A stretch of 64,000 bases of DNA, taken from Kofleriaceae bacterium (GTDB lineage: Bacteria; Myxococcota_A; Polyangia; Haliangiales; Haliangiaceae). Both the position numbers and the translations under genes were made by a program. The notes below the pieces were generated by a model that was not told the origin of the DNA, made no database searches, and worked only from the letters and a program-made list of their open reading frames with translations. The stretch covers positions 1 through 64,000 of the forward strand of contig JANTGM010000006.1 in the NCBI GenBank assembly GCA_024762925.1, written 5' to 3'. This document shows, piece after piece, positions 1 to 64,000 of the stretch (the stretch's first letter is position 1; every line of letters starts with the position of its first letter).

Positions 1-47
1 TCGGTTCTTCGCCCTCTGGGCGCCTTCGGCTCGGCGTTACTCAGCGC

Positions 48-126
48 CTCACTTGCCCCAGCAAGCTCGTTGTTCGCGCCTTGCCAGAGAACGAACTCCC
101 GTCGCGATCCATTCGCGCTTTGCTAG
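48..126 (+). repeat. CTAG-bounded dispersed repeat, copy E (cut by window start)
   Basis: Partial copy of the dispersed family also seen at 12510, 32066, 48072 and 52818. The shared core is CTTGCCCCAGCAA followed by a GCCAGAGAACGA block, matching the reverse complement of the 52818 copy; the right end is CTAG at 123-126. The left end lies outside the window or is too diverged to place. The terminal CTAG runs into AGGAAG, a plausible ribosome binding site for the gene starting at 139. Confidence 0.55.
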
Positions 127-138
127 GAAGAAGTACTA

Positions 139-624
139 ATGGAAAGCAACCTACTGCTTCGTCGGCTCCGATACGCACTTTCAATGCGCAACCGCGACGT
201 GCAAGATGTGATGGCACTCGGCGGTCTAAAGATTTCGGATGAAGAGGTGCGCGGTCTCTTGCAACGCGAGGGCGACCCCGAGTTTGCACTTGCGACTGTG
301 GAGCAGCTTAGTGCGTTTCTGGATGGCCTGATTGTTCATAAGCGTGGGAAGCGCGAGGTGCCTGCAGGGCAGGAGCCGCCGCCACCGATTCTGGCAACGA
401 CCAATAATATGGTTCTCCGCAAGCTGCGCATCGCTTTCGATTTGAAGGAGCAAGGCATGCTGGAGTTGCTCACACTCGGCGGCTTCCAGCTCTCCAAAGC
501 CGAGCTCAGTGCCCTGTTTCGCAAGGAGGGGCACAAGCACTACCGAGAGTGTGGCGACCAGGTACTACGCTATTTCCTCGGTGGGCTCACGCAGAAGCTG
601 CGGCCTTCCGAGCCAAGCGAGTAG
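139..624 (+). CDS. DUF1456 (YehS-like) protein
   Basis: Protein of 161 residues made of two copies of the same roughly 65-residue helical module (about 4-68 and 92-155). Each has the pattern LRRLRYAL or LRKLRIAF, then a GG-containing turn and a late LL.REG or LFRKEGH. This is the layout of the DUF1456/YehS family, whose biochemical role is unknown. The first module is followed by a Pro-rich linker (about 78-85). AGGAAG lies about 9 bases before the ATG and overlaps the end of a dispersed repeat. It reads alone, ahead of the sulfur-metabolism gene on the same strand. Confidence 0.75.
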   Translation: MESNLLLRRLRYALSMRNRDVQDVMALGGLKISDEEVRGLLQREGDPEFALATVEQLSAFLDGLIVHKRGKREVPAGQEPPPPILATTNNMVLRKLRIAFDLKEQGMLELLTLGGFQLSKAELSALFRKEGHKHYRECGDQVLRYFLGGLTQKLRPSEPSE

Positions 625-715
625 CACGCAATATATTTTCGCGGTTGCCGAATCGCGGGCGATGACAGGTCTCTGACCACTATCCGCGTTCGCCACTTTT
701 CTGGTAAGGAGATGC

Positions 716-1789
716 ATGATTTTCAGACAACTACTCGACGCGCGCTCATGGACCTATACCTATTTGCTAGCCGACGAGGAGAGTCGCGAAGCGGTGTTGA
801 TTGATCCGGTGTTTGAGCAAGCGCGTCGCGATTGCGCGTTGCTCGATGAATTGGGATTGAAGCTGCTCTGCACACTCGATACCCACGTTCACGCCGATCA
901 CGTTACGGGTGCGTGGCTTCTTCGCGAAAAGCTTGGCTCGAAAATCGCGATCATGGCGGTTGCCGGTACCACTGGTGCAGATCGCCTCCTTGCCGATGGC
1001 GACATCATCGAATTTGGGAAGCGTTCACTCGAAGCACGCTCGACACCTGGGCATACCAACGGCTGCGGCACCTTTGTTTTGGACGATCAAAGCATGGCAT
1101 TTACCGGCGACTGCTTGCTCATTCGAGGTTGTGGGCGTACAGACTTTCAGCAGGGCTCTTCCAAGGACATGTACAAGTCCATCAAAGAGAAAATCTTCAC
1201 GCTGCCGCCTTCCTGCGAACTTTACCCAGGCCATGACTACTCGGGTCGGATGATGACAACGGTAGCCGAGGAGGTTGAGTACAACCCAAGGTGTGGGGGC
1301 GAGCGTAGCGAGAGTGATTTTGTGGGATTGATGGAGGCGCTAGGCTTGCCACATCCGGCGCAACTGGCAGTTGCTCTTCCGGCCAACCTCCAATGCGGCG
1401 AGCCCACGGACAAAAAGCCCATGCCTGTTGAGCCAACGTGGGCCCCGCTGCGCTACAGCTTTGCTGGGATCTGGCAAGTTGGGGCACAGTGGCTCATGGA
1501 GCACAGCTCCGAGGTTCAGATTGTCGACGTTCGACCTGCCGAAGAGATTGCTGGCGCGCTTGGAACCATCGAAGGCGCAACGCTCCTGGCCCTCGACAAT
1601 ATTGCTCAAGCATCTGAGCGGTTGGACAAGCAGCGACCCATCGTTGTGATTTGCCGATCGGGCGGACGTTCGGCACAAGCGACAGCCAAACTAATGAAGG
1701 CAGGCTTTGCCAATGTCGCGAATCTGCAGGGTGGGGCACTGCGATGGTCTGCGATTGGTGGACAGCTGGTATCGCAAGCTGCGGGGTAA
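716..1789 (+). CDS. Persulfide dioxygenase (ETHE1-like) fused to rhodanese
   Basis: The N-terminal part (about 1-225) is a metallo-beta-lactamase fold of the ETHE1 persulfide dioxygenase class. It has the metal motif THVHADH (H57, H59, D61, H62), H113, D132, H173 and the class signature GCGRTDFQQG at 138-147. The C-terminal part (about 250-350) is a single rhodanese domain with active-site loop CRSGGRS (C313). The family oxidises glutathione persulfide to sulfite; the rhodanese can exchange sulfane sulfur with thiosulfate. Such fusions are known in bacteria (PRF/CstB-like). A strong ribosome binding site TAAGGAG (704-710) fixes the ATG. Probably cytoplasmic; no signal peptide. Its 3' end converges on the Gly-rich lipoprotein gene 7 bases away. 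Confidence 0.88.
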   Translation: MIFRQLLDARSWTYTYLLADEESREAVLIDPVFEQARRDCALLDELGLKLLCTLDTHVHADHVTGAWLLREKLGSKIAIMAVAGTTGADRLLADGDIIEFGKRSLEARSTPGHTNGCGTFVLDDQSMAFTGDCLLIRGCGRTDFQQGSSKDMYKSIKEKIFTLPPSCELYPGHDYSGRMMTTVAEEVEYNPRCGGERSESDFVGLMEALGLPHPAQLAVALPANLQCGEPTDKKPMPVEPTWAPLRYSFAGIWQVGAQWLMEHSSEVQIVDVRPAEEIAGALGTIEGATLLALDNIAQASERLDKQRPIVVICRSGGRSAQATAKLMKAGFANVANLQGGALRWSAIGGQLVSQAAG

Positions 1790-1796
1790 CTAAGAA

Positions 1797-2876
1797 CTAT
1801 TCGTAGGAGACGACGACCTGGCCGTTGCCAGCGCGCACGCCTTCTTCGCTGTCAGGATTGGTTCCTGAATTGAAGGAACCTCCTCCGCCACCGCCGTGCA
1901 TGGCACCACCCGTGTCGCCCCCACCACCCCCAGAGTAGCCTCCTCCTCCGCCACCAGTGAAGCCGGCGGACCCACCACCCCCAAAACCGCCATCTCGGCC
2001 GAGCGAGCCTCCTACACCACCTGCGCCACCTGCGGGAAAGCTAGAACCAGGAGCGTTGTTGGTGCCAAAGTTTCCATTGCCGTTGCTTGTGCCAATGCCG
2101 CTGCCGTTGAATCCGCCGGCACCAGTTCCGCTGTGAAATCCGGTGTTGGGGCTTATGCCACCGCCGCTGCCATCGACCCCCCCGGCCCCAGGCTGCGGGC
2201 CACCTCCCACTTGCCCCGATTCTGTGATTTGTCCAGGGCCGCCGGGTAAGAGGATTTCCTGCGTGACCACGTTGTTCATCACAACACCTGTGTGTGTCGC
2301 TCCACCGCCGCCACCCGCGATTACGAGCGGTACGCCATTGGGGTCGATGACGAAGCTTCCCCCACCGCCAGTGCCGCCCCCTTGCTCAAGCAGCAGGCTT
2401 GGACCGGGAACCGCATCAATGCCCTGTTCTCCGACGAGGATTGTGAGCACTTCGCCCCCTTGCACAACGAAGTCTCCGGCGATCTTGGCTCCAAGGCCGC
2501 CACCCCCGGCGGCATTTCGACCGCCGCCACCTTGGGCGCCAAGCGCTTCGATGTGCATACTTGTTGCGCAATCCGGCAAGGTAAAGTTCTCAATGGCGCC
2601 AGTGAACTCAAACGTCTGAGAATCGGCCGGACAGATGGTTGCGTCCGGAGCACCTGCGTCGTACCCCATGGCCGGGGCCGCATCTGCTGTGCCTCCTCCT
2701 CCTCCACCACCTAGCTGGCAAGCGCCCGCCACGCATCGCAGCTCACCTGGGCATTCGCCACTCTCCGAACATGCGAGCCCCTCTTGAAAGGTCGGCGAGA
2801 AACAGCCAGCAACCAAGGATGCTGTTGCGAGACATGTGCTCGTGGCAATGCTCAGAACATGCTTCCTCAGAACCAT
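1797..2876 (-). CDS. Glycine-rich lipoprotein, paralogue 1
   Basis: A lipoprotein signal peptide with lipobox LVAGC (about 21-25) is followed by a short Cys-knot-like stretch (CFSPTFQEGL, then CSESGECPG and two more Cys). After a Gly linker, about 270 residues are dominated by GG(G)-turns. They include FEFTGAIENFTLPDC and ILVGEQG, a pattern typical of Gly-rich extracellular beta-domains. No catalytic motif is visible. The next minus-strand gene is a clear paralogue sharing the Cys stretch and the Gly-rich body almost block for block. Likely outer-membrane or surface exposed; function unknown. Confidence 0.75.
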   Translation of the reverse strand: MVLRKHVLSIATSTCLATASLVAGCFSPTFQEGLACSESGECPGELRCVAGACQLGGGGGGGTADAAPAMGYDAGAPDATICPADSQTFEFTGAIENFTLPDCATSMHIEALGAQGGGGRNAAGGGGLGAKIAGDFVVQGGEVLTILVGEQGIDAVPGPSLLLEQGGGTGGGGSFVIDPNGVPLVIAGGGGGATHTGVVMNNVVTQEILLPGGPGQITESGQVGGGPQPGAGGVDGSGGGISPNTGFHSGTGAGGFNGSGIGTSNGNGNFGTNNAPGSSFPAGGAGGVGGSLGRDGGFGGGGSAGFTGGGGGGYSGGGGGDTGGAMHGGGGGGSFNSGTNPDSEEGVRAGNGQVVVSYE

Positions 2877-2918
2877 GCTTCAACTATAGCAAGTCTGGAG
2901 CTTTGCTCGGTGGATGAT

Positions 2919-3971
2919 CTAGGGATTCCAGCTAATGATCACTTGTCCATCACCAGTTCGAACGCCAGGGCTATCGTCTTGATTCGTCCCGGTGTTGAGG
3001 GAGCCGCCGCCCCCGCCTGCATGCGCGCCATCAAAGATATTGCCACCAGCGCCTCCTCCTGAGTAGCCGCCGCCACCGCCACCAGTAAAGCCTGCCGAGC
3101 CGCCACCTCCAAAGCCCCCATTGCGGCCCGCCGAGCCACCAACGCCACCGTCGCCCCCTTCGAGAAAGCTCGATCCGGGTGCGTTTGGTGTGCCGTTCTT
3201 GCCCAAGCCATTGCTGTTTCCAACACCGGGACTCGAATAGCCACCACCACCGGTGCCCCCATGAAAGCCAAGATTCAAGAACGCAGAACCGCCACTGCCG
3301 GCAACACCGCCACTGCCTCCGCCACTGCCTCCACCCGCCTGGCCTTCACTAAGAATACTTCCGTCGCCCCCCGGTATGAGCTGCGTGCCCGAAATCTCGT
3401 TGTGCGAGGCTCCGCCTCCGCCTCCAGCGACGATTAGCGCCAGGCCATTTTCGTCGACAACAAAGCTTCCTCCACCACCGGTGCCGCCGCCTTGCTCACC
3501 GATCGCGTTGCCACCAACCTGCACCGCATCAGCTCCGCGGATTCCGACTAGCACTTGTAGAACCTCGCCTCCAACGACGTCGATATCGCCTTTGATACGC
3601 GCCCCTTTGCCGCCGAGGACTGCGGCTCCCACGCCAGCTCCGCCCTCGGCTCCGAATGCTTCAATCGTGAGGACGGTTACGCAATCGGGTACAGTGAAGT
3701 CTACGATGGCACCCGTTGCTTCAATCGTTGAAGAGCCCGCTTCGCACGCGGAGGCATTTGCATCGCTTCTGTTGGCGTCAGCTCCTCCAAATCCGCTGTC
3801 GGGAAACTTCTGAGACTCGGAGGACACGCAGCGGTCCAAGACGCAGGTTAGGTCACCTGGGCATTCGCCACTTTCACTGCACACCAAGCCTTCTTGAAAG
3901 GTGGGAGAGAAGCAGGCAGACGAAACGCACACGCCCACTAGCAAGGTCAGACCTGCTAGCTGTATTCGCAT
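2919..3971 (-). CDS. Glycine-rich lipoprotein, paralogue 2
   Basis: Tandem paralogue of the gene at 1797-2876 with the same order of parts: signal peptide with lipobox SSAC, the CFSPTFQEGL/CSESGECPG Cys-rich segment, an Asp/Asn-rich linker, then a long Gly-rich domain (IEATGAIVDFTVPDC onward). The ATG at 3971 is preferred because GGGAAG sits 6-7 bases upstream; an in-frame ATG at 3977 is too close to that site. The 42-base gap to the downstream paralogue suggests co-transcription. The Gly-rich domain is conserved between the two, while linkers and signal peptides differ, as expected for an older tandem duplication. Confidence 0.75.
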   Translation of the reverse strand: MRIQLAGLTLLVGVCVSSACFSPTFQEGLVCSESGECPGDLTCVLDRCVSSESQKFPDSGFGGADANRSDANASACEAGSSTIEATGAIVDFTVPDCVTVLTIEAFGAEGGAGVGAAVLGGKGARIKGDIDVVGGEVLQVLVGIRGADAVQVGGNAIGEQGGGTGGGGSFVVDENGLALIVAGGGGGASHNEISGTQLIPGGDGSILSEGQAGGGSGGGSGGVAGSGGSAFLNLGFHGGTGGGGYSSPGVGNSNGLGKNGTPNAPGSSFLEGGDGGVGGSAGRNGGFGGGGSAGFTGGGGGGYSGGGAGGNIFDGAHAGGGGGSLNTGTNQDDSPGVRTGDGQVIISWNP

Positions 3972-4019
3972 GCTCATCTTCCCAGAGTAGCACTTTTGCC
4001 TGATGCTTTGGACTCGGCC

Positions 4020-4763
4020 TTAGGATAGACGCTGGCTTTCGTAGAGCTGGTCGCGCCATCCTAGAAGGTCGTCAAATTGGCTTGCTAGGGCTTCGTCGGA
4101 CCAGGCCTTGCGTGTCGCTGGACGAAGCTTGATGAACTCGTCAGTTACCGGCCGCACACACTGCAGTGACGTCGCCACGCAAATGTCCGCGTAGCTAAAG
4201 TTCTTGCCAAGAACATATGCGCGTCCATCGCTGAGAACCGCCCGAACATTGGCGAGTACCTGAGCCAGTGCTTCTGTGTGGCTCTCCAACGATGAACTGT
4301 ACTTGTATTTTCGCCGCAGGTATGCGGCACCAAAGCTTGTGAGTGGCCGCTTGAGAAGTCCCGACAACGGTGCTGGCAGCGGTGGCATTGCTTCGGCCCT
4401 CGCTTGCGGATCTTGCATCGTTCGCACTGTCACCATTGCACGCCCAGCTCGCATGGCGATTTCGCTCTGCTCATTCCATCCCACAATCTTCTCGATGGCG
4501 TCCTCTGGAAAGAGTGGGGTGGGGCTACTGCCAATCTGTTCCGCATACTGTGCAATCGCGAACGAGTCCTCGATCGTGCCATCTGCCTTTACCAGAAGTG
4601 GAACGGATATCTTGCCACGCCACTTGCCGAGACGTTTGCGCAACGCGGGCTCACCCAGCATCGGCTGATACTCAACTTCTTGGTATCGGACCCCGTGGTG
4701 GTCGAGGGCCCAACGAGCCTTTTCGGACCAAGGCGAGTAAGGGATGGTTAGCAATTCGATCAC
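4020..4763 (-). CDS. Glutathione S-transferase-like protein
   Basis: The first 80 residues carry a GST thioredoxin fold: YSPWSEKARWAL in the position of the catalytic Cys/Ser/Tyr loop, then ISVPLLV (cis-Pro) and EDSFAIAQY (the glutathione gamma-Glu-binding E-D-S motif). The remaining residues form a helical C-terminal domain ending in FDDLLGWRDQLYE. Length (247) is typical. The start codon is GTG with no strong ribosome binding site. Substrate cannot be predicted. No obvious partner; it lies downstream of the EF-G terminator and upstream of the Gly-rich lipoproteins. Confidence 0.75.
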   Translation of the reverse strand: MIELLTIPYSPWSEKARWALDHHGVRYQEVEYQPMLGEPALRKRLGKWRGKISVPLLVKADGTIEDSFAIAQYAEQIGSSPTPLFPEDAIEKIVGWNEQSEIAMRAGRAMVTVRTMQDPQARAEAMPPLPAPLSGLLKRPLTSFGAAYLRRKYKYSSSLESHTEALAQVLANVRAVLSDGRAYVLGKNFSYADICVATSLQCVRPVTDEFIKLRPATRKAWSDEALASQFDDLLGWRDQLYESQRLS

Positions 4764-4854
4764 CTGGAGAGGCTAACAAAGGCCATTCCCAAAATCGGAT
4801 GTCCTTTGGCGGAAATCCCTATCGCTTACTCACGGAGGTGGCATCACGGAAACG

Positions 4855-4883
4855 AAAAAAGGCAGAGTCTTTGAGACTCTGCC
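4855..4883 (-). terminator. Rho-independent terminator of the EF-G gene
   Basis: On the minus strand, 24 bases after the EF-G stop codon, a perfect 10-bp stem (GGCAGAGTCT / AGACTCTGCC, 3-base loop, 4861-4883) is followed directly by six T residues (4855-4860 as A on the plus strand). This is a textbook intrinsic terminator and among the strongest in the window. Confidence 0.93.
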
Positions 4884-4906
4884 TTCCTCCTGCGCGATGT
4901 TGCGAC

Positions 4907-6997
4907 TTACTTGGCTGCTGCCTCTGCGGCTTCCTTGGCCTTGGCCATGAGCTCTTCAGCAACGTTGTTTGGCACTTGCGCGTACTTCTCGAACTCCATC
5001 GAGAACTCGGCCTTGCCCTGGGTACCGGAGCGAAGCACTGTTGAGTATCCGAACATCTCTGACAGAGGTACGTCGGCTTCGATCTTGACGCTGGTGTCGT
5101 CCTCTTGGGTGCCGATGACGATGCCACGACGCTGCATGAGAGTCGTCATGATGTTGCCGTTGTGCTCCGATGGAGACTCGACGACGACGCGCATGATGGG
5201 CTCGAGGATCTTGGGCTTTGCGGCGCTGTAGACCTCGCGCCAAGCGCCGCGAGCGGCCTCTTGGAATGCCATCTCCGAAGAGTCGACTGCGTGAGCCGAA
5301 CCATCGTTGACTTCGACGCGAACGTTTACAACTGGGAAGCCGAGAAGGCGACCTTTTTCGAGCGACTGCTGGAAGCCCTTATCAACAGCAGGAATGTACG
5401 GCTTGGGAATCACGCCGCCCTTCGTGTTGTCGATGAACTCGTAGTTCTCTTCCTCGTCGGCATCGAGAGGCTCGATGTAGCCAACGACCTTGCCGTACTG
5501 ACCGGAACCACCCGTTTGCTTCTTGTGGGTGTAGTTGAACTCAGCACGCTTGGTGATGGTCTCGCGGTACGCAACTTGCGGTGGAGAGGTAATCACCTCA
5601 GCACCGTACTCGCGCTTCATGCGCTCGATGTAGACGTCGAGGTGCAGCTCGCCCATGCCGCGAATAATCGTCTCGTTGGACTCGGGATCAACGCCCACGC
5701 GGAAGGTTGGATCCTCCTTGGTGAAGCGGCGAAGAGCCTTGGACATCTGCGTCTCAGACTTGTTGTCGACAGGCTTAATAGCGATCGAGATAACCGCGTT
5801 CGGCACGTGCATCGACGTCATGGCAACGTTCATCTGACCGTCGGTGAAGGTATCGCCGGAGTTACAGTCGACTCCGAAGATTGCAACGATGTCGCCAGCG
5901 TCGCCGTGGGTGATGTCCTCCATCTCGTCGGAGTGCATGCGAACAAGGCGACCCACTTTGATCTTCTTGCCGGTGCGGCTGTTGTAGACGACGTCGTCTT
6001 TCTTGAGTGAGCCCTGGTAAACACGCATGTAGGTGAGCTGACCGTAGCGACCATCCTCCAGTTTGAAGGCGAGGGCAACGGTGGGCTTGTCCACGTCGCT
6101 TGGCAGCACAACTTCCTTCTCGTCGTTGTCGAGATCAAGTGCGACGTTCTCAACCTCAGTTGGGTTGGGAAGGAATTTGACGACACCGTCGAGAAGAGGC
6201 TGTACGGCTTTGTTCTTGTACGCAGAGCCGAGGAAGACAGGAGTGAGCTCACGCTTGAGCGTGCCGCGGCGAATTGCTTCGACGACCTGCTCTTCGGTGA
6301 CGGTCTCTTCCATCATGGATTCCATGAGCTCGTCGGAGAACATCGAGGCCGCGTCGAGAAGCATCTCGCGGTACTCGTTGGCTTGATCGACCATGTCTGC
6401 GGGAATATCTCCCTCAGTGATGGTCTCGCCGTTGTCTCCGGAGAACGTGTAGCCACGCATCTTAATAAGGTCGACAACACCTTCGTGCTTCTCCTCGAGG
6501 CCGATGGGAAGCTGCACCATCACGGCGTTGTGGCCGAGCTTCTCGCGAAGCTGACCCATGACCTTGATGGGGTCTGCGCCGGTGCGGTCGCACTTATTTA
6601 CAAATGCGAGACAAGGCACGTTGTAGCGCTTCATCTGGCGGTCGACGGTCAGCGACTGTGACTGAACACCTGAGACCGAGCAAAGCACGAGAACCGCACC
6701 GTCGAGGACACGGAGGGAGCGCTCCACCTCAACGGTAAAGTCCACGTGGCCTGGGGTGTCAATGATATTGATGTTGGTGCCGGCCCAGGTACAGTGGGTG
6801 GCTGCAGAGGCAATGGTAATGCCACGCTCTCGCTCAAGCTCCATGGAGTCCATCTTTGCGCCAACGCCGTCTTTGCCGCGAACGTCGTGAATCGCGTGAA
6901 TCCGGTTGGTGTAGAAAAGGATGCGCTCGGTGAGCGTTGTCTTTCCGCTGTCGACGTGGGCTGAAATTCCGATGTTTCGTAGTTTGCTTAGGTCCAT
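4907..6997 (-). CDS. fusA: Translation elongation factor G, mitochondrial EFG1/spdEFG1-like
   Basis: A 696-residue translational GTPase that moves tRNA and mRNA after peptide transfer. Visible motifs are G1 AHVDSGKT (13-20), DTPGH (80-84), NKCD (134-137), then domains II-V ending in EELMAKAKE. The switch I region reads [25 protein letters not shown]. That KDGVGA/SMELER form resembles mitochondrial EFG1 and the bacterial spdEFG1 group, rather than ordinary EF-G (EVHDGAATMDWMEQE). The start is at 6997 because GGAG lies about 8 bases before this ATG and [10 protein letters not shown] matches the family N-terminus; a longer frame to 7054 is unlikely. No str operon neighbours (rpsL, rpsG, tuf) are present, consistent with a second EF-G elsewhere. 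A strong terminator follows. Confidence 0.95.
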
Positions 6998-7199
6998 AAT
7001 GGCTACTCCATGTAGATCGGCGCTACACCTAACCCCGCAGAATCCTAGAGTCAAGAGCGAATGGCAGACGGCTCTATTTTGGGTGATCGGGAGATTCGGG
7101 AGTGCAGGATATGTGCTTGAAATCCCAAAACCCTCCTTCGTTATCGCTGGTGAGGCATTGCTCCTAGTGATCAGAAGGCATTTGCGATAGAAGACCTAC

Positions 7200-8687
7200 A
7201 TGCTTCACAGGCCGTTCCTCCTTAGTTTTGCTGCTGTCGTGCTCACCTCCGCTGTTGCGTCGCCAGGCACAGTCCTCGCTGAGGACAACAATAAGGCGTT
7301 TGACCTAAGTGAAATTCGTGCGGGAAGTGGGCCGGTCGTGGCTGGCGACGATGACAGATTTCGCACAGGTTGGGTTTGGGTCGACCCGGTTGAAGACTTG
7401 GCAGCAGACGCAATTGCCGATGGCCACATTTCTAAGATCATCTATCTCAATGACTGCGAAGGTGGCTGCACCATTCAGCCTGGAAGCAACGACGCCCGGC
7501 TAAATACCTCTTCAATTGCCAGCAGCACATCTGTGCTGAGCGCCTATGAAGGCACACAAGAGCAGTGGGATGCGACTGTGGAGTGCGTTCGGGACTTGTA
7601 CTCCCCCTATGACGTTGAGGTTGTCACTGAAGATCCGGGCGGTGAGATTTTTCACCATGAGGCGATCGTTGCGGGTTCACCCCAAGAGATTGGTCTCGAC
7701 GGCAACATTGGCGGCATTGCGCCTTCGAGTTGCTCGCCGCTGAACAACGTCATTTCGTATAGCTTTGCCAACTCGGCCTTCTCAAACAATCAAGATGTCC
7801 TAACCATGTGTTGGACGATTGCTCAGGAATCGGCGCACGCCTTTGGGCTTCCAAACCATGTCTTTCACTGCATGGACCCCATGACCTACCTCGATGGTCA
7901 GTGTGGCAAAAAGTTCTTCCGCAACAAGTCGCTGCCATGTGGCGAGTTCCAGCAAGCTCCATGCAACTGCTCGGGCGCTACGCAAAACTCTCATGTCGAA
8001 CTCAGTGCCGTTTTTGGTGCTGGGGTTTTGCCGCCACCACCCAGCGTTGAGATTCAACTTCCCGCAGCAGAAAGCGCTGTGCTCGATGAGTTTTCCATCT
8101 ATTGGGTTGCTGATGACGAGCGCCTCATCGACCGCTCTGAGATTTGGATCAACGGCACGAAGTACTTGGATGTTCCAGGTAGGGAGTGGGAGGGACGCTC
8201 TCAGCCGAATGACTACAATGTCACCGCCCCAGCTCTGCCCGATGGAGTGATCGACCTAGAGATTCGCGCCTACAACGAAATTGGCAGTGAGACGATTCAG
8301 AGCATTACCGTTACCAAAGGGGCTCCATGTGCAAATGCTGACAGCTGCTTTGACTTCCAGGAGTGCAACGAGGGCCGCTGTGAGTACGGCGCTGCTGTTG
8401 CGGAACTTGGCGATGGCTGTGACGTGGACCAGCAGTGTATTGAAGGTGTTTGCGCCGAAGTGGATGGCGAGCGAGCCTGTTCAACTGGCTGCAATCCGAC
8501 CGTGAGTGGTGCATGTGTTGATGGGTTTTCCTGTGAGACCTCGTCTACTGGTGGCTCAGTGTGTTGGCCAGAAGGCACCACCGGTGGCTGTTGCTCTGTG
8601 GCAGGTAGCAAGCGCGACCCACTGCCGTGGTTTGGTCTTGGTATGTTCCTTCTGGGGCTCATCGCGATCCGCCGCCGTCGCGCATAG
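7200..8687 (+). CDS. Secreted metzincin-like protein with MYXO-CTERM tail
   Basis: Signal peptide (1-28, cleavage near VLA-ED). The central domain (about 30-255) has QESAHAFGLPNH (209-220) followed by CMDPMTY (224-230), which resembles a metzincin zinc site plus Met-turn. The first His is Gln and the last His is one residue late. An Ig-like segment (about 275-365) follows, then two Cys-rich modules (about 370-460). The end has GGCCSVAG, a membrane helix and IRRRRA, the MYXO-CTERM sorting arrangement that anchors proteins at the cell surface. Its closest general look-alikes are myxobacterial secreted proteins. Whether it is a protease is uncertain because a zinc ligand is missing. Confidence 0.75.
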   Translation: MLHRPFLLSFAAVVLTSAVASPGTVLAEDNNKAFDLSEIRAGSGPVVAGDDDRFRTGWVWVDPVEDLAADAIADGHISKIIYLNDCEGGCTIQPGSNDARLNTSSIASSTSVLSAYEGTQEQWDATVECVRDLYSPYDVEVVTEDPGGEIFHHEAIVAGSPQEIGLDGNIGGIAPSSCSPLNNVISYSFANSAFSNNQDVLTMCWTIAQESAHAFGLPNHVFHCMDPMTYLDGQCGKKFFRNKSLPCGEFQQAPCNCSGATQNSHVELSAVFGAGVLPPPPSVEIQLPAAESAVLDEFSIYWVADDERLIDRSEIWINGTKYLDVPGREWEGRSQPNDYNVTAPALPDGVIDLEIRAYNEIGSETIQSITVTKGAPCANADSCFDFQECNEGRCEYGAAVAELGDGCDVDQQCIEGVCAEVDGERACSTGCNPTVSGACVDGFSCETSSTGGSVCWPEGTTGGCCSVAGSKRDPLPWFGLGMFLLGLIAIRRRRA

Positions 8688-8723
8688 CTTGCCAAGGGTA
8701 GTCTGCTGCGCGTGGGTTGTTAG

Positions 8724-8777
8724 GCGCAGTCTGCTCTGTTGTGAGCTGTTGTGCGCAGTCTGCTCTGTTGTGAGCTG
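8724..8777 (+). repeat. Two perfect 25-bp direct repeats
   Basis: GCGCAGTCTGCTCTGTTGTG continues to GAGCTG identically at 8724-8748 and 8753-8777, separated by TTGT (period 29). The pair lies in the gap between the MYXO-CTERM protein gene and the membrane protein gene. It may be a simple duplication or a binding-site pair; nothing in the sequence decides. Confidence 0.8.
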
Positions 8778-8837
8778 CACAACGTTGCGAGCGAGGTTGT
8801 TAGGCTGCGGCTAGCGTTCGTGTGTACACTCGCAACA

Positions 8838-9692
8838 ATGGGCTTTTTTGATCGGATTTCTCGGGGGTGGGGCTTCATCAAGGAGGCATTTGCGATGGCC
8901 AAGGAGGACCGAGTTCTTCTCAAGCCTTCTCTCTACTCCGTCTTTGCGGGCATCGCTTACTGGGTGCTTTGGGTTGCGATCTTCATTGGTGCAGAGGTCG
9001 ATTTCGACTCTGGTGCTGGCAAGGCCATGGGCGCTGTCGCGACTTTCGGCTCGTTTGCGATCTTCTACTTCTTCATGGGCATGACCGTGAACATGGTCGA
9101 TGTGCACGTGAAGGGGGGCAAGCCAACCTTGGCCGAAGCCTACATCGATGCGAAACAAAACTTTGGCGCCATTCTCTTTTTGGCACTCATCTCCACGATC
9201 GTTGAACTCATCGCAAAGGCCGCACGCAGAAGCGCAAACGAAGAAGGAGGTGCTGCTGCCATAATCATCAGCATCGCAGCATCCATTATTGAATCGATTT
9301 GGACGATGATGGCGTTCCTGCTCCTGCCAGCCATCATTATCGAAGACGCCTCGTTGGGAGATTCTCTGCGCCGAGTTCGGGATATTTCTAAGGGCAACCT
9401 GATGCAGATCGCGATTGGCGATGTTGGGGTTCGGATCGTCACCAACCTCATCGGCTTGGTTGTGATGTTCCTGCTCTTTGGGGTTTTGTATGTCAGCTTT
9501 GACGTTATAGGTGGCACCGTGGGCACCATCATTGGTGTGACCATAGGTGGAACTATTCTCAGTCTCTTCGCGGCCTTCTCGAGCTACCTGCGAATGGCGT
9601 ACTACACGTGCCTCTACATCTGGGCCGCTGAGTGTGCCGACAAAGGGCCACAGGCACCTGCGCCACTGCCACTCGCGAGAGTGCTTTCGTAG
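8838..9692 (+). CDS. Integral membrane protein (DUF6159-like)
   Basis: The 284-residue protein begins MGFFDRISRGWGFIKEAFAM and has KEDRVLLKPSLYS near residue 30, a pattern I associate with DUF6159 membrane proteins. About five to six hydrophobic helices are visible (near 40-60, 70-95, 120-140, 155-180, 205-235, 240-265). No catalytic motif. The start is the ATG at 8838; the frame is open further upstream, but that stretch is the direct-repeat gap. Function unknown; permease-like or scaffold roles are possible. Confidence 0.7.
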   Translation: MGFFDRISRGWGFIKEAFAMAKEDRVLLKPSLYSVFAGIAYWVLWVAIFIGAEVDFDSGAGKAMGAVATFGSFAIFYFFMGMTVNMVDVHVKGGKPTLAEAYIDAKQNFGAILFLALISTIVELIAKAARRSANEEGGAAAIIISIAASIIESIWTMMAFLLLPAIIIEDASLGDSLRRVRDISKGNLMQIAIGDVGVRIVTNLIGLVVMFLLFGVLYVSFDVIGGTVGTIIGVTIGGTILSLFAAFSSYLRMAYYTCLYIWAAECADKGPQAPAPLPLARVLS

Positions 9693-9698
9693 CCTCGG

Positions 9699-9965
9699 CT
9701 ACTTCTTCTTTCGAGGGCGAGGTAGCAGGGCTCGAACAGCACTCTTGGCAAATGCCCGGCCCCTCGTCATGGACTTGGCAAGTCCGAGGGCGAGACTAAG
9801 TGGCGTGGTGCCTCGAGCTTCGATGGCGACCTTCTCACCCGTAATGGCGTCTTCCATCGCGCCCCGAGCGATGGTTCGGCTGCCATCAGAGCGGATCTCC
9901 ACGACCAGCCGAGCCACCACGGGAGGCTCATCTTCCGCGTTGGTGAGCGATTCATCATCGGCCAT
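9699..9965 (-). CDS. Small hypothetical protein
   Basis: An 88-residue protein starting MADDESLTNAEDE and ending in the basic tail RPRPKKK-like LLPRPRKKK. The middle reads LVVEIRSDGSRTIARGAMEDAITGEKVAIEARG, a compact beta-rich stretch. No family recognised. An upstream in-frame GTG (9971) is possible. It converges on the membrane protein gene (6-base gap) and diverges from the dehalogenase gene at 10005. It is kept because it fills an otherwise empty interval and has protein-like composition. Confidence 0.5.
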   Translation of the reverse strand: MADDESLTNAEDEPPVVARLVVEIRSDGSRTIARGAMEDAITGEKVAIEARGTTPLSLALGLAKSMTRGRAFAKSAVRALLPRPRKKK

Positions 9966-10004
9966 GCACACACTTTACGTGCATTCCACGCTACTGTCAT
10001 CGCC

Positions 10005-10907
10005 ATGGAAGTGTTGCGCACGCCCGATTCGCGGTTCGAAGGCCTCCCTGGATACGCATATCCTCCCAGGTATAGGAATGTCGACGAGGCTGGCAACTTG
10101 CGTATGCACTACGTCGACGAGGGCCCCAACAAGGCGCGCCCAGTGCTCATGCTGCACGGAGAGCCATCTTGGAGCTACCTGTACCGCCACATGATTCCGA
10201 TGATTGCTGAGGCCGGGCATCGCGCGATCGCACCAGACCTAATCGGGTTTGGTCGATCAGACAAACCCGCCTCACTCGACGACTACACCTATGCGAGTCA
10301 CGAGTCCTGGCTGGAAGCCTTTGTGATGGCTCTCGACCTTCACAGAATAATTCTGGTCTGTCAGGATTGGGGCGGGCTTCTCGGACTTCGACTCGTCGCA
10401 AAGTACCCAGAGCGCTTTGATGCGGTCATTGCGGCCAACACCTTCTTGCCAAGTGGGCGCGAACCGGTTAGCGAAGCCTTCACAGCCTGGCAGAAGCTCT
10501 CTCAGGAAATTCCCGAGTTTGATGTCAGTCGCGTGATCCAGGGCGGATGCAAGACGAAGCTCAGTGAGCAGGTGCTTGCCGCATACGATGCGCCGTTTCC
10601 CGATGAGGACTACAAGATGGCCGCACGGAAGTTCCCGCTCTTGGTGCCGACAACCCCTGATTCGCCAGATTCGATCGCAAACCAGAAGCACTGGGGCGCG
10701 CTTGCGAAGTTTGACAAACCCTTCATCACAGCGTTCAGCGATGGCGATCCAATTACCCGAGGCGCGGATCGCTTCCTACAGGCAGCAATTCCCGGTGCCA
10801 AGAACGCGCCGCACACCACGATCAAAGGTGGCGGTCACTTTCTGCAAGAGGATCGCGGGCCCGAACTAGCAAACGTTGTTCTAGACGTTGCGCGAACGCT
10901 CAAATAG
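10005..10907 (+). CDS. Haloalkane dehalogenase-like alpha/beta-hydrolase
   Basis: Alpha/beta-hydrolase of 300 residues with the haloalkane dehalogenase subfamily I plan. Oxyanion motif HGEPSWSYLY (51-60), nucleophile elbow CQDWGG (nucleophile D121 with halide-binding W122), a cap with W162, acid near D246/D248 and catalytic H278 in GGGHFLQED. The family hydrolyses carbon-halogen bonds, giving alcohol and halide. Natural substrates of such enzymes in soil or marine bacteria are usually unknown. No signal peptide, so cytoplasmic. It starts 34 bases from the divergent small gene, so the promoter must lie in that short interval. Epoxide hydrolase is less likely because Trp follows the nucleophile. 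Confidence 0.88.
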   Translation: MEVLRTPDSRFEGLPGYAYPPRYRNVDEAGNLRMHYVDEGPNKARPVLMLHGEPSWSYLYRHMIPMIAEAGHRAIAPDLIGFGRSDKPASLDDYTYASHESWLEAFVMALDLHRIILVCQDWGGLLGLRLVAKYPERFDAVIAANTFLPSGREPVSEAFTAWQKLSQEIPEFDVSRVIQGGCKTKLSEQVLAAYDAPFPDEDYKMAARKFPLLVPTTPDSPDSIANQKHWGALAKFDKPFITAFSDGDPITRGADRFLQAAIPGAKNAPHTTIKGGGHFLQEDRGPELANVVLDVARTLK

Positions 10908-10953
10908 TTTCTATTCTTTCTAAGAATAATACTAGTGGATACAACGCAGGTGG

Positions 10954-12513
10954 ATGACGATGGACATGGGTAAGGAAACGATTAGTCGGAAGGACGTTCG
11001 GCCGCTAGTTCCGTCGGAGCTTGCAGAAGGCATGGAACTCTTGCCGTCTGCGGTTGCTGTGATCGATGTCGATGGATTTCTCCGGTACGCCAATCAAGCA
11101 TTCGAGCGGCGCTCCGGCATCCCTCGAACCGATGCGATTGGCGCAAAGCTGCCAGAGCTGCTCAGCATCAAAGCTGAGGACTACGACGCATGCATGGCCA
11201 GTGTCATGGATGGGCGCTCTTGGACGGGGCGCTGGATCGCCGTTCTCAAGAAACGCCCAGCATGGATTCAAGAAGTACAAGCTTCGCCAATGCACAACCA
11301 GGCGGAGCTCATCGATTCGGTGATGCTCGTTATCCGTGACCTCACCAAAGAAGACTCCCTGGCAAAGCGGCTTGGTAGTGACTCGTCCATGACTGCCATG
11401 AATAGCTTGGCTGCTGGAGTTGCTCACGAGATTAACAATCCACTGTCCTTCATTATGGGCAACGTGGCGTACTTGGTAGAGGAGTTCGAGCGCGTGCGTC
11501 CAAGCCTGGGGGAAGAACTTATCGAGGAGTGGGGTGGCGCTCTGGATGATCTTAAGGAAGGTGCTGTGCGTGTTCGCGACATCGTGCAGCAACTCGGCGG
11601 CATGGTGCCTGACATCGACGAGGGGCTTGGCAACGTTGATCTCGGTGCGCTTCTCGACACCACCTTGGCACTTGTGCAAAACCAGATTCGTCACCGAGCG
11701 CATCTCGTTCGCGAGTACGCTGGCAGCAACTACGCGTGGACCAACGCAGCCATCCTGAGCCAGGTGTTGCTCAACCTTCTGCTGAACGCCGCCGAGTCCA
11801 TGGAGCCTGGGCACGTCGATGAGAACGAGTTGCGTTTGGTGTTGCGCTCGGGCAGTGAAGGGCGAGTTACCATTGAAGTGCGCGACACGGGGTGTGGCAT
11901 TGCGCCGGATGTGCTGCCCCATGTGTTTGATCCGTTCTTTTCAACCAAGCCTGTTGGTGATGGCACCGGGATGGGCCTTACGGTCACCCGACGACTTCTC
12001 ACCCAACTCGAGGGGCACATCACCGTGCGCTCGACAGTTGGAGAGGGGTCCAGTTTCATTGTTAGTCTGCCGGCTCTTGATAGGTCTGCTCCGCGACGTC
12101 CAAGCCTCACCGAGGACATTCCCAAGCGCTACAGCGATGTTGCGCGCATTCTCGTTGTCGACGACGAACACGCGGTGCTTCGGATGGTTGAACGCATTCT
12201 CAACAAGCATGAAGTGACCTCGTGTGACGAAGGTGAGGAAGCGCTAAAGCTGCTTCGGGAAAACGAATACGACATCATCTTTTGCGACTTGATGATGCCG
12301 GAGATGGATGGGGAAGAGCTTTACCAGGCGGTGTTGCGGGACAAGCCCGATCTCGCAAAGCGCTTTGTCTTCATCACTGGAGGCGCCTTCACAGCTGATG
12401 CGATGCGCTTTGCCAAAGAGATTTCGAACCCACTTCTCGAGAAGCCATTTACCCCGGTTCAACTGCGTGCTGTTGTGGACCAGCACGTGCACACGCCTGC
12501 TCCACCCGACTAG
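10954..12513 (+). CDS. PAS sensor histidine kinase with C-terminal receiver domain
   Basis: Cytoplasmic hybrid kinase of 519 residues. Order: PAS domain (about 28-130), dimerisation/H-box AAGVAHEINNPLSF with phospho-acceptor H158, HATPase_c with LLNLLLNAAES (N box), DTGCGI (G1), FDPFFSTK (F box) and GTGMGL (G2). A receiver domain follows (about 397-510) with acidic pair D403/D404, phospho-acceptor D445 in FCDLMMPEMDG, T475 and K497 in LLEKPF. No membrane helix, so it senses a soluble signal. The TAG stop codon lies inside the terminal CTAG of a dispersed repeat (12510-12618), so the C-terminus may have been set by that element. Confidence 0.93.
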   Translation: MTMDMGKETISRKDVRPLVPSELAEGMELLPSAVAVIDVDGFLRYANQAFERRSGIPRTDAIGAKLPELLSIKAEDYDACMASVMDGRSWTGRWIAVLKKRPAWIQEVQASPMHNQAELIDSVMLVIRDLTKEDSLAKRLGSDSSMTAMNSLAAGVAHEINNPLSFIMGNVAYLVEEFERVRPSLGEELIEEWGGALDDLKEGAVRVRDIVQQLGGMVPDIDEGLGNVDLGALLDTTLALVQNQIRHRAHLVREYAGSNYAWTNAAILSQVLLNLLLNAAESMEPGHVDENELRLVLRSGSEGRVTIEVRDTGCGIAPDVLPHVFDPFFSTKPVGDGTGMGLTVTRRLLTQLEGHITVRSTVGEGSSFIVSLPALDRSAPRRPSLTEDIPKRYSDVARILVVDDEHAVLRMVERILNKHEVTSCDEGEEALKLLRENEYDIIFCDLMMPEMDGEELYQAVLRDKPDLAKRFVFITGGAFTADAMRFAKEISNPLLEKPFTPVQLRAVVDQHVHTPAPPD

Positions 12514-12618
12514 CGCTCGATTCATGAATATAGAACGCGCTCACTCGCCTTCTCGCCCGCTGGACAGACTGGCTCTGCCAGTCTTCTTCGATGTCGGAAG
12601 GGCGATTTGTTATTCTAG
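12510..12618 (+). repeat. CTAG-bounded dispersed repeat, copy A
   Basis: The left end CTAGCGCTCGATTCATGAAT differs by two bases from the terminal repeat of copy D (52818-53000, reverse strand). It continues with TAGAACGCGCTCACT and TTCTCGCCCGCTGGA blocks and the hairpin AGACTGGC-TCT-GCCAGTCT, all shared with copy D. The right end is CTAG at 12615-12618. The first CTAG contains the stop codon of the histidine kinase gene. Confidence 0.75.
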
Positions 12619-12663
12619 AGGCCGATCCTCGCGGGTCGGAAACACCAATACAGGAGAACAAGC

Positions 12664-13089
12664 ATGAGTCTTACTTGGCATCGAGATGTACCGATTTGGG
12701 ACGCGGACAAGCAGCGTATCGTTGGTGGTACGGCGCCGGGCGTCTTAGACAGTCGTTACGCAGAGATTGAGGAAGGCAGCACGATTCCCTGCAACTGGTA
12801 TCGCGTGGAAAGGGACGGCGCAATCGTTGGCTATGGTTGGGTTGATGTGAACTGGGGCGACGCCGAGATCTTGCTCGCTACAGCCGATGAAGCACAGGGC
12901 AGCGGCGTTGGTAGCTTCATTCTCGGCAACCTCGACAATGAAGCGCGGCGCATGGGGCTTGCGTATACCTACAACATCGTTCGCCCAACGCATCCGGAAG
13001 GCGATAAGGTTTCCGCATGGCTCGAGAAACGTGGGTTTAAGAAAAGTTCTGATGGTAGTTTGAGGCGGCGCGTGGGGGCTGCCTCATAG
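12664..13089 (+). CDS. GNAT family N-acetyltransferase-like protein
   Basis: A 141-residue protein with the GNAT core: beta strands DGAIVGYGWVDV and AEILLATADE (about 49-77), then acetyl-CoA-binding motif AQGSGVGSFILGNL (79-92, the Q/R-x-x-G-x-G/A turn), and C-terminal VSAWLEKRGFKK (about 117-128). The family transfers an acetyl group from acetyl-CoA to an amine. Substrate unknown. Good ribosome binding site AGGAGAA ahead of the ATG. It follows a dispersed repeat, and no partner gene is evident. Confidence 0.78.
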   Translation: MSLTWHRDVPIWDADKQRIVGGTAPGVLDSRYAEIEEGSTIPCNWYRVERDGAIVGYGWVDVNWGDAEILLATADEAQGSGVGSFILGNLDNEARRMGLAYTYNIVRPTHPEGDKVSAWLEKRGFKKSSDGSLRRRVGAAS

Positions 13090-13306
13090 CGGCCGTTTCG
13101 TACGTTTCGGGGCGGCAGGTTCTGTGTCGGCTCCAGGAGTCAAGCGCTCATCCACGGGCTCTCAGACAACTCTGCGCACAAGAGCGTGAGACCGGCTCTC
13201 AAAGAACTCGCAGCGCCGAGCAGCACGACGCCTCTACACTTGTCAGCTGCTTTCATCTCCCTAGAAACACTCTTATGCGAAGAGCTTTGATGGGGGCATT
13301 GCGGCC

Positions 13307-14785
13307 GTGGATGAGAGCTATCGGAAGCAGAGCCGTATGAGCGTTGGTCGATTGTCGGAACGACGTCCTCTGCGCATACGCTCGCGCGTCTCCGCCTCTG
13401 GGATTCGCGGTTTGCTTGCGTCTCCAATTTGGCGCGCAGGTGTGATAGCAAGAGCTGTGCGCCGCTTTCTAACTCTCGCTATCGTCTCACTCTCTGCTCT
13501 TGCGTGCCGCGGCGCTGAGCTTGACATTGCAACTGAGCGCGCGAACCTCATCTTTGGTGACGTCGATGAAGGGCACCCCGCAGCCGTTGCCCTCAGCCGC
13601 TTTGGACGTCCTTTCTGCACCGGAACCCTCGTGTCTCCCAGTGTTGTTCTTACTGCTGCTCACTGCGTCGACATGCTGGCGGGCGACCCAGACGTGACCA
13701 TCTTCTTCGGGACCGACATCCAAGGAGAGGGCGTTCGAATTGGGGTCCGGGAGACCATTGCTCACCCGGAATGGACCGGCAACCTCTCAGGCGGCAACGA
13801 CATTGGGATGCTGCTCATGGATTTTCCCGTGGATCCAGAACTCGCGATTCCCTTGAGCCTCTTCGATATGACGCTTGAACTTGGTACCGAAGTCGAGCGC
13901 GTGGGATTCGGAATCTACGATGCAGCAACCATGTCCATTGATGGCAAGAAGCGCACAGGCTTGACAACGGTAACGCAAGTGCCCTCAGGGGCCGATACTT
14001 TCATCGCCGGCGACCCTGATCTCATCACCTGCAGTGGTGACAGTGGTGGCCCGGCGTTCATTGAAAAGGAAGGCGTCGTCTACGTTGCTGGAGTGCATTC
14101 CTTTGGACTTGAGGGCTGTACCTCTCCGCGCAATGGCGATACCCGAGTCGAACTTTTCGCAGAGGACTTTGTGCTGCCTTGGATTCAGGAAAAGGACGCC
14201 GCCTGTGGCGCAGACCTGCAGTGTGCACGAGTTGGTTGCATTGATGACCCAGACTGTGAGCCGTGTGGACCTGATGGCACTTGCACGGAAGGTTGCGCAC
14301 TTCCCGACGTGGATTGCCAGGATCGAAACCTGGGCGATTTATGCCGCGCCGACCAACACTGCACCACGGGGAAGTGTGTGGTGTGGCGACCCGAACCCAA
14401 GACCAGCTTTTGCACAGAGGAGTGTGTTCTTGGAGGTGACACATGTGCCGCCGGGATGAGCTGCCAAACCATTCAACCCTTCGGAGACATTTGCTACTAC
14501 GATGATCCGCCGAGTGGTGTTCTCGGCGGCGAGTGCGAAGAGAACTACGACTGCGGTTCAAGCGTTTGCGAAGACGGCGTTTGTGTCTACGCTTGCGATC
14601 TCAGTAATGGGCAAAACTGCCCAGAGGATTTCGAGTGCAGCGACAACGGTGGTGGCTACTACTGCCATGCACTTCCAAAAGAGTCAGGTGGTTGTTCGGC
14701 ATCGAGCGCTGGCAGCTCATACATGGGCTTTGGTGCAGTTTTCTTGGCCCTACTTTTGGCAACTCGTAGGCGTCAAAGCGCCTGA
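13307..14785 (+). CDS. Trypsin-like serine protease, lipoprotein signal and MYXO-CTERM-like tail
   Basis: S1-family protease domain (about 78-290) with catalytic H119 (LTAAHC), D165 (NDIGML) and S246 (GDSGGPA). About 160 residues of Cys-rich modules (295-455) follow. The tail has GGCSASS, a hydrophobic helix and TRRRQSA, like MYXO-CTERM. Hydrophobic segment FLTLAIVSLSALAC (54-67) looks like a signal peptide with a lipobox. The true start may therefore be GTG at 13442 or 13457 rather than ATG at 13307, which would add about 45 basic residues. Likely secreted and surface anchored; probably degrades external protein. Confidence 0.87.
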   Translation: MDESYRKQSRMSVGRLSERRPLRIRSRVSASGIRGLLASPIWRAGVIARAVRRFLTLAIVSLSALACRGAELDIATERANLIFGDVDEGHPAAVALSRFGRPFCTGTLVSPSVVLTAAHCVDMLAGDPDVTIFFGTDIQGEGVRIGVRETIAHPEWTGNLSGGNDIGMLLMDFPVDPELAIPLSLFDMTLELGTEVERVGFGIYDAATMSIDGKKRTGLTTVTQVPSGADTFIAGDPDLITCSGDSGGPAFIEKEGVVYVAGVHSFGLEGCTSPRNGDTRVELFAEDFVLPWIQEKDAACGADLQCARVGCIDDPDCEPCGPDGTCTEGCALPDVDCQDRNLGDLCRADQHCTTGKCVVWRPEPKTSFCTEECVLGGDTCAAGMSCQTIQPFGDICYYDDPPSGVLGGECEENYDCGSSVCEDGVCVYACDLSNGQNCPEDFECSDNGGGYYCHALPKESGGCSASSAGSSYMGFGAVFLALLLATRRRQSA

Positions 14786-15202
14786 CGAGACCTCGATTCC
14801 GGCAGCGGAGTGACAAGCTCCCACGGATATCTTTCCGAGTTTTTCTTAGCTTGGAGGGCCACTCGTGGGTTCGACGACACAATGGATGACTTGCTGGCAT
14901 TTCCTTGGTGAGGCCATTTGCACTGTGCAAACTTGCATGTGGCTTTTCGTCGCAGATCGGATCGTCGTGACCCCCCAAGCCAACGCCACATTTGACCACC
15001 ACGATGTGGCGAATTGTCGCAGTGGTTTGGCTAGGTTACTGAAAATTCAAGACCGATCAGAGGTGTGACTCTTGTTCATATCAGAGCGTGGTGGCAATTC
15101 CGGAAATTCATGCGGCGATTCACCACAGGGGCAATGAGATTCAACAGTGTCAATGACTTGAAGACGCTCTCGCTTTTGTGAGAACTCCCCCCCGAAAACG
15201 TT
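14786..15202. other. 417-base gap upstream of the respiratory operon
   Basis: No convincing gene, RNA gene or repeat is visible. The small open frame at 14865-15068 has no recognisable family and no good ribosome binding site. The promoter of the ACIII-caa3 operon should lie here, but I see no clean -35/-10 pair. A CCCCCCC run sits at about 15187-15193, ten bases before the actA ATG. Confidence 0.5.
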
Positions 15203-15853
15203 ATGCCCCGATTTCAATTCCCCGAGTGGACAGAAAATTTTAAGAAGGCGCTCGGTCTGCTTCTAGCGGGCGGTCCGGTCTACTTAATCTTCCTAATTTA
15301 TTCCTGCACTGCACCGCAGACAATCCGTATCGGGTATCAACCCGAACAACCGGTGCCATATTCCCACGCACTGCATGTAGGTGAATTAGGCCTCGATTGT
15401 CGCTACTGCCACAATACAGTTGAGGAGTCTCCACACTCCGCTGTGCCGCCAGCTGCGACCTGCATGAACTGCCACACGGGCATTCACGCAGACAGCCCAA
15501 AGCTCCTGCCGATTCGCGAAAGCGCATCGCAAGACGTTCCAGTTGAGTGGGTTCGTGTTCACGACCTTCCCGACTACGTCTACTTCAATCACTCGGCGCA
15601 CGTAACGCGCGGGGTTGGTTGTGAGAGCTGTCATGGTCGTATTGACCAGATGGAAAAGGTCCACCAAGTGGAAGCACTGACGATGGAATGGTGCCTTGAG
15701 TGCCACCGGGATCCATATCCCAACCTTCGTCCCATCGAAGAAGTCACAACCATGGGCTACGACCCTGACACCAATCGCCGCGAGCTCGGTCAAGAACTCG
15801 CCAAGCAATACAACCTCAATCCAAGAACGGATTGCTCAACATGTCATCGCTAA
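15203..15853 (+). CDS. actA: Alternative complex III subunit ActA (pentaheme cytochrome c)
   Basis: A 216-residue membrane-anchored cytochrome. One helix (about 17-33) precedes a periplasmic domain with exactly five CxxCH haem sites: CRYCH 66, CMNCH 87, CESCH 140, CLECH 164, CSTCH 211. Five haems with an N-terminal anchor is the ActA signature. In ACIII this subunit passes electrons out of the complex towards a cytochrome or the caa3 oxidase. First gene of the operon; its end overlaps actB by 13 bases, implying coupled translation. His residues outside the CxxCH sites (H55, H58, H130, H133) are available as distal haem ligands. Confidence 0.94.
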   Translation: MPRFQFPEWTENFKKALGLLLAGGPVYLIFLIYSCTAPQTIRIGYQPEQPVPYSHALHVGELGLDCRYCHNTVEESPHSAVPPAATCMNCHTGIHADSPKLLPIRESASQDVPVEWVRVHDLPDYVYFNHSAHVTRGVGCESCHGRIDQMEKVHQVEALTMEWCLECHRDPYPNLRPIEEVTTMGYDPDTNRRELGQELAKQYNLNPRTDCSTCHR

Positions 15854-18800
15854 AACTTACCAAGAGCGGGCGAGTGGTTTCCAACAGCCACAGCGTTAGC
15901 GAGTCGTCCAAGGGCGCGCCTAAGGGCAAGTCAGCTGGACCTTCTCAAGACGGTTTCTGGCGTAGCCAGGCTGACCTCGACAACACGCCCGAGTTTCAAG
16001 AATTTCTCGCACGCGAGTACCCAGAGCAAGAAGAGCAGCTCAAGGACCCTCTGTCCCGGCGTCGCTTTGTTCAGCTCATGGGCGCGTCGTTTGCGCTAGC
16101 TGGGGTATCTCAAGGTTGTCGATGGGAGGAGGAGAAGATCATGCCTCTCTCTCGCCGCCCCGACGGTTACATCCCTGGTGTCGCGAAGAAATATGCATCG
16201 GCCTTTGAGCTTGGCGGCGCAGCTGCTGGCCTCTTGGTCACATGCATGGATGGTCGCCCCATCAAAATTGAGGGCAACCCCGAGCACCCATTCACGGGAG
16301 GTACCTCAACTGCGGTCGCACAGGCCAGCATCCTTGAGATGTATGACCCCGATAGATCGCGAGCAGTTCGCCGCCAAGAAAAGGGCCAAGGCCTCATCGC
16401 AACACGCAAGGACGCACTGGCTGCGATTCGCGCGCTTCGCGATACTGCCAAGGCAACTCGTGGGGCGGGACTTCACATTCTTAGCGAAGCAACCAGCTCG
16501 GCAACGATTGCTGCGCTTCGCCAAGAGATTCAGGCCGCAATGCCTGGCGTCAAGTGGCACGAGTATGAGCCGCTTAGCACCGATGAGCAACGCGAAGGCA
16601 ATCGCATGGCCTTTGGCTCGCCGCACCGCACCCACTACCGGCTCGACCGAGCGGATGTGATTGCGAGCTTCGACGCTGAGCTCTTTGGAAACAACCCAGC
16701 CGCTCTTCGTCACTCGAAGGACTTTGCCACGGGGCGCAACCCAGATACCGGCAAGCAAAATCGCGTGTACGCGATTGAGAGTGCATACAGCCTCACCGGA
16801 GCAGTTGCCGACCATCGTCTTCCGGTTCGCAGCGAACTCATCAAGCCTCTGCTGCTCGGTCTTGAGCAAGCTCTTACTGGTGGCGATGTCGCTTCGGTTG
16901 GAGCAGCAATTCTCGCTGAGCCCAAGGCACATACGTTCATCACCGAGCTTGCCAAGGACCTCGCAAAGAATCGCGGTCGTGGTGTGGTTGCGGTTGGCTC
17001 ACAACAGCCTGCAGAGGTTCATGCCATCGCGGCACGCATTAACGCCACGCTTCGCAACCACAACGCAACGGTTCTCTACACTGCCGAAGCGGATGCGCAG
17101 CGTCCTCGTCACCTCGACGATCTCAAGAGCCTCGTTGCCACGATGCAGAGCGGCAAAGTTGCTGGCCTGCTCATCATTGGCGGCAACCCTGCGTACAACG
17201 CTCCAACCGATTTGGACTTCGTAGGAGCGCTTGCAAAGGTCAAGTCCAGCGTGCATCTCTCGATGTACGACGACGAGACTTCAAAGCACACCAACTGGCA
17301 CATCAACCGCGCCCACTACCTAGAAGCTTGGGGCGACTCACGCAGCTATGACGGCACGGTTACTTTGGCTCAGCCTATGGTCGAGCCTCTCTACGATGGC
17401 ATGAGCGCAATTGGCGTTCTGAAAATCCTCGCCGGTCACGACGATGATTCCAACCAGGATGTTGTTCGCCGAACGCTGCTTGCCGTTGCTGGTAGCGACT
17501 TGGCGGATGACAAAGCTTGGCGACGCCTCTTGCACGACGGTTTCATTCCGGGAAGTGCACCGCGCCCCGCTGCCGTTGCACCAAAGCAATTCGCAGCGAC
17601 GCCATTGTCCGATAGCCAAAAGATTGGAAGCTCGCTTCCAAACGGCAAGCTTGAAGTTGTGTTCCGCGAATCGGCCACCTACGACGGTCGCTATGCAAAC
17701 AACTCTTGGCTTCTTGAGACGCCCGACTTCATGACCAAGCTCACTTGGGACAACGCTGCGCTCATTGGGCCGGCAACAGCGAAATCGCTGGGTGTCTCAA
17801 ACGGCGAGCTGGCCAAGATTACGGTTGGCGAAGCAACGCTCAAGATCGTCGTACACGTTTCACCAGGACAAGCGCCAGGTTCGATTGCTCTCCCACTTGG
17901 TTGGGGAAGAAGCCGAGCGGGGCACGTCGGTGGACATGAGGACTTCAAGGTTGCAGCACCTGGCTTCAACACCTATGCGCTTCGCACCTCTAGCGGCTTC
18001 AACTTCACAGGCGGAGCAACAGTCAAGGGCACTGGCAGCAACTACCCTCTCGCTGAAACGCAAGACCACTTTGCGATGGACGAGCTTGGAGCCGACGAGG
18101 TCAAAAAGCGCGTCAACACCCACATCAAGACCGGCACTCTGAAAGAGTACAACGATCTCAAAAAGCCTGGAGCAAAGGGGCAGGCGGATCTCGTGACGAG
18201 AGACGCACACCTCGAGATCGAGAAGAAGCTCATTCGCCCGATCGAAGGTCGTGAGATTAACGTCTCGCTCTACGACGAGCACGAGTACAAAGGTCACAAG
18301 TGGGGCATGAGCATCGACCTCGGCAAGTGCACGGGTTGCAATGCTTGCTCAGTTGCTTGCCAAGCTGAGAACAACATTCCTGTCGTTGGCAAGAAGGAAG
18401 TCATGAACAACCGGGAGATGCATTGGATTCGCATCGACCGCTACTTCAAGGGCAACCCGAATGACCCCGAGATGGCATTCCTTCCTGTGCACTGTCAGCA
18501 GTGTGAAGGCGCTCCTTGCGAAGTTGTCTGCCCAGTCGAAGCGACCTCTCACTCGAAGGAGGGGCTCAACGACATGACCTACAACCGCTGTGTTGGTACT
18601 CGCTACTGCGCGAACAACTGCCCATACAAGGTGCGTCGCTTCAACTTCAAGTACTGGAACAAGGACTTCGAAGTTGCTCGCAACAAAGTCCGCTCCCTGC
18701 TTTCCAACCCAGACGTCACGGTTCGCAGCCGAGGTGTCATGGAGAAGTGCACTTGGTGTGTTCAGCGCATCGAGCGCACGAAGATCGACGCCAAGAACAA

Positions 18801-19038
18801 CCGCCGGGCGATTGTCGATGGTGAAATCCAAACCGCTTGCCAACAGGCTTGCCCAACACAGGCAATCCACTTCGGCGATTTGGCTGACAAGGAAAGCGTT
18901 GTCTACAAGAACCAAGAGTTGCCACGCGCCTACGCGCTTCTGGCAAGCCTCAACAACTCTCCTCGCAACGCCTTCCTGGCTCGCATTACCAACCCCAATG
19001 AAGCACTCGCACCTGCGAAGGAACACAAGGACCACTAG
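15841..19038 (+). CDS. actB: Alternative complex III subunit ActB (molybdopterin-like plus iron-sulfur domains)
   Basis: About 1065 residues. A Tat-type signal (RRRFVQLMGASFALAG, near 73-88) exports the folded protein. The large N-terminal half is related to molybdopterin oxidoreductases; in known ACIII it carries no molybdenum cofactor. The C-terminal third is a ferredoxin-like subunit (about 815-1020). Its Cys clusters include CTGCNACSVAC, CQQCEGAPCEVVC, CVGTRYCANNC and CTWC with CQQAC, fitting the one [3Fe-4S] and three [4Fe-4S] centres of ActB. The ATG at 15841 overlaps the actA stop; a TTG three codons earlier is also in frame. It is followed after 3 bases by actC. Confidence 0.94.
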   Translation: MSSLKLTKSGRVVSNSHSVSESSKGAPKGKSAGPSQDGFWRSQADLDNTPEFQEFLAREYPEQEEQLKDPLSRRRFVQLMGASFALAGVSQGCRWEEEKIMPLSRRPDGYIPGVAKKYASAFELGGAAAGLLVTCMDGRPIKIEGNPEHPFTGGTSTAVAQASILEMYDPDRSRAVRRQEKGQGLIATRKDALAAIRALRDTAKATRGAGLHILSEATSSATIAALRQEIQAAMPGVKWHEYEPLSTDEQREGNRMAFGSPHRTHYRLDRADVIASFDAELFGNNPAALRHSKDFATGRNPDTGKQNRVYAIESAYSLTGAVADHRLPVRSELIKPLLLGLEQALTGGDVASVGAAILAEPKAHTFITELAKDLAKNRGRGVVAVGSQQPAEVHAIAARINATLRNHNATVLYTAEADAQRPRHLDDLKSLVATMQSGKVAGLLIIGGNPAYNAPTDLDFVGALAKVKSSVHLSMYDDETSKHTNWHINRAHYLEAWGDSRSYDGTVTLAQPMVEPLYDGMSAIGVLKILAGHDDDSNQDVVRRTLLAVAGSDLADDKAWRRLLHDGFIPGSAPRPAAVAPKQFAATPLSDSQKIGSSLPNGKLEVVFRESATYDGRYANNSWLLETPDFMTKLTWDNAALIGPATAKSLGVSNGELAKITVGEATLKIVVHVSPGQAPGSIALPLGWGRSRAGHVGGHEDFKVAAPGFNTYALRTSSGFNFTGGATVKGTGSNYPLAETQDHFAMDELGADEVKKRVNTHIKTGTLKEYNDLKKPGAKGQADLVTRDAHLEIEKKLIRPIEGREINVSLYDEHEYKGHKWGMSIDLGKCTGCNACSVACQAENNIPVVGKKEVMNNREMHWIRIDRYFKGNPNDPEMAFLPVHCQQCEGAPCEVVCPVEATSHSKEGLNDMTYNRCVGTRYCANNCPYKVRRFNFKYWNKDFEVARNKVRSLLSNPDVTVRSRGVMEKCTWCVQRIERTKIDAKNNRRAIVDGEIQTACQQACPTQAIHFGDLADKESVVYKNQELPRAYALLASLNNSPRNAFLARITNPNEALAPAKEHKDH

Positions 19039-19041
19039 GCC

Positions 19042-20406
<1,365 letters not shown>

Positions 20407-20425
20407 GCGCATCGGAGATACGAAA

Positions 20426-21664
20426 ATGAGTACCGATAAACCAATCGATAAGGTCGAAGACAAGCTCTACGGATTGCTTGCTGAGTATGAGAGCCCTGGT
20501 GCACTCATCGAAGCTGCCCGAGAGGTTCGCGACGCGGGCTACACCAAGTTCGACTGCCACTCTCCATTTCCTGTTCACGGCATCGACCCTGCCATGGGAA
20601 TCAAACCCACCATTCTTCCTATGGTCACTTGGGGCGCCGGCATCACTGGTACCGGCCTCGCCATCCTGATGCAGACCTGGATGAACAACTGGACCTACCC
20701 TTGGAACATCGGTGGCAAGCCGCTCTTCAGCTTGCCCATGCAGATTCCGATCGCCTTTGAGGTCACGGTTCTTCTTGCTGCCTTTGCTACCTTCTTCGGA
20801 ATGTGGGGCCTCAACAAACTTCCACAGGTTTGGCATCCACTCTTTGGCAACGACAACTTCGTTGATAAGGCAACCTGCCACGGCTTCTTCGTTGCAATCG
20901 AAGCGGATGACCCGAAGTTTGATCAAGAAGGCACAACTGCCACCCTTGAGAAGGCTGGTGCTACCGCTGTTGAGGCGGTGCGATACGAGACCAGCAAGAA
21001 GCATCGTGCGCTTCCCAATGGTGTCATTGCCTTCATGGCTTTGTCGATGTGCTTGGCTCTTGTGCCCTTCGCCTACATTGCGAAACAGCGCGCTTCAACG
21101 AGCGACAAGCCGCACATGCACATCAATCCCAACATGGATTTCCAAACCAAGAACAAGCCGCAAACTGCTAGCGACATGTTCGCTGATGGTCGAGCAGCTC
21201 GTCTCCCTGTTGCAGGTTCCGTTGCTCGTGGCGAACTCAAAGCCGATGACCACTTCTACCGCGGCCTTGTCGCTGGCGAATGGGCCACAGAGTTTCCAAA
21301 GGAAATCACACTCAGCGCTGAGACCATGGAACGAGGCGAGAACCGCTTCAACATCTACTGTTCCCCTTGCCACGGTCTCACTGGAGCGGGCACGGGCATG
21401 ATCAATCAGCGCGCCGATGCTGTTGGCGCAACGGCAACGGGTTGGGTTGCTCCAAGCAACATTGGCCAGGAGAGCTTTGCCAAGCAGCCTCATGGGCAGC
21501 TTTTCAACACCATCACCCACGGTATTCGTTCGATGCCTAGCTACGGCGCGCAAATTAAAGAAGCGGATCGCTGGGCAATCGTGTTCTATCTTCGCGCTCT
21601 GCAACGCAGTGCTCACTCAACCATTGATGATGTCCCCGCTGGTGAAAAACCAGCCATTCGGTAA
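20426..21664 (+). CDS. Fused alternative complex III subunits ActD and ActE
   Basis: A single 412-residue frame joins two subunits that are separate in the best-studied complexes. Residues 1-175 match ActD (DUF3341): YGLLAEYESPGALIEAA, FPVHGID, two helices and LPQVWHPLFG. A helix near 193-215 leads to the periplasmic C-terminal half, which matches ActE: a monohaem cytochrome c with CSPCH (C312 onwards), GENRFNIY before it and a likely Met ligand in SMPSYGA. The frame is continuous and the sequence around the junction shows no frameshift. The haem domain would receive electrons from ActB/ActA. Confidence 0.9.
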   Translation: MSTDKPIDKVEDKLYGLLAEYESPGALIEAAREVRDAGYTKFDCHSPFPVHGIDPAMGIKPTILPMVTWGAGITGTGLAILMQTWMNNWTYPWNIGGKPLFSLPMQIPIAFEVTVLLAAFATFFGMWGLNKLPQVWHPLFGNDNFVDKATCHGFFVAIEADDPKFDQEGTTATLEKAGATAVEAVRYETSKKHRALPNGVIAFMALSMCLALVPFAYIAKQRASTSDKPHMHINPNMDFQTKNKPQTASDMFADGRAARLPVAGSVARGELKADDHFYRGLVAGEWATEFPKEITLSAETMERGENRFNIYCSPCHGLTGAGTGMINQRADAVGATATGWVAPSNIGQESFAKQPHGQLFNTITHGIRSMPSYGAQIKEADRWAIVFYLRALQRSAHSTIDDVPAGEKPAIR

Positions 21665-21676
21665 CAAGGAAGCGTC

Positions 21677-22951
21677 ATGAGTTCCTCAGACACAATTCTT
21701 CACTCTGAAGAGAAAATCACCGCAGGTCCTGGCGTCGCGAAAGTGAAGTCGGCTGGGTTTGTTGGTGGCCTTATCTTGCTGCTTGCGATGACCGGTTGGG
21801 GCTTCGCTGTCGGCGACGGCATGCAGCGGTTCTTTCACGGCTACCTTGTTGCCTTCACCTACTTCAACAGCATCGCATTAGGAGCGCTCTTTTTCGTTCT
21901 CATCATGCACCTGATGGGCGCCAAGTGGTCCGTCAATATGCGTCGCATCGCAGAGATTCTCACGCAGACATTCCCGCTGCTCGCTCTGCTCTCCGTTGTT
22001 ATCTGGCTGCCCATGTTGCTTGGCAACGACAACCTCTACATCTGGTCGAGCGAGAAGTTCATGTCGGAGAACCATTTGGTTCACGCCAAGGGTGCCTACC
22101 TAAACCCGGTCTTCTTTGCTGCGCGCCAAATCATCTACTACGTTCTTTGGATTGGCCTCAGCCGCTACTTCTACCGGACTTCTGTCAAACAAGACGAAGG
22201 TGGCGATGACGATGCAACACGTCGCATGGCCAAGTGGGCTGCACCAGCAATGTTTGGTTTCGCCTTCAGCTGTGCCTTCTTCGCATTCGACATGCTCATG
22301 TCTATCGACCCCGAGTGGTTCTCCACCATGTTCGGCGTCGTCTACTTCGCAGGTTGCTGCATCAGCATCTTCGCTCTGATGGCTCTCATTCCTCTCGCTC
22401 TTCAGCGATCTGGGCGCCTGGTGCACTCCATCACGGTCGAGCACTACCACGACATCGGCAAGCTTCTCTTTGCCTTCGTCTTCTTCTGGGGATACGTCGC
22501 CTTCTCACAGTTCATGCTCATCTGGGGTGCGAACATTCCTGAGGAGACCGGTTACTTCTGGAAGCGTTGGTTTGAGTCCGAAGGCGTCATGGGCATTTGG
22601 GGCAAAGTCACGCTGGTCATGTTGGTCATGCACTTCCTCATTCCATTTGTGCTTCTCATGAGCCGCCACTCCAAGCGCAAGCTTCAGGTTCTCGCAGCAT
22701 TCTCGATTTGGATGCTCGCCTGGCACTACCTCGATCTCTACTGGCAGGTCATGCCGGCTCTGAACAACCACCACACGTTTGGACTTGCAGAGCGGTCCGC
22801 AACCGGTAGCTACATCCCAATGGACCTTGGTCTGTGGGTGGGCATGGGCCTTCTCTTCATGGGCTACGCTGCCGGCAAGTTCCGCAACGTCAACCTCATC
22901 CCCATCAAAGACCCAGGGCTCAAGCAGTCTCTGAAGTTTGAGAACCAATAG
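21677..22951 (+). CDS. actF: Alternative complex III subunit ActF (NrfD-like membrane subunit)
   Basis: A 424-residue paralogue-type partner of ActC with about ten helices, including WGFAVGDGMQRFFHGYL, ALFFVLIMHLMGAKWSVNMRR and WHYLDLYWQVMPAL. Such features are typical of ActF, the second NrfD-like membrane subunit of ACIII. Ribosome binding site AAGGAAG lies shortly before the ATG. The 12-base gap to the previous gene and 9-base gap to the next place it firmly within the operon. Confidence 0.92.
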   Translation: MSSSDTILHSEEKITAGPGVAKVKSAGFVGGLILLLAMTGWGFAVGDGMQRFFHGYLVAFTYFNSIALGALFFVLIMHLMGAKWSVNMRRIAEILTQTFPLLALLSVVIWLPMLLGNDNLYIWSSEKFMSENHLVHAKGAYLNPVFFAARQIIYYVLWIGLSRYFYRTSVKQDEGGDDDATRRMAKWAAPAMFGFAFSCAFFAFDMLMSIDPEWFSTMFGVVYFAGCCISIFALMALIPLALQRSGRLVHSITVEHYHDIGKLLFAFVFFWGYVAFSQFMLIWGANIPEETGYFWKRWFESEGVMGIWGKVTLVMLVMHFLIPFVLLMSRHSKRKLQVLAAFSIWMLAWHYLDLYWQVMPALNNHHTFGLAERSATGSYIPMDLGLWVGMGLLFMGYAAGKFRNVNLIPIKDPGLKQSLKFENQ

Positions 22952-22960
22952 GAATATCCA

Positions 22961-23515
22961 ATGAGTGACTTTCCAGAAAAAGCTCCCGACAAAACCAATG
23001 CCGTCGCCGTGGTGGTGATTGGTTTGGCGACCACAGCGGTTCTCTGGGCCTTTGTGGTCTACCTGCAGTCGTACTTCGAAAACACCCATGGTGAGATCGC
23101 TGCAAGGCGCGCCGCCAAGGGGCGAAGCGCTATGGTTCGCGACCTCAAAGCCGAGCAACGAGCCGACCTCGTCAAGACTGCATATGCCGATGCATCGAAG
23201 GGGACTCTCAAGCGACTCAATATTGAGCACGCAAAGAGCCTTGTCGTTCGCGACGCAAAGACAGGTGGGTCGCTGATCCCAAGCTTGGGCGCTTTAGATG
23301 TGCCGACGATTCCCGCAGCGGCAGGACGTCCCGCAGATGATGCGACCATCGAGCCACCTGCTCCAGAACCAGCCAAGCCTACATGTGACGAAGCATCTTG
23401 CCTCCTCGATCCTACCAATCCGTGTTGTGAGGCATTGAAATCGGATGGGGCTCCACTTGAGGATCCCGCCTCAGCGGCTGCTCCAGCACCCGCACCAGCC
23501 ACGCCGACTCCATAG
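22961..23515 (+). CDS. Small unknown membrane protein inside the ACIII-caa3 operon
   Basis: A 184-residue protein with one N-terminal helix (about 14-37, AVAVVVIGLATTAVLWAFVV). A charged stretch follows, then a Pro/Ala-rich tail containing a Cys cluster, PTCDEASCLLDPTNPCC (about 146-162), and ending in PAPAPATPTP. The topology puts the bulk outside the cytoplasm. No family recognised. It lies 9 bases after actF and ends 2 bases before the SCO gene, so a role in assembly of, or contact between, ACIII and caa3 is likely by context only. The four Cys could bind metal or form disulfides; there is no CxxCH. Confidence 0.75.
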   Translation: MSDFPEKAPDKTNAVAVVVIGLATTAVLWAFVVYLQSYFENTHGEIAARRAAKGRSAMVRDLKAEQRADLVKTAYADASKGTLKRLNIEHAKSLVVRDAKTGGSLIPSLGALDVPTIPAAAGRPADDATIEPPAPEPAKPTCDEASCLLDPTNPCCEALKSDGAPLEDPASAAAPAPAPATPTP

Positions 23516-23517
23516 CA

Positions 23518-24396
23518 ATGCTCTCAGCCCGTACATACAGCGCCCTGTGCGCACTTGCTCTAGTCGGTGTCCTCGTTAATGACGCCACCGCAGCAGATCG
23601 AATCGAGCCCACTCCAGCGGAGCTTGAGAGCGTGGATGTGCAAGAAAAACTCGGAGCCTCAGTTCCTTTGAGCACTGAGTTCATCGACGCAGATGGCAAG
23701 CCTGTTCGTCTTGCCGACGTCATTGGTTCAAAGCCTGTCATCCTTACTTTCAACTATTCAAACTGCCCAATGCTTTGCAATGTGCAGCTTGGTGGCTTGG
23801 TCAACACGATGACGCAGATGGACTGGAACATCGGCAGCCAGTTCGATGTCATCACCATTAGCCTTGACCCAAGTGAGACGAGTGAGCGTGCCGCCGAAAC
23901 TCGTGACCGCTATATCGAACAGTACGGACGCGAGGGTGCCTTTGAGAACTGGACGTTCCTGACGGGAACCAAGGAAGACATCGATGCTGTAGCCAATGCC
24001 GTTGGCTTTGGATACACGTATCACGAGGGGCGCAAGGAGTACCTACACCCAGCAGTGCTTACTTTGGTGAGTCCGCGGGGCAAGGTCTCAACCTACATCT
24101 ACGGTGTTAGCTACGACCCAACCGACCTTCGTGACAAGCTTCTCCTTGCCGGTATCGGTGAGACCTCGGAAGCAGCAGCCAAGTTTATTCTATCCTGTTA
24201 CCACTACGATGCCCCGACCGGAAACGGCGCCATCGTGGCCAACATCATGAGTGTTGGTGGTCTCGTTTTTGTCCTCGGCTCTGTCGGGGCACTCGCAATT
24301 TGGCGACGACGACGACACCACGAAGTGGAGGCGCTTCATGCTGAAGTTCTCCATGCACACGCTCACCAAGTAGGGAGTACGGAAGATCATGTTTAG
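23518..24396 (+). CDS. SCO1/SenC family copper chaperone
   Basis: A 292-residue protein with a signal peptide (to about residue 26) and a thioredoxin-like SCO domain. Copper-binding CPMLC (C83, C87) and H177 (YLHPAV) are present. A C-terminal helix (about 243-265) and a basic/His-rich tail follow. SCO proteins deliver copper to, or reduce the Cys of, the CuA site of oxidase subunit II. The gene sits immediately before the CuA subunit gene and overlaps it by 8 bases. The extra C-terminal membrane anchor gives two membrane contacts if the signal peptide is not cleaved. Confidence 0.93.
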   Translation: MLSARTYSALCALALVGVLVNDATAADRIEPTPAELESVDVQEKLGASVPLSTEFIDADGKPVRLADVIGSKPVILTFNYSNCPMLCNVQLGGLVNTMTQMDWNIGSQFDVITISLDPSETSERAAETRDRYIEQYGREGAFENWTFLTGTKEDIDAVANAVGFGYTYHEGRKEYLHPAVLTLVSPRGKVSTYIYGVSYDPTDLRDKLLLAGIGETSEAAAKFILSCYHYDAPTGNGAIVANIMSVGGLVFVLGSVGALAIWRRRRHHEVEALHAEVLHAHAHQVGSTEDHV

Positions 24397-25708
24397 GAAC
24401 CTGATCACAGTCCTAGTTTTCACTGCAGCAACACTTGTTGCAACGTCGGTGACAACAGCACAGCCTGCAACAGGCACAGAAGAGGCGCCGCCCACAGCGG
24501 TAGCTCCAACGGCAGCAGCTCAGCCCGTTGCGGATTCTGCCGCAGCTCCAACAGCCGCCGCCGAGCCAACAGCAGCTCCCACAGCTGCGGCCGAGCCAAC
24601 AGCAGCTCCGACGGCCGCCGCCGAGCCAACAGCCGCCAAGCCCGCAGGAGAGGCTGACAAAGCCGAGGCGCCCAAGGATGCAAAAGCTGCCGAGGGCGAG
24701 GCCGTCGAGGAGGCATATCCCTTCACTGATGTAACGCCAGATAGCTATTGGATGCCTGCAAAGGCCGCTGATGGCACCGCCAACAACGTTGACTGGATGT
24801 TTTACGCCATTCTCGGCCTGTCAGTGTTTTGCTTCTTTGCAATCACCGTCGCAGTTCTCTACCTAACCTGGCGCTACCGCCACCGAGAAGGACATCGCGC
24901 TGAGCCCTCAACCGCGCATGACAACGTGCTCGAAGTGGTGTGGACCATCATCCCTTCGATCATTTGTGTCTTCATTTTCATTGGTGGCTGGAAGGGCTAC
25001 CTAAACATGTCGACTGCTCCTGGTGATGCTTTGGAGATCCAGACGCTCGGCCAGAAGTGGAACTGGACATTCACCTACTCCAAGGGGCTTGAGACGATTC
25101 AGCGACCAGAGCTTCACGTTCCTGTGAACCGCCCAGTCAAGCTCAACATGCGCTCAGAAGATGTGCTGCACAGCTTCTACCTTCCATCGTTCCGCATAAA
25201 GCAGGACGTCATCCCAAATCGCTACAGCTACTTGTGGTTTGAAGCGGAGACACCAGGCGTTTACCGAGTCTACTGTGCCGAGTATTGCGGTGATGCTCAC
25301 TCGGACATGAAAACGAAGGTCGTTGTTCATGAACGTGGTGGCTACGAGAAGTGGCTCAACGAAGAATACGAAAAAGACCAAGTCGACTGTCGCGAGTTCG
25401 AAGGACAAGAACGCGAGGACTGCTACATTAGCCAAGGCCAGAAGATTTATGAATCCAAGGGCTGCAAGCAGTGTCACAGCCTCGATGGTAGCGCTGGTAC
25501 CGGGCCAACATTCCAGGGAATGTGGGGACAGAGCCGCAGCTTCACCAACGGCACTTCTGGAAGTGTCGACGAAAACTACGTTCGTGAATCTGTGCTCGAT
25601 CCAATGGCAAAGGTTCGCGCTGGATTCAGCCCCGTCATGCCTACCTTCAAAGGCAAGCTCAAGGACAAAGACATCGACGCCCTCAACAACTGGATGAAGG
25701 CGCTTTAG
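24389..25708 (+). CDS. coxB: Cytochrome c oxidase subunit II, caa3 type with fused cytochrome c
   Basis: A 439-residue protein. Signal peptide (1-24), then an Ala/Pro/Glu-rich low-complexity segment (31-105) with three near-identical 10-residue PTAAAEPTAA units. Two helices (about 137-160, 183-203) precede the cupredoxin domain with CuA ligands H261, C296, E298, C300, H304, M307. A C-terminal cytochrome c domain carries CKQCH (359-363) and a likely axial Met near VMPTFKG. This makes a caa3-type oxidase accept electrons straight from ACIII. The start overlaps the SCO gene by 8 bases, which couples their translation. Confidence 0.95.
   Translation: MFRNLITVLVFTAATLVATSVTTAQPATGTEEAPPTAVAPTAAAQPVADSAAAPTAAAEPTAAPTAAAEPTAAPTAAAEPTAAKPAGEADKAEAPKDAKAAEGEAVEEAYPFTDVTPDSYWMPAKAADGTANNVDWMFYAILGLSVFCFFAITVAVLYLTWRYRHREGHRAEPSTAHDNVLEVVWTIIPSIICVFIFIGGWKGYLNMSTAPGDALEIQTLGQKWNWTFTYSKGLETIQRPELHVPVNRPVKLNMRSEDVLHSFYLPSFRIKQDVIPNRYSYLWFEAETPGVYRVYCAEYCGDAHSDMKTKVVVHERGGYEKWLNEEYEKDQVDCREFEGQEREDCYISQGQKIYESKGCKQCHSLDGSAGTGPTFQGMWGQSRSFTNGTSGSVDENYVRESVLDPMAKVRAGFSPVMPTFKGKLKDKDIDALNNWMKAL
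24548..24637 (+). repeat. Three 30-bp repeats coding PTAAAEPTAA
   Basis: Three adjacent 30-base units encode the same decapeptide in the linker before the first helix of oxidase subunit II. The units differ mainly at third codon positions, so the peptide repeat appears kept while DNA identity decays. Confidence 0.75.
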
Positions 25709-25717
25709 GAGTAATTC

Positions 25718-27388
25718 ATGTCTAGCGAAGCAGCAACAGCGGACTCCGTACAAGAACCAAGCTACATCGATGTCAAATCGGGATTTTGGAGCTGGTTTGT
25801 AACGATCGATCACAAACGCATTGGCGTTATGTACTTGATCGCCATCCTCACAGCGTTTCTCTTAGGCGGCTTTTTCGCCCTGATGATTCGTGCCGAACTC
25901 CTCCTACCTGGCTCACAGCTGGTGACGGCGGCAACGTTTAACAAGCTCTTCACCGTCCACGGCGCCATCATGGTGTTCTTGGTGATTATCCCCGGCATCC
26001 CGGCCGCGCTTGGCAACTTTGTTGTCCCAATCTTGCTCGGTGCTCCTGATGTTGCGTTTCCTCGGCTAAACCTCGCCTCGTACTACCTCTACCTGTCTGG
26101 CGCGCTGCTGCTCATCTTGTCTCTCTTCCTTGGCGGCGTCGACACGGGTTGGACCTTCTACACGCCATACTCCACGACAACCGACACAGCCGTTGTGCCC
26201 GCGGTTGCCGGTGCCTTCTTACTTGGCTTCAGCTCGATCTTCACGGGTCTCAACATGATCGTGACGATTCACAAGTTCAAGCCCAAGGGCATGGGATGGT
26301 TCAAGATGCCTCTCTCTCTTTGGGGCATCTACGCAACCTCTGTCATCCAGGTTCTGGCAACTCCAGTCCTCGGACTTACGCTGCTACTCCTCTTTGTTGA
26401 GCGTATCGTTGGTATCGGAATTTTTGACCCAGCACTTGGCGGAGACCCAGTGCTCTTCCAGCACTTCTTCTGGTTTTACTCGCACCCAGCCGTGTACATC
26501 ATGATTCTGCCGGCAATGGCCGTCATGAGCGAACTCATCACGGTGTTCGCAAAGAAGCACATTTTTGGGTACTCGTTTATTGCCTACAGCTCCATTGGCC
26601 TCGCGCTTCTGAGCTTTTTGGTTTGGGGACATCACATGTTCGTCTCGGGGCAAAGCACCTTGGCGAATATGGTCTTCTCGGCGCTCACCTTCTCGGTGGC
26701 CATCCCGTCAGCGATCAAAGTCTTCAACTGGATCGCGACGCTCTACAAGGCTGACATTCATCTTGACAGCCCGATGATTTGGGCGCTGATGTTCATCCTG
26801 CTTTTTGCGATTGGTGGGCTCACGGGCATCTTCCTTGGCACGCTCAACGTTGATGTACACCTTCACGACACCTACTTCGTTGTTTCACACTTTCACTACG
26901 TCATGATGGGTTCTGCTCTTATCGCCTTCTTTGGCGCGCTCCACTACTGGTGGCCCAAGATGACGGGAAAGATGTACGCGGAGAAGCCTGCGATCATCAT
27001 GTCGCTCATGGTCTTCTTCTCTTTCAACCTCACGTTCATGCCGCAGTTTGTTATGGGCTCACGCGGAATGCCTCGTCGCTACTTTGACTACGACCCGCGC
27101 TTTGAACTGATGCACCAGCTCTCCTCGCTGGGAGCGTTCATCTTGGGCGTCACGCTCTTCTGCATCATCTTGAACCTCCTGATCTCGCTGAAGACCGGCA
27201 AGAAGGCTCCTGCCAACCCGTGGGGCGGCACGACGCTTGAGTGGCAAACGTCCTCTCCTCCTCCGCTGTACAACTTCCCTGTTGGCCAGCCAATTCCGCT
27301 GCCCGAACTCTATGAGTACGACGGGCTGTCCAAGGATGCAGAAGATGGTGGTTGGCAATACAAGAAGGACGCCGGTAACGAGGCCTAA
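25718..27388 (+). CDS. coxA: Haem-copper oxidase subunit I, A2 type (YSHPAV)
   Basis: A 556-residue catalytic subunit with twelve helices. Low-spin haem ligands H81 and H393, high-spin haem ligand H391, CuB ligands H256, H305, H306 and the cross-linked Tyr Y260 are all present. The helix VI motif is YSHPAVY (254-260). The Glu of GHPEVY is replaced by Ala, with Tyr-Ser one turn earlier, the hallmark of A2-type oxidases such as Rhodothermus caa3. K-channel region KVFNWIATL (334 on) is present. It reduces oxygen to water and pumps protons. The gene is 9 bases after coxB. Confidence 0.96.
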
Positions 27389-27415
27389 GGCCTGACGGCA
27401 AGGATTGAAACGACC

Positions 27416-28261
27416 ATGAGTCACCACACCATCAACGGTCACGACGCTCACGTCGCCCACCACTTCGACGGTCCTCAGCACCAATTCGATTCGGGCAAAC
27501 TGGGAATGTGGACTTTCTTGGCGCAGGAAATTCTCTTTTTCTCAGCGCTCTTCGTGGCCTACATTGTCTTCCGCTACAACCACCCCGAGGTCTTTGCGTA
27601 CGCGCACAAATACCTGGACGTGAAATACGGTGCTATCAACACGGCCGTTCTTATTTTCTCCAGTTTGAGTGCGGCTTGGGCAGTTCGCGCTGCTCAGAAA
27701 AACCAGCAGAAACTACTCATTGCTTGCCTGTTAACCACAATTCTATGCGCCTTTGCATTCCTCGGAATCAAGTACGTCGAGTACAAGCACAAGTTTCACA
27801 TCGGCACGGTCTATGGCTGCAACTTCGCACCAAGTGAGACTCCTAATGGCACTAAGATCGATTGGCCCGAGGCTCCCAAAGGCCAATGCCGTGCACTCAA
27901 GGCATCCGAGGCCAAGATTGTCGTTGAGCCTCCAAAGGCTGCCGATGGCACTCCTCTAGAGCCGGGTTCTCCTGAAGCACTGAAGGCTATCGCCGAGGCA
28001 GACAAGAACTCGACTTCGCGCTATTCGCAACTGCCGCCGCCAAACACGAGCATGTTCTTCTCGATCTACTTCGCGATGACTGGCTTGCACGGAATTCACG
28101 TTCTCGCTGGCATTGCCGTCTTTATCTGGCTCCTCGTTCGTGCCATCAAAGGGCACTTTAGCGAGGCGTACTTCGGTCCAATCGACTTTGCTGCACTGTA
28201 CTGGCACATCGTTGACTTGATTTGGATTTACCTCTTCCCACTCCTTTACCTGATTCACTAA
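27416..28261 (+). CDS. coxC: Cytochrome c oxidase subunit III with enlarged extracytoplasmic loop
   Basis: A 281-residue protein with five hydrophobic helices (about 28-53, 73-92, 100-120, 212-242, 256-280). Subunit III motifs include MWTFLAQEILFFSALFVAY and FYWHFVD-like LYWHIVDLIW. Between helices three and four lies an unusual polar insert (about 122-210) with CNFAPSETPNG, GQCRA and a Pro-rich stretch, longer than in typical subunit III. An N-terminal His cluster (HHTINGHDAHVAHH) may be metal binding. The start follows coxA by 27 bases. Confidence 0.93.
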   Translation: MSHHTINGHDAHVAHHFDGPQHQFDSGKLGMWTFLAQEILFFSALFVAYIVFRYNHPEVFAYAHKYLDVKYGAINTAVLIFSSLSAAWAVRAAQKNQQKLLIACLLTTILCAFAFLGIKYVEYKHKFHIGTVYGCNFAPSETPNGTKIDWPEAPKGQCRALKASEAKIVVEPPKAADGTPLEPGSPEALKAIAEADKNSTSRYSQLPPPNTSMFFSIYFAMTGLHGIHVLAGIAVFIWLLVRAIKGHFSEAYFGPIDFAALYWHIVDLIWIYLFPLLYLIH

Positions 28262-28272
28262 GGATTATCACC

Positions 28273-28974
28273 GTGTCTGATCACAACGACAAAGACGAAA
28301 AGCACGACGAGCCCGAGACGGACGCCATCGAGCAAGAAGAGACGGAATCGGAAGAGAGCTCTGAAGAATCAGAGGCGTCCGATACTGAGGAATCTGAAGA
28401 CGAGCAATCTTCGGAGGATGCTGCCTCTTCGGAGGATGCTGCCTCTTCGGAGGATGCTGCCTCTTCGGAGGATGCTGCCTCTTCGGAGGATGCTGCCTAT
28501 TCGGAGGATGCTGCCTCTTCGGAGGATGCTGCCTCGGATGAAGAACTGGCTGCCTCCACGAAAGAGGAACGTGCAAAAGAAGCCAAGGCTTCCGAGCCTG
28601 AGCCAACTTCCGCGCACAACAACAGCGGTGATGATGATCACCACGATGATCATGGCCACGGACTCTCGCACATTGCATCAAGAAAGGTCCTACTTGGCAC
28701 ATTCGGCGCACTGATGGTTCTCACAGTGCTAACCGTTACTGCAACTTCTGTTGACCTGGGCTCGAGCATGAACCTCTTGGTCGCGATGATCGTCGCAACT
28801 CTGAAGGCTGGGCTTGTTTGCTTGTTCTTCATGCACCTTCGTTATGACAAAGTCATGCATACTGTGGTGTTTCTCACGGCACTTCTCTTTGCTCTCCTCT
28901 TTGTGAGTTTTTCGCTGATGGATAGCTCGGGGTACCAACAAGACATTGTTTGGGTCGAAGAAGCTGCTCCTTAA
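28273..28974 (+). CDS. coxD: Oxidase subunit IV-like protein with acidic repeat N-terminus
   Basis: A 233-residue protein. The C-terminal third (about 135-233) has three helices and FFMHLRYDKVMHTVVF, matching prokaryotic cytochrome c oxidase subunit IV. The first 130 residues are extremely acidic and include seven tandem (S/Y)SEDAA hexapeptides (46-87), then a His/Asp cluster HNNSGDDDHHDDHGHG near the membrane. The start is the GTG at 28273 with AAGGAT 8 bases upstream. The frame is open further up, but it would overlap coxC. The normal family is only about 100 residues, so the acidic domain is an addition. Confidence 0.88.
   Translation: MSDHNDKDEKHDEPETDAIEQEETESEESSEESEASDTEESEDEQSSEDAASSEDAASSEDAASSEDAASSEDAAYSEDAASSEDAASDEELAASTKEERAKEAKASEPEPTSAHNNSGDDDHHDDHGHGLSHIASRKVLLGTFGALMVLTVLTVTATSVDLGSSMNLLVAMIVATLKAGLVCLFFMHLRYDKVMHTVVFLTALLFALLFVSFSLMDSSGYQQDIVWVEEAAP
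28408..28533 (+). repeat. Seven tandem 18-bp units coding SSEDAA
   Basis: TCTTCGGAGGATGCTGCC is repeated seven times with no indels; only the sixth copy has TAT in place of TCT (Ser to Tyr). The near-perfect DNA identity indicates recent expansion or ongoing homogenisation by slippage. The repeat keeps frame in the acidic domain of oxidase subunit IV. Confidence 0.97.
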
Positions 28975-30643
28975 CCTTAGAGACTTCTTTTGGGACACTG
29001 CGAGGCTGAAGTTCGGCCTCGCAGTTGTCGTTTCGGTGGCACTGGTGGCCTGTGGCCCACCCGCGAAACCGTCTGTGGTCCCCTCCGAACTAACGCCAGC
29101 GACGATTGCACCATTGGCAAACAACACACTCGCAGCCACGACCTTGCGTGTTCGCGTCTATGTTGGAGCCGATCATCGAGCGCGCGTCATTGGTTGGGAA
29201 GACGAGCTTGCAACCGTCATGCAGTGGGCCTCATCACTACTGTATCAAAAGAGTGCCGTGCAATTGGAGCTTGTCGAATCGGTTGCCTGGGAGCGGGCTG
29301 GTGGTCCACTGGAGAAAACACTCGCTTCGCTCGTTGCCAAAGATCCCGGTCTGGATGTGGATGTGGTCGTCGGCTTGGTGGATGCCCCAGAGAAATCCCT
29401 AGCCGACTTCGATTCTCTCGTACGAGTCGAAGGCAAAGCGCGACATATCGTGCTGCGTGGTTTTCACTGGCAGGCGGAAAGCGCAGCTTTGGGTGACAGC
29501 GCAGACCAGCTCGGCGAGACGGCCAAGGAACAGCTTCTCATTGCGCGTCGAAAGCACAAGCAGAGCGTGATGCTCGCTCATGGAGTCGCCGCTCTCTTTG
29601 GCGAGACTGCGGCGTTTGGGCCCCGCTATGAGATCACGATTCACGAGATAGGAGCCGATGCTGGCAAGCGGCTTAGAACGCTGATTCCACAAGAACTGGC
29701 GGCGCGCAAAGAAGCTGAGCTTCGAAAACCGCAACAACCCGAGCCTGGTGCACTCCGATTGATTGATAGGGAGAACTTGGGGCAGGTGCAGCTCCTATTG
29801 GAAGCGAAGAAGCCTGGCATCGCGTGGGAGGTGTTGGAGCCGCTATTGGAACTCTATCCGCAGAATGCAGAAATCGCCGTGGTTGGTTGTCTGGTCGCAG
29901 AGGCGCGAGATGCTACCGATGTCGCAACTCGGTGCAAAAGCGCCGTGTCTCTTGGCGGTAAAGATCCCGCGGTCTACCTGGCGCTGGCGCGAACGCAACT
30001 TGTGGCTGAGCCAGATGTTGCTCTGCAGAATCTTCGCCGTGCCGAGTCTCTCTTAGCTGACGACTCAAAGCAGTGGAGTGCCGTGGCCAAGGCATACAAG
30101 CAACTCTCACTTGCAACGCATGCCACGCGTGCCGCAGGAAAATCCTCGGATGCGGGCATTGCCACCTGGGCTAGGGAGAGCCAGGCGCGCTACGCCATCA
30201 ACGTTGGTGTGGAACCCAACCGCGAAGGGGACTACCTGCGCTCATTAAAGGCGGCGCTCGCAGCCGTTTACGATGGCAACTTCTCCAAGGCAGCTGTCGC
30301 CGCGCAGAACCTAACTAAGAAATTTCCTAATAGCGTTGCTGGCGACTTTGTCGGCTGTGAGCTAGCGATGCACAAACGAAAGTATGATGATGCGCTGCGG
30401 GCCTGTCGTGCAGTAGTGGCGAGCCATCCAGAGAACTCCTGGGCTCGTTACCTTCAAGGCGTGGCCCTTGCACGTAAGGGACAACGAGAAGACGCTGTGC
30501 GCATGCTAAGCGAGGCCATCGACCGCGATGTTACCCTAGAACCCGCCTACAAGGCCCTTGGGCAGCTCTATCGCAAGGGCCGAGACAAGCGCCTAGCAGC
30601 ACTTCGGGCTGCCTACAAGAAGACCTTTGGCAAGACGCTCTGA
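28946..30643 (+). CDS. TPR-repeat lipoprotein at the end of the oxidase operon
   Basis: A 565-residue protein. Signal peptide LKFGLAVVVSVALVAC with lipobox LVAC (about 33-36), a middle domain without recognised family (about 40-250), and tetratricopeptide-like helical repeats in the C-terminal half (about 265-360 and 415-555; for example YLQGVALARKGQREDAVRMLSEAI). The only usual in-frame start ahead of the signal peptide is TTG at 28946, which overlaps the subunit IV gene by 29 bases. This suggests translational coupling and places the gene in the operon. Possibly an assembly or scaffold factor; function unknown. Confidence 0.78.
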   Translation: MFGSKKLLLNLRDFFWDTARLKFGLAVVVSVALVACGPPAKPSVVPSELTPATIAPLANNTLAATTLRVRVYVGADHRARVIGWEDELATVMQWASSLLYQKSAVQLELVESVAWERAGGPLEKTLASLVAKDPGLDVDVVVGLVDAPEKSLADFDSLVRVEGKARHIVLRGFHWQAESAALGDSADQLGETAKEQLLIARRKHKQSVMLAHGVAALFGETAAFGPRYEITIHEIGADAGKRLRTLIPQELAARKEAELRKPQQPEPGALRLIDRENLGQVQLLLEAKKPGIAWEVLEPLLELYPQNAEIAVVGCLVAEARDATDVATRCKSAVSLGGKDPAVYLALARTQLVAEPDVALQNLRRAESLLADDSKQWSAVAKAYKQLSLATHATRAAGKSSDAGIATWARESQARYAINVGVEPNREGDYLRSLKAALAAVYDGNFSKAAVAAQNLTKKFPNSVAGDFVGCELAMHKRKYDDALRACRAVVASHPENSWARYLQGVALARKGQREDAVRMLSEAIDRDVTLEPAYKALGQLYRKGRDKRLAALRAAYKKTFGKTL

Positions 30644-30653
30644 GTGTTTTCAG

Positions 30654-32030
30654 CTAAGGCGCTAGGCAGTACACATTTGCGATGGTGTCGATTGGCACCT
30701 GCAATCCTTCTGGGTAGTGCACCTTCGGAGAGAGACCCGTAGGCGTGTTCGAACACGCAGGGTTCTCGGTCAAGGTGAAGCAGGGCAAGGTGCTGGAGGA
30801 CTGTGGGTCTACTTGGTTTTCACATGTTTCGATGCGCCGTTCGCCCAACCCAGGCTCTGTGAGTGTGACGATGCAATCAGGCTGCAGGCCCGCTGTGGAG
30901 GAATCTATGTCTACGAGATCTCCCGAGAGGCACGACGCAGCTCGATCGACAAGCAGGTTTGCAATGTCCTGTAGGGCGCCTGTGAGGTCGGGCTCGCAAA
31001 TCGAAGTCTCCTGTCCGCTGTTCTCTGAAAAACCATTCACGAACGCACTGAGGCGGATGGGGGGAACAGCTTCTGCGTCTTCTCGTGTGCAAGAGAAGTC
31101 GAGCGCGACATAGTCGAGGTCCTGTCGTTCATCGTATTTGGCAACAACTTGGACGGGCTCCAAGTCACCGGCGATGGTTGCGACGAGAACTTGGTTTGGC
31201 GACCGTTTCAAGCCGTAGAGAAACTGTACGTATTCGTCGACGTCGTAGAGGTATTCGCTTCCATCTCGGGGAACGCATCCACTCCTTGGACCAATGCTGC
31301 GCACTTGTTCGCCGTCCTGATCACATTCGACACCAAATTCAAAGCACCGAAACGACTTCGGTGGACCAAGGGGAGAAGCAAGGTCCTGCACCGCACGATT
31401 GTAGACGTTGGTATTCTTCGCTGAGCAATCGTCCTCGTCGGTAACAATTACGACGGCAAGGTAGGCGTGATCGCGCAAGAATGAGTCTGCTTGTTGAGCG
31501 CTGAGTGCTCGCCGCATGGACTCTAAAGGTTGTTCAAACCCGCATCCTCCCGTGCCAAGAGCTGCCATGCAGGCGAATGTCTCTGCTGGAGTCCCAGAAA
31601 AGTTCTCAACGCGCGACCCGTCGTCCTGCACTATGCTTCTCAGAAACGGGCCGTCCATGCAGGAAGTCCCTAGAAAACGCCCCCCATCTCCCGATATGCC
31701 ACAGATGTTTTGATCGCCTCCACCTCCCAAGTCTGTTGAGACCACTGCGATGTGAATGCTTGGCAAGCCGTCCGGGTGGTTTGAAAGCGTGTCGATGACT
31801 TGGCTGAACTTTTCGCCCAACGAGGTTTGCTCGCGCTCCATACTTCGCGAGTTGTCGATGACAAAGAGGATGTCGACATCACGGTTCTCGCTCACGTCAA
31901 ACTGCACCTTCTCTTCGGCAACATGATCGATCTCCACCACCGCAAGGGTGCGGTCGGCACAGCCAGAAAGTGTAGACGCAAAGGGGGCGAAGAGCAGTGC
32001 AAAGAGCAGTGCCCCAATCGGTTTGGGCAT
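30654..32030 (-). CDS. VWA-domain lipoprotein 1
   Basis: A 458-residue lipoprotein (lipobox LSGC, Cys about 24). A von Willebrand factor A domain starts at DILFVIDNSRSM, with an intact MIDAS D-x-S-x-S (D59, S61, S63). VIVTDEDDCSAKN follows later in the domain. The rest is Cys-rich (GISGDGGRFLG, CLSGDLVDID, CEPDLTG). The start is set at ATG 32030, where the signal peptide begins; the frame extends upstream into a dispersed repeat. Likely surface-exposed metal-dependent adhesion or protein binding. It is related to the lipoprotein at 42778 (same SMxxEQ and TDEDDCS motifs). It lies downstream of the sigma-FecR-OmpA genes on the same strand. Confidence 0.85.
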   Translation of the reverse strand: MPKPIGALLFALLFAPFASTLSGCADRTLAVVEIDHVAEEKVQFDVSENRDVDILFVIDNSRSMEREQTSLGEKFSQVIDTLSNHPDGLPSIHIAVVSTDLGGGGDQNICGISGDGGRFLGTSCMDGPFLRSIVQDDGSRVENFSGTPAETFACMAALGTGGCGFEQPLESMRRALSAQQADSFLRDHAYLAVVIVTDEDDCSAKNTNVYNRAVQDLASPLGPPKSFRCFEFGVECDQDGEQVRSIGPRSGCVPRDGSEYLYDVDEYVQFLYGLKRSPNQVLVATIAGDLEPVQVVAKYDERQDLDYVALDFSCTREDAEAVPPIRLSAFVNGFSENSGQETSICEPDLTGALQDIANLLVDRAASCLSGDLVDIDSSTAGLQPDCIVTLTEPGLGERRIETCENQVDPQSSSTLPCFTLTENPACSNTPTGLSPKVHYPEGLQVPIDTIANVYCLAP

Positions 32031-32065
32031 AGGAGATCCAATCTCTGCGGCAGAATGCGCAGGAG

Positions 32066-32154
32066 CTAGTGGGGCAAGTGACCGTTGAACAACGATGAGC
32101 AAAGCGGCCAGCGAGCGAAGAATCGAGTTTGCTTGGTTAATGTCAGTGCACTAG
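32066..32154 (+). repeat. CTAG-bounded dispersed repeat, copy B
   Basis: Begins CTAGTGGGGCAAG and ends GTGCACTAG. The segment GGGGCAAGTGACCG plus TGAACAACGA matches copy D at about 52898-52920 with few differences. It is shorter than copies C and D, as if internally deleted. It lies just upstream of the VWA lipoprotein start at 32030 and may carry or disrupt its promoter. Confidence 0.65.
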
Positions 32155-32163
32155 CTAGTGCAC
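32146..32163. repeat. 18-bp perfect palindrome GTGCACTAGCTAGTGCAC
   Basis: Two copies of the element end (CACTAG and CTAGTG) abut at 32154/32155, making a perfect palindrome. It could be a junction of two elements, a remnant of excision or insertion, or an operator-like site ahead of the VWA lipoprotein gene. Confidence 0.8.
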
Positions 32164-32284
32164 CGGTGAGGAATCACGTGTGCGTTGCAAGCGGCGGCGA
32201 CACCAGTGTGCCTTTGCTCTACAACTCCTAGTGGCCGGCTGTGGCGAATCCGTGTCGACCACCAGCGTTTTTTTCTCAACCGTG

Positions 32285-33061
32285 CTACTTGAGAATCTTC
32301 GCAGCAGCTTCGCGCACGAGGGCCGGGTAGGCTGTTTGTTTGTTCATTAGCCTAAGCTCGCTCTTCGGAGTTGCGCGTAAGACCGTCATAATCATGTCTT
32401 TGGTTAGCCTGCGGTTTGCAAGGAGCGCACGTCGAACCTGCGGAGACCCGAGCCATCCTCGATTGCTGACAATGATTTCGATGAGTGGTATCGGCAGCGA
32501 GGCCATGCGCGCAATACGCAGCACTTCGGGCGTTGTGAGTCTGGAGTTGCCCAGAAGCGTTTCCCAAACTGCTTTGCCATATGTTCGCTCAAGTGCCACT
32601 CGGTCGGCGAGTTCACCCTTGCGTGCGACCCTCTGCTGCTCGGTGTGCGAGAGGTTGCGAACGCGCTCTTGCGGTGTCTTTGCTAGCGGCTTCTTGTCTT
32701 GCTCACTCTTCTCACCCTTGCGCTTGTCGCTCTTGTCCTGCGTGTCGCTCTCTTGACCCTCTACCTTTGGCGTCTCCACGAGCGAGACAGGTCCCGGCTG
32801 CACGTCTGTACGAGTAATTCTCGATCGTCGAATCGGCCGTCCTCCTTCGCGAGGCTTGGCAACACCGACTCGTATGGACACCGGATTCGCGAGAACATCT
32901 GGAGTCGGGGCGTCGATGGTTACCTCGTTATCCTCCCACTCTGGAAGCTTGAGAAGGAGCGTGTCAATGTCGCTCAGCGTTCCCGTTCCAGGCTTTGGAA
33001 GGGGGGCCAGGGGATTGGCGGGATGGAGAACCCGTATCTCCACCTTTGCCTCATCAGACAT
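32285..33061 (-). CDS. Hypothetical protein with helical C-terminal domain
   Basis: A 258-residue protein without signal peptide or membrane helix. It begins MSDEAKVEIRVLHP, has a charged middle (KSDKRKGEKSEQDKKP) and a C-terminal helical region (about 155-258). That region has repeating LL-x-N-x-RLT motifs (LLGNSRLTTPEVLRIAR, LLANRRLTKDMI), suggesting a HEAT-like arrangement. No family recognised. It starts 20 bases after the OmpA stop codon, so it is in the surface operon; an ATG at 33079 is an alternative. The charged linker resembles those of scaffold or regulatory proteins. Confidence 0.7.
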   Translation of the reverse strand: MSDEAKVEIRVLHPANPLAPLPKPGTGTLSDIDTLLLKLPEWEDNEVTIDAPTPDVLANPVSIRVGVAKPREGGRPIRRSRITRTDVQPGPVSLVETPKVEGQESDTQDKSDKRKGEKSEQDKKPLAKTPQERVRNLSHTEQQRVARKGELADRVALERTYGKAVWETLLGNSRLTTPEVLRIARMASLPIPLIEIIVSNRGWLGSPQVRRALLANRRLTKDMIMTVLRATPKSELRLMNKQTAYPALVREAAAKILK

Positions 33062-33081
33062 TGCTTCATGGTACCCCATGC

Positions 33082-34965
33082 TCAGCGAATGATGAACTCC
33101 ACCCGGCGATTGGCCGCCCATGCAGCTTCTGTGTGCTTGCGAATCTTCGGCTCATCCTCGCCGTAGCCAACCGCACGAAGCCTTTTCGTATCAACGCCAG
33201 CTTTGACTAGGAATGCGACGACAGCCTCTGCACGCCGTTGGCTCAGCTCTCGGTTGTACTCTCGGCTCCCGCGCTCGTCGGTATGACCTTGCACTTCGAT
33301 AAGAGTGAGCTGCTCGTTTGTGTTCATGGTCATGGCTACGGCGTGCAGAATGTCGAACGAGTTATCTAAGATCTCTGCCGAGTTGTAACGAAAGTGGACC
33401 TTCTTGAGAATGATGATGCCGCCTGCCGTCGTTGTAAGTGGGCCACGGTCGGGACAGCCATCATCATCATCAACCGTGTTGTAGACCTCGCGAGTCTCCT
33501 CCGCCGATTCACCGTCTACTCGCGGACACTCGTCGTCTTCGTCGGGAATGCGGTCGCCATCATTGTCGATGTCTGGACAGCCATTGAAGTCTTCAAAGCC
33601 ATCGAGGTCTTCTGGGTCATCAGGGCAGAGGTCATCGACGTCAAGAATTCGGTCTCCATCATTATCAACGTCTGGGCAGCCATCCAAATCGTCAAACTGG
33701 TCGACATCTTCCGGGTCATCCGGACAATCGTCTTCAACATCGACAACACCATCTCCGTCGCGGTCCAAGGGTTCATCTTCTGGGCATCCGTCTTCGTCGT
33801 CTACTCCATCACGATCTTCTGGGGTGTTGGGGCAAGCATCCTCGACGTCGAGAATGCCGTCTAGATCATTGTCAGGTTCTGGGCATCCGTCAGAGTCTTG
33901 GAAGTCATCGTAGTCTTCTGGATCGTCAGGGCATTGGTCGACGTCATCTTTGAGACCGTCGCTGTCTCGGTCACCAACATTGGGCTCGAAGACGATACCT
34001 AGATAGGCTCTGGCATCCGGGCTGCCAGCGGTATCAGGGCGCAAGCCTGCGCCACCACCCAGACTCAGAAACGAGCTTTGCGCCAGGTAGACCTTGATGC
34101 CGGTAAGCGCCTCGACGGGCTGGTAGTTTTCTGCGTTCGGAACGACTTGGCCAAATACCTCGGCAATGACTTCGAACGTTTCTGGTACGAGCATATAGGA
34201 GAGCCCTACTCCATAGGGTAGCGCAAGGCCGCTTGCCACGCGCACACCGGTCATTGGGCCTGCAATGCCAGAGATAACCGGCGGTGTGTCATCAACGAAA
34301 TCTCTGGATGCGAGTGGCATTCGAATCCCTGCGTTGGCAGCAATGCCAAGCGAGCCGATTTTTGTGTCTGCAATGATTCGCAGGTGGGGTGTGGTCGTGT
34401 CCGCACCGAGCCAACGATCTGGTTCGCTCACCGTAGGAAGCTCTACACCTCCTGCCACGGCCAAGCCAAATCGCGAACGCGAAGTGTCAAGAAGGCGCCA
34501 TTTTAGCTGAAGATCCAAATTACCAATTCCTTGACCCTCAAAAGAATAGTTCTGATCGTCGTTGGGATCGTTTGGAGTGTCGGCACCAGCATCAGGGCTG
34601 CGGTCTCCGCTCACGACACGAAAAGGCAGAGCGACGCCAACTTGCAGCTCTTGTCCCAGAACACGCAAACCAAGAGCACCCAGCAGTGTCGGCGAGAGAA
34701 CGTGCTCCACGCGATAGGTGCTTTCGTTGCCTTCGAGTTTGAGAAGGCCCTTCGCCCAGCCTGTTACCAGCCCCATCGAAGGCTCGAGGTGCCCAAGGAC
34801 CTGAGACCTGTCGAGGGTCACCATTCCCTTCGAATCTTGCGCTGGACGAAATGCTTGCAAGTCCAGATTTCCGCCGCTGTCAGCATTGGCCTGAGAGGAG
34901 AATACAGTGAGGATGGTGGCGAGAGCGCACGCAGACGCGCGCCACGCAGAGTTGTGCATTGGCAT
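33082..34965 (-). CDS. OmpA-family outer membrane protein with thrombospondin type 3 repeats
   Basis: A 627-residue protein. Signal peptide (1-28), N-terminal beta-barrel-like domain (about 30-325), then five Asp-rich calcium-binding thrombospondin type 3 repeats (about 327-500; for example DNDGDRILDVDDLCPDDPED). A C-terminal OmpA domain (about 510-627) carries VQGHTDERGSREYN and LSQRRAEAVVAFL, which bind peptidoglycan. Such proteins tie the outer membrane to the cell wall. Ribosome binding site AAGGGA is 6 bases before the ATG. It lies 58 bases downstream of the FecR-like gene and is a plausible target of the sigma factor. Confidence 0.93.
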   Translation of the reverse strand: MPMHNSAWRASACALATILTVFSSQANADSGGNLDLQAFRPAQDSKGMVTLDRSQVLGHLEPSMGLVTGWAKGLLKLEGNESTYRVEHVLSPTLLGALGLRVLGQELQVGVALPFRVVSGDRSPDAGADTPNDPNDDQNYSFEGQGIGNLDLQLKWRLLDTSRSRFGLAVAGGVELPTVSEPDRWLGADTTTPHLRIIADTKIGSLGIAANAGIRMPLASRDFVDDTPPVISGIAGPMTGVRVASGLALPYGVGLSYMLVPETFEVIAEVFGQVVPNAENYQPVEALTGIKVYLAQSSFLSLGGGAGLRPDTAGSPDARAYLGIVFEPNVGDRDSDGLKDDVDQCPDDPEDYDDFQDSDGCPEPDNDLDGILDVEDACPNTPEDRDGVDDEDGCPEDEPLDRDGDGVVDVEDDCPDDPEDVDQFDDLDGCPDVDNDGDRILDVDDLCPDDPEDLDGFEDFNGCPDIDNDGDRIPDEDDECPRVDGESAEETREVYNTVDDDDGCPDRGPLTTTAGGIIILKKVHFRYNSAEILDNSFDILHAVAMTMNTNEQLTLIEVQGHTDERGSREYNRELSQRRAEAVVAFLVKAGVDTKRLRAVGYGEDEPKIRKHTEAAWAANRRVEFIIR

Positions 34966-35023
34966 AGGTATCCCTTCGCTGGCGTTCTAGCGCCGGCTCA
35001 GTTGTTGGTTGCTGTAGGCGAAG

Positions 35024-36229
35024 TTACTCGGACTGCTTTGACCGAATGATGCGAGAGGCGAGGCCTTTGAATACGCCTTGTGGGAATCGCTGTTGGTAGC
35101 TGTGTGCGGCAGTGCGGCACGAAGATGAGTAGTTTTCTGAGTCGCAGCTTGAGAGCACGCGAAGCCAGAGCATGTCTTCCGATTCACGGCCTCGTGGGAA
35201 ACGCCGAGCATACTGCTTGGCTGCTTTGACGACTTCGCTGCGCTTGCCGAGCTTGAAGTACAGGAGATAGGCGCGGCTGTAGAGGGCAAATGATGCTTCG
35301 TGGCCTGTGGCCGTCGCACCAAGTCGCTCCAGTTCAACCACGGCCTTCTTTGGGTTGGACGCTGCTACGTCCAGAAATTCGCGAGCCTTGGGGCCGTGGC
35401 TTGGTAGCACAACGGGGCGAATCGGTTTCGCATTCTTGAGAACATCTCGTAGTCTCACTGTGCCGCCGTCTTGCGCAAAGCGCTGCTTTGGTTTGCGGTT
35501 GTTGCGAGAACTTTTGGACGTGTTCTTTGCTCCTGGACTTCGAGTGTCCTCCTCGTCTTTGGGCGAACCGTTGTTTGCAAGGACTGCAGCATCAAGGGGG
35601 CCCGCCTCGTCATCTTTCTCGGGCAACAGACTTGCCACCGAAGTCTCCGCATCAGGAGAACCTTGCCATGACTCACCTGCATGCAAGCGGAGTGTTTCGT
35701 GACTCGTGGCCACACTCACGATGCCGTGCTGGACCGCTACCTGGACTGTCCTCTTGCGCTTCACGTCGAAGGAGGTGCCGACGACAGTGACATCCACATC
35801 GCCTGCCCGAACCTGAAACTCCGGGCGGTTCTTGCGAGGCTCTACATCGCAGTGGACAGAGCCACCCGCGAGCAGAATGAGCGTGCGTCCATCCACAAAG
35901 CGCTGGATCGAAATGTCGGTGTTTTCTGCGACTTCGATCTTCGCGTCGCCAAGGATGAGGCGGTCGATCTGGCCGGGGCCAGTAACGAGTTTCGTTGGTC
36001 GAAGCGCCTCTGGGGAGGCGCTTGGAGAGCCTGCTGCACGCAAGTTCAATGCTATTGCCAAGACAACACCGGCAACCGCGACCATGGCAACCGCAACCTT
36101 TGACCATCGAGAGTAAGAAGAAGTCTTAGTCTGTGGGAGCTTCGAGACTTCATTCACAATGCCTCGCTCGATGCGTGCAAGGCGAAGCTCATCAACCTCG
36201 GGTACGGGGATTTTGGATCCGAGATTCAT
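35024..36229 (-). CDS. FecR-domain protein with C-terminal TPR-like region
   Basis: A 401-residue protein with one helix (about 46-66, KVAVAMVAVAGVVLAIAL), a FecR domain after it (about 90-190; AKIEVAENTDISIQRF, VVGTSFDVKRKRTVQVAVQHG), a disordered basic linker and TPR-like helices at the end (about 285-395). The ATG overlaps the sigma factor stop as ATGA, which strongly couples the two. In FecR systems the cytoplasmic N-terminus holds the sigma factor and the periplasmic FecR domain senses a surface signal. The N-terminal 45 residues could play that part here; this is inferred from context. Confidence 0.85.
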   Translation of the reverse strand: MNLGSKIPVPEVDELRLARIERGIVNEVSKLPQTKTSSYSRWSKVAVAMVAVAGVVLAIALNLRAAGSPSASPEALRPTKLVTGPGQIDRLILGDAKIEVAENTDISIQRFVDGRTLILLAGGSVHCDVEPRKNRPEFQVRAGDVDVTVVGTSFDVKRKRTVQVAVQHGIVSVATSHETLRLHAGESWQGSPDAETSVASLLPEKDDEAGPLDAAVLANNGSPKDEEDTRSPGAKNTSKSSRNNRKPKQRFAQDGGTVRLRDVLKNAKPIRPVVLPSHGPKAREFLDVAASNPKKAVVELERLGATATGHEASFALYSRAYLLYFKLGKRSEVVKAAKQYARRFPRGRESEDMLWLRVLSSCDSENYSSSCRTAAHSYQQRFPQGVFKGLASRIIRSKQSE

Positions 36230-36876
36230 AGTTGACTCCCGTCGTGCTCTTGGTCGTTGGCTTCGAGTAGCTCGGCAAGGATCGGATCGGTACTCGCCAG
36301 TTTGAAGAGGGTTCTTCGCGCCCTCCAGATTCGTAGCTTACACGCCGATTTACTCGCTCCTACAAGACTGGCAACTTCGCTCACGCTTCGTCCGTCAATT
36401 TCGTGGAGGGCAAACGCAACACGCGATGCGACGGGAAGCTCGCTAAGTGCGGAATAGAGACGACGCACAGCTTCGCGAGATGCCGCTTGATGACCGGGGC
36501 TTGGGCGCATGGACTGTTCTTCATCGAGGGTGTCATTGGGCAGCGGGAGCTTCTTTTGCTTCGCGATGTGCCGATACGCGACCCGCACTGTGATGCGATC
36601 GATCCAGGTTGCGAGCTTCGCCTCCGCTCGAAATGTGGGCAGTGACTTAAAGACCTGGATGAACGAATCCTGGGTGAGATCGTCGATGTCCCGATTGGAG
36701 CCTAGGATTCGGTAGAGTGTGCCGTGGACGCGCTTGTGATAGGTCCGAAACAGCTCACGGGTGGCCGCCTCTTCGCCGCGGTTGCAGCGGTCGACCAACA
36801 GGACGTCGGCGACGAGTGAGACTTGGGCTGTCACAGATAGATTGTGGCAAGCTGTGGCGCCCAGGTTACAAGCCAA
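36226..36876 (-). CDS. ECF-type RNA polymerase sigma factor
   Basis: A 216-residue protein with sigma-70 region 2 (RELFRTYHKRVHGTLYRIL, DIDDLTQDSFIQVFKSLPTFR near 38-85) and region 4 (LSELPVASRVAFALHEIDGRSVSEVASLVGAS, about 145-180, the helix-turn-helix). There is no region 1 or 3, as in extracytoplasmic-function factors. The apparent start is TTG at 36876; a GTG at 36834 is a shorter alternative, and neither has a strong ribosome binding site. Its stop overlaps the FecR-like gene by 4 bases. It likely directs transcription of the downstream surface genes. Confidence 0.9.
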   Translation of the reverse strand: MACNLGATACHNLSVTAQVSLVADVLLVDRCNRGEEAATRELFRTYHKRVHGTLYRILGSNRDIDDLTQDSFIQVFKSLPTFRAEAKLATWIDRITVRVAYRHIAKQKKLPLPNDTLDEEQSMRPSPGHQAASREAVRRLYSALSELPVASRVAFALHEIDGRSVSEVASLVGASKSACKLRIWRARRTLFKLASTDPILAELLEANDQEHDGSQL

Positions 36877-36951
36877 GTCTAGAAACCCAGAAATTCTCTC
36901 TGCCTGTGGGTAATTTCAGGGCTTTACAATCCTTTATCGTGATGGAGTAGG

Positions 36952-38163
36952 ATGCGCGCCGTGAGCGAAGCAAACGAATCCAACGATGATTTCGCGGCCA
37001 TGCTGGCCGAGTTCGAACCCGCAGCGCGCGGCACCGGCCCAAAGAAGGGCCAGATGGTAAAGGGCCGCGTCGTCAACATCAGTGGTAGCTCGGTCTTTCT
37101 TGACCTCGGTGGCAAGTCGGAAGGTGCCATCGACAGAGAAGAACTCCTAGATGCAGATGGCGAACTCTCCGTGAAGCTAGGCGACTCGGTTGAGGCACGT
37201 GTTGCAGAGGTCGATGGGCCTTCTGGCTGTATCGTTTTGCGTCGGGGAATCACCAAGGGATCGAATGCGGGCGAAGCGCTGCGTGGCGCCTACGAAGCAG
37301 GCATTCCCGTCGAAGGTTTAGCAACAGGGCTAAACAAGGGTGGCTTGGAAGTGGAAGTCGCAGGCATGCGCGCCTTTTGTCCTATCTCACAAATCGACGT
37401 GCGTTTCGTTGAGGATGCCAACCACTTTGTTGGCCAGAAGCATCAGTTCAAGATCACAAAGCTTGAGCAAGGTCGTGGCAAGAACATGAACATTGTGCTT
37501 TCTCGTCGCAAGCTTCTCGAAGAGGAAAACGCAGCGCAAGCCGCAGTCTTGCGAGAGACGCTAAAAGAGGGAATGGTACTCAAGGGGCGCGTGACCACGC
37601 TTAAGGACTACGGCGCATTTGTCGACCTTGGTGGCATCGAAGGCATGTTGCACATCTCCGAGTTGGGACACGGCAGAATTGGGCATCCCAGTGAAGTTCT
37701 GAGTGTGGATCAAACTCTCGACGTCAAGGTCATGAAGATCGAGCCAGCAGTGGGACGCAAAGAGGAGCGCATTAGTCTCTCGGTAAAGGCGCTACACGAG
37801 TCGCCATGGGCGAGCTTTGGCGAGACACTAAAGACGGGCACACAAATCCAAGGCACGGTCGTTCGGCTTCAGCCTTTCGGTGCGTTTATCGAGCTCGCGC
37901 CCGGCGTCGAAGGCTTGGCACACATTTCCGAGCTCGGTGCTGGAAAGCGCATAAACCACCCTCGCGACGTCTTGGCCGAAGGCGACTCGGTTCAGGTCAC
38001 GGTGCTTTCGGTTGACCCATCGGCACAGCGAATCTCGCTAACGCTGCGTTCGCCTGACGATATTCCAAACGAGCAGGCAGATCGCCAAGCCGTGAAGGAA
38101 GTGAACGCAGCGAACAACAAGGGCCTTGGCACCTTCGCGGATCTCCTACAGGGCAAGCTGTAG
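36952..38163 (+). CDS. Four-domain S1 RNA-binding protein (ribosomal protein S1-like)
   Basis: A 403-residue protein with four S1 (OB-fold) domains at about 34-100, 117-187, 206-280 and 295-366. The third and fourth are most typical (KDYGAFVDLGGIEGMLHISELG; QPFGAFIELAPGVEGLAHISELG). Classical S1 in Proteobacteria has six domains, so this is a short relative that binds mRNA or ribosome. Start choice: ATG 36952 with GGAG 7 bases upstream, or GTG 36961. It faces away from the sigma factor operon, sharing a 75-base divergent promoter region. Confidence 0.88.
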   Translation: MRAVSEANESNDDFAAMLAEFEPAARGTGPKKGQMVKGRVVNISGSSVFLDLGGKSEGAIDREELLDADGELSVKLGDSVEARVAEVDGPSGCIVLRRGITKGSNAGEALRGAYEAGIPVEGLATGLNKGGLEVEVAGMRAFCPISQIDVRFVEDANHFVGQKHQFKITKLEQGRGKNMNIVLSRRKLLEEENAAQAAVLRETLKEGMVLKGRVTTLKDYGAFVDLGGIEGMLHISELGHGRIGHPSEVLSVDQTLDVKVMKIEPAVGRKEERISLSVKALHESPWASFGETLKTGTQIQGTVVRLQPFGAFIELAPGVEGLAHISELGAGKRINHPRDVLAEGDSVQVTVLSVDPSAQRISLTLRSPDDIPNEQADRQAVKEVNAANNKGLGTFADLLQGKL

Positions 38164-38253
38164 CCTCATCGCCGGCTGTGGGGCGTCAACCCGCAGCTGG
38201 TTCCGCTGACGAGCTGGCCCCAACCAGAGGTTCACGACGCTTCTGCGCTGCTC

Positions 38254-38868
38254 CTAAGGCCCAGAGGCTAGCTGCACGTACGCAATGGGTACCGCCGCGC
38301 CCATGGCGATGAGAATGGCACCACGGCCGACGAGACCTTTGCGTCCTTTGAGCATAAAGGCGCCAGAGATGGCCAGGTAGAGCAGTAGGATTGCGTAGCC
38401 ATCGGCGATGTAGGTCCATGCAGACTTGCCGCGGTTGTAGTGCAGCCAGTTGATAGCACGTAGCAGGAATCTCGGTTTCTTGCTGGCGACTTTCACTGTT
38501 CCCGAAGCTGTGTCGAGTTGTGCTGTGGAATCGGCAAGACTCACTTCGAAGACCGTATCGGACTCAAAATAGGATGCCTGCACGTCGTCTTCGTGGACTC
38601 CCAAGTGCTCGATGACTCTTTCGGTGAGCAGCTCTTCGTCCTCGGAATACGGACCTGCCAGTTTCGAGGTTTCGACTACGCTCTTGAAGTTGGGATCCCA
38701 ATCGCCAAGGTGATTGATGGCAAGGCCCGAGATGGCGTAGACAAACGTTAGGCCTACGGCAAGGTAGCCGATGTCTCGGTGAACGGCCCGGAGCCACGCA
38801 CGCCATCGCTTCTTTATTGTCGCGCCAAAACTTCGCTGCGGTTTTGCAGCGGGCTTTGCATCAGCCAT
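38254..38868 (-). CDS. PepSY-associated membrane protein
   Basis: A 204-residue protein with four likely helices (about 30-52, and three between 135 and 200). The motif HRDIGYLAVGLTFVYAISGLAINH (near 29-52) is typical of PepSY_TM proteins. Its start overlaps the upstream molybdoenzyme stop by 8 bases, so the two are made together. It may anchor or supply electrons to the sulfite-oxidase-like protein, in the place usually held by the haem protein MsrQ/YedZ. The His residues in helix 1 (H29, H52) could be haem ligands, but this is not established. Confidence 0.8.
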   Translation of the reverse strand: MADAKPAAKPQRSFGATIKKRWRAWLRAVHRDIGYLAVGLTFVYAISGLAINHLGDWDPNFKSVVETSKLAGPYSEDEELLTERVIEHLGVHEDDVQASYFESDTVFEVSLADSTAQLDTASGTVKVASKKPRFLLRAINWLHYNRGKSAWTYIADGYAILLLYLAISGAFMLKGRKGLVGRGAILIAMGAAVPIAYVQLASGP

Positions 38869-39586
38869 AGCGCTGTTCTTTCCAAGGATCCGCGATGTTG
38901 TGATAGCCACGGGTTTCCCAGTAGCCCGGTTTGTCGCGCTTCACAAAGCGGATGCCTGTGAGCCACTTAGAACTTTTCCAGAAGTAGCGATCTGGGACGA
39001 GCGCTCGAACTGGCGCTCCATGCTGACGTTTGAACGGCTTGCCATTGAGGCGATGTACGACCATGACGTTTGGCTTGAGCGCCTCCTTGAGTGAGACGTT
39101 TGCGGTGTAGCCATGAGCCGACTCGAAGATTACGAAGTGCGCATCTTTCTTTAACCCTGCTTGCTCTGCCAAGGTCTTGACCCGAACTCCGCGCCACAGT
39201 CCGCCAAGCATGGACCATCCGGTAACGCAGTGCACGTCGGCCTCTTGCTCGACTTGCTTCATGGCCAAGAGCTCGTCGAAGTTGAGCGTGAACGGCTTCG
39301 CAACTTCGCCGTGGACTTTCAGGCGAAAATCCTTCATCTTCGGATTCCCCGGTTCGCCGCCCATGGGTCGCAGACTCTCTAGAACCTTCTGTCCAGGTGG
39401 CAGCCGTTTGCGTCCATCGTCGCGAGTTTGGCCCTGCGCCTTGCGGGTTAGGTCGTCGCCTGCGAGCCGGTAAATGCCGCCACCAAGGGCGACGAGCAAC
39501 GTGCCAGCGCCCGCCTTCTTAATGAACTCCCGACGCTCGATGCGTCGCTTTATACGATCGTTGTCACTTGGTTCGTCAGTACTCAT
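38861..39586 (-). CDS. Tat-exported sulfite-oxidase-family molybdoenzyme (YedY/MsrP-like)
   Basis: A 241-residue protein. Tat signal RREFIKKAGAGTLLVALGG (18-36), then the sulfite oxidase molybdopterin fold: FTLNFDELLAM (99-109), molybdenum ligand C120 in VHCVTGW, FESAHGYTANVSLKEAL and HGAPVRALVPDRYFWKSSKW. The family includes the methionine sulfoxide reductase MsrP and sulfite dehydrogenases. It acts in the periplasm. It overlaps the PepSY-type membrane gene by 8 bases, so its electron partner is likely that protein rather than a MsrQ homologue. Confidence 0.9.
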   Translation of the reverse strand: MSTDEPSDNDRIKRRIERREFIKKAGAGTLLVALGGGIYRLAGDDLTRKAQGQTRDDGRKRLPPGQKVLESLRPMGGEPGNPKMKDFRLKVHGEVAKPFTLNFDELLAMKQVEQEADVHCVTGWSMLGGLWRGVRVKTLAEQAGLKKDAHFVIFESAHGYTANVSLKEALKPNVMVVHRLNGKPFKRQHGAPVRALVPDRYFWKSSKWLTGIRFVKRDKPGYWETRGYHNIADPWKEQRYG

Positions 39587-39638
39587 AGGCCCAAAGCAGA
39601 GGGGTTTCGTCCACTACTACGAGGTAGACAGACGAGGG

Positions 39639-40334
39639 TTACAGAAGCTTGCCATATACCGGCACAAGTGTCCCAGACGTTGTTGCGTTGGCAGGTGAGA
39701 TCAAGAAGTCCACTACAGCGGCAATTTCAGCGGTCTTTGGCCAGCTTGCGTGGTCAGCATCGGGCATTGCACTGCGATTGGCAGGCGTATCCATGATGGC
39801 AGGGAGGATGGCGTTGACTGCGATTCCCTCGGCGGCGACTTCCTTGGCCAGACACTGGGTTAGTGAGGCGACTGCTGCCTTTGAAGTTGTGTATGCGAGC
39901 ATGCCACCCACAGGTTCAACGGCTGGACGGGCAGCAACGTTCACGATTCGGCCGCCCGCCGTGGCTTCACGCATACGAATCACCGCTTCACGACAGGATA
40001 GAAAGCATGAGGCGGTGTTCATGAGCCACATGCGCTCGAAGTTGGCAAAGCTTGTGTCGGCGACTCCGCCCATAGCGAAGCCACCAGCAATGTGCACAGA
40101 GGCCCAAAGGGAAGGGGGCTTTGAGAAGAATTCTTTGACGGATTCTTCTTTTGACAGATCGACGTTGGCAGTCTGATGTACGCGCTCCTGTTTGTCGAGC
40201 TCTGCGTCGATTTCCTTGTAGCAGGGAATCCAAATGCGTGCTCCTTGCTCGAGCAAGAGCGAGACCACTGCGCTGCCTAGCGCGCCTGTTCCACCCGTAA
40301 CGACGATGTGCTTGTTGTCCAGATTGTTGCTCAT
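39639..40334 (-). CDS. Short-chain dehydrogenase/reductase lacking the catalytic Ser
   Basis: A 231-residue SDR with nucleotide motif TGGTGALG (13-20), NVDL (57-60), active-site YTTSK (Y148, K152) and N106. The position usually holding Ser about 13 residues before the Tyr (IVNVSS) reads IVNVAARPA, so the catalytic Ser is Ala. The rest of the Rossmann fold is intact to the C-terminus. The gene may still bind NAD(P)H, but normal reduction may be weak or of an unusual kind. It is divergent from the ATP-grasp-like gene. Confidence 0.85.
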   Translation of the reverse strand: MSNNLDNKHIVVTGGTGALGSAVVSLLLEQGARIWIPCYKEIDAELDKQERVHQTANVDLSKEESVKEFFSKPPSLWASVHIAGGFAMGGVADTSFANFERMWLMNTASCFLSCREAVIRMREATAGGRIVNVAARPAVEPVGGMLAYTTSKAAVASLTQCLAKEVAAEGIAVNAILPAIMDTPANRSAMPDADHASWPKTAEIAAVVDFLISPANATTSGTLVPVYGKLL

Positions 40335-40405
40335 AGGTTGTTCTCTTCAAAGTCTACGCGTGCTCTGTGCTGCGAAGTTACGTGCTGGTACAGTTTCTGA
40401 GCACC

Positions 40406-41203
40406 ATGGAGAAATCTGAGTCAGAGCCGTGCCCACCGCGCAAACCACCTGTGGCGCTGGCTCTCATCAATCGTCCCGAAGGAGGACCAAGAACGCTGAG
40501 CTTGGAGCCAGCGGATTTGCGTCTGCTCAAGCAGGTACTCAACTGGGCTGGCTACCACACCTTCCTTGTCGATATCGATGATGATGTGGATCGAATCAAC
40601 GACGCTGTGGTCCTCTATAAGCCAACCGTGATCATAAACCTCGTCGAGCACATGTTTGGTAGCGCTCGAGGGGCTCCTGCCGTGGCGGGCATGCTCGATC
40701 TCTTTGGCTACGTCTATACAGGTAGCGAACCCAGCGTGCTGCTTGATTGTCTCGATTGGGGCAAGGTGCAAATTCTGCTTGAGCATGCAGGTCTGCCACT
40801 GTGCAACGGCAGAGGAACGCGTCGCCTGCACGCATGTCTGTTGGGCAATGATGAGGTGGAAGTGCTTCCTATCGGCGAGAGTGTGCTGCTAGAGGGCGAG
40901 CCGGCTGTTGAGCAAGACACAGCCGAGCCAGCTGTTCGCCATCGCATCGAACACCTGTCTCGCCAAGTTTGGGATGTGCTTGGGCTGCGCGATGTAGCGC
41001 AAATTGATTTTGCTGTTTCGCAAGCAGGCCGAGTTAGCATCACTGGTGTTACTGCGGCCGTGGATATTTTTGGGATGGTATTTCGTTCGGCAGCGGCTGG
41101 TCGCGAAGGTGGCATGCCGGGAACGATTGTTCGCCTCAGTCGTCTTTGTCACGAGCGGTTGCCATCAGAAGAACTCTTAACTCATCCGCTGCCGAGCGTT
41201 TGA
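40406..41203 (+). CDS. Degenerate D-Ala-D-Ala ligase-like protein
   Basis: A 265-residue protein. The N-terminal 120 residues match the pre-ATP-grasp domain of D-alanine-D-alanine ligases (INLVEH, MLDLFGYVYTGSEPSVLLDCLDWGKVQILLEHAGLP). The central ATP-binding domain is much shortened. The C-terminal part keeps WDVLGLRDVAQIDFAVSQAGRVSI, but the usual EVN metal-binding motif is replaced by ITGVTAAV. It is therefore probably inactive as a ligase, perhaps a binding or regulatory relative. The start is ATG 40406; an open stretch upstream does not look coding. It is divergent from the SDR gene. Confidence 0.72.
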   Translation: MEKSESEPCPPRKPPVALALINRPEGGPRTLSLEPADLRLLKQVLNWAGYHTFLVDIDDDVDRINDAVVLYKPTVIINLVEHMFGSARGAPAVAGMLDLFGYVYTGSEPSVLLDCLDWGKVQILLEHAGLPLCNGRGTRRLHACLLGNDEVEVLPIGESVLLEGEPAVEQDTAEPAVRHRIEHLSRQVWDVLGLRDVAQIDFAVSQAGRVSITGVTAAVDIFGMVFRSAAAGREGGMPGTIVRLSRLCHERLPSEELLTHPLPSV

Positions 41204-41261
41204 CCGACAGACGCTGGTTCGAACCGCCGCGTGGCTGATGGAGAGGCGGGTGATGAGCCGC

Positions 41262-42737
41262 CTAGAGGTATGGAGAGAGCAGCTTGGCTGCTGAGTTTCT
41301 CAGGCGAATCGCCAGGCTCCGACCTCTAAGCTCCTCCGCCTTCACCAAAGTGCTCTTGGCGAGCACCTCTTGGTGATGCTCGCTGAGAGTCTTTGCGAGT
41401 TCCGGATCGTAGATTTCAACATTGAACTCGAAGTTGAGTCGAAGGCTTCGCGGATCAAGATTGGCTGAGCCGACATTGAGATAGAAGTCATCAATGACAA
41501 TGAGCTTGGAGTGAGAGAACGGCGCCGGCTGCCTGAATACTTGGATTCCGTGATCGATAATTTCCGGCAACATGGCGTTACAAGCCCAGTCAACCACCGG
41601 TAGGTTGCTCTCGATGGGCAGAATAATCTGAACAGAGACGCCACGCAGTACCGCTGCTCGAAGAGCAGAAACAAGTTCCCTACTGGGAATGAAATAGGGC
41701 GTTAGAATTCGAACCGACTCACGGGAGCACGCCAAGGCGCCAATCAAGATCCACTGAAGCGTTTCGAAGTCCTCGTTTGGGCCGTCTTTGATGCCGCGGC
41801 ATAAGGCATTGCCTGCGGCAACAACCGGCGGAGTCTCTGGCCATGTGTCTTTGCCAACTCGAAAACACCAATCCTCCGAGAAGACTTCTTCGAGGGTGTG
41901 AACAATTGGGCCTTCCATGGCGAAGTGAAGGTCTTGAATGGGGTGCTTTGGCTTGGACGAATGCAAGTTGTCGCCCGCAATGTTGATACCGCCTGTGAAC
42001 CCCTTTTTGCCATCAACAATAAGAATTTTTCTGTGATTGCGAAGGTTGAGCAGGAACATGCGTCTACCCAGTCGCAGCGGTAGGAAGTGCTCTAGCCGCA
42101 CCCCGGGTTTCCCTTCGAGGTGCTTTCGAATGTGCTTTCGACCCACATGGCTTCCGATGCCATCAACGAGTACTCGCACGTCCACACCGCGCGCTCCTGC
42201 GCGCACTAACGCCTCAGCAATCGCCCGACCTGCAATATCGCCGACAAAGAGGTAGCTCATGAGGAATACGTAGTTCTTTGCAGCATCAATGGCGCTGATC
42301 ATCGCAGGGTAGGCGTCATCACCGTTGTGCAGTAGTTCGACACAGTTGTGGGTTAGCAGCGGCTTGCCTGTGACACGCCTCGATAGCTGCAGAAGGGCCA
42401 GCATCGGCTCTTCCATATCGGGATGGGAATCACGTAGCTCGGCGACCGACCTTTGGTGCGCTTCCAACAGGCGACCGCGAGAGAAGAGGCCTCGTGCTTG
42501 CCACTGGCGCGCACGAGTCTCAACACGATTGATTCCGAAGCCCCAGTAGAACATTGGCCCGATCACGGGGACGAGCAGGCAGGTGAGCAGCCAACTAAAC
42601 TGTGCCCGTGGGTCGCGCTTGTGAAGGAGCGCGTGACCTGCAGAGCCAACTGCCATTGCGGCAGCTATGACCAAAACAGCGATGAGTAGGAAAGAGGGAA
42701 CCACAGCTATGTTCCGAAAGCAGAAAAGCCGACCCAT
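41262..42737 (-). CDS. cls: Cardiolipin synthase-like phospholipase D protein
   Basis: Two N-terminal helices (about 12-32 and 47-66) are followed by two PLD HKD motifs, NHRKILIVDGKKGFTGG (H235, K237, D242) and FSHSKLIVIDDFYLNVGS (near 405). A 491-residue length with this layout is typical of bacterial cardiolipin synthase, which joins phosphatidylglycerol units in the inner membrane. The ATG at 42737 lies in the loop of a hairpin. A GTG at 42704 (V12) with GGAA 8 bases upstream may be the true start. Downstream of the VWA lipoprotein gene on the same strand. Confidence 0.9.
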   Translation of the reverse strand: MGRLFCFRNIAVVPSFLLIAVLVIAAAMAVGSAGHALLHKRDPRAQFSWLLTCLLVPVIGPMFYWGFGINRVETRARQWQARGLFSRGRLLEAHQRSVAELRDSHPDMEEPMLALLQLSRRVTGKPLLTHNCVELLHNGDDAYPAMISAIDAAKNYVFLMSYLFVGDIAGRAIAEALVRAGARGVDVRVLVDGIGSHVGRKHIRKHLEGKPGVRLEHFLPLRLGRRMFLLNLRNHRKILIVDGKKGFTGGINIAGDNLHSSKPKHPIQDLHFAMEGPIVHTLEEVFSEDWCFRVGKDTWPETPPVVAAGNALCRGIKDGPNEDFETLQWILIGALACSRESVRILTPYFIPSRELVSALRAAVLRGVSVQIILPIESNLPVVDWACNAMLPEIIDHGIQVFRQPAPFSHSKLIVIDDFYLNVGSANLDPRSLRLNFEFNVEIYDPELAKTLSEHHQEVLAKSTLVKAEELRGRSLAIRLRNSAAKLLSPYL

Positions 42738-42751
42738 GATGAGGCCGGCTT
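42724..42751 (-). terminator. Possible terminator of VWA lipoprotein 2
   Basis: On the minus strand, GCCGGCCT...GGGTCGGC forms an 8-pair stem with one mismatch, followed by TTTT. It lies 26-53 bases after the lipoprotein stop codon at 42778. It overlaps the annotated ATG of the cardiolipin-synthase gene, which argues for a start further inside that gene. Confidence 0.4.
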
Positions 42752-42777
42752 CACTGTACCAAGTTGAGGTTGGCTTG

Positions 42778-43752
42778 CTACTCGATTGGCTCGAGGGTTC
42801 GGCACGCGGCGTCGAAGGTCGCTACTGCTTCGCCAAGAGCAGTCGATAGATCGCCATCACAGATGGAAGAGAAGACCGCGTTCTCGCCCGTCTCAGAGAC
42901 AAACTGCTGAAGGTTTGCCGCGTGTGAAGCTTCGCCGAAGCTCGAGGTACACGCGCTTGGTCCAGCAATCACCGCCGTTGCCCAACGTCCACGACTGCCG
43001 GTAAGCGTATCGAGAAAGTTGATGGTGTCACTTGGCGGCAGGTAGTCGGCGTTGTTCGTTCCACACTGGTCATTGCCAATGGTGAAGTTGTTGTCGGTGC
43101 GCGAGCAATCGTCCTCGTCCGTGAGAATTACAACAGCGAGCAATGCATCTTCACGAAGGAAGCCCGCGTTGGTGCCATCGGAGATGCGATCGCCAAGTGC
43201 AAGTTGTGTTGTATAGAGAGGCATTTCAAGGCTAGGGCCGCCGGTGCCAACGTTGGCCACACATGAGAATGTGCTTGATACATTGCCGTCCGTGCGGTCG
43301 ATCCATCGGTTCGTCATGCCGCATTCCTGACGCATGACGCCGTTGTCACCGCTTTCGGACATTGGGAGTGGTGGAATGGGAATGGGAATCGGCAGGCCTT
43401 GACTTGGGTCAATCACATAGTCCAGGTCTCGGCCCGTCGTTGTAACGGCAATACGGTAATCCAAGAGGCCGTCTGCCGCCATGTACTCATCGAGCACGTT
43501 GATGAACTGGGGAAAGTTCTGGCCAAGGTTCCCTTGCTCTTCCGCCATGGATCCAGAGTCATCAATGACAAAGAGGATATCCATTTTCGAGCAAACTTCA
43601 GGAGGAGCTGCATCAGTGAACTCGCTTGAGCCGCCGCCGCCGCCGCCACCGCCGCCGCCGCCATCGGTGCCAACGTTGCCAGTGAAGCCGTCTTCGTCGC
43701 TTACGCCACAGGCTGCCAGAAGAAGAGCACTCGCTATACAGAACTTATTCAT
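42778..43752 (-). CDS. VWA-domain lipoprotein 2
   Basis: A 324-residue lipoprotein (lipobox LAAC, Cys about 15) with a Gly-run linker, then a VWA domain starting DILFVIDDSGSM. The MIDAS D64, S66, S68 is intact and VILTDEDDCSRTD follows. Conserved Cys are spread through the domain. Related to the lipoprotein at 30654, but shorter and lacking its C-terminal Cys-rich part. ATG 43752 is chosen because the signal peptide MNKFCIASALLLAAC starts there. Likely cell-surface binding role; partner unknown. Confidence 0.85.
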   Translation of the reverse strand: MNKFCIASALLLAACGVSDEDGFTGNVGTDGGGGGGGGGGGSSEFTDAAPPEVCSKMDILFVIDDSGSMAEEQGNLGQNFPQFINVLDEYMAADGLLDYRIAVTTTGRDLDYVIDPSQGLPIPIPIPPLPMSESGDNGVMRQECGMTNRWIDRTDGNVSSTFSCVANVGTGGPSLEMPLYTTQLALGDRISDGTNAGFLREDALLAVVILTDEDDCSRTDNNFTIGNDQCGTNNADYLPPSDTINFLDTLTGSRGRWATAVIAGPSACTSSFGEASHAANLQQFVSETGENAVFSSICDGDLSTALGEAVATFDAACRTLEPIE

Positions 43753-43878
43753 CAATCCCCCAAAGGTGTGTCGTGTGCGCCGAGAGGCCCCCAGCGCCCG
43801 AAAGTTGGGACACGCTACTACATTGAGAGGCAGCGGCAAAGAGGTTTAAGATTGGCCAGACCTAGCAATATCAGCTGC

Positions 43879-45600
43879 TTATAGGTCTAGCCACTCTTGG
43901 AATTTGGCGAGTGGCCAGGAGTTGATGATCCGATCTTTGGGGACCCAGCCCCGATGACTCTGCTGAACACCAAAGCGAATGCCCGATAAGTGGTCGGCAT
44001 GATGAGCATCTGAGTTGATGGAAAAGACGTTTCCAATTTCGCAGGCTCTTCGCAGAACATCGGCGGGCGCATCGAGCCGGCTGAGGCCCGAATTGATCTC
44101 GATGGCAACATTCGCATCCTTGGCAGCTTGTAAGACCGCATCAATGTCACACTCAATGCCCTCTCGTTTGCCAATGCTGCGGGCCAGCATGTGACCCAGA
44201 ATACGCACTGAGGGTTCCTGCATCGCAGTGATGAGTCGCTTGGTCTGAACCTTGGCATCGAGATCAAAGTGCGAGTGGATGGATGCAACACAGAGGTCGA
44301 ACTTCGCCCGCTGCTCTTCTGAGTAGTCGAGCTCACCATCTTTGCCGATGTTGAGCTCACATCCATGAAGAATACGCATCTCGGGATATTTCTTACGCTC
44401 TCGTGCAATCTCCTTTGCGATCTCCGCGTGTGCGATCTCGTCGATGCCATTGATGCGCAAATCCTTGCCGTGGTCTGTGATGGCGATGTAGTGGTAACCG
44501 AGTTCGTTGGCGGCTGCCAGAACATCAGCAACGCTGCTCTTGGCGTCACCTGAGTAGCTTGTGTGCACATGCAAGTCACCCTGCAGGTCTTCGGTCTTCA
44601 CGAGGATTGGAAGGGCGTGCTCAGCAGCCTTTGCAACTTCGCCAAGGTCTTCGCGCATCGTTGGGGGAATCATTTGCATGCCGAGAGCGTTGTAGATGTC
44701 TTCTTCTGTCGCGCTTGCCAGAACCTCTTCGGTCTCCAGCGAAACGAGGCCGTACTCGTTCAGCGTTGAGCCTTGATCGAGCGCGCGTTGCCGGAGACGG
44801 ATGTTGTGAGCTTTCGAACCGGTGAAGTAGAGGAGGGCCGCTCCGTATTGCTCGGGTTCGACAACGCGCAAGTCGACCTGGATGCCAACCTCGGCAACGA
44901 TGGAGGACTTTGTGTCGCCCCGTACCAGAATTTCTCGTACGCGCCCCATGTTGACGAAATACTCCATGATGGGCTCGGGCTCCGTGCTGGCGACAACCAC
45001 ATCAATATCAGCGATGGTCTCGCGAAAGCGCCGTAGCGAGCCCGCATATTGAACCTGTTGCACTCCAGGGAGAGCGGCAATTTCCTCCACAAGTGTTTCT
45101 GCGAGCGGCAATGCCTTGCCAATGGGGCGCCGGTCTTGTTTGCTGCCAATGCGCTCAATCGCCTTTGCAAGCTTCTCTTCGCTCTTGGCTCCCATGCCCT
45201 TGAGATCGCGAATCTTCTTGGCATTAATTGCCGCCTTTAGGTCTGCGAGATTCTCTACTTGCAATTCGTCGCGAAGTCGCAACAGCGTCTTTGGCCCGAG
45301 ACCAGGGATGCGGGTGAGCACAACGAAGTCTGCTGGATACTTTTCGCGAAGCTCTTGGAGCCTAGGGATTTTCCCTGTCTTGAAGTACTCGTTGATTTTC
45401 TGTGCGGTTGACTTGCCGATTCCCTCTAGCTTCGTTAGTCGAGACACTGTCATCTCTGAGAGTTCTTCTCGTGTCGACTTGAGCGTCTCGGTCGCATTCT
45501 CGTAGGCGCGAACGCGAAACGTTGCAGGACCTCCTTCGTCGAGCGTCAAAAGCTCAGTGAGTTCCTGGAAGAGTTCGACGAGTTCTTTGCGGCTCGGCAC
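43879..45600 (-). CDS. polX: DNA polymerase X with PHP exonuclease domain
   Basis: A 573-residue repair polymerase. Helix-hairpin-helix elements (LEGIGKST, IPGLGPKT, LKGMGAKS), a family X nucleotidyltransferase site (GS at 187-188, D198, D200 and D243), and a C-terminal PHP domain from about 340 with DLHVHTSYSG, TDHGKDL (H377), HGCELNI, SIHSHFD and SDAHHADH. The family fills short gaps and has 3'-5' exonuclease activity from PHP. All key residues appear intact. Single gene; the neighbouring VWA and HEQAH genes are not related to repair. Confidence 0.95.
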   Translation of the reverse strand: MPSRKELVELFQELTELLTLDEGGPATFRVRAYENATETLKSTREELSEMTVSRLTKLEGIGKSTAQKINEYFKTGKIPRLQELREKYPADFVVLTRIPGLGPKTLLRLRDELQVENLADLKAAINAKKIRDLKGMGAKSEEKLAKAIERIGSKQDRRPIGKALPLAETLVEEIAALPGVQQVQYAGSLRRFRETIADIDVVVASTEPEPIMEYFVNMGRVREILVRGDTKSSIVAEVGIQVDLRVVEPEQYGAALLYFTGSKAHNIRLRQRALDQGSTLNEYGLVSLETEEVLASATEEDIYNALGMQMIPPTMREDLGEVAKAAEHALPILVKTEDLQGDLHVHTSYSGDAKSSVADVLAAANELGYHYIAITDHGKDLRINGIDEIAHAEIAKEIARERKKYPEMRILHGCELNIGKDGELDYSEEQRAKFDLCVASIHSHFDLDAKVQTKRLITAMQEPSVRILGHMLARSIGKREGIECDIDAVLQAAKDANVAIEINSGLSRLDAPADVLRRACEIGNVFSINSDAHHADHLSGIRFGVQQSHRGWVPKDRIINSWPLAKFQEWLDL

Positions 45601-45638
45601 GTCGCGAGTCTACCTGCGTTTTCGCACCACCAGGCTGC

Positions 45639-46316
45639 CTACGCAGCCATCGCGTAGCTTGCAAGTGCGTGACTTGTTGGCACCGATGGCCTTGGTCCCA
45701 GACCCTGGGCTTCTTCTCCGCGCTCAGCCTTGGGCTCTTCTTTGGCCTTGGCTTGCTCTTCTTGCGCTTCTACGGCCATTTCTGCGCGTGCGGCGCTAGC
45801 CATTTGACTGGCCTTCGCTGCAATTCTCTTGTCTGCGGTAGACGGCTCAGCAGGAGCAAGTGCAGAACGACGAATCGTTTCTGCCTTGCGAATTGTCTTC
45901 TCCGGGTCGCCAGGTACAGGCGCTGTGTCGATGTTTACGTGACCGCCAATCGCGTATTGCTGGTTGTCAGGCCCGCGCTGGTATTCATAGTGGATACCAC
46001 CGCTGGCGAGCCCTCCAGCCGCTGCGACATGAGCTTGCTCATGGGTGCGAACTTCCGCGTCCCGCGCCTTGAGCTCTTCAACGTCCTTTTCCTGCTCGGG
46101 CGTTAGCTCGCCAGGACGCAGTCTCTTCTCCGCTGGCGCAGGAGTCTCGCTTTCAAGCGCATGCCGGGCTTCAGGAGAGAGCGTGACTCTGGACGCTTCC
46201 TTGCCTGCATGTCCCGCGCGTTGCGGGCCATGGCCCTCTTCCTCATCGTCTCGGGGATCGACTCGGCCGTAGGAGGCAATGCCCTGTGAGGCGATATTTG
46301 TAGATCCAATCTGCAT
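45639..46316 (-). CDS. SprA-related putative metalloprotease
   Basis: A 225-residue protein with the zinc-type motif HEQAHVAAAG (H92, E93, H96) preceded by ELKARDAEVRT, as in the SprA-related putative metallopeptidase family (PF12118). Downstream are YEYQRGPDNQQYAIGGHV and conserved PVPGDPEKTIRKAETIRRSAL. No signal peptide or membrane helix. The start is set at ATG 46316 (MQIGSTN). The frame runs about 350 bases further upstream but there overlaps the divergent gene at 46417, so the long form is unlikely. Substrate unknown. Confidence 0.75.
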   Translation of the reverse strand: MQIGSTNIASQGIASYGRVDPRDDEEEGHGPQRAGHAGKEASRVTLSPEARHALESETPAPAEKRLRPGELTPEQEKDVEELKARDAEVRTHEQAHVAAAGGLASGGIHYEYQRGPDNQQYAIGGHVNIDTAPVPGDPEKTIRKAETIRRSALAPAEPSTADKRIAAKASQMASAARAEMAVEAQEEQAKAKEEPKAERGEEAQGLGPRPSVPTSHALASYAMAA

Positions 46317-46416
46317 CAAACAAATCTCTGTAGACGTGGATCGGTCGCCTTCAAGCAACTTGAAGGGCTTGCGTGAGATTCTTGAGAGATTGTCCTCGTG
46401 GTAGAACCTGCCAACC

Positions 46417-47364
46417 ATGAGGCTACTGCTCAGCGCCCTGTTTGGAATGCTCTTCCTAGCAGCTTTTGTTGCGTACTTTCTGATGAGCTCAGTTGTTGGG
46501 TATGTGGACTCGCCTGACCGCCTCGTGGAGTCAGCGACTGAGGGCGGGCTTCGAGATGCGATCGTGGAAGAGACGGCGGAGTACATCGCCAGCGAGGTCG
46601 CGGCAGATCCAACGCTGGAAAACATGTCGGTGCCCGAACTGCGAACGATCGTCGGCACTGTCATTACGAAAGACTGGCTTGAAGACTCGCTCGTCTTGGC
46701 TCATAAGGCCTTCAAGAGCGCAATTCATGGAGCCGAGGCGAGCGCTGTCTTGGACTTGCGTGGGATCAAGTCGGCACTGGGAACGGCACTCTCGGACCTA
46801 AAAGTGCGCGCTGAAAGCAACTGCGAAATGCTCCTTGGTGCCGACGCCTGCTCTGATGAACAAGCGTCGCGCGCCATGGTTGCCACATTTGAAACACGAG
46901 CGCTTCTCGCGATTGCTGAGTTGCATGATGAAATTGATCTCATGCAAGAGCTGCGAGGTTCTCAACGGGACGATGCTGCGCAGCTGCAGAAGGGGCTTGA
47001 GAGTATGCAAACGGTTCGCATGCTAGCGCTTGTCGCTCTCATCATCAGCCTGGCACTCTTCATTGCTTTCAACACCCGGCCGTTTTCTCGCTTTGCGATT
47101 TCCACGGGCATCCTCGCTGTCGTTTCAAGCGTGGTCTATCTCATCACCATCGCCATTAGTGAGGGCATCGCAACTGATGAAGTCGCGAAGCAAGCCGAGC
47201 TCGAAGGCGACTCAGGCGCTGCAGCTCTAGGATCGAAGATCGCAACTCAGCTTGTTGGTGATGCTGTGACAGGCGCTACCTTGCCAGTGACGATGGTGGG
47301 GCTTGCGGGGGGAGCACTCATTGTGCTCGGAGTGCTCGCTTCTCGTGGCAAAGCTCGTTCCTGA
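46417..47364 (+). CDS. Hypothetical membrane protein
   Basis: A 315-residue protein with an N-terminal signal-anchor helix (about 3-25), a 170-residue soluble part with Cys pair CEMLLGADAC, and three C-terminal helices (about 203-220, 227-248, 285-308). The soluble part is helical and acidic (residues 30-195). No family recognised. It is 30 bases ahead of a class III cyclase gene on the same strand. By context it might act as the sensor for that stand-alone cyclase. Confidence 0.65.
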   Translation: MRLLLSALFGMLFLAAFVAYFLMSSVVGYVDSPDRLVESATEGGLRDAIVEETAEYIASEVAADPTLENMSVPELRTIVGTVITKDWLEDSLVLAHKAFKSAIHGAEASAVLDLRGIKSALGTALSDLKVRAESNCEMLLGADACSDEQASRAMVATFETRALLAIAELHDEIDLMQELRGSQRDDAAQLQKGLESMQTVRMLALVALIISLALFIAFNTRPFSRFAISTGILAVVSSVVYLITIAISEGIATDEVAKQAELEGDSGAAALGSKIATQLVGDAVTGATLPVTMVGLAGGALIVLGVLASRGKARS

Positions 47365-47394
47365 GCGTTTTGCGCCTTTGATAGAATCTCGGTC

Positions 47395-48012
47395 ATGTCG
47401 ATCGTGGCCCAACTGGGAGCAGGAGAGCAGAGACTTTGGCGATTGGTTGCCGAGCGGTGTAAAGACAGCGCCGATCTAGCATCAATCGACAAGAAAATCT
47501 GGGATCTATTTGGCGAGCGATGGGCCATCATGTTTACCGATCTCTCAGGGTTTTCCCGAGGGGTTGAGAGTTTTGGCATCATCCACTTTCTGCAGGTTAT
47601 CTACGAATACAATACCCTTGTGGCGCCCATTATTGATGACCATCAAGGGTTTCTTCTTAAGGTGGAGGGCGACAGCCTGATGGCGCTGTTTCGGCGGCCC
47701 GATTCAGCACTTCGTTGTGCCGTGGAAATGCAGCAAGCCTGTCAACGCATCAATAAGCGACGTAGTGAGGAGGAAGCAATTCTGCTTTGCGTGGGTCTCG
47801 GTTATGGCGACGTCTTGCGCGTTGGTGAGCACGAGGTCTTTGGCGCCGAGGTGAATGCCACGAGCAAGCTCGGAGAGGATACTGCCAACTCAAACGAGAT
47901 CCTGGTAACCGGCGCAATCGAAGAACGTTGCCGCGAAACCGAAGGAGTTGCCTTTGCACCCATGGACGTTTCGATCCCCGGTGCAGCCAGCGTATTTCGG
48001 GTTGACTACTAG
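47395..48012 (+). CDS. Stand-alone class III adenylate/guanylate cyclase
   Basis: A 205-residue protein consisting of one class III cyclase catalytic domain: FTDLSGFSRGVES (metal Asp D49), LLKVEGDSLMALFRRP (metal Asp D93), GLGYGDVLRVGEHEVFGAEVNATSKL and ANSNEILVTGAI. No sensor, HAMP or membrane region is fused. The family makes cAMP or cGMP from ATP or GTP as a dimer. The nucleotide choice cannot be settled by eye. It follows a membrane protein of unknown function by 30 bases and may be regulated by it. Confidence 0.88.
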   Translation: MSIVAQLGAGEQRLWRLVAERCKDSADLASIDKKIWDLFGERWAIMFTDLSGFSRGVESFGIIHFLQVIYEYNTLVAPIIDDHQGFLLKVEGDSLMALFRRPDSALRCAVEMQQACQRINKRRSEEEAILLCVGLGYGDVLRVGEHEVFGAEVNATSKLGEDTANSNEILVTGAIEERCRETEGVAFAPMDVSIPGAASVFRVDY

Positions 48013-48020
48013 AACACCAC

Positions 48021-48034
48021 GCTTGCTCGCAAGC
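48021..48034. repeat. 6-bp perfect hairpin GCTTGC-TC-GCAAGC
   Basis: A short perfect inverted repeat after the cyclase stop codon, next to a larger hairpin (48037-48074). Together they may stabilise the 3' end of the cyclase transcript. Confidence 0.4.
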
Positions 48035-48036
48035 GT

Positions 48037-48074
48037 TAGCTAGTTTTTGTCCCTAGCGGGACGGAAACTAGCTA
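48037..48074. repeat. 17-bp hairpin next to dispersed repeat C
   Basis: Arms about 48037-48053 and 48058-48074 pair with two G-U wobbles when read as RNA on the plus strand (TAGCTAGTTTTTGTCCC / GGGACGGAAACTAGCTA), loop TAGC. The right arm runs into CTAG at the start of copy C. There is no downstream T-run, so it is not a classical terminator; a role in transcript stability or in the element is possible. Confidence 0.6.
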
Positions 48075-48212
48075 GTGATTCAATTGAGCGCGCTCACTCG
48101 TCTTCTCGTTGACGAGCCAACGCTCATCGTGGTTCACCGGTCACCTTGCCTCAGCAAGCTCCCTCTTGCCAGCAAACGAACTCTCTTCGTTTCAGATGAC
48201 CAATGTCACTAG
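48072..48212 (+). repeat. CTAG-bounded dispersed repeat, copy C
   Basis: A 141-base copy with ends CTAGTGATTCAATTG and GTCACTAG. Interior blocks shared with copies A and D include GCGCGCTCACTCGTCTTCTCG and CTTGCCTCAGCAAGCTCCCTC. The right-hand CTAG (48209-48212) holds the TAG stop codon, read on the minus strand, of the gene at 48209-48772. Confidence 0.72.
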
Positions 48213-48772
48213 CGCATTGCGAGCGCGCTGCCCGTGGGAGCACATTCGCTCGCTGTAGCAGCCCAATCGTTGAAATCGGCTAAGGTCGATATGAGATTGC
48301 GAATCTCAGAATAATTCTGTTGTGATCGCTGCGCGCTTCCACTGCCATCGAGCAGCCAACCGTCAGCTTGAAATAGTGCCTCAAGGACATCGGCAGAGGG
48401 TTCGGCACCCGCAGCGAGATTGAGCTGCACGGCGGCCATTGCCAGGGCGAGATCAGCTACGACATTACCCTTGCTGCTTGCCAGGTTGAAGAGTCGGGCG
48501 CGGCCATAGAGTTGGTCGCCAATCAGGATTTCGTCGGTTGGCCAAGTGCTGGAGATCATCCAATCATCGATGGTTGCAGCGCAGGCTGAATCGGTTGTTG
48601 GAGGTGAATTGCTGGTCGTGGCGTGTGATGTGGAGCCAGAGGTACCGGTGAGCGCGAGCAAAGCCATGATGGCGGATGTTGCGAGTGTCGCAGCGAGCAG
48701 AAGGGAGACCGGACGAGCCATGCATTTGGGTTGAGCAAGAGTCGATCCAATCCAGTAGATTCGTAATCTCAT
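48209..48772 (-). CDS. Secreted hypothetical protein
   Basis: A 187-residue protein with a hydrophobic N-terminal segment (about 22-44, VSLLLAATLATSAIMALLAL) consistent with a signal peptide. A Thr/Ser/Pro-rich linker and a helical domain (about 65-180) with ALAMAAVQLNLAAG follow. Two Cys after the signal (C64, C177 by count from the first Met) could form a disulfide. No family recognised. Start may be ATG 48721 (MARPVS) or the ATG at 48772. Its TAG stop is provided by the right end of dispersed repeat C, so the protein's end may be truncated. Confidence 0.6.
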   Translation of the reverse strand: MRLRIYWIGSTLAQPKCMARPVSLLLAATLATSAIMALLALTGTSGSTSHATTSNSPPTTDSACAATIDDWMISSTWPTDEILIGDQLYGRARLFNLASSKGNVVADLALAMAAVQLNLAAGAEPSADVLEALFQADGWLLDGSGSAQRSQQNYSEIRNLISTLADFNDWAATASECAPTGSALAMR

Positions 48773-48982
48773 GCAGTTATGAGGGTGGCGGCTTCATAAC
48801 TCGCCAGATCTATGGAGCATCGAAACGCCGTCTGGGGACTTCAGTCCGAGAATGGTCAGACTTGCTCGGTCGGGGACTTCAGACCCAGGATTTTGGCCCC
48901 TAGTCCCGTCAGTCTGCCTGTATTTACAGAAAGTTGGAGCCGCAGAAATCGGATCTGATGTTGCAAATGTAGAGCCCTGACC
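48773..48982. other. Gap with short repeats upstream of a lipoprotein gene
   Basis: The divergent gap holds GGGGACTTCAG twice (about 48834 and 48872). There is also a GGACT-TC-AGTCC dyad at the first and a longer GGGACT...AGTCCC pair spanning about 48873-48907. These could be operators or transcript structures for the two flanking genes. No clear promoter hexamers. Confidence 0.4.
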
Positions 48983-49897
48983 ATGCTGACCAAACTCTCA
49001 ACTCGGCGCTTCTTCGTGACCATGTTTGCCCTCACTAGCCTGGTGCTAGCCACGGCTTGTGCTTCCTCGACGGCGAACAACCCAAGGGTTGCCGTCATGC
49101 CTATTGTTGGCAGTGATTCGGCACATGACGCGGTGAACCGAGCTGTGGATCGCCGGTACAACTTAGTTTCAACGAGTAAGTACAAGCGTGCAGCCAAGCG
49201 CCTTGATGCAAAATCGAGTGAGTCCAAGGACATTCGCCGCGTCTCTCGCAAGCTCGACATCGATGCCGTGGTGCATGGAGAGTTGGTCAAGAAGGGGCGC
49301 AAGAAGTACGAACTTCGCCTTGTGTTGCGAGCTGGTGAGTCCGGTAAAGAGTTCGACACGATTCGGGTCAAGCTCAAGTCAAAGAAACTCAAGAAGGATG
49401 ACCTTCGCAAAGTTCGCAAGAAGCTGTATTCGGCGCTCTCTGTTGTTGAAACCTGGGACCGTGATGATGATGAGGACTCTCGGCGCTCCCGGGCAGGCTC
49501 GGGCAGTTCAAAGCGCGAAATGGCACGTGCACGAAAGATGCGTGAGCGCAAACACGACAAAGCGCGTCGTGACGAAGAGCGTCGCGATGAAGAGCGTGCA
49601 AGGAAGGATCGCAAGCGCGAAGAGAAGGAACGCAAGCGCGCTGAGAAAAAGCGACGCAAAGAGGAAAAACTCGCACGTCGTCGAGCAGAAGAAGATGACG
49701 AGGACGATTGGGAGGACGAGGACGATTGGGAGGATGACGACGACCGGGATGACCGCCGGTCCAAAAAATCTAAGAAGTCCAAGAAATCTAAGAAAAAATC
49801 TAAGAAGAAGTCCAAGCGAGATCGCGAGGAAGAAGTCGAAGTGGTTACGGTTCGCGATGAGAGTGGCCAAGCTCTCGACGACGAAGACCCCTTCTAG
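48983..49897 (+). CDS. Lipoprotein with highly charged repetitive C-terminus
   Basis: A 304-residue protein. Lipobox LATAC (about 22-26), then a compact domain (about 35-150) with PRVAVMPIVGSD and IDAVVHGELVKKGRKKYELRLVLR, similar in shape to bacterial lipoprotein domains that bind other envelope proteins. The rest (about 155-304) is a charged region: RRDEERRDEER, KKRRKEEK, then an acidic DDWEDEDDWEDDDD block, then KKSKKSKKSKK. Such composition is disordered and polyampholytic. It is translated as one frame with steady codon use, so not a frameshift artefact. Confidence 0.75.
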   Translation: MLTKLSTRRFFVTMFALTSLVLATACASSTANNPRVAVMPIVGSDSAHDAVNRAVDRRYNLVSTSKYKRAAKRLDAKSSESKDIRRVSRKLDIDAVVHGELVKKGRKKYELRLVLRAGESGKEFDTIRVKLKSKKLKKDDLRKVRKKLYSALSVVETWDRDDDEDSRRSRAGSGSSKREMARARKMRERKHDKARRDEERRDEERARKDRKREEKERKRAEKKRRKEEKLARRRAEEDDEDDWEDEDDWEDDDDRDDRRSKKSKKSKKSKKKSKKKSKRDREEEVEVVTVRDESGQALDDEDPF

Positions 49898-49955
49898 GAT
49901 TTTGCCCTACAGGGCTTGAAGCCACATCTCTAAGACGCTTTCTTGTGTTTGGCGC

Positions 49956-50687
49956 CTATTGGTCGGCAACCATGCGGTTTGCGTTTTCCAGGTCAGCCGC
50001 GTCATCGATTTCGGTCCACTGGCATCCCGTTACATCCGCAACTTCGTAGGGAGCGCCGTTTTGGATGAGGCGCTCATATGCGCGCTCGTAATACTCATCT
50101 GTCTCGCCGATCTCAATGAGTTCACGGAGCATGTCGAAGACAGGTTTGCAAAGCTCCGCATCCACGCGGTCGACGCCAATGTACTCGCCTACAGCAACTG
50201 ATGGCTCCATGCGCTTGTTGAGCTCAAGAATCTTGCCATCGGCATCAACGCGCACCTTCATCTCCTCTTCGCCCATTCCATCACGACAGTCGACAGCGAG
50301 GACACCTGGTCCCGCACATGCCAAGACCTTGGGCAGCACCGTTTCGTCCATTAGGAGGTCACCATCAAGCTTCACAAATGCCGAGCCTGCGACGGCTTCT
50401 TCGGCAACCAAGAGCGAGTAGAAGTTGCCCATGTCAGAGAAGCGATCGTTGTGGACGAAGACAGCTTTCTTGGCGAGTGGATGATCAATCTTTGCGACAT
50501 GGTCTCGAAGTGCTTCTGCACAGTAGCCCGTGACAATGATGACCTCGTCGATTCCCGCTTGAGCGCTTCGTTCGATCAGGCGATCAACAAGCGGCCGGTT
50601 TCCGACAGGCACCATGCACTTTGGCAGGCCTCCCGACACCGCTTCCAGTCGCTTACCCATTCCCGCTGCAAGGATGATCGCTTTCAT
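49956..50687 (-). CDS. Sugar/choline-phosphate-type nucleotidyltransferase
   Basis: A 243-residue protein with the NTP-transferase signature IILAAGMGKRLEAVSGGLPKCM (4-25), KLDGDLLMD (about 112-120, metal Asp) and GEYIGVDRV. It resembles LicC-type CTP:phosphocholine and CTP:phosphonate cytidylyltransferases. The ATG at 50687 starts at the family N-terminus; a GTG at 50705 is in frame. Divergent to the AEP-transaminase fusion gene, with which it probably acts, activating a 2-aminoethylphosphonate or similar head group with CTP. Confidence 0.82.
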   Translation of the reverse strand: MKAIILAAGMGKRLEAVSGGLPKCMVPVGNRPLVDRLIERSAQAGIDEVIIVTGYCAEALRDHVAKIDHPLAKKAVFVHNDRFSDMGNFYSLLVAEEAVAGSAFVKLDGDLLMDETVLPKVLACAGPGVLAVDCRDGMGEEEMKVRVDADGKILELNKRMEPSVAVGEYIGVDRVDAELCKPVFDMLRELIEIGETDEYYERAYERLIQNGAPYEVADVTGCQWTEIDDAADLENANRMVADQ

Positions 50688-50786
50688 GGGGCGAAGCGTT
50701 ACCACGAGATGTGCCCTGCATGTAGTGAGGTAAGTTCAACCTATTTGCGTTGCACCAGCTCCGCTGTTGAGCATGTGGGATAATGT

Positions 50787-50803
50787 GGTGGTGAACTACC
50801 ACC
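50787..50803. promoter_or_regulatory. Inverted repeat in the divergent phosphonate promoter region
   Basis: GGTGGT-GAACT-ACCACC (50787-50803) lies midway between the divergent nucleotidyltransferase and transaminase genes. Nearby are GTTCAAC at 50734-50740 and TTGAAC at 50818-50823 and 50841-50846, and a TATAGT (-10-like) at about 50848-50853. It may be an operator. Evidence is sequence symmetry only. Confidence 0.35.
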
Positions 50804-50893
50804 TAGGTGTCAGTTTTTGAACAGATTCTTAGGTAAGTAGTTGAACTTATAGTGTGGGTCGATTCTTGCTCAGAGGGCGTCTGAGGTAATCAC

Positions 50894-52741
50894 ATGATCA
50901 CACGCGCAATTGTACTCGCTCATCGCATGGTTCTTGAGGGTGGCAGCACCCTCTCCGCATCTATGATCGGCATGGTGCGTCGCTCGCTAACCACACTCCA
51001 CCAAGCTGGCATTCGGGATGTTGCCGTCGTCGATGGTGAGCATGCCGAAGAGCTCCTTGAACGCCTAAATGTCCATGAGCTTACCGGAATGCGTGTGCGC
51101 TGCTACTCCAATCGCAGCTGGCGGCAGGCAAGTGGTTCCGCCGTTCTCATTGCCAAGGATTTCCTTGAGGCTGATCCCAGCCCATGCCTCATTCTTCGTG
51201 GTGATCGTCCTCTGGCCCAAGAGGCACTAGCCGAGCTTTGCAGCACCGATCTAGGAACCAACATCGCCTCCATTTGTGTTTCCACTCCGCCCACCGCTGA
51301 CCTTAGCGAGGAGTACAAAGTCAAACTTCGCAGTGGTCGCACAGGGAAGGGCGTTGCAAGTCTTGGCCTTGACCTAAGCGACTTTGATGCGGTCTACACA
51401 GGCCACGCTCTGGTAACGCGCGAATTGCTTGTCGAGCTAGAGAAACTCAGTAACCCGCACCTTGAAGATGCCTTCAACGCTCTGGCTGTTGCTGGGCGTG
51501 TTCGCATGCAGATGGGACGCACAGCTTGGCCATGGGGCATGAGCAATCCCGCTTCTCTCGACGCCGAAGTCAGCGCGATTCTCGAGAGCAAGCAGCACCC
51601 GGAATACACGCTTCTCAACCCAGGGCCAGTAAACACCACAGCTCGTGTGAAGAGCGCCATGGTTCACCACGATGTGTGCCACCGTGATCCAAGCTTTAGC
51701 GAGCTCATGGTTTCTCTCACGGGCAAGCTTCGCCGAGTGTTTCGCGCCAGCGCCGAGCACACCATGTGTGTTGTCACCGGCAGCGGCACAGCTGCCATGG
51801 AGTGTGGCATTGCCTCCACAGTGCCTCGCGATGGAAAAATTCTAATCATCGACAATGGCGCCTTCGGTGAGCGAATGCACGAGATTGCTCGATTGCACGA
51901 GATGAACATCGTGCATCTTCGCTATGCATGGGGCGATCAAGTAAACCCCGCTGACGTTGCGCGCGCCATCGAAGAGAATCCCGACATTGCGGTCGTCGCC
52001 ATGACCGCTCACGAAACCTCTGTTGGTCTTCTCAACCCAGTTCACGCTGTAGGCGAGGTTTGCCAACAGTACGATGCTCTCTTCCTTGTCGATGCTGTGA
52101 GTGCTCTTGGCGCCGAAGACATCGATGTTGTTCGCGACCACATCGACGTGTGCTGGGCGAGTGCCAATAAGTGTCTGCACGCCATCAGTGGTGCGGGCTT
52201 TCTCAGCGTTTCGCCGCGTACATGGCAGAAGATTGAGAACGTCAAGCCTCGCTCGTACTACCTCGATCTCAAGCGATACCGTCGCTACGTTGAGGAGCTT
52301 GCGCAGACGCCATTTACCCCAGCTGTCTCGGCGTACTTTGCTCTTGATGCCGCTCTTGGGGAGTTCCTAGCTGATGGTCATGAAGCCCGCATCACCATGT
52401 ATCGTGAGCGCAATCAGCGCCTTCGCCGTGGGCTCGCCAATCTCGGAATGGCACCCCTCACTCGCACAGGCAACGAGTCTCACTCAGTCGTGACATGCTG
52501 TGTGCCTGCGGGCGTCACCTTCCAAGAGTTCTACGACGCCCTCAAGGTACGTGGCTACATCGTCTATGGGTGCAAAGATGTGCTCGCAGAGAAGTTCTTA
52601 CAGGTAGCCAACATGGGTGACCTCAGCATCGAGAAGATTGACCAATTCCTCGCTACCGCTGGTGAGGTAATCGGCGAGCTCCGCGCAGCGCGCAACGCTC
52701 GTGGCGAGGCTATCGAGCTTCCAGCTCGCGCATCCGCATAG
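50894..52741 (+). CDS. phnW: NTP-transferase-like domain fused to AEP-pyruvate transaminase
   Basis: A 615-residue fusion. Residues 1-230 have a nucleotidyltransferase-like fold (ILRGDRPLAQEAL near 103-115, as in inositol-phosphate cytidylyltransferases). The usual GxGxR signature is missing: the N-terminus reads ITRAIVLAHRMVLEGGS. Residues 236-600 form a class V PLP aminotransferase with PhnW-type YTLLNPGPVNTT, HHDVCHRDPSFSEL, DAVSALGAEDID and Lys in SANKCLH (K426, likely Schiff base). It may make or recycle 2-aminoethylphosphonate from phosphonoacetaldehyde and alanine. It is divergent from a cytidylyltransferase, suggesting phosphonolipid or phosphonate-modified surface polymer synthesis. 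Confidence 0.88.
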   Translation: MITRAIVLAHRMVLEGGSTLSASMIGMVRRSLTTLHQAGIRDVAVVDGEHAEELLERLNVHELTGMRVRCYSNRSWRQASGSAVLIAKDFLEADPSPCLILRGDRPLAQEALAELCSTDLGTNIASICVSTPPTADLSEEYKVKLRSGRTGKGVASLGLDLSDFDAVYTGHALVTRELLVELEKLSNPHLEDAFNALAVAGRVRMQMGRTAWPWGMSNPASLDAEVSAILESKQHPEYTLLNPGPVNTTARVKSAMVHHDVCHRDPSFSELMVSLTGKLRRVFRASAEHTMCVVTGSGTAAMECGIASTVPRDGKILIIDNGAFGERMHEIARLHEMNIVHLRYAWGDQVNPADVARAIEENPDIAVVAMTAHETSVGLLNPVHAVGEVCQQYDALFLVDAVSALGAEDIDVVRDHIDVCWASANKCLHAISGAGFLSVSPRTWQKIENVKPRSYYLDLKRYRRYVEELAQTPFTPAVSAYFALDAALGEFLADGHEARITMYRERNQRLRRGLANLGMAPLTRTGNESHSVVTCCVPAGVTFQEFYDALKVRGYIVYGCKDVLAEKFLQVANMGDLSIEKIDQFLATAGEVIGELRAARNARGEAIELPARASA

Positions 52742-52817
52742 CTACGGTATTTCAGAACCGTGTTTCGAAGGCTGCCCTGGCATCTGTTGGTGTCTCGGGC
52801 TTCTTCACGTGTGGCTG

Positions 52818-53000
52818 CTAGTGCGCGATCTATGAACATTGATTCGTGATCGCGAAGTCAGCTCGTTTTCTGGCGAGGCGGGCAGAGGGAGTTTGCTGGG
52901 GCAAGCGACCGATGAACAACGAAGAAGACTGGCTGAGCCAGTCTCTCCAGCGGGCGAGAAGACCAGTGAGCGCGTTCTATATTCATGAATCGCGCACTAG
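52818..53000 (-). mobile_element. MITE-like element, copy D (best-preserved CTAG repeat)
   Basis: A 183-base element with terminal inverted repeats of 22 bases and three differences. Left end CTAGTGCGCGATCTATGAAC; reverse of the right end CTAGTGCGCGATTCATGAAT. Inside is a perfect hairpin AGACTGGCT-G-AGCCAGTCT (as read on the plus strand), and blocks shared with copies A, B, C and E. No coding capacity. Direct repeats flanking it are not clear. The right end lies 10 bases before a short HDAC-like gene. Confidence 0.78.
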
Positions 53001-53009
53001 GCTCGATGC

Positions 53010-53387
53010 GTGCGTTACCTGTATCACCGAGGCTACGATTTCGGGCGAGGGATTCCCTTTGTAAAGGAGGTGCACGGCTTTGTGCTGAACAAGCCAGCAC
53101 AGATTCGCTCAAGGCTCTTGCAAATCGGCACCGCTGTGCCAAGCGATTTCGAACGCCCACCAAGACTCCAAGAGACAGAGTTGTCCGCGATTCACACCGC
53201 CAAAGTGCTCGCAGGGCTGCGCTGTGCGCGGGCGATTGCGCAGGCGGGCGAGCTCTCGCCTCTCAAGTATGTTCCCAAGGTTGCAAGTGACCTAGATGTG
53301 GGGCTTCATGGTGCGGTCCAGGATGCCGAATACCTGGAGGCGGTGCCATGGCGCAAGTTGCAAAAGGTCGCTAAGAACTATGCTTAG
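53010..53387 (+). CDS. Short protein resembling the N-terminus of a histone deacetylase-family enzyme
   Basis: A 125-residue protein starting MRYLYHRGYDFGRGIPF, then LNKPAQIRSRLLQ and ELSAIHTAKVLAG. This matches the general pattern at the start of acetoin utilisation/HDAC-type proteins (YHPxYDx..P, and a SeeeLLxVHtxeYL segment). The catalytic core with the metal Asp/His (HHA, DVDVHHG) is absent; the gene ends in KVAKNYA just as the GDPD gene begins on the other strand. Likely a truncated gene, perhaps a remnant. The 5' side abuts element D, which may have separated it from its promoter. Confidence 0.5.
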   Translation: MRYLYHRGYDFGRGIPFVKEVHGFVLNKPAQIRSRLLQIGTAVPSDFERPPRLQETELSAIHTAKVLAGLRCARAIAQAGELSPLKYVPKVASDLDVGLHGAVQDAEYLEAVPWRKLQKVAKNYA

Positions 53388-54142
53388 TAGAACGCAGGGG
53401 CAATAGCCTTTGGGTCATCCGTCATGATGCCATCGGCGCCGAGCGCAAGAAGCGTCTTTGCTTTCTCGAGAGAATTAATCGTCCAGAAATCCACTCTCGC
53501 CCCCACCGCATGAAGCTTGGCAATGCTCTCCCGAGTTGCCAGTTGGATGGAGCCCACGCTTGTTGGTATCTGCGCGGCCCTTCCGCGATACGGCCAGGGG
53601 TTCACGAGCCATGAGGGCGCAAAGAGCGCAGCGCCAAGCTCAATTGGCCCCATCACCGTCGTGCCCGAGTAGCCCGCTAGCCGGACGTGAAGCACCGTTG
53701 CCTGAGAAAAACTCCCAAGCACGACTCGGTCTTCGGCACCAGCGTCGCGCACAATCCGCAGGACCTTTCTAACAATTGAAGGCGAGTGCTGCTTCAAATC
53801 GACGTTTATGAGCGTGTCGGGAAAGTGCTCCAGGATTTCCGCAAACCTGGGAATTCGAAACTCGCCTCCCGCGAAAGGGCGATTGCCATCAGCATCAACA
53901 AAGCCCCATCCTGCATCCCAGTTGCGAACCTGAGAGTAGGGCGTGTCTTTTAGCGCGAGAGACTCTCGGCACATTCGCTGCCCATCTGGATCATGTGAGA
54001 CAACGACTTCACCATCACTCGTTGCATGCACATCCATCTCGAGAGCGTGCACCCCATATGTTAGTGCGCGTTCAAAGCTCAAAATGGTGTTCTCGGGCAG
54101 CTCGGCAGCGGCCCCGCGATGGGCGTAGAGCCGCCGCGTCAC
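53384..54142 (-). CDS. Glycerophosphodiester phosphodiesterase (GDPD)
   Basis: A 252-residue protein with the GDPD TIM-barrel pattern: YAHRGAAAELPENT (H8 catalytic), ALEMDVHATSDGEVVVSHDPDG (metal E35 and D37, catalytic H50), INVDLKQH, WTINSLEKAKTLLALGADGIMTDDP. It hydrolyses glycerophosphodiesters to glycerol-3-phosphate and alcohol. No signal peptide. GTG start overlaps the preceding SlyD-like gene's stop by 4 bases (GTGA), so they form a small operon. The 3' end overlaps the HDAC fragment on the opposite strand by 4 bases. Confidence 0.93.
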   Translation of the reverse strand: MTRRLYAHRGAAAELPENTILSFERALTYGVHALEMDVHATSDGEVVVSHDPDGQRMCRESLALKDTPYSQVRNWDAGWGFVDADGNRPFAGGEFRIPRFAEILEHFPDTLINVDLKQHSPSIVRKVLRIVRDAGAEDRVVLGSFSQATVLHVRLAGYSGTTVMGPIELGAALFAPSWLVNPWPYRGRAAQIPTSVGSIQLATRESIAKLHAVGARVDFWTINSLEKAKTLLALGADGIMTDDPKAIAPAFY

Positions 54143-54618
54143 TCGCTCTCGCTCAATAGATCGGATGGCAGAGGTGGCGGTGCTGGGTCCGTCACCGCAA
54201 GAACCTCCACGTCAAACGCGATGTTCTTGTCGGCGAGTGGATGGCATAGGACTGCTTTCACTTCGTCATCGCCCACTTCAACGATCTCAATGCGAACCTC
54301 TTGGCCCTCGCTACCAGCCAAGAAGCTGCTGCCCACCTTGAGTTCGGCGTCCTTGGGAAACTCGTTTCTTGGAATGCTCTTATCGTGGCGATGAGCATCG
54401 CCGCCAAAGGCTTTCTTCGCGGGAATCAGACCGTTCTTTTTAGCGCCGGCCTCAAGTCCCTCGAGCTCTTCTTCGAGTCCCTCGAGCATGTTGCCGGCAC
54501 CATGGAAGTACTCGACAGCGCTTTCTTCGAGAACATCGCCATCCTCGACCTGAAGCTTGACCTTGATACGTACTCGTCTGTTCTTCTCGATCTTCACCGC
54601 ACACAAGCGTATCGCCAT
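54139..54618 (-). CDS. SlyD/FKBP-like peptidyl-prolyl isomerase
   Basis: A 159-residue protein with FKBP-type SlyD features: RVRIKVKLQVEDGDVLEES at the start of the fold, FHGAGNMLEGLEEELEGLEAGAKK (the SlyD FKBP core with MLEGLEE), an insert-in-flap region, then DEVKAVLCHPLADKNIAFDVEVLAV. It assists protein folding by cis-trans prolyl isomerisation. The Met at 54618 (MAIRLCAVKIEKNRR) is chosen; a GTG at 54594 is an alternative. No His-rich metal tail of E. coli SlyD. Coupled to the GDPD gene by a 4-base overlap. Confidence 0.88.
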   Translation of the reverse strand: MAIRLCAVKIEKNRRVRIKVKLQVEDGDVLEESAVEYFHGAGNMLEGLEEELEGLEAGAKKNGLIPAKKAFGGDAHRHDKSIPRNEFPKDAELKVGSSFLAGSEGQEVRIEIVEVGDDEVKAVLCHPLADKNIAFDVEVLAVTDPAPPPLPSDLLSESE

Positions 54619-54774
54619 CGAACCCGTGTGGCGATCCTCACCGATCCGAATTGAGCATGTGAACTCGCAGATACAGTGAGAACCAAAGCCGACGATTTTG
54701 CCCAAAATCGCCTACTAGATTTCAGGAACTTGCGATCGGCACAATCCTGGCACTATCTTAGGTTGAGTAGTTAA

Positions 54775-55248
54775 GTGTCCTACCTTAGATTACATGCAGT
54801 ACTTCTTGCTTTTGCAGTTCTTGTGGTCTCAGCCTGCTCCTCTGCAACGCCCAAAATGAAGGTGTTGGGAGTGAAAGCCCCACGAATTCAACAGCTTGAG
54901 AAGCCCTCCATGAAGGTCTTTGTCGAAGTTCACAACCCGACCTCACAGAATCTCAACCTTCAGCGCCTTCAGTACCGCCTGATCGCAGAGGAATGGTTCG
55001 ATTCTAAGGGCGAGGTCAAAGTTGGTCGGATCATCACAGCTGGCGCTTCTGCTGTCGTTGAGATTTTGGTGCCTGTGACGGAGGGAGCAGAGCAGGGCAG
55101 GATGCGAGGTGTCCCCTACACCCTTGATGCTCGCCTCTTTGCTGTTGCCGATAAGACGCAACGCTCCTGGAAGCTGAGCGCTAAGGGAGCTTTGGCCGCT
55201 TCACAGGCCTCGCGAATCCGTCCAACGCAAGTCGCCGATCGCTACTGA
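54775..55248 (+). CDS. LEA14-like lipoprotein
   Basis: A 157-residue lipoprotein (lipobox VSAC, Cys about 21) with a beta-rich domain (about 35-135) of the LEA type 2 / water-stress form: APRIQQLEKPSMKVFVEVHNPTSQNLNL, then a conserved turn region. Such domains are found in bacterial outer membrane lipoproteins of unknown function. Start codon is GTG at 54775; no obvious ribosome binding site. It is 57 bases ahead of bioB on the same strand, but no functional link is evident. Confidence 0.72.
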   Translation: MSYLRLHAVLLAFAVLVVSACSSATPKMKVLGVKAPRIQQLEKPSMKVFVEVHNPTSQNLNLQRLQYRLIAEEWFDSKGEVKVGRIITAGASAVVEILVPVTEGAEQGRMRGVPYTLDARLFAVADKTQRSWKLSAKGALAASQASRIRPTQVADRY

Positions 55249-55304
55249 GCGGTCCTGGAATCCACAACTGGCGAATGGGCCGGGAACCGGGCTAGGTTGC
55301 GGGC

Positions 55305-56381
55305 ATGTCTGATGTTTCCGCGAGTCCCCTCGGCCGAACAAACCTCTGGGAGAGCTTCGCTGATCGCGCTCTTTGTGGCGAGCAACTCACGCGCAGCGAA
55401 TGCCTTGAGGTGCTACACGCCGAAGAAGATGAACTCTTGCCACTGCTGCATGCTGCATTCCGCGTTCGCAAAACACACTATGGGCGCAAGGTTCACATTC
55501 AGGTTTTGGAGAACGCCAAGGTTGGTGCTTGTCCGGAGGACTGTGGATTTTGCTCGCAAAGTTCAAAGCAGGGGGAAGGAGCAGGTAGTCCGTCGGGCGA
55601 AGAACCCATGGAGAGCGTTGAAGCCCTCGTGAGTGCTGCCTCGCAAGCAGCGGGGATTCGTGCAAAACGCTTCTGCATGGTGACAGCGACCCGTGGCCCA
55701 TCCGAGAAGGATCTCGACATCATCTGCGAGGCGGCCAAGCAAATCAAAGAGAAGCACGACATAGAGTTATGCGCATCCCTGGGGCTTCTCACGGAGAAGA
55801 AGGCAAAGCGCTTAGCCGAAGCGGGTATCGATCGCTTCAACCACAACTTGGAAACAAGCGAGCGCTACTTCGACAAGGTTGTGAGCACTCACAGCTGGGC
55901 CGACCGGGTGAAAACGGTCGAACTTGCCAAGGCGTCGGGCATGGAAACCTGTTGTGGTGGCATTGTTGGTCTGGGCGAAAGCGAAGAGGATCTCATCGAC
56001 TTGGTGATCGCATTGCGCGAGCTCAAGGTGGACTCTGTCCCAGTAAACTTCTTAGACCCTCGCCCTGGTACTGCACTGGCTGCGCATCAGCGCATCAACC
56101 CTCGCTACGCGCTGCGAGCCCTTTGCTTGTTCCGCTTCATGTGTCCAGCGGCCGATGTACGCGTCGCAGGCGGTCGAGAAGTCAACCTTCGCTCCATGCA
56201 AGGAATGGCGCTATACCCCGCCAACTCAATCTTCACAGCGGGATACCTAACAACCGACGGCAATGAGCCAACTGACGACATGCGAATGATCACTGATGCA
56301 GGGTTCGAGGTGGAGTTCGATGGTGTTGAGCCTTGCCTCATGGACGCTGCGAAGAATCTCTCTCTTCCGGTCGTCAACTAG
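55305..56381 (+). CDS. bioB: Biotin synthase
   Basis: A 358-residue radical SAM enzyme. The [4Fe-4S] motif CPEDCGFC (C76, C80, C83) and the following SQSS are characteristic of BioB. Further motifs include [52 protein letters not shown] and [33 protein letters not shown]. It inserts sulfur into dethiobiotin to form biotin. No other biotin genes lie nearby. The next gene starts 14 bases after its stop. Confidence 0.96.
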
Positions 56382-56395
56382 GAAACGAGGTCAGC

Positions 56396-56971
56396 ATGGT
56401 GCGCATCAACAAGGTCTACACCAAAGCGGGGGATCGCGGAACAACCCAGCTTATTGGTGGCGACAAGGTCAAAAAGTACAACGCGCGGATCGATTGCTAC
56501 GGCACAGTCGACGAACTCAACGCTGCCATTGGCATGTGCTTGAGTGCCCTCGATAACAGCAAGGCCAGCGAGCAGCTCATCTCCAAGCTTGTGCGTATTC
56601 AGAATGAGCTTTTCAATGTCGGGACGCAACTCGCAACGCCAGATGCCAATCGTCGCGCAGAACTGCCAAACATTCGCCCAGAGCTCATCTCACTTCTTGA
56701 GACCGAGATGGACGCGCTAAACGAATCGCTTCCCGACCTCACATCCTTCGTGCTGCCTGGCGGAAGTGAGTGCTCGGCGCGCTTTCACGTTGCCCGGACT
56801 GTTTGCCGGCGAGCTGAGCGGATGGTGGTTGAGCTTGCAGAGGACGAGGAGGTCGATGACCTGCACATCTCCTATCTCAATCGCTTATCAGACACACTCT
56901 TTGTTTTTGGGCGCTACTGTCTTGCAGCGGATGGACTCCCAGAGCGACTCTGGGAACCCGCGTCGGTCTGA
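56396..56971 (+). CDS. pduO: ATP:cob(I)alamin adenosyltransferase (PduO type)
   Basis: A 191-residue protein with YTKAGDRGTTQLIGG (ATP-binding N-terminus), YGTVDELNAAIGM, LPGGSECSARFHVARTVCRRAERM and YLNRLSDTLFVFGRY. These are hallmarks of PduO-type adenosyltransferases, which make adenosylcobalamin. The start is ATG 56396 with GAGG 6 bases upstream. Adjacent to bioB, perhaps co-transcribed. No other cobalamin gene or B12 riboswitch was seen. Confidence 0.95.
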   Translation: MVRINKVYTKAGDRGTTQLIGGDKVKKYNARIDCYGTVDELNAAIGMCLSALDNSKASEQLISKLVRIQNELFNVGTQLATPDANRRAELPNIRPELISLLETEMDALNESLPDLTSFVLPGGSECSARFHVARTVCRRAERMVVELAEDEEVDDLHISYLNRLSDTLFVFGRYCLAADGLPERLWEPASV

Positions 56972-57103
56972 CGACCGCTAAAAGAGCACGTCGCTGCAAC
57001 GCGTATCAGGAGAACTCCTATCGCATGGAGTTGTGGATGCGCACATTATCGAGAGCGGGCGATACCCACGAGATCCAAGTAGCTGGCTGCGTTGAATTCA
57101 GGG

Positions 57104-58834
57104 CTACGAGTCCGCATCTAGCTCGGCGAGCGCAACGTCGATGCTGTCGCCTGATGGGGATGGCGGTGTGTTCATTGGAACTCTTGCGGGCGCTGGGGCA
57201 GCGCCATGCGCTGTTGAGGGTGGCGTCTTTCTGAACGCCGGCGCTGAACGTTTTGGCGGCACGGGCACAGGTGCAGATTGTCTTCCAGACCTCGCGATCG
57301 GCGCAGGCGCAGATGGCCGGGAACGTTGGGCAGCAACCGGCGCAGGTGCTGATTGACTTGCTGGTGGGCGCGGAGGAGCGGGGGAGGCCATCACAGGCGG
57401 CACTTGCGATGGACGAGCGCGGCTAGCAGGTGTCGGGACAGCGACAAGCTCCGTTGGTTCATCATCTTCTTCGTCGGCAGCGAGTGCGATAATTTCTGAG
57501 ATCTCTTGAATTGCAGGATCTGAGGCTTGCCTGGGAACCTTGGTCTTCTCGTCATTTTCATCATCGTCGCCATCGAATGCGGCCAATGGGTCATCTTCGA
57601 TTGACGCGAGCCTATCTACCCGACTGGTTTGATCGTTGTCTCCAACGCCCTCTTCCAAGTCACCAAGACCGAGAGGAGCAAAGACCCAGCGGGCGGGCTT
57701 TGGAACCGCGGCGATTTTGTTTCGCATGTCGGCCTTCGAGGCAAAGATTTCTTCTCGGCGCCCATTGTCCAAGATACGCTTGAGAACAAGTTCGCTGTCG
57801 GCAAGGGACTTCTCCGCAATCTTGGAAACCACAGGGCCGATGCGTTGAATGAGCCGCGTGACTAGCGTTGTTGGCTCGTTGTAGTTTGCTAGCGGTTGAT
57901 TGTCGAAGCGTACATCGATGAGTCTCGAACGTTGCCCAATGAGGTCAACGGTTTTCTCAGAGAAGTTCTCAACCATCTCTATCAGCTTCTTGGCATCATC
58001 ACCCGGCGCATCAAACGGCGGCGATTTTTCTCCCTTGTGCAGGCGGGTGATGCAAACACGGGGTGACGTCTGTTTGACTTGGATGTCGACGCCGCTGTCA
58101 TCCTGGTTCGATGCGGTGCTTCGCAACTGCACAATGATATCCGTACCCACGTGTTTGAGACTGGTGAGAAAAAGTGGAAAGAGTCGATAAGGCTTTAGCT
58201 TGACGCTCTTGCGCACAAAGCCTGACATCTCGGGAAGTGAGATGGTGAGCTCGGGGGCAAAGCTCGAGATCTTGATTGTCTCCTTGAAGTAGTGACCACT
58301 GGGAATGTTCGCTGAGAATCGCCAAGCCAAGCCCTGTTTGCACGATCCCAACACTTCGGCGGCGTAGGACTGTCCCTCCGCATCAATCTCGACGTTTACC
58401 GAACTCTGGCTGTCGGGAAGCCGATGATTGAGAAGGAGCGGCTCAATGAGTTTTGCGTTGCCAGCCCTCTCACGACTACGACTAGAGAGTAGGTCTTGCT
58501 CGTTCTTGGCGACCCTTTGCTTGAGTGACTCCGCAGCTCGACGGAGTGTGGCATCCGTGGCTTGTTGGATTCCTACGATGCTCTGATCTGTTGCCGACTT
58601 GCTGTTGTGACTCTTTGACTTCTCCAGCGTTGCCGTGACCGAGGCACCCAAACTCCGGAGTCTGTCGAGCTCGGCAGTGGCTTGCTTCTTGGCATCATCG
58701 GCGCCCAGTCTGGCAGTGGCTATTCGGTGTTCGGAGAGCATGACCTGGACAGCAAAATCCAAAAATTCCCGCAAAAGCTCAATGTAGTTGAGCTCAAGTC
58801 CTGAGTCTGTGGAGTCGCCGTAGAGATAAGTCAT
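57104..58834 (-). CDS. Myxococcota-type hypothetical protein with coiled coil and Pro-rich tail
   Basis: A 576-residue soluble protein. It begins MTYLYGDSTDSGLELNYIELL, a start I associate with conserved unknown proteins of myxobacteria. A probable coiled coil (about 40-120), a middle globular region with SFAPELTISLPEMSG, FPLFLTSLKHVG and VCITRLHKGEKSPPFD, a second helical part (about 270-350), then a long Pro/Ala-rich disordered tail (about 445-560) with the PSAPAPIARSGR type of repeats. No enzyme motif. Upstream is a membrane protein gene on the same strand. Confidence 0.65.
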   Translation of the reverse strand: MTYLYGDSTDSGLELNYIELLREFLDFAVQVMLSEHRIATARLGADDAKKQATAELDRLRSLGASVTATLEKSKSHNSKSATDQSIVGIQQATDATLRRAAESLKQRVAKNEQDLLSSRSRERAGNAKLIEPLLLNHRLPDSQSSVNVEIDAEGQSYAAEVLGSCKQGLAWRFSANIPSGHYFKETIKISSFAPELTISLPEMSGFVRKSVKLKPYRLFPLFLTSLKHVGTDIIVQLRSTASNQDDSGVDIQVKQTSPRVCITRLHKGEKSPPFDAPGDDAKKLIEMVENFSEKTVDLIGQRSRLIDVRFDNQPLANYNEPTTLVTRLIQRIGPVVSKIAEKSLADSELVLKRILDNGRREEIFASKADMRNKIAAVPKPARWVFAPLGLGDLEEGVGDNDQTSRVDRLASIEDDPLAAFDGDDDENDEKTKVPRQASDPAIQEISEIIALAADEEDDEPTELVAVPTPASRARPSQVPPVMASPAPPRPPASQSAPAPVAAQRSRPSAPAPIARSGRQSAPVPVPPKRSAPAFRKTPPSTAHGAAPAPARVPMNTPPSPSGDSIDVALAELDADS

Positions 58835-58875
58835 CCGAATTGTTTCCTTGGTCGCTGGACTCTCAGTGTACCCAA

Positions 58876-59577
58876 CTAGCGGCCAGGTAGTGAAAGATCC
58901 CGCACCAGAGCCAAGGCACGCCGAATCGTCTTGGCTGTGCGCTCATTTGGCGACTTGAGATATTCGTCAAAGGCTTCGGTGAGTTCGCTGATGTGAGCGG
59001 GGTTTGCACCAGCGGTGACAGTGTCGTCCAGAAGAGTACCTACGCCCACACCGGTGCGGCGATGATGTGACTCTATGAGTTCAATTCGGCCGAGTGGAAT
59101 GCGTGCGATTTCCGCCCTTGCAACGAGCCAGGCGAACCCCAGCATTGGCAGAGCCAAGAGGTCGGTGGCATCAAGCACAATGCGAGGGCGCAATCCCAAA
59201 GCCCCGATGCCCTCGAGCATGACTTGATTGCAGACCGGGCTGAGCTTGACCAATGAGAACACCAAGCCTGTCAGCACAATCGCCATAGCTGCCTTGTATC
59301 GGCGAAGCGTGAAGTCGATTGGGACGCCAAGCCTGTGGAGTCCAAGCGCTGCGCAGTCGCCAATCGCAGTGAGTAGAAGGGGAAAGAAGAGCAAACCCGC
59401 AAAGTCGCTCAGCTTCCCTGTCACCACAGGAGGTGCCCATGCACTGGGCTTTAGCCACCAGTCATTCGCGATGAGCAGGAGCAGTGCCGCCAGAGGAATG
59501 GGATGTAAGAACTCGCCAACGGGTAGGGCGCGCTGGTTTGGGCCATCGAGGCCAGCGAGTCGAGATCGCAGTGTCAT
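58876..59577 (-). CDS. Hypothetical membrane protein
   Basis: A 233-residue protein with about four helices (about 28-45, 55-75, 90-112, 135-153) in the first two-thirds. The conserved-looking segment VTGKLSDFAGLLFFPLLL (52-69) is there, followed by a soluble helical tail (about 175-230). No family name can be given. It lies 41 bases upstream of the coiled-coil protein and may be in the same operon. The first 20 residues are hydrophilic with no clear signal. Confidence 0.65.
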   Translation of the reverse strand: MTLRSRLAGLDGPNQRALPVGEFLHPIPLAALLLLIANDWWLKPSAWAPPVVTGKLSDFAGLLFFPLLLTAIGDCAALGLHRLGVPIDFTLRRYKAAMAIVLTGLVFSLVKLSPVCNQVMLEGIGALGLRPRIVLDATDLLALPMLGFAWLVARAEIARIPLGRIELIESHHRRTGVGVGTLLDDTVTAGANPAHISELTEAFDEYLKSPNERTAKTIRRALALVRDLSLPGR

Positions 59578-59662
59578 GGGAGGAAGGAGCGGGCAGATAT
59601 CGCTGCGTTGCGCTTCCGGGCATTTTGCCCTATTCCGCGGCGGCGCGCAGCGGGTGCATCTG

Positions 59663-59668
59663 TATACT
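59663..59668 (+). promoter_or_regulatory. TATACT -10-like box next to a GTG start
   Basis: TATACT precedes the GTG at 59675 by six bases, so transcription would begin at or near the start codon. No matching -35 at the usual distance was found, which lowers confidence. Confidence 0.35.
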
Positions 59669-59674
59669 CCGCCC

Positions 59675-61048
59675 GTGGCAGAAGAGGCCGAAACTGATTC
59701 GAAGGAGCAACTCGCAAAAGCCGAAGAAGAGGCTCGCGAGCGCTATACCCAAGTCATCGAGGAAATCCGAGAAGGTGCCCACGCGTTTTCTTCGGATGTG
59801 CGAAGCCAAAGTGGCATTGTTCTCGAGGAGTTCATTGATCCGGAGGGCGAGGCGGTAGCAACGCTCGCTGAGGTAGAGGGCGATGCAGGAGCGCTGGCGC
59901 TAGCCATGCCGCTCGATCTCATCACCTTTGAAACCTGGCTTCTCGGCCAAATCGGTGACGAAGAAGAACTCGACTTCGACAATCCACGTCACAAGAAGTT
60001 TTGGTTTTCTCTCGGCGCTTGGATTGGCGAGACAATGCGTCTGCGCCATGGCGGGCACTGGCTCTTTGCCGGGGACGATCCTCGTGGTTGGCGTCTGGGT
60101 TTCTCCAAAATCATGCTCGAAGTGGTTCCGCACCTCTTTGCTGAGCAACTGCTTCGCATGGGACAGGGGTCGGCGAAGAAGATGCTGGCCGAGATCGAAC
60201 GCATTCGCACCGGTCATGCTGAGCAGTCTGAGCGCGATGGTGGCAAGGAAATCGATCGCTTCACGCCGCAACACTACGTTCGCATGCACACAATGCCTTT
60301 GGGCCAGTGGATGGTCATGGACTTTGCCTACCTCGACGAGTTTTGGAACAAGAGTCCTGTGCCCGATCTCGTCAAGGAGATCAACAAGCAAGGCGAGCGC
60401 TTGGGTGAAGGCAACGCAGAGGTTATCAAACAAGTCACTGCGGCGCTCGAGAAGGCGGACCCCGCCAAGCCACTCGGTCAACAGACCGGCGACCGTGGTC
60501 TCTTTGAGGCGATTGCGCAAATCGTCGCATTGCGGCGGACAACATCGCCAATTGCGATGGACATCCTTGAGACCTTGGTGATGCCAACCATTCATATTGG
60601 CTTGCCTGAGAACTTTCCCGAACTCGATGAAGACGACATCAGCAAGATGCACAAGGGCATCGAGCTCTTTGCCCTCTTTGTCGACATTGTTCCCCACCAG
60701 CACCAAGCATGGGACGGGGGCTTTCTCGGCACCATTCCAAACGAAGACTTGGCAACGCCATATCGCGACAAGACCAAGCTCGAGGTTGGCAAAGGCGACT
60801 GGGTAATCGTCAACCCAAAGAGCTTTGTCGAGATGCTCACCGACTACTCTCCCGAGAAATTGATGGAGAAGTACGATGGTTTTGTGAAGCACGTGAGCGA
60901 GGATGAGAACGCGCCAAAACGTCGTGATGACGGTCGCATCCTCGCAGAGACCGTTTCTCGCGCCGTGGCCGAGGTCAAAGCGTGCGTCGACCTCGCGGCA
61001 GAAGATGGCAAAGTCCTGATGTTTCGCCTGCTGCCTCCTCCAGGCTGA
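59675..61048 (+). CDS. Hypothetical soluble protein
   Basis: A 457-residue protein. GTG 59675 ([12 protein letters not shown]) is taken as the start because the open frame upstream runs antisense over the membrane protein gene. It begins with a charged helix ([25 protein letters not shown]) and has conserved-looking parts: [31 protein letters not shown] (about 113-143) and [17 protein letters not shown]. No family, signal peptide or helices. TATACT lies 6 bases before the GTG, so a leaderless mRNA is possible. A clear terminator follows. Confidence 0.75.
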
Positions 61049-61077
61049 ACCCCGAAGCTCGAATGTAGGTAGATGAG

Positions 61078-61108
61078 CGCGCTGTTGGGCATTCCAACAG
61101 TGCGTTTT
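61078..61108 (+). terminator. Intrinsic terminator of the 59675 gene
   Basis: Eleven-pair stem with one G-T pair (CGCGCTGTTGG / CCAACAGTGCG, loop GCATT) then TTTT. It starts 30 bases after the stop codon. Confidence 0.8.
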
Positions 61109-61221
61109 CGTATGTGCTCTGGGTTACGTGGTGCCTTCCAACACGAAGGCTGCTCCAGGGCGTGTTTGGCGCCAGGTATGGCATAGTTCGGGCTGGCATC
61201 CTCTTTGCTCCTAGGTACCGC

Positions 61222-62013
61222 ATGTTGAACTTAGTATCTCGTACGCTTCGCACCACATTTATTCTTAGCCTCCTTCCTCTCAGCATGGCCGCCAAGGGCG
61301 ATGGTTGTGCATCAAGTTCCCAATCCGATGCGCCCGATGTACGTGGCGAGTGGGACATTACCTACGACGACTCCCTTGAAGTCACGATTCGAATTGGTGG
61401 CGAGGTCTACAATCAACAGTTGGGTGCTGCGGGAGGAGTCATCAACATTACCCACGATGGCCAGCCGCTCAGCTTCGATCTGGATTGCGAGCGCCCTGAG
61501 GTTGTATGTCCAAGTGAAGCATGGCCTGAATCAGTCGAAATCGAGCAGCGCAATGTGCAGTTTGAGCACCGCATGATTGTCACCTTGCCTCAGCAGACTT
61601 GCAGTGGTGAACTCGTGGCGCCTGCCGCAGAAGAGTGCGGGGCTGGAACCCTGAATCCCGACTGTGATGATGTGTGTGATGGTGAGGTTACCGTTGGTGA
61701 ACGAGAGACCTTTGGCATTATCGGTGAAAGCGGCGAGAGCTTCCGTCTCTACCTGGGAGCGGGCATCGCAACCAACGGCATCAACTGTGCTCTCTTGGGA
61801 ATTTCCCTAGCCGACGCCAACCTCGATAATGAGGGCGAGCCTGGCACGGAAGAGTGGCGCTCGGTTGGCATGAGCGCCGGTCTTGTAACGGTTGGCTATG
61901 GCGGGGCTTGTTTGTGGGCAGGCGATCCAGATATGGATCAGCAGCTCGAAGCCCTGGTTCTCGGAGCAAGCGTTGAGTTCCGCACGGGCTTCACCGGGCA
62001 GCGCGCCAACTAG
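61222..62013 (+). CDS. Secreted hypothetical protein
   Basis: A 263-residue protein. An N-terminal hydrophobic stretch (about 10-22, TFILSLLPLSMAA) looks like a signal peptide, with GDGCASSS just after it. The mature part is beta-rich with several Cys (DLDCERPEVVC; EECGAGTLNPDCDDVC), GEWDITYDDSLEVTI and GFTGQ at the end. ATG 61222 has AGG 9 bases upstream; the open frame starts further up without a signal. No family recognised. It converges on the beta-propeller lipoprotein gene. Confidence 0.7.
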   Translation: MLNLVSRTLRTTFILSLLPLSMAAKGDGCASSSQSDAPDVRGEWDITYDDSLEVTIRIGGEVYNQQLGAAGGVINITHDGQPLSFDLDCERPEVVCPSEAWPESVEIEQRNVQFEHRMIVTLPQQTCSGELVAPAAEECGAGTLNPDCDDVCDGEVTVGERETFGIIGESGESFRLYLGAGIATNGINCALLGISLADANLDNEGEPGTEEWRSVGMSAGLVTVGYGGACLWAGDPDMDQQLEALVLGASVEFRTGFTGQRAN

Positions 62014-62015
62014 GG

Positions 62016-63542
62016 CTAGCGGGCAAAGGTGCTCAAGTAGAAATCCCCCTTGAGCATCTTCGGGTCGGGGCCAGCCTTCGGCTTGAGCATGCCAGCGCCA
62101 AAATCGATACCAACATTGTACGAGCCCACGGAGACCACGCCTCCATCGGAAGTTGTGGCAACCGACTTGCCCATGTCTCGACTGGTATTTCCGAAGCTCT
62201 TCGCCCAAAGTACTGAGCCGGTTGCAGATAGCTTCAACAAGAAGACATCTTCTTTGCCTTTAGAGGTGAGCTTGGTGCCTCCAAAGTCGACGTCGTACCA
62301 AAACCAGCCCGTGATGTAGCTATTGCCATGCTCGTCGGTGGCAACGCTATTGCCCCAGTCCTTGTCCTTTCCGCCAAAGCCATGACTCCAAACGTGCGTG
62401 CCGTTGGTATCAAACTTGGCGACATACATATCGGATCGCCCCACCGCCCGTAGGTCTTCACCACCGAAGTTAACCGTGTCTTCGAAGGAGCCCGTCATGA
62501 TGATGTTATCGGCAGGGTCAAGTTCGATTCGAGTCCCGATGTCGTCGTAGCTGCCGCCCATCGACTTGGACCAGATGTGTTGGCCATCGGGGCTCAGCTT
62601 GACCAAGGCGATGTCGCGGTTGCCATTCGTCGTGAGGTCTTCCCCGCCAAAGCCAACAGCGAGCGAAATCTCGGCAAGTAGCACGATGTTGCCGGCGGAA
62701 TCGATTGCCAGGTCGCGACCAAAGTCCTGCCCAATCGCTCCGAAGGACTTCGTCCAGAGGAACTCACCTGCGGGAGATAGCTTCGTTAAGAAAATGTCTG
62801 AATCTCCCGTTGCCGTGATCTCTTGCTCGCCGAACATCACCTTGCTTCGGAAGACGCCCGTGATGTAGATGTTGCCAGCCTTGTCGACGGTGACCGCATC
62901 GGCCGCATCAATGTCGTTGGAACCCACGCGCTTTGCCCAGAGCCTGTGGCCATCGGCGGCAATCTTGGTAATGAAAATGTCGTCAGCCCCTGCACTATGG
63001 AGAGTACCGTTGCCGATCGAGAGATCTCCTGAAAATGATCCAACGACAACGGTGCTACCATCCTCGGTCACAGCCAAAGCCTCGGCCGAGTTGGTGCTTG
63101 TGCCTCCAAGTGCAACCGACCAAGCGACCGAGCCATCAGCCTTGTTGAGCTTTGCCAGGTATGCGCTGATGTCTTCGGTCTTGTACTCCTGCCCAAAGAT
63201 CCCATCCCCTTTGAAGTAGCCGCAAACCAGGTAGTCTCCATTGGCATCAACAGCAACGCTCCGTGCTGCGTCGGTATCGGTGCTGCCATGGGTCACGGCG
63301 AATCCGAGCTTGCCCGTGTGCTCACCGGTGTCTGCTGGCAGCTCTGCAACCGGCATGGGCTTTGGGGCAGTGGCCAGTTTCTTGTTCTCGATGGGGGCTT
63401 TGTCCTCCGAGCTAGGCGTGATCTTGGTTGCGGCAGTCTTGTCAGCTTTGCCTTTCTCCGTGCTCCCTCCGTCTTTTCCGCAGCCAAAGCAAAGCAGAGG
63501 AATCGTGAGTAGTGCGCAGAGGGAACCTGATTTTCGGAGCAT
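62016..63542 (-). CDS. Lipoprotein with SBBP-type beta-propeller repeats
   Basis: A 508-residue lipoprotein (lipobox CFGC, Cys about 21) with a Lys/Thr-rich linker, then about seven repeats of 50-60 residues (about 85-500). Repeats follow a pattern such as AVTVDKAGNIYITGVF then DIFLTKLSPAGEFLWTKSFG, as in beta-propeller SBBP (PF06739) proteins. The repeats contain DFGG or VNFGG turns and end in W-x-KSFG. Likely exported to the surface for binding; no catalytic site seen. ATG 63542 with AAGG upstream at about 13 bases. Confidence 0.9.
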   Translation of the reverse strand: MLRKSGSLCALLTIPLLCFGCGKDGGSTEKGKADKTAATKITPSSEDKAPIENKKLATAPKPMPVAELPADTGEHTGKLGFAVTHGSTDTDAARSVAVDANGDYLVCGYFKGDGIFGQEYKTEDISAYLAKLNKADGSVAWSVALGGTSTNSAEALAVTEDGSTVVVGSFSGDLSIGNGTLHSAGADDIFITKIAADGHRLWAKRVGSNDIDAADAVTVDKAGNIYITGVFRSKVMFGEQEITATGDSDIFLTKLSPAGEFLWTKSFGAIGQDFGRDLAIDSAGNIVLLAEISLAVGFGGEDLTTNGNRDIALVKLSPDGQHIWSKSMGGSYDDIGTRIELDPADNIIMTGSFEDTVNFGGEDLRAVGRSDMYVAKFDTNGTHVWSHGFGGKDKDWGNSVATDEHGNSYITGWFWYDVDFGGTKLTSKGKEDVFLLKLSATGSVLWAKSFGNTSRDMGKSVATTSDGGVVSVGSYNVGIDFGAGMLKPKAGPDPKMLKGDFYLSTFAR

Positions 63543-63651
63543 GATGGCTTTACCTTGTCACACGCCCAACAGTGGCGCAAAGCACTCTGGCCTGCGTGTG
63601 CCACTTGGGTGGGATGACCTCTGAGTGGGAGTGTGGTAAAGACCTCGCGCG

Positions 63652-64000
63652 ATGGCGCCACAAACCGCAGAGCAGGGAAGTGCGGATCGTGCGCCTGGGT
63701 TTTGGACCGACATTCGGACCGTTCCGAACTTGATGTCGATATCGCGTATCCTCATTACCTTGCTTTCTGCGGGTCTCTATCTCACTGGGTATCGAGCCGC
63801 GGGGCTCATCATCGGCGCTGCCGCCGGAGTCACAGACATTCTCGACGGTTGGCTTGCCCGGAAGCTCAATCAATCCACCGAACTCGGGGCGATTCTGGAC
63901 AGGCTAAGCGACTTGGTTCTCGAGACCGTAGCCCTTACCTGCGCCCTCTACTACAACCTGTTGCCGCCATCCTTTCTCATCATCTATCTCATCCGAGAAT
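63652..64000 (+). CDS. CDP-alcohol phosphatidyltransferase (3' end cut by window)
   Basis: Partial gene reading past the window end. It begins MAPQTAEQGSADRAP and continues WTDIRTVPNLMSISRILITL. The membrane enzyme signature D-x2-DG-x2-AR-x8-G-x3-D-x3-D is intact: DILDGWLARK, then GAILDRLSD. The family transfers a phosphatidyl group from CDP-diacylglycerol to an alcohol such as glycerol-3-phosphate or inositol (PgsA-like). It diverges from the beta-propeller gene. The 3' end is missing, so the substrate cannot be judged. Confidence 0.85.
   Translation, partial: MAPQTAEQGSADRAPGFWTDIRTVPNLMSISRILITLLSAGLYLTGYRAAGLIIGAAAGVTDILDGWLARKLNQSTELGAILDRLSDLVLETVALTCALYYNLLPPSFLIIYLIRE

Follow-up and report, generated by a model that had tools for sequence, protein, structure and literature searches.

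Two divergent open reading frames (ORFs), 188 bp apart, lie in the window, the stretch of 64,000 nucleotides analysed here, which belongs to the draft genome of an uncultured myxobacterium (6.79 Mb, 98.3% complete, 246 contigs). Both ORFs were confirmed at the coordinates listed below. The ORFs and domain matches bore out the architecture claimed in an earlier note on this DNA, a divergent pair in which one gene fuses a nucleotidyltransferase (NTase)-like domain to a transaminase.

49956..50705, minus strand: separate cytidylyltransferase, LicC/PntC-like, intact (ORF of 249 aa)
50706..50893, no strand: divergent intergenic region of 188 bp, presumed from the gene layout to be the promoter region of both genes
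50894..52741, plus strand: fusion protein of 615 aa, with a decayed NTase domain in front of a class V PLP transaminase domain
50894..51595, plus strand: N-terminal domain of the fusion, decayed NTase of the inositol-1-phosphate cytidylyltransferase (IPCT) type (profile match, residues, tree and dN/dS)
51596..52738, plus strand: C-terminal class V PLP transaminase domain of the fusion, Gln-type subfamily (PF00266, TIGR03301, own clade)
52169..52171, plus strand: codon of the PLP lysine K426 (SANKCLH), which the alignment places on the lysine of SANKCIQ in PhnW
52601..52603, plus strand: codon of Q570 (FLQVANMG), Arg in all aligned comparators

The better start of the separate cytidylyltransferase is the ATG at 50687, which gives a protein of 243 aa. 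The fusion protein shares 81% and 79% identity with its counterparts in two genomes of the same genus, 50–63% over the full or nearly full length in further genomes, and approximately 40% in distant families. Their conservation across 22 genomes shows the ORFs to be true genes rather than chance ORFs. The family was present in 22 of the 56 relatives searched (transaminase identity 39–81%). In a phylum-wide sample, matches at E ≤ 1e-60 were found in only 9 of 284 genomes, and 2 of these 9 genomes hold more distant Arg-type transaminases.

The separate cytidylyltransferase

The separate cytidylyltransferase matched PF12804 with 55.9 bits. Its best match in the PDB was LicC (1jyk), although the similarity was low (61.5 bits, first half only); 6pd1 scored 47.7 bits. 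The earlier note had called the enzyme active-looking, and this was upheld: GMGKRLEAVSGGLPK and every catalytic position are present, including the equivalents of R15, K25, D106 and K153 of Treponema denticola PntC (an RK.DK. pattern). The catalytic positions of the separate enzyme are fully conserved.

In PntC and LicC, the amine of the substrate is contacted at two positions (PMC6697681). In the separate cytidylyltransferase these are Asp and Glu, the first shared with LicC, and all 10 aligned rows carried Asp with either Glu or Asp; the IPCTs have Met/Cys and Ser/Tyr. The acid pair hints at an amine-bearing substrate, and hence at a link between the separate enzyme and a transaminase. It is no proof of an amine, however, since the NTP transferase proposed for CDP-inositol synthesis in Bacteroidetes is also LicC-like (PMC9246714).

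Descent and decay of the fused domain

The fused domain of the window was degenerate, as the earlier note had stated. The GxGxR is gone, the motif GXG(T/S)RX4-8PK is missing, and the equivalents of K25 and K153 are both Leu. By sequence alone, the best match was the IPCT structure 2xme, which was weak (E 0.02); by profile, the decayed domain matched the IPCTs at 98.7% (E 3e-16, 221 columns). The fused domain is intact in two relatives, G038 and G055, where GRGSRLVNGSGIPK is present and the key residues are RKMDKS, as in IPCT. In both genomes the intact domain matched the CTP:inositol-1-phosphate cytidylyltransferase 2xme over its full length, with 95 bits for G055, where NF041135 gave 136 bits; no match of PntC to the intact domain reached E 1e-6. 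Similarly, in the tree the fused domain grouped with the IPCTs and not with 6pd1, for which long branches were noted. Judged by profile and tree, the fused domain descends from IPCT, not from PntC, and the proposal of a PntC-type fusion in the earlier note was not supported. The likeness to the T. denticola PntC-AEPT is therefore convergent, and the family points to a second origin of the architecture, out of an inositol-phosphate enzyme. Unlike IPCT, the domain of the window has no catalytic residues left, and its fusion partner is a transaminase, not a phosphotransferase.

The loss is graded across the relatives. Among the f7 and f12 relatives, the motif is disrupted and another residue stands in place of its Lys. 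In the clade of the window, GxGxR and the equivalents of K25 and K153 are lost, and in G034, G041 and G049 the NTase domain itself is missing and the transaminase stands alone. No second NTase of the IPCT or separate type was found in G038 and G055, the genomes with the intact domain. A separate IPCT was found in the f11 and f12 genomes and the separate LicC-like type in the f1, f2, f4 and f11 genomes; relatives in the decay series mostly have another nucleotidyltransferase. Running from intact to absent, the fused catalytic domain provides a clear natural series for enzyme-to-scaffold evolution.

By its residues, the fused domain of the window appears to have lost CTP chemistry and to be a non-catalytic relic. 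Its non-synonymous divergence was approximately twice that of the transaminase. The dN/dS was below 1 where computable (roughly 0.13 to 0.7, several dS values being saturated), and the domain is therefore under constraint, albeit a looser one than the transaminase. The decayed domain may serve the dimer. The Mycoplasma penetrans MetRS (PDB 9os7; PMC13215547) likewise has an NTase-like domain before a dimerising class V (AGAT-like) transaminase, and this tandem takes part in assembly; the M. penetrans protein differs in that it also carries MetRS and its transaminase makes methionine. AlphaFold2 prediction of the fusion from three sequences gave a mean pLDDT of 42.8. The N-terminal part of a linked CDP-alcohol phosphotransferase was also considered as another decayed NTase domain, but the match was not significant (44% probability, 34 columns).

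The transaminase domain

The C-terminal domain of the fusion, TRANSAMINASE, is a class V PLP enzyme (PF00266, 84.3 bits, E 1e-23) in which the alignment shows the PLP lysine K426 to be kept. The best model was TIGR03301 (PhnW-AepZ), with 309.8 bits against a cut-off of 360.8, followed by PRK13479 (243.2, cut-off 296) and TIGR02326 (224.3, cut-off 400.8). The label of AEP-pyruvate transaminase in the earlier note thus stands in so far as AEP-transaminase models match best, and falls short in that every one of them scored below its curated cut-off.

At a conserved Arg position, the alignment showed Gln in 21 of 21 members (FxQVANMG). The residue is Arg in Salmonella PhnW, 6pd1 (PntC-AEPT), 7e7g, 9kk8, 2dr1 and the paralogues aligning there. 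This Arg, R340 in PhnW and R360 in human AGT, binds the substrate's acid group. In the tree, the Gln-type members formed their own clade (96/91), separate from the one that contains PhnW and the transaminase domain of PntC-AEPT (100/99). The fused transaminase represents a subfamily of its own that had not been described.

Among the closest known systems is the T. denticola PntC-AEPT (Tde1415, PDB 6pd1/6pd2; PMC6697681), which also has an NTase domain followed by a class V transaminase (624 aa, against 615 aa in the window). The fusion of the window differs in the IPCT descent and decay of its NTase domain, in the clade of its transaminase and its Gln for Arg, and in that its genome has no PEP mutase. 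Among the sequences compared, Gln at the conserved Arg position tells the two kinds of fusion apart. It is easy to annotate a transaminase-nucleotidyltransferase fusion as a phosphonate (PntC) gene. The present family suggests that the architecture alone is no usable phosphonate marker, and it is a warning against such annotation.

In G034, a class III aminotransferase gene (L030, 10531–11928, minus strand) overlaps the start of the stand-alone Gln-type transaminase; PbfA was among its better but sub-threshold models.

Phosphonate genes

The earlier note had placed the pair in phosphonate (AEP) head-group activation, had reported no PEP mutase or phosphonopyruvate decarboxylase in the window, and had proposed searching the genome for both. 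Their absence from the window was confirmed. The genome of the window, at 98.3% completeness, contained no member of the PEP mutase family (PF13714), and neither phosphonopyruvate decarboxylase nor phosphonatase exceeded its curated cut-off there. A genome without PEP mutase was one half of what the earlier note had named as refuting its reading, and this check thus went against the note. The motif EDKxxxxxNS of PEP mutase was present in only two of the 22 fusion-bearing genomes (G037 and G043), and a decarboxylase (G043) and a phosphonatase (G034) over the cut-offs in only one each.

Two of these genomes serve as controls. On contig C291 of G043, a Ppm-NTase fusion, a decarboxylase, an NTase, an AEP-type transaminase and a CDP-alcohol phosphotransferase-like gene (recognised by eye, without a model) lie together; the Gln-type gene is on another contig, C343. 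Similarly, the phosphonatase of G034 lies beside an Arg-type PhnW on C55, and the Gln-type gene is away from it on C103. These layouts indicate that phosphonate chemistry in this group is served by another transaminase. With no PEP mutase, a transaminase below the cut-offs, Arg replaced by Gln and a clade of its own, phosphonate head-group activation was not supported, and phosphonate biosynthesis and catabolism were both rejected after searches of the genomes and comparison of residues and trees.

GxGxR is also missing from the NTase domain that is joined to the true PEP mutase of G043 (L076, C291, 8363–9988, minus strand; ALVLAATGGNFGERGEMAK), so that the NTase may be inactive in at least one Ppm-NTase fusion.

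Gene context in the relatives

An inositol-1-phosphate synthase gene was found close to the fusion in several relatives. It is divergent and approximately 275 bp away in G038 and G055, approximately 0.9 kb away in G021 and approximately 3.4 kb away in G012. By our estimate, the chance of a synthase within 4 kb is about 0.1–0.2% per genome (one synthase per 5–8 Mb), and the relatives that show this proximity fall into three separate families or genera. G030 has the fusion, CDP-alcohol phosphotransferase, inositol-1-phosphate synthase and NTase in this order; in G030 and G012, synthase, NTP transferase and phosphotransferase form a cluster. G021 has synthase and phosphotransferase beside the fusion, and G038 and G055 the synthase only. 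The loci of G010, G012 and G016 contain several CDP-alcohol phosphotransferases and a MOP flippase, and a flippase of the same type adjoins the stand-alone transaminase of G034.

A putative alternative inositol-lipid cluster of Bacteroidetes (PMC9246714) holds the same three genes together, namely inositol-1-phosphate synthase, a LicC-like NTP transferase and CDP-alcohol phosphotransferase, and the HAD protein in the clusters of some relatives likewise matches it. The two differ in that a term search of PMC9246714 gave no mention of a transaminase, and in that the genome of the window has these genes dispersed.

The link to the pathway is made through the relatives only, because the phosphotransferases and the inositol-1-phosphate synthase of the window's genome sit on other contigs. 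This dispersal is the main weakness of the CDP-inositol-like reading. Furthermore, G034 has the transaminase, and no inositol-1-phosphate synthase match was found in it. The NTase-phosphotransferase pair also occurs in genomes without the transaminase, which is thus not needed for that step.

Proposed role and alternatives

In our reading, to which we give a probability of roughly 0.6, the gene pair belongs not to phosphonate metabolism but to a Kennedy-like CDP-alcohol pathway for head groups, of the CDP-inositol kind. The pair probably helps to build an unusual lipid head group by a CDP-inositol-like route. With CTP, the separate enzyme would activate a small phosphorylated polyol or amino-alcohol, CDP-alcohol phosphotransferases would transfer the head group to the lipid, and the MOP-type flippase seen in the relatives could carry the lipid across the membrane. 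The fused protein descends from an IPCT-transaminase fusion, which two relatives have kept intact. The N-terminal domain of the window's fusion, with CTP chemistry apparently lost and yet kept under constraint, is probably a structural part of the dimer. The C-terminal domain, a PLP transaminase by homology, would aminate a substrate other than phosphonoacetaldehyde; speculatively, the most plausible candidate is a keto-polyol or a keto-cyclitol drawn from the same pool of inositol phosphates.

A plain LicC-like CDP-inositol synthase acting on inositol-1-phosphate, next to a transaminase engaged in unrelated amino-acid work, is an unlikely alternative. It would fit the G030 array and the role that PMC9246714 proposes for the LicC-like NTP transferase of a similar cluster. 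However, G041 and G049 have both the separate-type NTase and a separate IPCT-type enzyme, which suggests different substrates for the two; the amine-contact positions are unlike those of all the IPCTs compared; and the transaminase recurs in this context, either fused to IPCT or beside the NTase.

We consider it fairly improbable that the separate enzyme has the LicC function, as a phosphocholine or phosphoethanolamine cytidylyltransferase of the CDP-choline/CDP-ethanolamine route, with an ordinary transaminase of the serine/alanine-glyoxylate type that carries a relic domain. While LicC is the best PDB match and shares the first Asp (PMC6697681), the neighbour found in G030 is inositol-1-phosphate synthase and no choline gene, and the Arg typical of the serine/alanine-glyoxylate transaminase clade is missing. 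It is highly improbable that AEP is the product of the transaminase and CMP-AEP, destined for surface lipids or glycans, that of the separate cytidylyltransferase, with AEP precursors supplied from outside or by genes missed in the draft: the PhnW-AepZ model, the PntC/LicC catalytic and amine-contact residues and the resemblance to Tde1415 speak for it, but the lack of PEP mutase in a 98.3% complete genome and of decarboxylase and phosphonatase over the cut-offs, the change of Arg to Gln, the separate clade and the use of another transaminase by the relatives with phosphonate genes all speak against it.

Within the CDP-alcohol reading, a tentative version, which on balance we regard as unlikely, is that a keto-inositol (phosphate) is the substrate of the Gln-type transaminase, and that the aminocyclitol phosphate so formed is activated by the linked cytidylyltransferase, leading through CDP-aminoinositol to an aminoinositol phospholipid. 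In this version, the IPCT domain turned into a scaffold without catalysis after a second cytidylyltransferase had become available. Should the transaminase indeed act on an inositol derivative, it would give access to bacterial lipid head groups of a new type. The open-access literature searched, outside which most subscription papers lie, yielded neither an IPCT-aminotransferase fusion nor a route to amino-inositol phospholipids. A bypass for phosphatidylethanolamine was ruled out by the PS decarboxylase in the window's genome and most relatives, and neither serinol phosphate nor glycolaldehyde phosphate, two further substrates that were considered, is favoured by any of the data.

Other neighbouring genes

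Metallophosphoesterase, MDR dehydrogenase, class III aminotransferase and glycerophosphodiester phosphodiesterase neighbours were considered as clues to function and set aside as too weak, each occurring in few lineages. In the window, the glycerophosphodiester phosphodiesterase gene (53384–54142, minus strand; assigned by eye) is the convergent neighbour of the fusion, and a homologue lies near the fusion in five genomes (G000–G003 and G030). A second, more distant class V transaminase was seen within approximately 5 kb of the inositol-1-phosphate synthase in G016 (L112), G012 (L113), G010 (L114) and G021 (L115). Three f7 genomes carry an MDR-type alcohol dehydrogenase gene after the fusion and on its strand, in two cases as the immediate neighbour:

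L032, 10638–11669, plus strand: MDR-type alcohol dehydrogenase
L033, 8230–9267, minus strand: MDR-type alcohol dehydrogenase
L034, 3629–4693, minus strand: MDR-type alcohol dehydrogenase

Scyllo-inosose 3-dehydrogenase was among the sub-threshold models of this f7 dehydrogenase.
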